NCBI GenBank assembly: GCA_013204185.1
Contig: JABMOI010000268.1
Location: 1 to 33,752, forward strand
DNA from: a bacterium
Lineage (GTDB): Bacteria > Bacteroidota > Rhodothermia > Rhodothermales > UBA10348
Reading direction: 5' to 3'
Length of the DNA: 33,752 nucleotides
A program made the position numbers and the translations under genes. Under the pieces are notes generated by a model. It made no database searches. It had not been told where the DNA came from and saw only the letters and a program-made list of their open reading frames with translations. The number at the start of each line of letters is the position of its first letter. Position 1 is the first letter of the stretch. This document shows positions 1 to 33,752 of this stretch, piece after piece.

Positions 1-2
1 AA

Positions 3-95
3 TATTATGCACTCGAACGGCTTTGGGGTGATGCTCCCCAGGCGACCGTAGACGATGCTGGCACGGCAGCCGACGTCAAGATTCTCAAAGACTAA
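3..95 (+). CDS. C-terminal fragment of an unidentified protein
   Basis: An open frame runs in from the left edge and ends at TAA 93-95. The visible 30 residues begin YYALERLWGDAP and end DVKILKD. The ALERLWG helix looks like the end of a helical-repeat or enzyme domain, but it is too short to assign. The next gene starts 17 bases later behind an A-rich, AAAAAGG-containing leader, so the two may be co-transcribed. Function unknown. Confidence 0.5.
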   Translation, partial: YYALERLWGDAPQATVDDAGTAADVKILKD

Positions 96-112
96 ATAGA
101 AAAAGGCCTCGC

Positions 113-619
113 ATGCATAAAAAACCATTCCCTTTAGGCTTTTTTGCGTTGTTGAGCTGTCTTGTTTTATCAGGATGCTTCGCACTGCGGCCCGCTCCAA
201 TGGATAGTGAGTTTGGCCACAGAGAAGACGGCGTTTCAGTGGATGGTCGGCAGACCATCATGATTTCACCGCCGGACGATTCAAAAGAATACCGTTTTTT
301 TGATGCGACCTATGAGTCGATTGCCGTAAGGCCAGACCAAATCACTGTAGCAAATCAGTCTGAGGGCGTGTCTGTTGAAGTGCTGATTAAAGGCTCATTC
401 CCAGATTCGTGCTCAGAACTACACGATGTGGTCCAACAACGCGCGGGTAACTTAATTTTGGTTACGCTCACGATGCGCCGGCCCCAAGGAGCGGTGTGTG
501 CAAGCGTACTTCGGCCGTACCGCTATTATTTAGATCTAGAGGGTCTGTACGTTCCAGGTCCATATTCTTTGAAGTTGAACGATAAATCAAATTCGTTTAC
601 CGTTCGAGGTATTCAATAG
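113..619 (+). CDS. Small secreted lipoprotein, function unknown
   Basis: 168 residues with a lipoprotein signal: a basic start (MHKK), a hydrophobic stretch, then lipobox LSGC with Cys22 as the lipidation site. The mature part is predicted to be mainly beta strands. Two further cysteines, in PDSC and AVCAS, are placed so that they could form a disulfide across the domain, and the segment GLYVPGPYSLKLND resembles the closing strands of an immunoglobulin-like sandwich. AAAAAGG upstream could serve as ribosome binding site. It is followed after 12 bases by a T9SS-exported protein, so both probably belong to one surface-protein transcript. I do not recognise the family. Confidence 0.75.
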   Translation: MHKKPFPLGFFALLSCLVLSGCFALRPAPMDSEFGHREDGVSVDGRQTIMISPPDDSKEYRFFDATYESIAVRPDQITVANQSEGVSVEVLIKGSFPDSCSELHDVVQQRAGNLILVTLTMRRPQGAVCASVLRPYRYYLDLEGLYVPGPYSLKLNDKSNSFTVRGIQ

Positions 620-631
620 TAGGAGTAGGAT

Positions 632-1474
632 ATGAATTGGGGATCTAGGCTCGTTGCAACTGGAGTGTTGGCCACAAGCGTCTTACTCGTTGCAGCTTCT
701 GTTCTGTCAAGAGGAGCCCCAGCGGGGAGGACAGGTGCTCCCGGAGATCTTACCTGTGCCGATGCCGGTTGCCACGTCTCCAATCCTGTAAATACGGGCG
801 ATGGAATGGTCCAAGTTACTGGCCCAGCCACGTATACGCCTGGAACTCCGGTCGATTTGGTTCTACACGCTTCACGGCCAGGAGCCCTTCGTTTTGGATT
901 TCAGATTACCGTTCGAGATCAAAATGGACAGATGGCTGGAGAGTGGGAGGTAACTGACGGGACTCAGTTTGCAGATTTTGGTCTTGCAACAGCCTATTTA
1001 ACACACGCTGCTTTTGCTCCAAGAGCCTCAGACACCTATCAGTGGAGCGTAAAATGGATTCCGCCGTCTACAGCCGCAGGGGATTTAACGTTCTACGCCG
1101 CAGCAAATACAGCCAACGGTGACGACACCATCTTTGGTGATTTCATCTATACCACGTCGCTTCCAATCCTATACTCAGGAAACACAGCTGTAGAAGAACA
1201 CGTCACTCCGCGCGGATTGAAACTAGACTCTGTATTTCCCAATCCTGCCAAAGAGCAATTCACGGCCCGTATTGAACTAGATCGCTCCTCGATTGTGACG
1301 CTACATCTGTACGACAACCTCGGACGCATTCGTTCATCTATTCAAACTCCTCGGCTGTCTGCTGGGAATCAAGATATCCAAATGCGCTTGCCTGACCTTT
1401 CACCCGGAACGTATAGCTTCCGGCTAGAGGCCTCAGGATTCTCTCAAATGGGCGTGGTTTCTATCTGCTGCTAG
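632..1474 (+). CDS. T9SS-exported protein with choice-of-anchor-V-like domain and CX4CH motif
   Basis: 280 residues. An N-terminal hydrophobic signal segment (about 6-26) is followed by TGAPGD (34-39) and CADAGCH (42-48). The order TGAPG-then-CxxCH is typical of choice-of-anchor V proteins, which carry a cytochrome-c-like heme site; here the spacing is CX4CH. Residues about 60-185 form a beta-rich Reelin/sandwich-like domain. Residues about 198-280 begin FPNPAKEQF and contain LYDNLGR and LSPGTYSFRL, the hallmarks of a type A T9SS C-terminal sorting domain, so the protein is expected to cross the outer membrane and stay on or leave the surface. The start has a good AGGAG. The stop codon shares CTAG with the opposing gene. 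Heme binding is inference. Confidence 0.85.
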   Translation: MNWGSRLVATGVLATSVLLVAASVLSRGAPAGRTGAPGDLTCADAGCHVSNPVNTGDGMVQVTGPATYTPGTPVDLVLHASRPGALRFGFQITVRDQNGQMAGEWEVTDGTQFADFGLATAYLTHAAFAPRASDTYQWSVKWIPPSTAAGDLTFYAAANTANGDDTIFGDFIYTTSLPILYSGNTAVEEHVTPRGLKLDSVFPNPAKEQFTARIELDRSSIVTLHLYDNLGRIRSSIQTPRLSAGNQDIQMRLPDLSPGTYSFRLEASGFSQMGVVSICC

Positions 1475-4350
1475 TTCTTTGATGACGAAGCATCCTCGTC
1501 ACCCAACGAATCTGACGTCGCATCGAACAGCTGCTCGATTTCTTCTGCTGTCGGCTGGTACGACGTATCGCCTATTGCTTCAGCCAGCGCCCGCATAAAC
1601 CTAGCATACCCTTCGAAGTCGCGCACTTGGAGGTATGAACCTCGAATGACCTCTACAAAGCGCATAGCTCGCTGCATGTCGTTCTGAGTAGGGGAATGCT
1701 TTAGCCGATGAACGATCAGAGGCTCAGCCAAACGCCAGATATCTGCCGCTTTTTGTTCGTCTCCAATGGTCGCATAAGCTTGAGCCATGAATGCGAACGA
1801 CATTTCGTCCCCTGGAATGGTGTCGAACGGCACTTGCTCCATGAACCAGTCCATCAATTCTCGTGCTTCTTCCACGCGGCCCTGTTGAGCCAGATTTTCC
1901 GCCGTATGCGAGAAGATATTCCGGTAATTGTCCGTCATCCGACGAATGTTTTCATCGAAATACACATCGGGATCGTTTAGGCCTCTGAATCTAAATAACT
2001 TGAGCTTTTCGTCCGTCAAACCCGGTACGACGCGCCCAAGTTGGTCGTCGTGCTTAATTGGAACGATCCGGTACGCTTGGCCCTCGAGTTGGAAGTAATT
2101 TTGCAAATCCATTTGGCCATCCGGACTCACGGTCACGGCCACGTAGATGGGTCGTTTCCACTTCTGCTGAGCATTCGTAACCAGGATGTTCAGCGCTGCC
2201 TGGTCTGCTCCGTAGAGCAGGTTAAACTCCTCGCTGTAACTTCTGCCTTCGAGCGTCCAACGAAGCGGGCTTTCGATCTCACTTGAGTCCTGTGGAGGTA
2301 CCAGATCGTTCATTTCAGAGAAGCCCATAATGGCCTCTCTGTCCACTGGTAACTCTAGTTCTCTTGGTTTCCATGGCATGATCTGCAAATCGGAAATCGC
2401 CGTTTCGGAAAGAGAAATAGGAAGGGGAGAAGAGTCCCTGGAATATTGATTTTTGAGTTGGCGAACATACCAAGGCGTATTCAGAAGGGACAAGTTCGCA
2501 ACCCGAACGTCCTGCCTGATTCCTTCGACTTCCTGCAGGTACCAAAGCGGGAAGGTGTCGTTGTCCCCATTGGTGAATATAATGGCGTCTTTTTCGAGGC
2601 CAATCAGCATATTGTAGGCGTAATCCCCAGCTACATAGCGGCCGCTACGGTCATGGTCATCGAAGTTCACGATGAGCATGAGAGCCGGAACGAGAGCGAA
2701 GAGCCCAGCGCTCAGGCCCAATAGAGCAGGACGAAGGGTCGTATCGTTAAATCGGTCTTTGAGCGCATCGTGGGCTAAACGGAGCAATCCTGTGGCTCCG
2801 ATTCCAACCCAAATACTGAATGCAAAAAAGGATGCCACATAGGCATAGTCACGTTCCCTGGGCTGGTAAGGAGTTTGGTTGAGATAAAAAATGATTCCAA
2901 CTCCGGTTATCATAAACAAGACCAGCACAGCAAATGCTCGGCGCCAGTCCTTCATGAAGTGGAATGCGGCTCCAATCAGGCCAAGTAGTAGAGGTAAGCC
3001 ATAGTACGCGTTCCTGCTAGCTCGTTCGCTCGGTGTTTGGTAGTAATATTGCTCGCTTTCACGCTCCGAGAACCCGGTAATGGCGGGGGCGTCTTGGATA
3101 TCGCTTGCTCGACCAACAAAATTCCACATGAAATAGCGGACGTACATGTGGCCAATTTGATATTGCCAGAAAAACTCTGAATCAGAATTGTACTGACTGT
3201 ACACGCGCATGTGGTTAGGATCCGGGGAATACCGGCGTGGGAAGTACTTTTCGCGACCGTCTCGGCTGTCTACCGTGCCAAGCGCATTGTCGTAGGTAAA
3301 GCCCTGCAAAACGGGGGTATTGCCATACTGCTCGCGCTTTAGGTAGGAAACGATGCCTTCGACCGTTTCAGGGTCATTTTCATCGATAGGTGGATTCGCT
3401 GCGCTTCGAATAAAAATGAGCGTATAAGACGAATAGCCAATCATGACAACGGTTAGACAAAGCATGACCAAGTTCATGGCCTGCATGCCTTGACGATGCG
3501 TCCAGTACACTCCAAAGCCAATCAGGGCAAAGGCCGAAATGGTTAGGAAGGCAGGCGCTGGGGAATCGCCTAGGATGCCTGGAAGCACCTGAACGATACC
3601 CGGATACACGATCAGGAATGCGGCAGAAGAGACGGCACCGGTGGCTACAAGCCCCCAGAAACGCTGGGTAGAGGACCAGTCAGCCTTCTCAAACTCAATG
3701 TAAAAGACAATGAGAGCGATAAAGAAAATGGCTAAGAGGTTTAGCAAGTGGACGCCAATAGCTAGCCCAAAGAAGTAGGAGATCAGAATCAAATATCGAT
3801 TCGTGGCCAAGCCAAAACGGTGCTGACCCGAATTGAGGCGTTCTTCTTCTAGTGCAGCCTCTTCGCGCCATCTCAAAATCAAATACACCACGGCGGCCGT
3901 AAATAGCATAGAAAGCGCGTAGACTTCGGCTTCAACGGCATTGAACCAAAAAGAATCAGTTACCGCAAAGGTACATGCACCTATAACCCCACCAGCTAGC
4001 GCGACAATCCGGTCTATCGGATTCCAGGTAGATGGATTCCCTTGCCATTCGCGGATCAAGCGTACGATAATGAGGTGCAGCATCAGAACGGTTAACGCAC
4101 TAGCTAAAACGCTAACCAAGTTCACAGCCAACGCGATGTACGCGGTCGGGACGAACATGGAGAAAAGCCGTCCGATGAGCATGTAAAACGGGGCTCCCGG
4201 GGGGTGAGAAACCTGCAACCGGTTCGCAATAGCAATAAACTCTCCGGAGTCCCAGAAAGAGGTGGCAGGCGCTACTGTCAGAAGGTAGATGACCAGCGAA
4301 TAGACAAATACGATCGCTGCCAGTAGTTTTTCAGTCCGTTTCCAGTTCAT
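1471..4350 (-). CDS. DUF2723 / glycosyltransferase family 117 membrane protein
   Basis: About 959 residues from ATG at 4350; a TTG at 4365 would add five. The first transmembrane segment is followed by the family signature WDSGEFIA and then HPPGAPFYMLIGRLF, the periplasmic loop that carries acidic residues in GT-C glycosyltransferases. Roughly a dozen membrane helices fill the first 580 residues. A soluble C-terminal half follows, and its last 140 residues look like tetratricopeptide helices (for example QQGRVEEARELMDWF). NCBI-style annotations call this family protein O-mannosyltransferase-like, GT117; the sugar donor and acceptor are not known from sequence. It is the last gene after the LptF/G permease and rsmI, 59 bases behind rsmI, so it is probably made with them. 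Its stop overlaps the opposing T9SS gene by four bases. Confidence 0.88.
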   Translation of the reverse strand: MNWKRTEKLLAAIVFVYSLVIYLLTVAPATSFWDSGEFIAIANRLQVSHPPGAPFYMLIGRLFSMFVPTAYIALAVNLVSVLASALTVLMLHLIIVRLIREWQGNPSTWNPIDRIVALAGGVIGACTFAVTDSFWFNAVEAEVYALSMLFTAAVVYLILRWREEAALEEERLNSGQHRFGLATNRYLILISYFFGLAIGVHLLNLLAIFFIALIVFYIEFEKADWSSTQRFWGLVATGAVSSAAFLIVYPGIVQVLPGILGDSPAPAFLTISAFALIGFGVYWTHRQGMQAMNLVMLCLTVVMIGYSSYTLIFIRSAANPPIDENDPETVEGIVSYLKREQYGNTPVLQGFTYDNALGTVDSRDGREKYFPRRYSPDPNHMRVYSQYNSDSEFFWQYQIGHMYVRYFMWNFVGRASDIQDAPAITGFSERESEQYYYQTPSERASRNAYYGLPLLLGLIGAAFHFMKDWRRAFAVLVLFMITGVGIIFYLNQTPYQPRERDYAYVASFFAFSIWVGIGATGLLRLAHDALKDRFNDTTLRPALLGLSAGLFALVPALMLIVNFDDHDRSGRYVAGDYAYNMLIGLEKDAIIFTNGDNDTFPLWYLQEVEGIRQDVRVANLSLLNTPWYVRQLKNQYSRDSSPLPISLSETAISDLQIMPWKPRELELPVDREAIMGFSEMNDLVPPQDSSEIESPLRWTLEGRSYSEEFNLLYGADQAALNILVTNAQQKWKRPIYVAVTVSPDGQMDLQNYFQLEGQAYRIVPIKHDDQLGRVVPGLTDEKLKLFRFRGLNDPDVYFDENIRRMTDNYRNIFSHTAENLAQQGRVEEARELMDWFMEQVPFDTIPGDEMSFAFMAQAYATIGDEQKAADIWRLAEPLIVHRLKHSPTQNDMQRAMRFVEVIRGSYLQVRDFEGYARFMRALAEAIGDTSYQPTAEEIEQLFDATSDSLGDEDASSSKN

Positions 4351-4409
4351 GCTAGGTTGGTTCAATTGCGGGTAAATCGCTTCTCAATTAGGCGGATGAA
4401 CGCATCCTC

Positions 4410-5123
4410 CTACGGATTGATTCGATCCGAAGTCTTCTTAGATGCAAGTAATAAAACACACTCTCCACGGACTTTAGCTTGGGCCTTAACCCACTCTTGA
4501 AGCTCTGACAAGGACCCACGGATGTATTCCTCAAACTTTTTGGAAATTTCGCGGGCGATGACCGCTTGGCGGTCATCGCCCGCGAACTGAATCAATTGAT
4601 CTATTAATTTTCCAATGCGATGAGGCGATTCGTAAAAAATGACCGTCCGGTCCTCTTCAACCAATTCCATAATTCTGGTTTGGCGTCCTTTCTTAGGAGG
4701 TAAAAACCCTTCAAAAACAAACTTATCGGTTGGAAGGCCACTTGCCGCCAATGCAGGAATGATGGCGGTTGCGCCAGGCAGAGCCTGCACGTTGAGGTGG
4801 GCATCGAGAGCGGCCCGAGTCAGTAGATACCCAGGATCCGAGATACCGGGTGTTCCGGCGTCGGAAATGAGCGCTACGTCCTCTCCCAAGATCATTTTCT
4901 CGATAATCCGAGGCACTTTCCCATGTTCATTGTGGGCATGAAGGCTCGTTCTAGGGGTTTCTATTCCGAAATGATTGAGCAGTACTCCAGACGTTCTGGT
5001 ATCCTCACACGCTATCAACGCAACAGACTTGAGTGTATTAATCGCACGAATGGTCATATCCTCAAGATTCCCAATGGGGGTCGGCACCAGAAACAGGGTT
5101 CCAGGAGTTTTGAATTCGGTCAT
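4410..5123 (-). CDS. rsmI: 16S rRNA (cytidine-1402-2'-O)-methyltransferase
   Basis: 237 residues. RsmI uses S-adenosylmethionine to 2'-O-methylate C1402 in the decoding centre of 16S rRNA. Diagnostic motifs are VPTPIGNLEDMT (13-24), ACEDTRTS (38-45), SDAGTPGISDPG (87-98), LPGATA (115-120), GFLPPKKGR (139-147), FYESPHRI (163-170) and ARE(I)SKKFEE near 190-199, all in the expected order. Length is slightly shorter than the common 270-290. Its ATG overlaps the stop of the LptF/G permease gene as ATGA, which implies translational coupling. Codons 180-192 form a perfect inverted repeat, listed separately. Confidence 0.96.
   Translation of the reverse strand: MTEFKTPGTLFLVPTPIGNLEDMTIRAINTLKSVALIACEDTRTSGVLLNHFGIETPRTSLHAHNEHGKVPRIIEKMILGEDVALISDAGTPGISDPGYLLTRAALDAHLNVQALPGATAIIPALAASGLPTDKFVFEGFLPPKKGRQTRIMELVEEDRTVIFYESPHRIGKLIDQLIQFAGDDRQAVIAREISKKFEEYIRGSLSELQEWVKAQAKVRGECVLLLASKKTSDRINP
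4548..4586 (-). repeat. Perfect 18-bp-stem inverted repeat inside rsmI
   Basis: Bases 4548-4565 and 4569-4586 are exact reverse complements around a 3-base loop (ttg on the + strand). In the rsmI frame the element covers exactly codons F180 to E192, centred on Gln186, so each codon is the reverse complement of its mirror codon: TTC/GAA, GCG/CGC, GGC/GCC, GAT/ATC, GAC/GTC, CGC/GCG. No T-tract follows on either strand, so it is not a standard intrinsic terminator. Confidence 0.95.
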
Positions 5124-6592
5124 ATTGAAGTATCTCTGTTCTCGGGCACGGAGGGAATCGGTCCTTTATGTTTAGGTTTGGACCCACGGCGAAGCCAAGT
5201 AGGAAGTGAAAACGACATGCCAGGAATTGATCTCAAGTCTCGCCAAACAAAGAACGTTAAATAGAGGGCCAAGGCGCCCGTAACGATATCAGCGATCCAC
5301 ATTCCAAGCCAAGGTTCAAGCTTTCCACGGTCTGCTAGCTTTTCACCGTTGGCCAATGAAACCCAATGAAAAAGGAAGATGGCAACGGCCAACGTTGCAG
5401 CTGTTCCCAGCCCTCCGCGGCGAATAAATAGGCCCAAAGGAGCTCCTATCATCATAAAAATGAGGCAGGCCAGTGCTAGTGAGTACTTTTTATGGATTTC
5501 TACCCGGTAACGGTCTGCTTTGGTTTTCGCCCAAAGAATGGATCGCCGAGCGTTGTCAATTGAAACACGCATGCTGCGCATGGTCTTCGTTGCGGCATCT
5601 TGACCAACGACTACCGCAAGCCCTCCATTGCCGGACATGGTGCTTGGAATGGAGCCTCGAGTATCATCACGTATTAACGTGCCCATTTCATTTCTGGTAT
5701 TGAGACCTGTTCCTAGTCCAGCCATAAGCAATCGGACGCGCGACTTTTCGTCCTCTGCGCTCGTCTCCAACGAATCGACGAGCATCTTCATCTCACGGCT
5801 CTTCATCGTGCGGTCCGTTCGCCGACCTTCCGTCGGATCAGAACGCCGGAAATTTAGGTCTTCCAAAGATATCCGAAGGCGGTGTCTGTCAAATGAGAGC
5901 TTTTCATATCGATCCTGACTGGCTAGGCCCGCAGAGCGGCGCCTATGGATTTCACCGTTGAACAAAACCAAATTCAGTGTGCTACCAGCAGTCATGGGTT
6001 CAAGCTGTCCCGTTTCTGCTCGTATGTCCGTCCTAAACCGAGACCCTTCGGTGTAATCAAAAATGGTGATATCGTCCAGTTGATTGGGGTTGTTCTCTGG
6101 AATCTGCCCAACCAAAATCTTATAGTTTTCGATTCCGTCATAGAACTCGCCAGCCTGAAGGTCAAAACCAGGTTTTGCCATTCGGATATCTTGCCAAAGA
6201 TTACGCGCTCTAAAATTGGCTTCGGGGTGAATTTCCGTGTTGAAATACCACATGGACCCGGCCAGCAGAATCCCAAGGATGTATACAGGCCACACTAATT
6301 GAGGAAATGAAACTCCAGACCCTTTAATAACGACGTATGCATTCGTTTCGGCCAGCTTCCCAAAAGCCATAAGCGTGGCTATAAGGGCGGCCATGGGAAC
6401 GGCGAGTACGACCATGTAAGCCAAATTATATACCACCAGCTCTGCAATTGCTCCAACTGGAAGCCCCTTTCCAACCAACTGCGGCAAATACTTGATCAAG
6501 AACTGCATAACGAGCAGAAACACCAAAACGACCAGCCAACCGAGCATAGGGCCCGGAAGCATGCGCAATATCATTCGATGAAACTGTTTCAA
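5120..6592 (-). CDS. LptF/LptG-family permease (YjgP/YjgQ)
   Basis: About 490 residues. The family forms the membrane part of the LptB2FG transporter that extracts lipopolysaccharide from the inner membrane. N-terminal helices include LGWLVVLVFLLVMQFLIKYL, then FGKLAETNAYVVIKGSGVSF, the conserved cytoplasmic coupling region, then a large periplasmic beta-jellyroll-like domain (for example FNTEIHPEANFRARNL). Near the C terminus come more helices around SLALACLIFMMIGAPLG and LYLTFFVWRDL. The start is uncertain: the frame is open to a TTG at 6637; I prefer TTG 6592 (MKQFHRMILRM), and ATG 6574 is also possible. None has a clear ribosome binding site. The long loop includes an insertion of charged residues (about 260-300) typical of Bacteroidota members. 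F and G cannot be told apart here. Confidence 0.88.
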   Translation of the reverse strand: MKQFHRMILRMLPGPMLGWLVVLVFLLVMQFLIKYLPQLVGKGLPVGAIAELVVYNLAYMVVLAVPMAALIATLMAFGKLAETNAYVVIKGSGVSFPQLVWPVYILGILLAGSMWYFNTEIHPEANFRARNLWQDIRMAKPGFDLQAGEFYDGIENYKILVGQIPENNPNQLDDITIFDYTEGSRFRTDIRAETGQLEPMTAGSTLNLVLFNGEIHRRRSAGLASQDRYEKLSFDRHRLRISLEDLNFRRSDPTEGRRTDRTMKSREMKMLVDSLETSAEDEKSRVRLLMAGLGTGLNTRNEMGTLIRDDTRGSIPSTMSGNGGLAVVVGQDAATKTMRSMRVSIDNARRSILWAKTKADRYRVEIHKKYSLALACLIFMMIGAPLGLFIRRGGLGTAATLAVAIFLFHWVSLANGEKLADRGKLEPWLGMWIADIVTGALALYLTFFVWRDLRSIPGMSFSLPTWLRRGSKPKHKGPIPSVPENRDTSI

Positions 6593-6687
6593 GCTACTGG
6601 CGTGGCAGAAGCACGCGGCTGGGGTGTCATAATTCAAATGGGACTATACCCATCGCAATCATATGTTTCGTAAAGACGGAGTCTGTC

Positions 6688-7338
6688 GTGATCATTAAGT
6701 CGTTTACTTTTAATCCCTTTTCGACCAACTGCTATGTGGTTACAAGTAATAATGAGACTGTTATTATAGACCCTTCGTGTCAATCTGAACTCGAACACGA
6801 GGAATTGACGGAATATGTTGATTCCACTGGTTCGACGATCACGCGCATCTTGCTAACGCACGCTCACATTGATCACATTTTTGGCTGTGCTCGTCTTTCC
6901 GAGCAATACGGAATTGGAATTGAAGTACATCGAGAAGAAAACGTATTGCTGGAGCAGGCTACATTCCAAGCTCAAATGTACGGAGTTGAACTAGTCCAAC
7001 CTCCCAAGCCGGTTGCTCAGTTAGAGGAAGGACAAATCATTGAGTTCGGTTCAGTCAGGTGGCAGGTTTTACACACGCCAGGACATTCACCAGGTTCAGT
7101 TAGCTTTTTTGACGCGAAGAACAGCTTGGTATTTTCTGGAGACGTGCTTTTTCAGGATTCAATCGGCCGAACTGATTTGTGGCGCGGTTCGCTTCCCATT
7201 TTAATGGACTCTATTTTTAATACCCTTATTCCTCTTGGGGACGATGTCCGAGTGCTTTCGGGGCACGGTCCTAATACTACCATCAAAAGAGAACGGAAAG
7301 CGAATCCATTTTTGGTTGATTTTTCGCCCCTTTCGTGA
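6688..7338 (+). CDS. MBL-fold metallo-hydrolase, glyoxalase II-like
   Basis: 216 residues from a GTG start. The metallo-beta-lactamase ligands are all visible: THAHIDH (HxHxDH motif), HTPGHSPGS (third His), FSGDVLF (bridging Asp) and LSGHGP (last His). Length and the opening FNPFSTNCYVV match the small hydroxyacylglutathione-hydrolase-like branch, which hydrolyses thioesters or related metabolites in the cytoplasm. True substrate is unknown. Because bshA lies just downstream on the other strand, a bacillithiol-linked thioester role is possible, but that is speculation. It ends only seven bases before the opposing gene ends. Confidence 0.9.
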   Translation: MIIKSFTFNPFSTNCYVVTSNNETVIIDPSCQSELEHEELTEYVDSTGSTITRILLTHAHIDHIFGCARLSEQYGIGIEVHREENVLLEQATFQAQMYGVELVQPPKPVAQLEEGQIIEFGSVRWQVLHTPGHSPGSVSFFDAKNSLVFSGDVLFQDSIGRTDLWRGSLPILMDSIFNTLIPLGDDVRVLSGHGPNTTIKRERKANPFLVDFSPLS

Positions 7339-7345
7339 CGAAAAT

Positions 7346-8404
7346 CTACACCATTGCTCGCGGGAAAGAAGCCGGAAGCGTGGTATCCAGAAGCAGCATG
7401 ATGGAAGTGTGCACAATTTCGCCCATCGTCATACATGACTCAAACTTAGGCTCTTTGTAGTGAGCTGCTAGTTGTTGTCCAAGCTTTTTAACGTGATCGT
7501 CAGGAGAAATGATGTCTTCTTTCATCACATCCATCAAGGCAGAAAAACGGCCGTGTGAAACGCGAACCCGGTTCGCCATCAGACTTCTTTCCTCCTTCTG
7601 ATACTGGATCACGTTTTCTGGGGCCAAGTTTTTCAACGTGAGGGATACAAATTGCTCATTTTGGGCAAAAAACTGAGGCAAATACACTTCTTTTCTCCAA
7701 TGATGACTTTGCTGGTCAAAATCAATTGGATGCATCCTGAAATGCCACTTCTCAAAGTCTCTCGTGAGCTCAATTACGAAGTTACCGGAATGCATATCGC
7801 CCAAAAGAAGGATAAAGCACCGTTCGTTGAACTTGACGAACTCTTTGGCTAGCCGAACCTGATCGAAGCTCGTAACCGGAATTTCCTCTCGAAGGAAAGC
7901 GTCCGCTGGAATTCCAATGATGTGTTCTTCTACAATGGTGTGAGCGTGGATGAAATAGTTGATTCGATTCGGCGAAAGAATGTGTTCTATTTCTAGTCCG
8001 TAGATGCGACTCGCATCTACTTTTTTAACATAGAAGTAATCAAAGTTTTCGTTGATCCGGTTTACAACTCGCACGCGGAAAGGCAGCGTGTTTCCATGAA
8101 TACACTGATCGACCCGATCGATGTACAGATATTTGGTGATGGATGTGTCTCCATCGGCCTTTAGAATGGCGTAGGCATTGAGGAGTTGCTCATGGATCTC
8201 CTTTCGGTCTGATTCAGAATACAAAACGGTAGACCACAGCGTGTCTTTCCCTTTTTCATCGTAAACCGGGATCGCATTGGTGAACCGACTTAAGTCTCTA
8301 TACCGAATTGAATCGGTCCAAATACGGCCATATCTGGTCAGGTACGACCGTAAAAAATCCGAAATGGGATAGGCTTCTTTCTTTTTAGATATCAGGTGCT
8401 GCAC
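7346..8404 (-). CDS. Uncharacterised protein with kinase/phosphotransferase-like motifs
   Basis: 352 residues from GTG 8404, which follows the bshA stop by two bases, so it is almost certainly co-translated with bshA. I do not recognise a named family. Visible pieces resemble a protein-kinase-like fold: FDYFYVKKVDASRIYGLEIEH (121-141) could hold an ATP-binding lysine and helix-C glutamate; LLLGDMHSGNFVIE (199-212) matches the GDxHxxN catalytic loop of aminoglycoside/choline-type phosphotransferases; and HPIDFDQQ (225-232) matches the metal-binding IDFD that follows it. The C-terminal 100 residues are helical. No signal peptide is evident. A small-molecule kinase acting near bacillithiol or sugar metabolism is an inference from motifs and position only. 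Confidence 0.75.
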   Translation of the reverse strand: MQHLISKKKEAYPISDFLRSYLTRYGRIWTDSIRYRDLSRFTNAIPVYDEKGKDTLWSTVLYSESDRKEIHEQLLNAYAILKADGDTSITKYLYIDRVDQCIHGNTLPFRVRVVNRINENFDYFYVKKVDASRIYGLEIEHILSPNRINYFIHAHTIVEEHIIGIPADAFLREEIPVTSFDQVRLAKEFVKFNERCFILLLGDMHSGNFVIELTRDFEKWHFRMHPIDFDQQSHHWRKEVYLPQFFAQNEQFVSLTLKNLAPENVIQYQKEERSLMANRVRVSHGRFSALMDVMKEDIISPDDHVKKLGQQLAAHYKEPKFESCMTMGEIVHTSIMLLLDTTLPASFPRAMV

Positions 8405-8406
8405 AC

Positions 8407-9552
8407 TTAAACCGCGTTTAATACGGAGTCTCGTACGGTCTCATAATACCGCTCATAATGAGGAATAATAATATCGTTGTCAAAATGGGTAACGGCGCGG
8501 TCCCTGGAGGCTTGCGCCATTTTCTGTTGAAGATCGGGGTTGTCTAAAAGCTGTTTCGCTTTTTCAGTAAAGGCATCTATATCCCCGAGTGGGCACAAAA
8601 ATCCAGTTTCCCCATCAATTACCAGCTCAGGAAGCCCCCCAATATCTGAAGCAACTACAGGCACACTGCAAGACATCGCTTCCAAGGCTGCGAGTCCAAA
8701 TGTTTCAGAGCCAGATGGCATCAAGAAGATGTCTGCAATGGACAATATCTCTTCAACTGGCTCCTGTTTTCCCAGAAAGCGGACATCGTCATAAACTCCT
8801 AACTCGCGCGCCTTGTGCTCGGCGGCCACTCGATCAGGTCCGTCACCAACTAATAATAGCTTAACGGCATACCCCTCGGAATGAAGACGATGGAATACGT
8901 TTACGACATCAACAGCGCGCTTAACAGGACGAAAGTTGGAAACGTGGACAATCAACTTCTCGCCATTCGGACAGAGTGCTTGTTTGAAGTGATCCCTTTC
9001 GAGTCGTCGAAATCGATTCGTATCGATAAAGTTTGGAATGACTTCTATTTTCGACTTGATATCCCCACTGGCTAGCGTTTCCCGTTTCAAATACTCCGAA
9101 ACTGCGGTCACACCATCAGATTCATTGATAGAGTAGTTGACTACTGGGGCAAAGGAAGGATCTTGGCCCACAATCGTAATGTCAGTTCCGTGAAGAGTCG
9201 TCACGATCGGAATTCTAATTCCTTCGAGAGCCAAAATTTGCCTAGCCAAAACGGCGCTAGTAGCATGCGGAATGGCGTAATGCATGTGAAGGATATCCAG
9301 CTCTTCATACTTGACTGTATCTACCATTTTAGATGTCAGGTTGAGCGTGTAGGGCGGATACTCAAACAGGGGATACGTATTTACGTTGACCTCGTGAAAC
9401 CGAATGTTTTCATTGATATGCCCAAGGCGAAATGGCATGGAATACGCAATGAAATGGATGCAATGGCCTCGAGCTGCCAATGCTTTGCCCAATTCTGTAG
9501 CCACGACTCCGCTACCACCATACACCGGGTAACACGTTATTCCGATTTTCAT
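8407..9552 (-). CDS. bshA: N-acetyl-alpha-D-glucosaminyl L-malate synthase
   Basis: 381 residues. BshA is a GT4 glycosyltransferase that joins UDP-GlcNAc to L-malate in the first step of bacillithiol synthesis. Family features seen: start MKIGITCYPVYGGSGVVATELG, HMHYAIPHA near 110, TTLHGTDITIVGQDPSF near 140-157, nucleotide-binding NFRPVKR, and GSETFGLAALEAMSCSVPVV, the ExxxxxxxE motif. Length is normal for the family. The start ATG at 9552 fits the conserved N terminus exactly. bshB and bshC are not in the window. The downstream kinase-like gene is in the same transcript. Confidence 0.95.
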   Translation of the reverse strand: MKIGITCYPVYGGSGVVATELGKALAARGHCIHFIAYSMPFRLGHINENIRFHEVNVNTYPLFEYPPYTLNLTSKMVDTVKYEELDILHMHYAIPHATSAVLARQILALEGIRIPIVTTLHGTDITIVGQDPSFAPVVNYSINESDGVTAVSEYLKRETLASGDIKSKIEVIPNFIDTNRFRRLERDHFKQALCPNGEKLIVHVSNFRPVKRAVDVVNVFHRLHSEGYAVKLLLVGDGPDRVAAEHKARELGVYDDVRFLGKQEPVEEILSIADIFLMPSGSETFGLAALEAMSCSVPVVASDIGGLPELVIDGETGFLCPLGDIDAFTEKAKQLLDNPDLQQKMAQASRDRAVTHFDNDIIIPHYERYYETVRDSVLNAV

Positions 9553-9712
9553 TCGATTCTGGTCTAAATTCTTACCGAGGGACTGAACAAACTCCTGGTT
9601 CTGGCTGTAGTTGCAACAGGTGAGTGTCTTTGAACTCAGATTTGATACAATTTGGGCGTAAGATGCGGCTAAGATATTGAAACGATCTCATACACAACTC
9701 AAAACACACACG

Positions 9713-10315
9713 ATGAAACGTATTCTTGCAGCTATGCTCCTCATTCTGATTTGGAGTCCCAATGTAAGTTTTGCCCAATTGGGTGTCGCAGCCGGTCTTA
9801 ACTTTGACTCGATGTCTGATATTTCAGGGAATCGTCAGGCTACCTTTGACAACGCGACGGGGTACCATGTTGGTCTATTCTATAACCTGGGGATGGGACC
9901 AGTAGGAATGAGGGTCGGAGCCTTTTATCGGGACATTTCCGGAATGGAAATGGATCGCGCTGGTGTGGTTGATTCGTTTGACCTCACCATGATCGATGTC
10001 CCAATTGACCTGCGGTTCAATTTGACGGCTACTCCGGTCATTAGACCGTATTTGCTTGCTGGCCCCGTGTTGTCGTTTCCTTCTTCGTCCGACGCCGAAT
10101 ACGACAATGCGCTAGAGAAAGTTAGCGTTTCTGGTAACGTTGGCGGCGGCATTGCACTGAGCCTTGGAGGCATCACGCTATTCCCTGAAATTCGGTATGT
10201 GATCGGGGTGTCCCGGTTTATGAAAGACAAATTTGAAATCGGTGGATTCGAGTTCGATTCAAATGAATCACAGAGACAAAATTCAGTAATGCTCCGGTTG
10301 GGTATTGGTTTTTAG
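9713..10315 (+). CDS. PorT-like outer-membrane beta-barrel protein
   Basis: 200 residues from ATG 9713, chosen because it places a clean signal peptide at the N terminus (MKRILAAMLLILIWSP, ending SFA before QLGVAAGLN). A TTG 36 bases upstream is in frame but would bury the signal. The mature part alternates short amphipathic strands and turns: GYHVGLFYNLGMGPVGMRVG, PYLLAGPVLSFP, GGGIALSLGG, LFPEIRYVIGV. It ends in VMLRLGIGF, a C-terminal aromatic typical of outer-membrane barrels. It fits the outer-membrane beta-barrel family that includes PorT. Function is unknown. A strong terminator follows 36 bases after the stop. Confidence 0.82.
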   Translation: MKRILAAMLLILIWSPNVSFAQLGVAAGLNFDSMSDISGNRQATFDNATGYHVGLFYNLGMGPVGMRVGAFYRDISGMEMDRAGVVDSFDLTMIDVPIDLRFNLTATPVIRPYLLAGPVLSFPSSSDAEYDNALEKVSVSGNVGGGIALSLGGITLFPEIRYVIGVSRFMKDKFEIGGFEFDSNESQRQNSVMLRLGIGF

Positions 10316-10351
10316 CCGTTCGATTGGTTTAAATCAAAACAGGCTTGACAA

Positions 10352-10388
10352 AAAGAAGGTCGGGGCGCGAAGCGCCCCGACCTTCTTT
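10352..10388. terminator. Bidirectional intrinsic terminator
   Basis: A perfect 17-bp stem (10352-10368 paired with 10372-10388) with loop GAA. The GC-rich core is flanked by AAAGAA on the left and TTCTTT on the right, so U-rich ends are produced on both strands. It lies between the convergent barrel gene (+) and hydrolase gene (-), as expected for a shared terminator. Confidence 0.92.
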
Positions 10389-10413
10389 CATATACAAAAC
10401 CCGTGGATCTCTT

Positions 10414-11067
10414 TTAAGAGACGCCTTCGAAAAACCTGAATCGACGGTGATCTACGTCAATTGAAGCGTAGCGAATCCGTACAGGGACTCGGCCGGCAGC
10501 CCAATCTGGAGCGACGTTGTCTCCAAGAGAACGTTCACTGTAGAAATGACGGGTGTAGGGAGAAAATGGACGATGTCTAGCCTCTGCATGGCGGACGTCA
10601 TATGCAACGCGCATCGCCGTTTGCCATCCTGGCGTGTTGGAGTCAACATCTAAGCTGGTGTAGTAGTTTTTCTTAGTGCTAAGACTACTAAACGCGCTGA
10701 ATTGATAAGGGTCCAGGGCAACACCTTCATAAGAGCCTTTTCCTCTATACGAGGTTTCAACTCGGTTTCGAACGACCCAAGCAACCAGAGCTTGTTCTTC
10801 GACCCGTTTACTTTCTGAAAAAATGACCCGCGCTAACCACAGCGTTTCGGTGTCAATTTGTTCAGGGGGGAGGGGGGCTAATCGCGTAGGGTTACGAAGA
10901 GCTTCCTCAATTGGATTTAGCTTAGGGGAGTTTTCGACTTGAATTTCGATGGGAGCCATTTCGGTTAGAAATGGAACTGCAATCAAATCAGATCGAAGCG
11001 CAATCAGACCCGTAAAACTCAGTACGAGAGCTGCCGTGGCAGGAGTCGTATGAAGCTTAAACTTCAT
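10414..11067 (-). CDS. SleB-like cell wall hydrolase
   Basis: 217 residues. An N-terminal hydrophobic segment (about 10-33) acts as signal or membrane anchor, followed by a proline-rich linker. The catalytic domain begins at about residue 72: LWLARVIFSESKRVEEQALVAWVVRNRV matches the SleB/Hydrolase_2 core, where the glutamate (Glu85 here, in FSES) is the expected catalytic acid. DPYQFSAFS (119-127) is the second family motif. The C-terminal RHFYSERSLGD and PDWAAGR fit the same fold. Members cleave peptidoglycan glycan strands; in a non-spore-former this would be envelope remodelling. The region upstream is a long intergenic stretch shared with pdxB. Confidence 0.85.
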   Translation of the reverse strand: MKFKLHTTPATAALVLSFTGLIALRSDLIAVPFLTEMAPIEIQVENSPKLNPIEEALRNPTRLAPLPPEQIDTETLWLARVIFSESKRVEEQALVAWVVRNRVETSYRGKGSYEGVALDPYQFSAFSSLSTKKNYYTSLDVDSNTPGWQTAMRVAYDVRHAEARHRPFSPYTRHFYSERSLGDNVAPDWAAGRVPVRIRYASIDVDHRRFRFFEGVS

Positions 11068-11482
11068 GGTTGATGGCGGTTGGTTCTTGGTATAATTTCA
11101 TGGCTCGTTATTGCAGCGTCACCTTTTGGGTGGGCTCAATTTTAGAATCATGTGTTTGAACAAACTCAATGTTGTTCAATTGACGCTTCACTACGTGAAC
11201 GCAACTAACTGGTTTCAGTATGAACTAGGCTCGTAAAGTCATAAAAATAAATGACTTACATGAATGAACAGTTGAATTCATCTTGGGTTCAAGACGGCTT
11301 CACGATCCGTTCACCGAGCTCAGTAGTAGATAAACGTGCAACCACCATGCCCAATTATGACTGAACACCGTGGCATGAAGGATATTCACACAATAAATAC
11401 ACCGTACCGAAAGGTTAAACCCACTTGGATGGTATAAATTGGGGGTTGCTGTTCAATTTGTGCCTTTTCAGGTGGCTAGTAC
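11068..11482. other. Intergenic region between divergent hydrolase and pdxB genes
   Basis: 415 bases with no convincing gene. It holds promoters for two divergent genes, but I could not place them reliably; TATAAATTGG around 11436 is only a partial match to the Bacteroidota -7 element. Small dyads occur (gtttg-aa-caaac at 11154-11165; ttcac-tac-gtgaa near 11190). A 37-codon ORF at 11251-11364 lacks a ribosome binding site and is not accepted as a gene. Confidence 0.5.
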
Positions 11483-12610
11483 ATGCTAATCGTGGCAGAT
11501 CAACATATTCCGTTTATCTCGGACATTTTTTCCGGATTGGGAGACTTGAGGCTTATTCCTGGACAGGAAATCGATTCTGAATCCATTGCAACGGCGGATG
11601 CTCTAGTCGTTCGGTCTATAACTCGTGTCAACGAGGATCTGCTACAGAACAGCCCTGTATCCTTTGTTGGGTCTGCTACAGCAGGAGTAGATCATGTGGA
11701 TTTCAGCTACTTAGACAGAATGGGGATCGGATTTGGTCACGCGCCAGGAGCGAACGCTGAATCGGTTGTAGAGTACGTTTTGGCGTGTCTTGCAGAATTG
11801 AGCAGTCGAGGAGGGGAATCGTTTGAAAAACGATCAATCGGTATTGTAGGCGCAGGAAATGTCGGCAGACTTTTGGCCACTCGATGTTCGGCGCTTGGAA
11901 TGAAGGTCTTAGTCAACGATCCTCCACTTGAAATGAAATCTTTGGGGTCACATGCCTTCGTTGACCTAAATACGCTACTACGGAGCTCAGATATTGTCTC
12001 AATCCACACACCCTTGACCCGCTCTGGGCCGTTTCCAACTCATAGACTCATTGGACAAGATGAACTCAGCCTGGTTAAGAAGGGGGCGTGGTTTGTTCAC
12101 GCTGCCCGCGGGGGTGTTTGCGACGAATCTGCTCTGACACGAGCCCGGCAGGAGGGCCACCTGGGTGGTGTAGCTTTAGATGTATGGGAAAATGAGCCAG
12201 TCCCATCACTAGAGCACATACAACGTGCAGATATTGCAACAGGGCATATAGCTGGCTATTCCGTCGACGCAAAAATACGCGGCGTGCACATGATCAGGGA
12301 GCACATGGTCCGCCACTTTAATGTTGATGAATCTGCACTCCAGAGCGCCAATAACCTGTTGAATGAACGTCCCGGCATCTGCCAGTCCCATACGTTGGCA
12401 GGTCGTATTCTCGAAATGTATCCAATACGCGAGGACGATACCCGATTCAGGTCGTGCAGGCTTCAAAGCCCAGACGTAGCACAAGCTTTTCACACGTATC
12501 GGGCTCAATATCCAATACGGCGTACGTTTTCAGCATTTCCTGCTGTTCCCGATACTCCAACGTCTTGGATTGAGGGCCTAAATCTATCGCTCAAACCCGA
12601 AGGAGCGTAG
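11483..12610 (+). CDS. pdxB: Erythronate-4-phosphate dehydrogenase
   Basis: 375 residues. PdxB oxidises 4-phospho-D-erythronate with NAD in the second step of the DXP-dependent pathway to pyridoxal phosphate. The Rossmann motif GIVGAGNVG lies at 120-128. The catalytic trio of the 2-hydroxyacid dehydrogenase family is present: Arg209 in HAARGG, Glu238 in WENEP and His255 in TGHIAGYS. The start MLIVADQHIPF and the text ATAGVDHVD and GANAESVVEYV are typical of PdxB rather than SerA or GyaR. The C-terminal dimerisation domain is present. Its last 27 bases overlap the 3' end of era on the other strand. pdxJ lies just beyond era. Confidence 0.95.
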   Translation: MLIVADQHIPFISDIFSGLGDLRLIPGQEIDSESIATADALVVRSITRVNEDLLQNSPVSFVGSATAGVDHVDFSYLDRMGIGFGHAPGANAESVVEYVLACLAELSSRGGESFEKRSIGIVGAGNVGRLLATRCSALGMKVLVNDPPLEMKSLGSHAFVDLNTLLRSSDIVSIHTPLTRSGPFPTHRLIGQDELSLVKKGAWFVHAARGGVCDESALTRARQEGHLGGVALDVWENEPVPSLEHIQRADIATGHIAGYSVDAKIRGVHMIREHMVRHFNVDESALQSANNLLNERPGICQSHTLAGRILEMYPIREDDTRFRSCRLQSPDVAQAFHTYRAQYPIRRTFSAFPAVPDTPTSWIEGLNLSLKPEGA

Positions 12611-13489
12611 GTGTACATCTGAATTACGCCAGTCATTACGCACTTTGACGTGGATTTTCAGAAATACGCCGCGCCCAATAAACTCTTCAATGTCTTCCCG
12701 GGCGTGCGTGCCAACCTTTTTCAGGGCAATTCCGCCCTTTCCGATCAAGATGCCTTTTTGCGAATCGCGTTCCACAACGATTTCTGCATTAATTAGGTCT
12801 TTTTCGTCTTCCCGTTCTTCCCAGTCTACAATATTGACTTGAGTTGAATAGGGCACTTCCTGGCGAAAATGTTTAAAAATCTTTTCGCGAATAATTTCTG
12901 CCACAAAGAAACGTTCAGGCTGCTCACTAACCATTTCTTTCGGGTAAAAAGGAGGGCTGAGCGGAAGGCGACTTTGAATAGTTTCTAGAACTGCGTCTAA
13001 GTTTTTGCCCTTGAGAGCGGAGACCGGAATAACCTCGTCGAACGGATGGGCTTCCATGTAACGCGTAACCAGGGGTAAGACATCCTCCTGTCTAACCTTA
13101 TCAATCTTATTTAAGACAAGAATAGCCGGTTTTCCACCCATGTATTTCAGCGTCATATCGTCTACCGAATCCCTGGTAGCGTCGGCCATGAATACCAATA
13201 TATCTGCATCTGACGTGGAGGTGGAAACGTCTTTCATCATGGCCTCCTGAAGACCATATCGAGGCTTAATGATCCCTGGCGTATCCAGTAGGATCATTTG
13301 GTAAGCATCAGTAGACAAAATACCCAGAACTCTTCTTCGAGTTGTTTGTGGTTTGTTGGTCACGATAGACAGCTTCATTCCCATTAGGGCGTTTAGAAGC
13401 GTGCTTTTACCAACATTTGGTCTCCCGATGAGCGCCACATACCCACAACGATGAGACTCGTCTACAGGCTGAAATTCGATGTTATCCAT
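12584..13489 (-). CDS. era: GTPase Era
   Basis: 301 residues, the usual length. Era is an essential GTPase that binds the 3' end of 16S rRNA and helps 30S assembly. G1 GRPNVGKS is at 22-29, the switch region with conserved threonines at NKPQTTRRR, G3 DTPG at 69-72 and G4 NKID at 127-130; G5 is VSALKG. The C-terminal KH domain carries GILIGKGG. The ATG sits inside the end of pdxJ (8-base overlap), so era is probably translated from the pdxJ message. Its 3' end overlaps convergent pdxB by 27 bases. Confidence 0.97.
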   Translation of the reverse strand: MDNIEFQPVDESHRCGYVALIGRPNVGKSTLLNALMGMKLSIVTNKPQTTRRRVLGILSTDAYQMILLDTPGIIKPRYGLQEAMMKDVSTSTSDADILVFMADATRDSVDDMTLKYMGGKPAILVLNKIDKVRQEDVLPLVTRYMEAHPFDEVIPVSALKGKNLDAVLETIQSRLPLSPPFYPKEMVSEQPERFFVAEIIREKIFKHFRQEVPYSTQVNIVDWEEREDEKDLINAEIVVERDSQKGILIGKGGIALKKVGTHAREDIEEFIGRGVFLKIHVKVRNDWRNSDVHLRSFGFER

Positions 13490-14219
13490 TATAGTTAGAT
13501 TGAATGACGAGACGGTTCATCTCGGAAACAGCAGAACGCATGCCGGTAAAAACGGATCTGGCCACTATCGCAAAGCCAATTGATACTTCTTCAACGTATG
13601 GCACGGCCGAGCCAAATGCCGGGTAGTTGTCGTAATCTAAACCGTGTCCTGCATGTACCTTTAGACCATTATTATGGGCGCGGGTTGCAGCAGCTTTAAA
13701 ACGCTTCAAAATAGATGCAGCCTCCTCTGGTGAAGTAGCATTGGCAAAATCACCTGTGTGGAGTTCAATGGTGGTTGCCCCCAGTCTTGCCGCTTCGTCG
13801 ATCTGATCGATGTCAGGATCTACAAAAAGTGCTATATCACCAATTCCTGCATCCAGCAACCGAGGTATAACTTGGGTCAAACGCTGAGCAGACTGAATGA
13901 CGTTGAGGCCACCTTCCGTCGTGATTTCTTCCCTGCGTTCAGGTACCAACGTCGCAAGCGCAGGCTGAACTTGGCAGCAAATAGCAACAATTTCCTCCAC
14001 AGTGGACAATTCGAAGTCTAATTTTGTGTCCAATTCCGCTTTTAGGCGGTATACATCGGCGTCCATGATGTGCCTGCGATCTGCTCGCAAATGGAATACG
14101 ATGCCTTTAGCTCCTCCTTCAAGACACTCTTTTGCAGCAGCAACGGGGTCTGGAAAACGTTCTCGACGAGCATTGCGAAGCGTCGCAACGTGATCAATAT
14201 TAATTAATAAGTCGGTCAT
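13482..14219 (-). CDS. pdxJ: Pyridoxine 5'-phosphate synthase
   Basis: 245 residues from ATG 14219, which gives the family start MTDLLINIDHVATLRNARR; a TTG at 14249 would add a ten-residue extension without support. PdxJ condenses 1-deoxy-D-xylulose 5-phosphate with 3-amino-2-oxopropyl phosphate to pyridoxine 5'-phosphate. Family signatures: INIDHVATLRNAR, HLRADRRHI, TLVPERREEITTEGGL, ELHTGDFA and VHAGHGLDYDN (catalytic His). It is followed by era with an 8-base overlap. pdxB, another step of the same pathway, lies on the opposite strand facing them. Confidence 0.96.
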   Translation of the reverse strand: MTDLLINIDHVATLRNARRERFPDPVAAAKECLEGGAKGIVFHLRADRRHIMDADVYRLKAELDTKLDFELSTVEEIVAICCQVQPALATLVPERREEITTEGGLNVIQSAQRLTQVIPRLLDAGIGDIALFVDPDIDQIDEAARLGATTIELHTGDFANATSPEEAASILKRFKAAATRAHNNGLKVHAGHGLDYDNYPAFGSAVPYVEEVSIGFAIVARSVFTGMRSAVSEMNRLVIQSNYNG

Positions 14220-14450
14220 GCACACAGAATTCGAATGAGCCAAAAGCAACTAAAACCCAACAGGATGGTCTAGAATGGAAGTTGGGGCCATTTTTAGGCT
14301 CAAACACGGTTCATAGTGGAATGTTTTGAGAAGCTTTGTCCAAGGACATTCAATTGCTTTTCGGAGTTTAAGCCATTATTTTCGCATGCGATGTCTAAGA
14401 GCATCGACAACCACTTCTGTTTTTCAAGTATTTAGTCAATAGTTATCGAA

Positions 14451-14912
14451 ATGGCGTCAAGTAGCCGGGGCTTACAAACCGTACTCCAAGCTGTGCTAGG
14501 CATAGCCATTCTTGGTCTTTCATACTTCTTGTATGTTTCAATTACCGAACCATACGCGAAAGTGGAAAGACAAAAGGAAATGACGGAGACCACCCGTCAT
14601 CGAATGGATCAGATTCGCGTGGCCATGATTCAGTTTCAGAGAGTCAATGGTCGTTATGTGACCACGTTAGATTCTTTGGTTCAGTGGGTACGCACGGATT
14701 CTTTGCTGAGTTCAAAAGCCGACAGCGTTTTTGGCGCCGGTTTTAACATCGACTCCCTCGCGTATTCACCTCGAACGGGTAACATGTTTTCGATTGCCGT
14801 CAACGATACATCCAGAACTCATACCTATTTGATTTCTGACCCAGATTCACGCGATCACATCGGAACCCTTACAGGGGATGTGACGGAATTGAACGCTGCA
14901 AGTTGGGAATAG
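14451..14912 (+). CDS. Single-pass membrane protein, pilin-like shape, function unknown
   Basis: 153 residues. A short basic start (MASSSRG) leads into one hydrophobic helix (about 10-30), a charged helix (YAKVERQKEMTETTRHRMDQIRVAM) and a small globular end with GRYVTTLDSLVQWV. This layout recalls type II secretion pseudopilins, in which a long N-terminal helix is followed by a small domain with a short G-x-Y-P/V motif, but there is no prepilin peptidase site. It could equally be an unrelated inner-membrane protein. It is 12 bases ahead of the DUF3822-like gene and likely co-transcribed. The start codon has no clear ribosome binding site. Confidence 0.7.
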   Translation: MASSSRGLQTVLQAVLGIAILGLSYFLYVSITEPYAKVERQKEMTETTRHRMDQIRVAMIQFQRVNGRYVTTLDSLVQWVRTDSLLSSKADSVFGAGFNIDSLAYSPRTGNMFSIAVNDTSRTHTYLISDPDSRDHIGTLTGDVTELNAASWE

Positions 14913-14924
14913 TAGTCTCTTTGG

Positions 14925-15869
14925 ATGGCTTCATTTCGGGAGCTCCACCCGAACTCGTCTCGCTTTAACATGATTGCGCAGTCTACTGCAGGTGTTGAAT
15001 TTGTCGGCCACCTTATGCGTTATGCAGAGGTGGAGTACGATGGTAGTACTCATAAACTGCTGCGACTTGGCAATTGCGAGTTCGAATTCGATGCATCGGA
15101 AGTTGTGTATTCCGGCGCCTACCCGGGACGAATAGAAACCATCCAAAGTGCCCTTCAAGACGTATTTAAAGACACTATTTCGTCGTCTTTTAGGTTTGTA
15201 TTGCCCAGCAGCGCATTAACTCAGTTTGAGAGCTCCGTTGCAAATCGTTCCGACGAGCACGCGTTGAAAAGTCAAATCGGATTTGAAACGCTTTTATTGA
15301 ACGGGGGCGAATCTGGAGGCGATGTCTTTCCAGGTGAGCAAATGGCTCAATCGAGTCCCCTTGTTCAAGGATATGCTGTACATCATTTGTCCCAACGGAT
15401 TTCAGATCGTATCCGAGCACTCTGTAGTGTGTTTCCTAGTCAGACAAAAGGCCACATTCCGAGTCCCAATGCTTCCCTCAGGTCTTTTCGAAGGTTAGCG
15501 GAGCAACGCAATATGACGAACCAGAACGCGTTGCTCATCGGCTGTTACCCCGATCATACAGACTACACTGTTATTTCGGCAGGCATTCCGGTCAAAATGA
15601 TTTCGAGAAATACACCGACCCACTCTGATCGCATCTATTTTGGGCATGAAGCACTCACTAGACTGGTCCCTGGGTCGCTGAAATCCCCCGAGGTTTATGT
15701 TTACGGCCATGTTGTCCATCCCGACTTAGTGGCCGGTTTGGTTGAAGATTTTGGACGACAGGCTCATGTGCTGAACCCTGGTCCTTTGGTGAATTTGGAT
15801 AAGAATCGGTTTGAAGACGGCTTTCCAATCGAGGCTTTTGTGCCTTGCCTGGGAGCTTCTATTCTATAG
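14925..15869 (+). CDS. DUF3822-like protein, possible actin/PilM-type ATPase fold
   Basis: 314 residues, no signal peptide. Position directly before rsmD and coaD, and the closing PCLGASIL, are the basis for assigning it to the DUF3822 group of Bacteroidota; the body is poorly conserved. The general plan resembles the actin/hexokinase-like PilM/FtsA fold: two similar halves, a middle segment (ALLIGCYPDHTDYTVISAGIPVKMISRN) that looks like the phosphate-2 beta hairpin, and VYVYGHVVHPDLVAGLVEDFG like the adenosine-side helix. No function is established. The preceding pilin-like membrane protein makes a cytoplasmic partner role plausible. The gene ends four bases before rsmD. Confidence 0.7.
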   Translation: MASFRELHPNSSRFNMIAQSTAGVEFVGHLMRYAEVEYDGSTHKLLRLGNCEFEFDASEVVYSGAYPGRIETIQSALQDVFKDTISSSFRFVLPSSALTQFESSVANRSDEHALKSQIGFETLLLNGGESGGDVFPGEQMAQSSPLVQGYAVHHLSQRISDRIRALCSVFPSQTKGHIPSPNASLRSFRRLAEQRNMTNQNALLIGCYPDHTDYTVISAGIPVKMISRNTPTHSDRIYFGHEALTRLVPGSLKSPEVYVYGHVVHPDLVAGLVEDFGRQAHVLNPGPLVNLDKNRFEDGFPIEAFVPCLGASIL

Positions 15870-15873
15870 CGAG

Positions 15874-16419
15874 ATGCGAATCATAGCAGGACGTTTTAGA
15901 CGAAGGGTGATTCAGGCCCCTCCTGGAAATAACACGCGCCCCACAACCGATCGAGCGAGGGAGGCTATGTTCAATATGGTTTCCGCTCGACTTGACCTCA
16001 CGGATGCGAAGGTATTGGATCTGTATTCCGGTTCTGGTGCACTTGGGCTGGAGGCGATGAGCAGGGGAGCGACCCATCTCGATTTCGTAGAGAAGGATCG
16101 AATTGCGCTTTCCTATGCAAGAGACAATGCTAGGAGTCTCGACGCTGATCTTGCCGTCAATTTCCACCAATCGGACGTGTTTGCGTGGATAAAATCTCAG
16201 TCTGCTGCACAATATCAGCTTATATTGGCAGATCCACCGTATGAATTGACTGAGATTCAAGGGTTGTTGGATCAGGTATTACCTTTGTTGGCGCCCGATG
16301 GATTGTTCGTGCTTGAGCATGCCAGGCAATCCAACGTTGAGGACTTAGCGGGATTTATTACGACCCGATTTTACGGTAAAAGTGCAGTAAGCTTGTTTTT
16401 TCGACCTATTCAGGACTGA
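15874..16419 (+). CDS. rsmD: 16S rRNA (guanine-966-N2)-methyltransferase
   Basis: 181 residues from ATG 15874, giving the expected start MRIIAGRFRRRVIQAP; the longer in-frame form starting inside DUF3822 is rejected. RsmD methylates G966 of 16S rRNA with S-adenosylmethionine. Seen: TRPTTDRAREAMFN (21-34), SAM-binding DLYSGSGALGLEA (49-61), acidic VEKD (72-75) and the catalytic DPPY (120-123). Length is normal. It is tightly spaced between the DUF3822-like gene and coaD. Confidence 0.95.
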   Translation: MRIIAGRFRRRVIQAPPGNNTRPTTDRAREAMFNMVSARLDLTDAKVLDLYSGSGALGLEAMSRGATHLDFVEKDRIALSYARDNARSLDADLAVNFHQSDVFAWIKSQSAAQYQLILADPPYELTEIQGLLDQVLPLLAPDGLFVLEHARQSNVEDLAGFITTRFYGKSAVSLFFRPIQD

Positions 16420-16423
16420 TTCT

Positions 16424-16909
16424 ATGCAAGAGCAGAATAACGGATTGGCGCTTTATCCTGGGTCTTTTGATCCTTTCACGTATGGGCACCTAGATATTCT
16501 AGAACGGGCAAGCCGAATTTTCGACACGATTGTAGTGACGGTTGCCAAAAATTCCAGCAAAACGGCGGCTTTCACTCCAGAGCAGCGGTCCGAATTAATT
16601 ATTCAATGCACACCTCATCTTAAAAATATCAGGGTTGAAATATTTGACGGGTTGTTGGTGGATTTCGCAAAAAGTCAGGGAGCAGTTGCCTTGGTTCGAG
16701 GGCTGCGCCAGGTCTCTGATTTTGACTATGAATTTCGAATGGCATTTGCCAATCGCCGCCTAGCGCCTGAAGTTGAAACCGTATTTTTGATGACGAGCGA
16801 AGAACACGCCCTTATTAGCGCATCGATCGTTCGTGAAATACACCGCCACGGCGGAGATATAACTTCATTTGTCCCTCCCATTGTTAAAAAAGCTCTTAAC
16901 GCAAAGTAG
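16424..16909 (+). CDS. coaD: Phosphopantetheine adenylyltransferase
   Basis: 161 residues. CoaD transfers AMP from ATP to 4'-phosphopantetheine, the penultimate step of coenzyme A synthesis. Motifs: YPGSFDPFTYGHLD (11-24) with the TxGH nucleotidyltransferase signature, VALVRGLRQVSDFDYE in the middle and ISASIVREI near the C terminus, the family's ISSTxVRE. The ATG is four bases after the rsmD stop. The order rsmD-coaD is common in many bacteria. Confidence 0.96.
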   Translation: MQEQNNGLALYPGSFDPFTYGHLDILERASRIFDTIVVTVAKNSSKTAAFTPEQRSELIIQCTPHLKNIRVEIFDGLLVDFAKSQGAVALVRGLRQVSDFDYEFRMAFANRRLAPEVETVFLMTSEEHALISASIVREIHRHGGDITSFVPPIVKKALNAK

Positions 16910-16919
16910 GCTTACTCAA

Positions 16920-18146
16920 TTGTCCACCGATTTGAAACCCATCCAATTCAACGAACGAGTCGCGTCAATGCAACCGTCGGCCACGTTGGCCATGACTGCT
17001 GCTGCCAAAACAAGAAAAGCTGCTGGTCACCCAGTGATCAGCCTAAGTGCAGGTGAACCTGATTTTGACACGCCTGATGCCGTATCTGAGGCAGGAATTA
17101 GTGCAATCCGAAAGGGTCAGACCAAATATACCCACAACCTGGGGATGCCTGAGCTAAGGGAAAAGATCAGAGAGAAGCTATTTCGGGAGAATGGACTAGA
17201 CTATGATGCAGACAACATTATTTGTTCAAATGGCGCCAAGCAATCAGTGGCCCTTGCCGTCTCAGTGCTGTGTTGCGATGGCGACGAGGTTGTCATTCCT
17301 GCTCCATACTGGGTGAGCTATCCGGAAATGGTTCGCTTTGCAGGGGGGAAGCCGGTGGTGGTGCCCACTACTGTTGAATCCAATTATTTAATGTCTCCTG
17401 ACCAGTTGGAAGATGCCATTTCAGAACGCACGAAAATTGTGATTCTGTGCACACCTTCAAATCCAACGGGAAGCGTTTACAGCCGGGAGCAATTGGAAGG
17501 CCTAGCCGCAGTCCTGAGGCGCCACCCAGATGTTTTTGTCATCTCTGATGAGATTTACGAACATCTGGTTTATGACGCAGAGCATGTGTCCATTGCTTCT
17601 TTAGAGGGGATGAAAGATCGAACGATAACCGTTAACGGGTTTTCGAAAGCATTCGCCATGACGGGCTGGCGCTTAGGATATTTGGCCGCACGTCTTGAGA
17701 TTGTCAAAGCAGCTTCAAAACTTCAGGGGCAACTGACGTCCGCTCCTTCAACAATCTCCCAGGTTGCAGGAATTGCTGCGTTGGACCTAGACCACAGCGT
17801 AATTCAAGCTATGGTCACAGAGTTTCGAAAACGAAGAGACTTTGTGGTTCGTTCGATGCAAGAAATTCCAGGGGTTCTGTGCCCCGTGCCTGAAGGAGCT
17901 TTTTATGTTTTTCCAGACATCAGTACGTACGTTGGAGGGACAACGGATTCCGGAAGGACATTAAAATGCTCTCAAGATGTTTGCATGTATTTACTTGAGG
18001 AATACGATGTTGCGTTGGTGCCAGGAGAAGCTTTTGGCGAACCAAACGGTATCCGCCTTTCATATGCAGCGTCAGACGACGATCTAAAAGTGGCTTGTGA
18101 ACGTATTCATTCGGCCTTTTCTAAGATAACGCGTGTTTCAAACTAA
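16920..18146 (+). CDS. Class I aspartate aminotransferase
   Basis: About 408 residues from TTG 16920, which has TAGG ten bases upstream; the frame is open further upstream into coaD, but the conserved body RVASMQPSATLAMTA needs only the short leader. It is a PLP enzyme of the Thermus/Bacillus AspC type (subgroup Ib), interconverting aspartate and oxaloacetate with glutamate and 2-oxoglutarate. Seen: SAGEPDFDTP, YWVSYPEMV, TPSNPTG (PLP-contacting Asn), SDEIYEHL and NGFSKAFAMTGWRLGY with Lys243 as the Schiff-base lysine. RLSYA near the end contains the carboxylate-binding arginine. It could act on other dicarboxylic or aromatic substrates (prephenate aminotransferase is in this subgroup). Confidence 0.92.
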   Translation: MSTDLKPIQFNERVASMQPSATLAMTAAAKTRKAAGHPVISLSAGEPDFDTPDAVSEAGISAIRKGQTKYTHNLGMPELREKIREKLFRENGLDYDADNIICSNGAKQSVALAVSVLCCDGDEVVIPAPYWVSYPEMVRFAGGKPVVVPTTVESNYLMSPDQLEDAISERTKIVILCTPSNPTGSVYSREQLEGLAAVLRRHPDVFVISDEIYEHLVYDAEHVSIASLEGMKDRTITVNGFSKAFAMTGWRLGYLAARLEIVKAASKLQGQLTSAPSTISQVAGIAALDLDHSVIQAMVTEFRKRRDFVVRSMQEIPGVLCPVPEGAFYVFPDISTYVGGTTDSGRTLKCSQDVCMYLLEEYDVALVPGEAFGEPNGIRLSYAASDDDLKVACERIHSAFSKITRVSN

Positions 18147-18214
18147 CCACCCGCGGAGCAGCCAACGTCTAATACCACATCCCTTTGGCCCATTCTTGCT
18201 GACGTAAATTGACC

Positions 18215-19402
18215 ATGAATCTACCTCATTCGGTCAAAGACCGCTATTGGCTCCATATTACTCTGTTTTTGCTGACGCTGGGCACAACGACCTGGTCTGG
18301 CGCAGAAATGGCCGGCCGTTTTCTTCTTTATGAGGCTGCATCTCCATGGTTTAGCATGGGCTCTATTGTGGTATCAGCGCCTTTTATTATAGATGGACTC
18401 CTATTTTCTTGTTCATTACTTCTATTTCTGACGGTGCACGAATTTGGGCACTATTTTGCGGCTCGGCGCCACCGCGTCTCAACCTCTTTGCCCTTCTTCA
18501 TTCCTTTCCCTTTTAATGGAATTGGGACATTTGGGGCTGTCATTCGAATCCGGCAACAGATTCCTTCCATGCGGAAGCTATTCGATATTGGCGTCGCAGG
18601 ACCTTTGGCAGGCTTCGTGATTGCGCTTCTCGTCCTGCTGGTTGGCTTTTGGACGCTTCCTGGCCCGGATTATATCGAAGGCATGCCAGGACACGATAAC
18701 TTAAAAGAATACATTGTCGATAACGGGAGCTTTCCACCTGAAATCATTCCAGAGAGCACCGAGGAAGGGAATATCACCCTGTTTATTGGGGTTACTCCCT
18801 TGTATTGGATCCTCTCGCAGTTTTTTTCAGACGTCCCGCCCATGTGGGAAATGTATCATTACCCCATCTTGTTTGCCGGTTGGTTAGGGCTCTTTTTTAC
18901 GGCTCTCAACCTGCTTCCGGTGGGTCAGTTAGACGGCGGCCACATCTTGTACGCGCTAATTGGTCCTAAATGGCATAGTATTGTCGCAAGGGGCTTTGTG
19001 ATGATCTTACTTTTCTCGGGAGGACTGGGGTTCATAAGCGAAATGAAGCCCGTGTTCTATGCCTGGGACCCGTTATTGGGAGACTTATCGTGGCTAATCC
19101 TTGCCTCCATGCTATACTTCTACTTGCATAAAATATTTGAAGGCAAGCTAGAGTGGATGGTGCCTTCTTTACTGCTTCTGGTTGCGGGAATTGCTGCATC
19201 TTCCACTTCATCCTGGATGATAAAGCACATTGGGTACAGCGGATGGCTGGTTTGGAGTTTGCTTATCATCTTATTGATTAAAGTGGATCATCCGCCGGTG
19301 GCATACATGGAGCAGCTCACCCCAAAACGCCGAATACTAGCGTTTGTTAGTCTCCTTATTTTTGCCCTGTGCTTTAGTATAAAACCACTCTATATTGGGT
19401 GA
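18215..19402 (+). CDS. Site-2 protease family (M50) membrane metalloprotease
   Basis: 395 residues from ATG 18215; a TTG two codons earlier is possible. It has about eight hydrophobic segments. Zinc site: HEFGH (75-79) inside a membrane segment, and NLLPVGQLDGGH (232-243) supplying the Asp ligand in LDG. FDIGVAGPLAGFVIAL (123-138) is the family's conserved central segment. No PDZ domain is visible, so it resembles the EGY-type M50 branch rather than RseP. Such enzymes cut transmembrane helices, often releasing regulators. Substrate unknown. A 130-base gap separates it from the following lipoprotein cassette, which might still be in the same transcript. Confidence 0.9.
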   Translation: MNLPHSVKDRYWLHITLFLLTLGTTTWSGAEMAGRFLLYEAASPWFSMGSIVVSAPFIIDGLLFSCSLLLFLTVHEFGHYFAARRHRVSTSLPFFIPFPFNGIGTFGAVIRIRQQIPSMRKLFDIGVAGPLAGFVIALLVLLVGFWTLPGPDYIEGMPGHDNLKEYIVDNGSFPPEIIPESTEEGNITLFIGVTPLYWILSQFFSDVPPMWEMYHYPILFAGWLGLFFTALNLLPVGQLDGGHILYALIGPKWHSIVARGFVMILLFSGGLGFISEMKPVFYAWDPLLGDLSWLILASMLYFYLHKIFEGKLEWMVPSLLLLVAGIAASSTSSWMIKHIGYSGWLVWSLLIILLIKVDHPPVAYMEQLTPKRRILAFVSLLIFALCFSIKPLYIG

Positions 19403-19532
19403 ATGATTGGCCTTCCGGGTAACAAACCTAGAAGCTCTATTTTTATCCCGTTCACGAAACGTAACCCTATCGATCTCGTTCGCTACCGCTACCCTCTATT
19501 TAAAAGCGATCCTATTGATCAAGCGAACACGT

Positions 19533-20360
19533 ATGAGACTCAGGGTTTACCCGGTTCGGTATTTTTTCCCACTCTTGTTGATCATCTCTCTGATTTTCTG
19601 GGGCTGCGATACGCTTCCTGGAACAGAAGGTGGGGGCAATTCGGCGCCGGAAGTTAGCCCGGGTTCTGTATTTGTTAACCCCGAAGTTGTCGATACAGAT
19701 CGTTTGGCCTTCACGGACGGTAAGGCTTCCACTGAAATAACGGTTCAAGTCAATCTGTTTGACGAAGATGGGGACGTGCGTAATGTGTTTGTTGTCGTTC
19801 AGTCTCCGGTTGTTGGAGCAGCACCTGCCGGAGAGTTTAAGCAGCAAGTCAATGGCGGCGGTCTGCGCACGTTTACGGTCCCAATATCTATAAGCGAAGG
19901 CGCAACAGGGGCCTATCAGGTCGTTGTGTTCGCGTCTGATCGTACTGAGCGCATGAGCAATCGGATTTTTGGAATGCTAACCGTGACAGCGGGTAGCGAA
20001 CCGCCGGTTATTGACTCGATTGACATCCCATCTGTGATTACTCGACCTGCTGAAGGGCAGCCATCCATTGTTCTGCCCATTGTGGCTCACGTTTCAGACC
20101 CGGATGGGCTGGATAACGTCTTGTTTGTCGAGGTAGTTGTAAACTCTGTCACAACCTTAATTATGTGCGACGATGGAGACCTTGGCGTGTGTAATGCTGG
20201 TAGCAGTAGCGGGGACGACCAAGCAGGCGATGGTAAATTTACCCTCACCATTCAGCTGGCGTCCACGAATGCTGCTGGACAATATCTATTTGAATTTACA
20301 GCCGTAGATCGATCAGGTCTTCGGAGTGCTCAAGTTGCACGCATCCTTACGGTCAACTAA
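19533..20360 (+). CDS. Secreted lipoprotein with two beta-sandwich-like domains
   Basis: 275 residues from ATG 19533. The open frame reaches back to 19407, but the ATG puts the signal MRLRVYPVRYFFPLLL first and Cys25 (in FWGC) as a probable lipidation site; the lipobox is non-standard at -3 and -2. Two repeated domains follow, each starting with strands like ITVQVNLFDEDGDVRNVFVVV and IVLPIVAHVSDPDGLDNVLFVEV, in the manner of Ig-like or cadherin-like folds. The DDGDLG...GDDQAGDGKFT stretch is an acidic loop typical of secreted Bacteroidota proteins and may bind calcium. Its stop overlaps the next start as TAATG, so the pair is translationally coupled. Function unknown; likely a surface or periplasmic partner of the next protein. 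Confidence 0.8.
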   Translation: MRLRVYPVRYFFPLLLIISLIFWGCDTLPGTEGGGNSAPEVSPGSVFVNPEVVDTDRLAFTDGKASTEITVQVNLFDEDGDVRNVFVVVQSPVVGAAPAGEFKQQVNGGGLRTFTVPISISEGATGAYQVVVFASDRTERMSNRIFGMLTVTAGSEPPVIDSIDIPSVITRPAEGQPSIVLPIVAHVSDPDGLDNVLFVEVVVNSVTTLIMCDDGDLGVCNAGSSSGDDQAGDGKFTLTIQLASTNAAGQYLFEFTAVDRSGLRSAQVARILTVN

Positions 20361-21922
20361 TGCATTTTAGACGTTTTAGTAAGCTACTCTTACTGGCCTT
20401 TCTTTGCGGCGCACCACTTTCTTCGGTAGCGCAGCGAGCATTCATTCAGAGCCCTTTCCAAGGTTTTACGGAAAGCCCGTACGGCATCCTGAATAACAGC
20501 GTTGCCAATTTACACACCGATGGTGGTAGGGTCTGGGTTGGTCCTTTCTTAAACACCTCCTCTGACCTTGGTGCCACGTGGTACTTACCGGATTCTGACT
20601 CTTTGTTTGGGACGGTCAATCGCTTGTTTTCTCTTGATATAGACGGAAATGTGATTGTTGCCGGAATCGGCAGATCTGATCAAACTGGAGGACAAAGTAT
20701 CCAAACCGCTTCTGGTTTTTTAGTCTCTGAAGATGGTGGGTCTTCCTTTAGTTATAGATTCCCGCAACTTGATGGGCCAGAAGACGATACCGAAGTTTAT
20801 GGCGTGTCCGTATTGCCAGCTCTTCCGGTGATTGTACCACAGCAAAGCCCTCCGTTTGATGTCGATTACGATCCCGTCACGCAGCAAATGTGGGTTGCCG
20901 GGTGGGCTAGCGGTATCCGCAGGAGTGCAGACATGGGACGCACGTGGATGCGCGTGGTTTTACCTCCAGATAATCTCGATGTAATCAGCCCTGAAAATCC
21001 TTACACATTTTCAGTGGAGCCCCAGCGTGGAGGAACCGGATCATTGAATCATATGGGTTTTTCTGTGCTCGTTGATGGTAGTGGGACCATTTGGGCCGGA
21101 ACGGCTGGTGGGCTGAACCGCTCTACAAACGGCGGGACTGCATGGCGCAAGTTTAGGACGGATGTTAGTGGGAAGTCGTTAACCGGCAATTGGATCATAT
21201 CCCTAGAAGAACAACCACTCACTTCGCCCCCAACCATTTGGGCAGCGAGTTGGAATACTGGTGAGTCTGGCGGAGCAGCTGGACAATATGGAGTAACCGT
21301 AGTACGCAATGGAGGTGAGGATTTCTCACAGACCTTGCTTGGCGAAAAGGTGTACGATTTCGCCTTCGATTCCGGTACGGTATACGTAGCAGGGGATAAT
21401 GGCCTATTTATCTCAAATGATGAGGGGCGAACGTGGAATTCAGTTTCGCAGTTCAGAGATGCCACATCAGGAAGAATTGTAAGACCGCAATCAAGCGTAT
21501 TTTCAGTCGAAGTGGACGATAGGGCCCTATGGGTGGGCACGTCTGATGGGCTTTTAAGGTCACTGGATGGAGGATCTACGTGGACTATTTTCCATGTTGA
21601 CGTACCTCTTCATCCCGCAGAAGCGAGTGCTTCCGTTCCGGATGTCAATTCTTTTGCCTATCCCAATCCGTTTTCTCGGGGCGATGATTCCTTTGTCCGG
21701 ATAAAATTTGATGCCGCCGGGGACGGGACGGCAACCATTCGGATATTCGATTTCGGAATGAACCTCGTCCGGTCCATTACAACCTCGGTGTCTGCCGGGA
21801 CCAATGAATCGATGTGGGATGGTTTGAACTCAGGAGGGGCCACCGTTCCAAACGGGCCGTATTTTTATGATGTCGAAGTAGGGAATAAACGGCATCGTGG
21901 CAAAATTTTGGTGATCGAATGA
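20360..21922 (+). CDS. T9SS-exported Asp-box propeller protein
   Basis: 520 residues. The signal peptide ends around SSVA-QRAF (25). Six Asp-box (BNR) repeats of form SxDxGxxW are visible at about 67-74, 123-130, 189-196, 255-262, 352-359 and 401-408, with a degenerate one near 316; strands like IWAGTAGGLNRS and LWVGTSDGLLRS precede them. This implies a six- or seven-bladed beta propeller. Residues 432-520 (FAYPNPFSRGDD, IRIFDFGMNLVR, NGPYFYDVEVG, ending GKILVIE) form a FlgD-Ig-like/T9SS C-terminal sorting domain. The protein should be exported by T9SS to the surface. It begins by TAATG overlap with the lipoprotein and ends by ATGA overlap with the PorV-family gene. Ligand unknown. Confidence 0.88.
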   Translation: MHFRRFSKLLLLAFLCGAPLSSVAQRAFIQSPFQGFTESPYGILNNSVANLHTDGGRVWVGPFLNTSSDLGATWYLPDSDSLFGTVNRLFSLDIDGNVIVAGIGRSDQTGGQSIQTASGFLVSEDGGSSFSYRFPQLDGPEDDTEVYGVSVLPALPVIVPQQSPPFDVDYDPVTQQMWVAGWASGIRRSADMGRTWMRVVLPPDNLDVISPENPYTFSVEPQRGGTGSLNHMGFSVLVDGSGTIWAGTAGGLNRSTNGGTAWRKFRTDVSGKSLTGNWIISLEEQPLTSPPTIWAASWNTGESGGAAGQYGVTVVRNGGEDFSQTLLGEKVYDFAFDSGTVYVAGDNGLFISNDEGRTWNSVSQFRDATSGRIVRPQSSVFSVEVDDRALWVGTSDGLLRSLDGGSTWTIFHVDVPLHPAEASASVPDVNSFAYPNPFSRGDDSFVRIKFDAAGDGTATIRIFDFGMNLVRSITTSVSAGTNESMWDGLNSGGATVPNGPYFYDVEVGNKRHRGKILVIE

Positions 21923-22959
21923 TGGTCTTTCGAAAGTGGGCAGCCCTCTTCGCGATGTGTTTCTTCGTTCACGTGTGCTTTCATGCGCAGGTGTCTATGG
22001 CCCAATACGCTGGTTCTTTTTCAAGGATTGGGTTTGGAGCACGGGGTATATCACTTGGGAATGGCTTGGCTGGGGACACGAGAAGTGGCACGAGTCCGTA
22101 CTACAATCCAGCATTCGCTCCGCTTGTAGCGGGACAGAACATTGAAGCCTCTGTTGCTTCGCTTAGCTTCGATAGGTCCCTTCAGTTTTTGCAATTGAGT
22201 GCGCCTCTTCAAACAAAAGCTGGATTTGCCCTTGGACTTATTCACGCCTCCGTTTCGGACATCGACGGACGGGACAACAGCGGTTTTCATACTAAGAACC
22301 TGTCCGTCGACGAGTACGCTGGGTTTTTAGCTTTTGGACTCAAGTTTTCAAATCGGATAAGCGCCGGTGTGGGCCTCCAGATGTTTAGAACCGATCTGTT
22401 TGATGGGTTGACCCCAGCAAATAGCATTGGCCTGGATTTTGGTTTCGCTGCTCAGGTGGCCGACAACTGGAGCCTAGGACTCGTCGCCGACGACCTATTA
22501 GCCCGCTATTCTTGGGATTCTTCAGATTTAGGGGGAAGCGGAAGAACGATTACCGATTCGTTTCCACGGCGCATCCGATTGGGGGTAAGTACCTATCAAC
22601 TAAAGGGCACACTTTCTTTCCATGGAGAAGTTGAATCGCGGTTTAGTTCCGTTCGAACTGAAACAAGAACAACCCGGATCTTTGGAGATTCTCCTGCTGA
22701 AACGAGCGAGGAAAAGACGCTTGTAGACCAAGAATTCAGGCTTAGAGCAGGAACGGAGTATATTCCTCTTCAAGGTTTTGCCGTTCGGGTTGGCTTAGAG
22801 CAGCTAGGTAGCGAGGCACTGGATTCTGTTCGGCCGTCTTTTGGGTTCAAGGGTGAGCAAAAGATGGGGGAATTGACGATTCGAGCCGAATACGGCCTTG
22901 CATTAGAGGCTGAATCAGGCGGAAAGATGCATCTTTTTAGTATAACACTCTTCTTATGA
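21919..22959 (+). CDS. PorV/PorQ-family outer-membrane barrel protein
   Basis: 346 residues. Signal peptide MMVFRKWAALFAMCFFVHVCF ends near SMA-QYAG. The mature start SFSRIGFGARGISLGNGLAGD...GTSPYYNPA is the family hallmark (a FadL-like barrel with the LG.GAR.L.LG.A and YYNPA/WNPA motifs). The rest alternates amphipathic strands and loops and ends in FSITLFL, an aromatic/aliphatic barrel C terminus. PorV and relatives collect T9SS cargo after translocation. Its start overlaps the propeller gene stop as ATGA, and its own stop overlaps the next gene the same way, suggesting a dedicated partner of this cargo. That role is inference. Confidence 0.85.
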   Translation: MMVFRKWAALFAMCFFVHVCFHAQVSMAQYAGSFSRIGFGARGISLGNGLAGDTRSGTSPYYNPAFAPLVAGQNIEASVASLSFDRSLQFLQLSAPLQTKAGFALGLIHASVSDIDGRDNSGFHTKNLSVDEYAGFLAFGLKFSNRISAGVGLQMFRTDLFDGLTPANSIGLDFGFAAQVADNWSLGLVADDLLARYSWDSSDLGGSGRTITDSFPRRIRLGVSTYQLKGTLSFHGEVESRFSSVRTETRTTRIFGDSPAETSEEKTLVDQEFRLRAGTEYIPLQGFAVRVGLEQLGSEALDSVRPSFGFKGEQKMGELTIRAEYGLALEAESGGKMHLFSITLFL

Positions 22960-23927
22960 CCACGACCGCATTAGTCCCAAGACGGCCTTTTTCTATTCAG
23001 CATATTCTTCGCCTAACGGCTTATGCATGCATTGTTATAGTTATAGGGGCACCCCTTTCGTCAAGTGCTCAAGATTCTGGCTTGTCGTTTCTACGATTAG
23101 GGCCAGACGCAAGGGCCCTGGCCCTAGGCGATGCGGGGGTTGCTTCAGCTTCTGGCGCTCGTGCCACGTATTGGAATCCTGCAGGCTTAGCTAGTTCTAT
23201 GTCGAAGCAAGTCTCTTTTTCGCACCACATCTGGATAGCGGATGTTCGAACCTTGGCGCTTCAAAGCTCGTTTCCACTTGGCGAGAAAACCGGAGTTGGA
23301 TTTTTTGTTGTGGCTACCGGAGCTGGGGATCTTGAAGCTCGAACGAATCCGGGCGCCTCAGAAGGCTTTTTTAATGCTCAATTTGTGAGCACGGGCGTTT
23401 CTGTTGGGCGCTCATTTGGCTTTGTCCGCGCGGGTGCGACTGTGAAATACCTTTCGGAGCGCATTTTTACCAGCTCTGCCAACGGATATGCCTTCGATTT
23501 TGGACTCCAATCTTCATTCATGGATGAGAGCTTTGTGGCAGGAGTCACGTATTCCAATCTTGGAAAAATGGACGCCCTGAATGTTGTTGCAACCAAGCTG
23601 CCAAAAATTGCTCGAGCGGGCGTGGAGTTTTACCCATTTCGCATTTTGACAGAGACGGACGGCGAGCAACTGCTTAGCACTGCTTTATCCATAGAATGGT
23701 CTAGAAATTATGTCACAGAGGAAGCCCAGTTCCATATTGGCCTTTCCGGCGAAGTGCTCGAAACGGTTACAGCCAGAGTTGGGTACCTTTCGAATGACGC
23801 ACTTAGGTCAATTTCCGCTGGTTTGGGACTAGATATAGCCAATCTTTTAGTCGACTATGCCATCATTCCGTTTGAAGACGGCTTTGGTGGGCCCGCTCAT
23901 ATTATGACGGTAGGCTATACTTGGTAG
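22956..23927 (+). CDS. PorV/PorQ-family outer-membrane barrel protein (second copy)
   Basis: 323 residues. Hydrophobic signal (about 18-38) ends near SSA-QDSG. The mature start GLSFLRLGPDARALALGDAGVASASGARATYWNPAGLA is the clearest PorV/PorQ signature in the window. Barrel-like strands follow throughout and the protein ends HIMTVGYTW. It is the last gene of the coupled cassette, with an ATGA overlap to the preceding relative. The two copies share plan but have diverged strongly. The 15-bp tandem repeat begins 28 bases after its stop and may help end transcription. Confidence 0.88.
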   Translation: MTTTALVPRRPFSIQHILRLTAYACIVIVIGAPLSSSAQDSGLSFLRLGPDARALALGDAGVASASGARATYWNPAGLASSMSKQVSFSHHIWIADVRTLALQSSFPLGEKTGVGFFVVATGAGDLEARTNPGASEGFFNAQFVSTGVSVGRSFGFVRAGATVKYLSERIFTSSANGYAFDFGLQSSFMDESFVAGVTYSNLGKMDALNVVATKLPKIARAGVEFYPFRILTETDGEQLLSTALSIEWSRNYVTEEAQFHIGLSGEVLETVTARVGYLSNDALRSISAGLGLDIANLLVDYAIIPFEDGFGGPAHIMTVGYTW

Positions 23928-23955
23928 CTCACGGCCGTCCTTAATTCGACGTGTC

Positions 23956-24059
23956 TTTCCGCGCGCCTAGTTCCGCGTGTCTAGATTCCGCGCGCCTAGT
24001 TTCCGCGCGCCTAGTTTCCGCGCGCCTAGTTTCCGCGCGCCTAGTTTCCGCGCGCCTAG
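23956..24059. repeat. Tandem 15-bp repeat, about seven units
   Basis: Consensus TTTCCGCGCGCCTAG. Units: 23956-23970 (perfect), 23971-23984 (14 bp, degenerate, GTGTCTAG variant), 23985-23999 (one change), then four perfect units 24000-24059. A more decayed copy may sit at 23943-23955. Each unit contains two self-complementary blocks, GCGCGC and CTAG, so neighbouring units can pair with each other. It lies between two converging genes; the TAG of the CPBP gene on the minus strand falls in the last unit. No spacers, so it is not a CRISPR array. Confidence 0.95.
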
Positions 24060-24844
24060 TTCCACAGTGCTTGAAAGGCCTTCTGGAGCGCCTCGAAACC
24101 TATACCGGTAGAGCCTGATCGGGCTCTGAGCGAGCACCAAAAGTCCAGAATTAGCATTTGGGCTGCATGAATTGGGACGGCAATCCAAAAGCTTCGCGAG
24201 CGCCAAACAAGTGCTCCAAGCGCAACGCCGCCTATTATCGACAGGAAAGCCTCGGCAAAGGGCTTATTGAAATGCATGATAGCGAAGGGCATAGCTTGAA
24301 TTACGATGGCCATTGGGCCAAACGATCGTGCGGTTCCAAAGAGCACAAATCCGCGCCATAAATATTCCCAGCCTATCCAGTAGAGCAGGAAGAAGGCCTC
24401 GTACACCAGAAAGATATTCCAGTTAATGGCCGCTTCGGAATAGTGTGGATATTTGACTTGAAAAGCGGAAGAATCGGACAAAAACCAGGTTCCTACAATA
24501 ACCAAGGGTAAGTACAGTCCCGTGATTTTCAGTGCGAATGAATAGTCGCCGAGGCCGAGGCCCATTTCGCTCCAGGAAAACTTAAAGCCCCACTTGAGCA
24601 GGATTACAGGTACGCAAAACCCAAGCACACCCTGCATTCCAAACCACCAAATCCAAGAAGCAAGGCCGCTGCGATCTAATTCTAGGAGGGGAGCGATGTC
24701 GGACCTGAAAAAACTCCGATCACCTAATTTCATCTGTAGAATAACGATGAAAGCCGCGATCAATAGAATTGAAGCAGCCTGTACGTCGAGGGCTTTCAAA
24801 CCTCGGCTTAATCTGTTCCATTCGTCTTGAATAGACAATCGCAT
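24056..24844 (-). CDS. CPBP-family intramembrane protease-like protein
   Basis: 262 residues with about seven hydrophobic helices. The CPBP (Abi/Rce1-like) core lies at 145-235: WEYLWRGFVLF (159-169) corresponds to the EExxxR motif, FAIMH (187-191) to FxxxH, and HAAQM (226-230) to the third histidine motif. The first glutamate of EExxxR is Trp159 here; aromatic residues at that place are known in a CPBP subgroup, but activity is uncertain. Family roles include CAAX-type proteolysis and bacteriocin self-immunity; none can be assigned. It starts 18 bases after lipA and is probably co-transcribed. Its stop codon lies inside the tandem repeat, so the repeat may have replaced the original end of the gene. 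Confidence 0.82.
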   Translation of the reverse strand: MRLSIQDEWNRLSRGLKALDVQAASILLIAAFIVILQMKLGDRSFFRSDIAPLLELDRSGLASWIWWFGMQGVLGFCVPVILLKWGFKFSWSEMGLGLGDYSFALKITGLYLPLVIVGTWFLSDSSAFQVKYPHYSEAAINWNIFLVYEAFFLLYWIGWEYLWRGFVLFGTARSFGPMAIVIQAMPFAIMHFNKPFAEAFLSIIGGVALGALVWRSRSFWIAVPIHAAQMLILDFWCSLRARSGSTGIGFEALQKAFQALWN

Positions 24845-24862
24845 AAACCGGACTAATTATGT

Positions 24863-25840
24863 CTAAACGTGTCGTTCAGCGTGATAAGAGCTCCGGACTA
24901 ATGGGCCGCTTTCAACGTGTTCAATTCCTTTGGCTTCCCCAACTTCCTTGTACCACTGGAATTTATCTGGGTGGATAAACTCAATTACTGGGAGGTGCAT
25001 GCGGGTAGGCTGCAGGTATTGGCCAATGGTCATCACATTGAGTCCGATTTTAACAAAATCGTCCATTAGAGTCAAAACCTCGTCTTCCTGTTCGCCTAGG
25101 CCCACCATGATTCCACTTTTGGTTCTCAAGCCCTGCTGTTTAGATCGGTCTAGGACATCGAGGGAGCGCTGGTAAATGGCTTGTGGTCGTACTTGCTTGT
25201 ACAACCTAGGCACGGTTTCCACATTGTGGTTCATGACTTCAGGGCGGGCGTCGATCACGGTTTGCAATGCATCCCAAGCGCCGCGGAAATCGGGGATTAA
25301 GACCTCGATTGTGACGCCTTCAATTTCCTCGCGGAGTCTCTTAATGGTTTCAGCGAATATCGGAGCGCCTCCATCCTTACGCTCATCTCGGTTCACGCTG
25401 GTAATAACGGCGTGCTTTACACCCATTGTTTTTGCAGCTTCCGCAACGCGGTTGGGTTCATCCCAATCGAGTCCGGGGTCCGGCCGGCCGGTCATAACCG
25501 CGCAAAATCCACAGCTTCTAGTGCATACATTCCCTAGAATCATGAATGTCGCTGTACCAGCCGTCCAACATTCACCCATATTAGGGCAACGTGCGCTCTG
25601 GCAGACGGTGTGGAGACCATTGGAGTCAATTGTATTGACTAGCTTCTTGAACGTTTCGCCGTAAGGGAGCTTTACCCGGAGCCAGTCAGGCCTATTTCCG
25701 CGTGTATTTTCAACGGGTGTAGGTCCTATTACCGGCAACTCAACCATGCCATCTCCACCAGCCGGTTCGGCAGGTTTTGCAGTCCGCAGCTTGAGATCAC
25801 CTGGACGGTATCCTTTATTTCTTTCTTTTTGATCTCCCAT
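24863..25840 (-). CDS. lipA: Lipoyl synthase
   Basis: 325 residues from ATG 25840; an upstream TTG (25894) would add 18 unsupported residues. LipA is a radical SAM enzyme that inserts two sulfurs into octanoyl groups on lipoyl-dependent enzymes. The auxiliary cluster cysteines are C80, C85 and C91 in [14 protein letters not shown], the radical-SAM CX3CX2C is C106, C110, C113 in CTRSCGFC, and the C-terminal RSSYHAE holds the serine ligand of the auxiliary cluster. The N-terminal 45 residues are a variable, Gly/Pro-rich extension. lipB is not in the window. Confidence 0.96.
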
Positions 25841-26034
25841 AACTAATTTCGGCCAAATGAACCATTTTGAAGCGTTTACCGAGGATGAAAACAAACATCG
25901 GCTACTTCTTTAAGATCCCCTGAATGCGGCAAACACCTGATGAAGTTTCCGTCTGAAACGCTATCTTGAGATAGCCGTTCTAGGTTGAAAGTGAATATAA
26001 TTCAACCCTCATTTGTAAGAAAAACATCACGTAT

Positions 26035-27432
26035 ATGGGCAAATCACCTGCCAAATCCATCGGTCCACAGGAAGTAGAACAGATCTTTATGGAGCATACC
26101 AATGCACTTGGGATGATGCCTCTTGTTTTGGGAATGCAGTCCAGCAAAGGGATTGATCTTATGGATGAGCGTTCAGGCCGGAGCTATATGGACTTCTTTG
26201 GCTTTTACGCGTCTAGCGCCCTCGGAATGAACCATCCCAAGATGGTGAACGACGAAGAGTTTAAAGAGCGCTTGATGGATGCAGCTCTAAATAAGGTGAC
26301 GAACTCAGATATTCGCACCGTGCATATGGCCCGTTTTCTTGACACGTTTGGACGTGTAGCAAAACCTGACTATCTGCCGTATGCCTTTTTCGTTTCAGGT
26401 GGTGCGCTTGCTGTCGAAAATGCTCTTAAGACCGCGTTTGACTGGAAGGTTCGAAAAAACTACCAGAAGGGTTATCGCAGGGAAGTAGGAACGAAGGTGC
26501 TTCACTTTGATCAAGCATTTCATGGTAGAAGTGGGTATACGCTGTCCCTAACGAACACAGCGGACCCAAGAAAGACCATGCACTTTCCGAAGTTCGATTG
26601 GCCTCGTGTTTCTAATCCTAAAATTGTGTTTCCACTTGACGCGCATTTAGATGATTTGATCAAACGGGAACAGGTAGCCCTCAATCAGGCAAAACACTTC
26701 TTCGAGTCCATGAAGGACGAAATTGCCTGTGTTATTATTGAGCCGATCCAGGGAGAAGGAGGGGACAATCACTTCAGAAAAGAATTTCTGCAGGCCCTGA
26801 AAGACTTGTGTTTGGAAAACGACGCGCTGCTCATCTTTGACGAAGTTCAGACGGGAGTCGGAATGACCGGCAAAATGTGGGCCCATCAAGCAATTGGGGT
26901 AGAGCCCGATATCATCGCTTTTGGTAAAAAGACCCAGGTTTGTGGCATTTTGGCTGGCCGTCGGTTGGACGAAGTTGAGAGCCACGTTTTCAAACTAGGC
27001 AGCCGTATTAACTCTACGTGGGGCGGTAACTTGGTTGACATGGTTCGCTTTGACCGGATTCTAGAGATTATGGAAGAGGATAATCTCGTTGAGAACGCCC
27101 AAGTTATGGGCGACCACCTGATGGGCTTACTGCACTCTCTTTCCAAAGAGACTGCGTCGGTAACCAATGTTCGAGGAGTCGGTTTGATGTGCGCCGTGGA
27201 TTTGCCAACACCTGAATTCAGAGACCGCTTGTTGCAGCGTTGCTACGACGAAGGCATGATTATCCTTGGATGTGGATCACGCACTGTTCGATTCAGGTCG
27301 CCACTAACGATTACCAAGGAAGAGATCAGCACAGGCTTGAACTTGATACGAGACGCTATCTTGCGTATTGAAGAAGAGTACAGGCCGTACGAAAAAAAGC
27401 GTGGTTTGACGGACGCCTTACTGGACGGATAG
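26035..27432 (+). CDS. lat: L-lysine 6-transaminase
   Basis: 465 residues. LAT moves the epsilon-amino group of lysine to 2-oxoglutarate, giving allysine (which cyclises to piperideine-6-carboxylate) and glutamate. The whole sequence follows the LAT branch of class III aminotransferases: MDFFGFYASSALGMNHP, FFVSGGALAVENALK (118-132), FHGRSGYTLSLTNT, IIEPIQGEGGD, FDEVQTGVGMTGKMW and AFGKKTQVCG, with Lys298 the likely Schiff-base lysine. Length is normal. No lysine-catabolism partner (for example aminoadipate semialdehyde dehydrogenase) is adjacent, so the end product here is unknown. A strong terminator follows 41 bases after the stop. Confidence 0.94.
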   Translation: MGKSPAKSIGPQEVEQIFMEHTNALGMMPLVLGMQSSKGIDLMDERSGRSYMDFFGFYASSALGMNHPKMVNDEEFKERLMDAALNKVTNSDIRTVHMARFLDTFGRVAKPDYLPYAFFVSGGALAVENALKTAFDWKVRKNYQKGYRREVGTKVLHFDQAFHGRSGYTLSLTNTADPRKTMHFPKFDWPRVSNPKIVFPLDAHLDDLIKREQVALNQAKHFFESMKDEIACVIIEPIQGEGGDNHFRKEFLQALKDLCLENDALLIFDEVQTGVGMTGKMWAHQAIGVEPDIIAFGKKTQVCGILAGRRLDEVESHVFKLGSRINSTWGGNLVDMVRFDRILEIMEEDNLVENAQVMGDHLMGLLHSLSKETASVTNVRGVGLMCAVDLPTPEFRDRLLQRCYDEGMIILGCGSRTVRFRSPLTITKEEISTGLNLIRDAILRIEEEYRPYEKKRGLTDALLDG

Positions 27433-27473
27433 GTTCAGGTCAAGGTTGACGTTGAGAGAGTCTAGTTCGCAAA

Positions 27474-27513
27474 AAAAGAGCGGGGGTGGCCAAATGGCCA
27501 CCCCCGCTCTTTT
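27474..27513. terminator. Bidirectional intrinsic terminator
   Basis: Perfect 18-bp stem (27474-27491 with 27496-27513), loop AAAT. The GC-rich middle (GAGCGGGGGTGGCC) is bordered by AAAA on the left and TTTT on the right, so both strands give a hairpin with a U-rich tail. It sits between converging lat (+) and the secreted LolA-like gene (-). Confidence 0.94.
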
Positions 27514-27581
27514 GCATTTCTACGAAATAGGAGGAAGATTCGTGTTAGCCCTTGGGCCTTTACATAAGTCTTCCAACGACC

Positions 27582-28373
27582 CTATTCAGGTGCAGCAGTA
27601 TTCTTTTTAACACCTGCTTTTGCAGCAATTTGATCTGGGGTAACACCCGAGTTCACTTTGATGCTGGAAAAAGAGATGGTCTGAGTACCTTGCCCTCCCA
27701 TTTCTGCCGTCTGGGTAAATGCCATTATGAAACCACCGCCGATATCACGGTAGTCGCTCATAACCGACAAGATTTTGCCTACAGGGCTGTTCGTTTCTTG
27801 AGCCGCCACATATTTGGTTTCTTTATCAAACAAAAACTTAACGGTCGTTCCGTTCGTGGTCACGTTAACGGCATACACTGGGCGATCGTTGAGCACTTCA
27901 TCTTCCAGTAGCACAAGTGCTGAATCTGGGAGATTGAGAAACTCAAGTTCTCCTTTTGCAGAAGAACGCTGAAACTGCTCGCGCTGAGCGGCTGGCAAGT
28001 TGCTCAGTTCGGTGCGGGTGCCGCCCATTTCCATCCAGCCTTCAAGTGGCGTGTAATACGCCTTCTGATTTACCTGTTCAGCTGATACCACAGCTGGGCC
28101 ACCCATAAGTTCAATATTGGTATACCCGTAGCCTGGAAATAAACTCCAGCTCTCAAGGACTAATTCCAACGTTCCCATTTGTGGGATTTCGAACGCGATA
28201 TCAGCTTCTGATACCAGGTCTTTCACTTCGCGCCACGCGGTTAGGCCGCCCGTTGCTTCAATATTTGCTTCGATCACACCACGAGCTGTCATGGCTGTCT
28301 GCGCAGTTGCAGAGTGAGATGTCATGAACAACAGGCCTAGTGCTACTAGTGCAAAGCTGTAAATACGCTTCAT
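27582..28373 (-). CDS. Secreted LolA-like protein, function unknown
   Basis: 263 residues. Signal peptide MKRIYSFALVALGLLFMTSHSATA, cleaved before QTAMTA. The mature start VIEANIEATGGLTAWREVKDL is typical of periplasmic proteins with a half-barrel LolA/LppX-like fold (an A-x-x-GG-x-x-a/w helix followed by long antiparallel strands). The rest is strand-rich, for example YAVNVTTNGTTVKFLFDKETKYV. It is unlike classical LolA in length and lacks a lipid-carrier signature, so binding of a lipid or lipoprotein is only inference. The start has a strong AAGGAG nine bases upstream, unusual in this window. It lies 83 bases after gyrA on the same strand. Confidence 0.8.
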   Translation of the reverse strand: MKRIYSFALVALGLLFMTSHSATAQTAMTARGVIEANIEATGGLTAWREVKDLVSEADIAFEIPQMGTLELVLESWSLFPGYGYTNIELMGGPAVVSAEQVNQKAYYTPLEGWMEMGGTRTELSNLPAAQREQFQRSSAKGELEFLNLPDSALVLLEDEVLNDRPVYAVNVTTNGTTVKFLFDKETKYVAAQETNSPVGKILSVMSDYRDIGGGFIMAFTQTAEMGGQGTQTISFSSIKVNSGVTPDQIAAKAGVKKNTAAPE

Positions 28374-28456
28374 GTAATAATGCTCCTTCAGATGATTTAG
28401 GACTTAAAAATAACCTATACGTAAGCAGTCACTTCAGAGATTCAAACGCAGAAAAA

Positions 28457-31027
28457 CTAGACTTCAGTAAATTCTGCGTCTTCGATACCTTCTGATTCAG
28501 TGTCGTCGATTACTATTTTCGTTACATCGGCAATGGAATCGCCGGGGCGAATTTTAATAACTCGCACTCCTTGGGTATTTCTTCCAAGCTTGGAAATAGA
28601 CCCGATATCCATGCGGATCATAATTCCACCTACCGTTGAAATCATGAGATCATTTTGCTCAATGACACCTTTGATCGCGACAATGGGGCCCGTTTTGGCG
28701 TTGGTTTTTTGAGCAATAATTCCCTTTCCACCGCGAGACTGAAGTCTGTACTCTGCAAGTGGCGTTCTCTTGCCATAGCCGTTTGCGCTGATGGTCAAGA
28801 TGTCACGTGATTCGTCCTCGACAACGATCATTCCAATTGCCGTATGGCCTTTGGTAAGACGAATACCGCGAACACCGCGGGTGTTTCGGCCCATTGGACG
28901 CGTGTCAGATTCGTTGAAACGAATACAAACACCACTGGATGAGGCAATTATAACGTTTGCGTTGCCGTCGGTTAGATGGGCTTCAATGAGTTCATCTCCT
29001 TCATCCACCGATATGGCGATGATTCCGTCAACACGCGGTCTCGAAAACGCAGCCAATTGCGTTTTTTTAACCTGTCCACCTTTGGTGGCCATTAGAACGT
29101 AGTGCGTATCGAGGAAATCCTCGCTCCTAAAGTCGTCCTTCGATACCGGTAAAATGGCCCGAATGCGATCTTCTGGGCCGATATTGATGCAATTTCGGAT
29201 GGAACGGCCTTTGCTTGTCCGGCTACCTTCGGGTATTTCATAAATGCGGAGCCAGTAGCACTTGCCATGGTCCGTAAAAAAGAGAAGATAGTCGTGGTTG
29301 GTTCCAACAAAGAGATGCTCAATGAAGTCCTCATCTCGCATTGCAGTCCCGCGCTTGCCTGTGCCGCCGCGGCCCTGAGCTGCATACTCAGTGGACTTAG
29401 TTCGTTTGATTAATCCTTGGCTGGAGATCGAAACAACAACTTGATCGTCTTCAATAAGGTCTTCAATGAAGATGTCGCCACCACCAGTGTAGTCGATCTC
29501 AGTCCGGCGGACATCGCCATACTTATCTCGCATTTCGATGAGTTCATTCTTGATGATATCGGAACGAAGTCCTTTATCAGCTAGAATCTCATTCAAACGG
29601 GCGATTTCAAGCAATAGGGCTTGATATTCGTCTTCAATTTTTTGACGCTCAAGTCCCGTTAATCGATTCAAACGAAGGTCAAGAATCGCTTTTGCTTGAA
29701 TATCGGAGAGGGTGAATAGCGACTCGCCATGCGTCGGCAATTCGAGTTTCGTCAGCTGTGCAACGGTAAGCTTCTCTGGGAATACCCCTTTCATCAGGGC
29801 TTCCTTAGCGGCTTCGGGGTCGCTAGAGTGCCGTATGATTGTGATCACGGCATCCAAATGATCCAGGGCAATGGACAAGCCTTCCAACACGTGCGCCCGT
29901 TCCTCAGCCTTGCGAAGCTCAAATTGAGTTCGTCGAAGAACCACGTCGTGCCGATGCTCGACGTAGTACTTGATCATTTCTTTGAGATTCAGCGTACGAG
30001 GTCGGCCTTTTACAAGGGCCACAACGTTCATCCCAAACGTCTGCTGAAACTGCGTAAACTTATATAGCTGATTCAGAACAACATTTGGAACGGCATCTCG
30101 CTTTAGCTCAATTACGATGCGCATTCCGTCGCGATCCGACTCGTCCCTGAGGTCCGAAATTCCCTCGATGTGTTTATCTCGAGCCAGGATCGCAATCTTT
30201 TCGATCAAAGAGCTTTTGTTGACCTGATACGGTATTTCAGTGGCAATGAGTGCCAATCTGCCGGGACGAACTTCCTCTTCATGGATTTTGGCGCGCATTA
30301 TGACGCGGCCCCTTCCAGTGTGATACGCTTGGCGCACTTCCGTATGACCGTAGATGATGCCGCCGGTGGGGAAGTCGGGCGCGGGCATGATCTTTACTAG
30401 GTCGTCAATCGTGACATCATTGTCTTCGATATAGGCTATCGTTGCATTGATGCTTTCAGTAATGTTGTGCGGAGGGATCTTAGTAGCCATCCCGACTGCA
30501 ATTCCGTCCGAACCGTTTATCAGAAGGTTGGGAACGGCAGAAGGAAGAACCTCAGGTTCTTGAAGCGACCCATCAAAGTTCTCCTGAAAATTGACCGTCT
30601 CTTTCCCTAAGTCTCTCAGCATTTCTTCCGAAAGCCGGGTCATGCGCGTTTCCGTGTATCGCATGGCAGCGGCGCGGTCACCGTCTACGGAACCAAAGTT
30701 ACCTTGGCCATCCACAAGCGGATATCGCATGGAAAACTCCTGGGCCATACGCACCATCGTGTCGTACACAGCCGTATCCCCGTGAGGGTGATACTTTCCG
30801 AGGACTTCCCCAACAATACGAGCGCTTTTCTTATAAGCAGATCCTGCGCCCATGTGGAGTTCATTCATTCCGTAAAGCACCCTGCGATGGACGGGTTTTA
30901 AACCATCTCTAACATCAGGAAGAGCTCTGCTCACAATCACCGACATTGAATAGTCGATGTAGGAGGACTTCATTTCCTCCTCAATATTGATCGGAATGAT
31001 CCGTTGTTTTTTTTCTTCTTCTTCCAT
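28457..31027 (-). CDS. gyrA: DNA gyrase subunit A
   Basis: 856 residues. GyrA cuts and rejoins DNA in the GyrA2GyrB2 complex that adds negative supercoils. Catalytic Tyr124 is in [11 protein letters not shown]. The quinolone region reads [13 protein letters not shown], with Thr85 at the place of E. coli Ser83 and Asp89 at Asp87. The DNA-binding pinwheel domain starts near 515, and the GyrA box is QGRGGTG (551-557), supporting gyrase over topoisomerase IV; several later blade motifs (for example GRGGKG-like SRGGKGI) are present. Length is normal. The gene is transcribed away from the TonB receptor gene, with a 377-base region between. The acidic end ([13 protein letters not shown]) is common in GyrA. 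Confidence 0.97.
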
Positions 31028-31202
31028 GCGCTCTGGCGCTATCTCAAGATTAAGGGAATGTTCAACTCACTACAGCACGTTTGCCGGCCTTAACAAATGG
31101 ATCAAACAAACGTGATTCCTAGCCGACGGCAACCGTAAAAACTGTATCCTTCAATATACATCAAAATCCTGATATTGCCTAGTTCGTAAGGCCTACTTTA
31201 GA

Positions 31203-31222
31203 GCACGTGTAACACGTTGTGC
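31203..31222. promoter_or_regulatory. Dyad GCAC-GTGTAACAC-..-GTGC, possible operator
   Basis: ACGTGT-A-ACACGT (31205-31217) is a perfect 6+1+6 palindrome, and outer GCAC/GTGC arms extend it to 31203-31222 with one offset. It is about 185 bases upstream of the TonB receptor start and about the same distance upstream of gyrA. Operator function is inferred from shape and place only. Confidence 0.35.
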
Positions 31223-31270
31223 AGCAAGACATTATGATGATATGCGTGCATCAAATATGGACTTGATTAT

Positions 31271-31290
31271 GCTTCTTTTGTGAAAGAAGC
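31271..31290. promoter_or_regulatory. Perfect 8-bp inverted repeat with 4-base loop
   Basis: GCTTCTTT (31271-31278), loop TGTG, AAAGAAGC (31283-31290). No T-tract follows, so it is not a convincing terminator. Position 115 bases before the TonB receptor start suits an operator or a leader hairpin; function unproven. Confidence 0.35.
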
Positions 31291-31404
31291 AATAGGCTGA
31301 ACCTATCGCTAAACTTTGTTCGTAGGAGCCGCTTCAAACATCAGGACGGAAATGAGCTCGGGCGAGTTCCTTTCATTCGATTCATTGACCCCCAGACTCA
31401 GAGA

Positions 31405-33657
31405 TTGTTGAAAAAGATTCTTTTCCTTTTGCTCGTTGGTTGCGCTTTTGTGGCCCGCCCTTCACTGGCTCAAAACACCTCTTCAATTAGTGGATTTGTA
31501 CGAGATGTAGAGTCTGGTGAGACCCTCCTTTTAGCCAACATTCGCATCCAGGATACGAGCTTAGGCGCTGCTTCCAACACGTCCGGGTATTACGCATTAA
31601 CCGGTCTATCTGCCGGCCGTTACGTTCTCTTAGTTTCGTATATCGGATATATAACCAAGGAGATTGATATTACTCTTGGGCAAGACCAACAAATCCGGTT
31701 GGATATTGAACTGGACCCACAGGGATTTGAAGTTGGCGAAGTCGTGATTACGGCAGAAGAGGACTCGGAAGAAGAGCAGCGGCAATTGGGAGCGATAAAA
31801 ATGACAACCGCAACCATCAGGAAGCTCCCAACCATTCTTGAACCTGACGTTTTCCGGTCCCTGCAATTGCTTCCAGGTGTGAAGGCTGCGTCTGATTTTT
31901 CTAGCGGACTCTACATTCGAGGGGAGAGTCCGGATCAAACGTTGATTCTCTTGGATCGTACCACTGTATATAACCCCTCTCATTTCTTTGGCGTGTTTTC
32001 AACGTTTAATCCGGACGCAATCAAGGATATTAGGCTGTACAAAGGAGCCTATCCATCTTCCTATGGCGGAAGAATAGGATCCGTCGTGGACATCTATAAC
32101 AAGGATGGCAATCGGAAAGAAACAGAAGGGACCTTTACGCTTGGACTGCTGGCATCGCGGGCCATGGTTGAAGGACCGCATAAGTGGGGTTCTTGGATGT
32201 TGGCTGTTCGCCGCTCTACGGTCGAGCCCGTTTTGGCTGCCGCTCGAAGTAGCGGTTCTGGGAGCATCCCTGAGAAGTTCTTCTTTGTGGACACGAACGG
32301 GAAAATCAATTTTGACCTATCTGATGACGATCGACTCTCTTTTTCTTTTTATACAGGAAAAGATGTTGTGGTTGTCCCCATTGTATCGGACGTCGATGTA
32401 CAGCTCCGCTATGGCAACGAGACCATCTCGGCCAACTGGACGCACCTTTTTTCTGATAGACTGTTTTCAAATTTTACCTTTACCAGGTCCCACTACTTCA
32501 GCAAGCCGTCATTCGAATTCGCGTCGACGTTTTCATCCCAGGATAATCAAGTACGAGACTACTCAGTTAAGAGTGACATCGAGTTTATACCAGATTCTCG
32601 TCACACGCTAAAAGCAGGGTTTTGGGGTGGTCAGCTTCGATTTGATTTGACAAATACGTTTGATCGCACAGAGGTATTCTCTCTCGTAACCCGTTCGATT
32701 TATGGAAACGGGTTTGCAGAATATATCTATCGACCTACGGAGCTTTGGACTATTACTTCGGGAGCTCGAGCCTCGTATTTCGAAAACGGCGGGTTCTTTC
32801 GTGTTGAGCCGCGCCTTTCGTTCGAGCGGCAGCTTTCAGAACGATTATTCGCTCAACTCGGACTCGGGCGCTACAATCAGTTCTTGACGCTTGTTTCAAA
32901 CGAGGCCTTTTCAGGACTCGACGTGTGGCTTACATCTGCTAGTGGCGTTCCTCCTGCATACGGAGATCAGTATGTAACCGGGCTCAAATACAGAACGCCT
33001 AACGGCTTCCGAATCGAATGGGAAGGGTACTACCGTACGATGAGGGACCTGTTTTCGCTGAACCCTTTTCTACCGGATATAGCTGGCCTCGCGTATGAAG
33101 ACATGTTCCATTTTGGAGATGGATACGCGTGGGGATCAGAAATATTTGTTGAAGGCCATCTTGGTCCTGTCTCCGGGTTTGCAGGATACACGTATTCGAT
33201 TACGCGTCGACGTTTTCCTGCGATCAATGAAAGAACCTACTATTCGCCAAAGTATGACCGAACGCACGACCTAAACCTGACGGCGTCATATAATCTAAGC
33301 AGGTCGTGGCAGCTTACAGCCGTATTTAACTATGCAACGGGCCAAGCATATACCGAGCCAGCTTCCCAATATCGACTGACTCATTCACCGTTTCAGGTCG
33401 ACGATACAAACGTGCTTATCAGTCCTTTTAACGGGTCGCGCTTGCCTGCTTACCATCGTTTAGATATTGGCGCGACGAAAACGGGTACCATTTTCGGAGC
33501 GGCCTTTGAACTCCAACTTCAAGTTGTGAATGCCTATAACCGCAAGAATATCTGGTTTCCATTTTTCGAGTTTAAGGATGATGGTAGTGTGAGTCGCGAA
33601 GACGTAAAACAGATTCCGTTCCCTATCCCAAATATTGCATTTACGCTTAACTTTTAG
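31405..33657 (+). CDS. TonB-dependent outer-membrane receptor with carboxypeptidase-like regulatory domain
   Basis: 750 residues. It starts at one of two adjacent TTG codons (31405 or 31408; the second gives MKKILFLLLVG); no in-frame ATG lies nearby. The signal ends SLA-QNTS. Residues about 26-105 are a carboxypeptidase-regulatory-like domain (ISGFVRDVESGETLLLANI, GYYALTGLSAGRYVL). The plug covers about 130-240 (FRSLQLLPGVKAASDFSSG, YIRGESPDQTLILLD, IKDIRLYKGAYPSSYGGR). A 22-strand-type barrel follows and ends NIAFTLNF with the typical final aromatic. The TonB system would drive import of an unknown ligand. A lipoprotein gene starts 11 bases later, the usual receptor plus lipoprotein pairing in this phylum. 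Confidence 0.93.
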   Translation: MLKKILFLLLVGCAFVARPSLAQNTSSISGFVRDVESGETLLLANIRIQDTSLGAASNTSGYYALTGLSAGRYVLLVSYIGYITKEIDITLGQDQQIRLDIELDPQGFEVGEVVITAEEDSEEEQRQLGAIKMTTATIRKLPTILEPDVFRSLQLLPGVKAASDFSSGLYIRGESPDQTLILLDRTTVYNPSHFFGVFSTFNPDAIKDIRLYKGAYPSSYGGRIGSVVDIYNKDGNRKETEGTFTLGLLASRAMVEGPHKWGSWMLAVRRSTVEPVLAAARSSGSGSIPEKFFFVDTNGKINFDLSDDDRLSFSFYTGKDVVVVPIVSDVDVQLRYGNETISANWTHLFSDRLFSNFTFTRSHYFSKPSFEFASTFSSQDNQVRDYSVKSDIEFIPDSRHTLKAGFWGGQLRFDLTNTFDRTEVFSLVTRSIYGNGFAEYIYRPTELWTITSGARASYFENGGFFRVEPRLSFERQLSERLFAQLGLGRYNQFLTLVSNEAFSGLDVWLTSASGVPPAYGDQYVTGLKYRTPNGFRIEWEGYYRTMRDLFSLNPFLPDIAGLAYEDMFHFGDGYAWGSEIFVEGHLGPVSGFAGYTYSITRRRFPAINERTYYSPKYDRTHDLNLTASYNLSRSWQLTAVFNYATGQAYTEPASQYRLTHSPFQVDDTNVLISPFNGSRLPAYHRLDIGATKTGTIFGAAFELQLQVVNAYNRKNIWFPFFEFKDDGSVSREDVKQIPFPIPNIAFTLNF

Positions 33658-33668
33658 TCTGAATTATC

Positions 33669-33752
33669 ATGCGGGCATCTAACACTTTATTGTTTCTATT
33701 GCTGGCCTCCTTGAGTGTACTTGGAGGGTGTGATAGTACGACTGCTTCGGAC
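33669..33752 (+). CDS. Lipoprotein, N-terminal fragment (TonB receptor partner)
   Basis: Cut by the right edge after 28 codons. Starts MRASNTLLFLLLASLSVLGGC, with lipobox LGGC and Cys21 as lipid site. In Bacteroidota, receptors of the preceding type are often followed by a DUF4249-type lipoprotein; that identity is a guess from position, since the mature sequence is outside the window. Confidence 0.7.
   Translation, partial: MRASNTLLFLLLASLSVLGGCDSTTASD

Follow-up and report, generated by a model that had tools for sequence, protein, structure and literature searches.

A tandem array of a 15-bp unit lies between two convergent genes, a CPBP-family gene and a PorV-like gene, in the window, the whole stretch of 33,752 nucleotides that we analyzed. 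We concluded, with a probability of roughly 0.8, that the array is a locus-specific bacterial minisatellite that is neutral or nearly so. Most probably it is a common tandem repeat that expanded recently and is tolerated where genes end, rather than a novel kind of switch or terminator. The features at the locus are as follows.

22956..23927, plus strand: PorV-like outer-membrane protein gene, 323 aa (ORF; Pfam PF19572, E 9e-6)
23940..23955, no strand: probable older decayed unit on the PorV-like side (putative, from alignment to u6)
23956..24061, no strand: 15-bp tandem array with consensus TTTCCGCGCGCCTAG (TRF, sequence and genome pattern search)
23971..23984, no strand: u6, a decayed 14-bp unit, TTCCGCGTGTCTAG, with 2 mismatches to the 14-mer core (sequence)
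24056..24070, no strand: probable older decayed unit over the CPBP coding end (putative, from alignment to u6)
24056..24844, minus strand: CPBP-family gene (CAAX prenyl endopeptidase Rce1-like), 262 aa (ORF; Pfam PF02517, E 2e-9)
24863..25894, minus strand: lipoyl synthase gene (lipA), a conserved neighbor upstream of CPBP (ORF/domain search; synteny)

TRF called the array at 23956-24061 with a period of 15, 7.1 copies, 92% matches and a score of 184. Read from the sequence, it is made of seven units of about 15 bp (23956-24059), which were counted starting at the CPBP side. Five of them are perfect 15-mers, one at 23956-23970 and four within 24000-24059; the unit at 23985-23999 has one substitution, and u6 is the decayed unit. 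Across 100 first-order-resampled windows, TRF scores peaked at 56, which confirmed that the array in the original prediction is real. It is not a chance product, and head-to-tail repetition of a ~10-100 bp unit well above chance is what characterizes a minisatellite/VNTR. The GCGCGC and CTAG blocks inside the unit were both verified as palindromes.

Decay of the array had been predicted at the left edge. Decayed units were found there, but flank alignments indicated that the right edge has decayed as well. Beyond the array, the footprint continues for ~16 bp toward the PorV-like gene (23940-23955) and for 11 bp toward CPBP (24060-24070), the latter within the CPBP coding end, where the unit at 24056-24070 codes A-L-W-N-stop. 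When the flanks were aligned with u6, 3 of 3099 other 15-mers that end in CTAG in a genome sample reached the score of the CPBP end, GCACTGTGGAACTAG, and 0 of 20,000 random 16-mers reached that of the PorV-side flank, GACACGTCGAATTAAG; u6 was picked as the comparison unit for both flanks after looking, and the alignments with the central unit were weaker (scores reached by 38/3099 for the CPBP end and 568/20,000 for the PorV side). These alignments suggest that an older layer of units may persist at both edges and that a younger layer would have expanded in the middle. The predicted recent tandem expansion was supported by the TRF units together with the decayed edges.

The stop codon of the PorV-like gene, whose match to PF19572 reached 25.8 bits and is under the cut-off of 27, lies 28 bp ahead of the array, and comparison of the junctions indicated that the array has no effect on the C-terminus of the protein. 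The CPBP stop codon, as was foreseen, is supplied by the last CTAG of the array, in which the minus-strand ORF at 24056-24844 terminates. The CPBP protein exceeds four of its five same-genus orthologues by two residues and matches the fifth in length. The 15-bp unit corresponds to five codons. In the CPBP frame the array reads ALWN-stop, then ARGN-stop four times, then ARGI-stop, and the PorV-like frame past its own stop meets six TAGs within the array. Each in-register unit has an in-frame TAG for both genes, thus growth or shrinkage of the array should spare both proteins.

Each of the five same-genus genomes, and the majority of the family loci that we examined, had the arrangement of lipA-CPBP and the PorV-like gene. 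The stop-to-stop gap is 128 bp in the present genome; in those five it was -4, -4, -4, 0 and 6 bp, and the stop codons at the junction overlap by 4 bp in three of them (G001-G003). Among the 22 relatives with a measurable gap it was at most 74 bp (one of 23, L030, was dropped because its ORF trace overran the real stop, and six further loci had no PorV-like neighbor). In the loci of 29 relatives, TRF detected nothing at this junction that compares with the array. The same-genus gaps of -4 to 6 bp indicate that the array was gained in this lineage, at a junction with almost no gap.

Small repeats were seen beside the CPBP stop in two relatives, a 10-mer repeated 2.7 times (L034) and a 7-mer repeated 3.4 times (L050). 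The former, in another genus of the family, lies over the CPBP stop at 2261-2287 in the CPBP-strand orientation, and is possibly an independent small array at the same junction. In the window itself, another convergent pair at 1471-1474 uses one CTAG for both stops (a 4-bp overlap in simple ORF calls), presumably the ancestral kind of junction.

From these comparisons the history of the locus can be sketched. In the ancestor, the PorV-like and CPBP genes would have stood face to face with their stops overlapping or touching. A short piece of the junction, with the CPBP TAG inside CTAG, would have been tandemly duplicated to give older CACGCGGAACTAG-type units, whose decayed copies now stand at both edges. 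Later, a variant that reads GCGCGCGGAAACTAG on the CPBP strand would have multiplied in the middle through slippage or unequal recombination. Growth may have been tolerated because the site lies between two 3' ends, without promoters, and because in-register units carry a TAG for both genes; the tolerance of the array can be explained without any function. The order of the duplications, the slippage mechanism and the neutrality are what we infer here, and slippage is read from one assembly.

The array had been suggested to do the job of the hairpin terminators at other convergent junctions. As a bidirectional terminator or roadblock, it would act through neighboring units that pair via GCGCGC (and CTAG) in either transcript; polymerase or exonucleases would be halted and the convergent genes kept apart. 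The units are able to pair; the predicted RNA energy is -48.6 kcal/mol for one strand and -53.6 kcal/mol for the other. Compared with dinucleotide shuffles, the RNA folds had z scores of -1.81 (10/200 as stable) and -1.20 (24/200), and the DNA fold had a z score of -2.76 (0/200 as stable), the last in favor of this reading. Dinucleotide shuffles, however, destroy the repetition too, so we compared arrays of shuffled units, and these were equally stable as RNA in 40% (plus strand) and 37% (minus strand) of trials. Palindrome cover was as high as in the unit in 4.4% of shuffled units; self-complementarity is only marginal for this base composition. The 23 array units found in the genus (below) are barely palindromic beyond expectation (96 bases covered vs 83 expected).

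An intrinsic terminator has a T run directly after its hairpin; no such run was found in 23925-24075, where the longest T run is 3 on either strand and the longest A run is 2. A terminator scan gave nothing at the array. This silence counts for little because the same scan missed obvious hairpins at 10316-10413 and 27433-27581. The same-genus gaps of -4 to 6 bp leave no space for a terminator, and thus a terminator at the CPBP/PorV-like junction would not be ancestral. We rejected the hairpin terminator as the leading idea on the strength of the shuffled units, the short T runs and the orthologues without a gap, and we regard a terminator or roadblock role as improbable. The earlier interpretation held for the expansion and for the stop supplied by the array, and the gain at a nearly gapless junction is in line with it, but the terminator-like job was not supported.

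The other five convergent junctions of the window, with genes taken from simple longest-ORF calls, agreed in part with the claim that such pairs use normal hairpin terminators. Two of them show an obvious hairpin followed by T's in the sequence (10316-10413 and 27433-27581), a point in favor of a terminator at the array as well, but the other three, with gaps of -4, 7 and -27 bp, are too short to hold a hairpin. The two hairpins are strong and nearly symmetric with flanking A's and T's, and they are likely bidirectional terminators. A weak 18-bp tandem repeat of 2.3 copies (TRF score 49) was also seen at 32796-32837 of the window.

We searched for the unit elsewhere. The 14-mer core with at most 2 mismatches gave seven matches in the array (six exact, one with 2 mismatches) and 14 matches in the rest of this genome, all with 2 mismatches, against 21 for a reversed-pattern control; no further unit copy above chance level was found in this genome by this core search. 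A pattern of two units with up to 3 mismatches matched one of 60 genomes, namely this one, and none of the 59 other genomes of the order. The exact pattern was not found in viral contigs, and Rfam gave 0 matches at the gathering score over the whole window. The unit is locus-specific in this genome and against the 59 others, as expected of a minisatellite/VNTR. The original prediction had itself held that a unit unique to this assembly would speak against a function, and since only this genome matched, the case for a function of the array was weakened.

This distribution bears on two further alternatives. Iteron-like binding sites for a DNA-binding protein or nucleoid factor would fit the regular 15-bp spacing with palindromic blocks. 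Such a role is very unlikely for a unit that was present at one locus of the genome and in none of the 59 order-level relatives, and that sits between two gene 3' ends and not at a promoter or origin. In addition, a period of 15 bp is not a multiple of the helical repeat, which places consecutive units on different faces of the helix. Insertion of a mobile or dispersed repeat of the REP/BIME or MIRU-like kind would match the insertion-like gain at a gapless junction, but these repeats have copies at many genome loci, and copies of this unit were seen at the array locus only, with none elsewhere in the genome, in the 59 relatives or, for the exact pattern, in viral contigs; the 37 loci described in the next paragraph all have spacers other than TTTCC. 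We consider an inserted repeat slightly less probable still. An assembly artifact, in the array or in its copy number, is equally improbable: the window is one contig of a 271-contig assembly and arrays break contigs in the same-genus genome G003, but the decayed units are distinguishable, the flanks are unique, the length is below about 110 bp, and the array edges grade into the CPBP coding end.

Two candidate repeat families were tried and rejected. A widespread GCGCGCCTAG family was represented by 37 loci in named genomes that matched two spaced copies; these loci belong to unrelated phyla and have varied spacers, none of them TTTCC. By ORF context, 16 of 38 matches were in coding sequence and 22 of 38 outside it; the latter included 7 at convergent junctions and 8 with the stop of a neighboring gene in the outer CTAG. 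Spaced GCGCCTAG pairs occurred in 1 of 296 genomes of the phylum (this one), against 7 of 296 for the reversed control. The other candidate was a CTAG-sharing repeat family in the genus. When we searched for three spaced CTAGs, many arrays with differing units came up, with matches in five of six genomes, but the reversed control exceeded this pattern in five of six (30, 40, 32, 16 and 30 vs 13, 2, 0, 3 and 9) and fell below it in G003 alone (14 vs 16). In a sample of 23 intergenic arrays that was not picked for CTAG, two had CTAG in the unit, and about one was expected from CTAG density. The reversed-pattern control and this sample led us to reject the family.

The latter sample covered 1,269,952 bp of four genomes of the genus, not chosen for arrays apart from the window itself. 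With the period set to 9-30 and minima of 2.5 copies and a score of 50, it contained 23 intergenic arrays, whose consensus units differ by eye. We tested the 22 with both neighbors. For fourteen of them a gene 3' end was no more than 25 bp away, where the null had a mean of 3.63 (sd 1.74) and 0 of 2000 draws reached 14; when the present array was left out, the count was 13/21. The corresponding number for gene 5' ends was 5/22, with 4.26 under the null. Arrays at divergent junctions were depleted (1/22 vs 7.06 under the null; 1 of 2000 draws as low). A preference for convergent junctions was not evident, with 6/22 arrays vs 3.45 expected (p 0.12). The 3' bias may be overstated, because simple ORF calls place starts far upstream and arrays near 5' ends may thus hide inside genes; we also retained arrays of which up to half overlapped a gene, while the null sites were drawn from intergenic sequence alone. 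In 200,000 bp from two further genera of the family there were 0 intergenic arrays, compared with 23 in the genus sample, which is only suggestive of an abundance specific to the genus.

Arrays were also seen at contig ends. In G003, identical array units end the contig pairs C302/C307 and C141/C317 (L142 1-88 and L139 9860-9914; L143 1-94 and L140 4492-4578), and contigs that share end units may be neighbors. Arrays thus break assemblies in the genus and are probably undercounted. In G001, an 18-bp array of 6.8 copies with two CTAGs per unit occupies a contig end (L147 1-122), 1 bp off the 3' end of a gene.

The tendency toward 3' ends raises the tentative idea, which we hold to be less probable than its negation, that minisatellites of this genus are preferentially born on, or selectively kept at, stop codons, and at convergent stop-stop junctions above all. 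Duplication that copies a stop would be harmless because every unit has its own in-frame stop, and gene 3' ends could therefore act as nurseries for new arrays. If this is true, the present array would be a clear, newly born example, with the 4-bp overlap kept in sister species. We recognized no publication on stop-codon-seeded arrays in literature searches. If complete genomes show the 3'-end bias too, the places where new bacterial minisatellites survive would follow a simple rule. The array alone is an ordinary minisatellite, and its value is that of a dated example: sister species keep a nearly gapless junction, so the birth of a stop-codon array can be reconstructed.

REP and BIME elements are dispersed families, intergenic and palindrome-bearing. 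The present array is likewise intergenic and palindrome-bearing, but its unit occurs at one locus only; the excerpt of PMC2884548 names these palindromic units. The array is closer to bacterial minisatellites/VNTRs of the class with non-palindromic units, with which it shares short head-to-tail units, a locus-specific sequence, an intergenic position, a homogeneous center and decayed edges. Unlike them, it sits on the stop codon of a gene, and it is known from one genome. PMC2174442 describes 4-bp overlaps, at CTAG, CTAA, TTAG or TTAA, as frequent among convergent genes. The G001-G003 orthologues have such an overlap, and the array retains CTAG, but the overlap is replaced by 128 bp here.

The closest published parallel that we found, as given in Table 2 and the accompanying excerpt of PMC2734929, is the rnc-fpg1 repeat of Mycobacterium tuberculosis (ETR-F/VNTR3239). 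It measures 279-358 bp in the M. tuberculosis complex, and the same junction has only a few bp in other mycobacteria. In both cases, lineage-specific repeats fill a junction that is short in related species. The rnc-fpg1 repeat differs in its codirectional stop-to-start junction and in its units, which are of greater length and complexity, and the same paper reports that it correlates with downstream gene expression. At the present array both neighbors end, and thus no downstream start can be affected.
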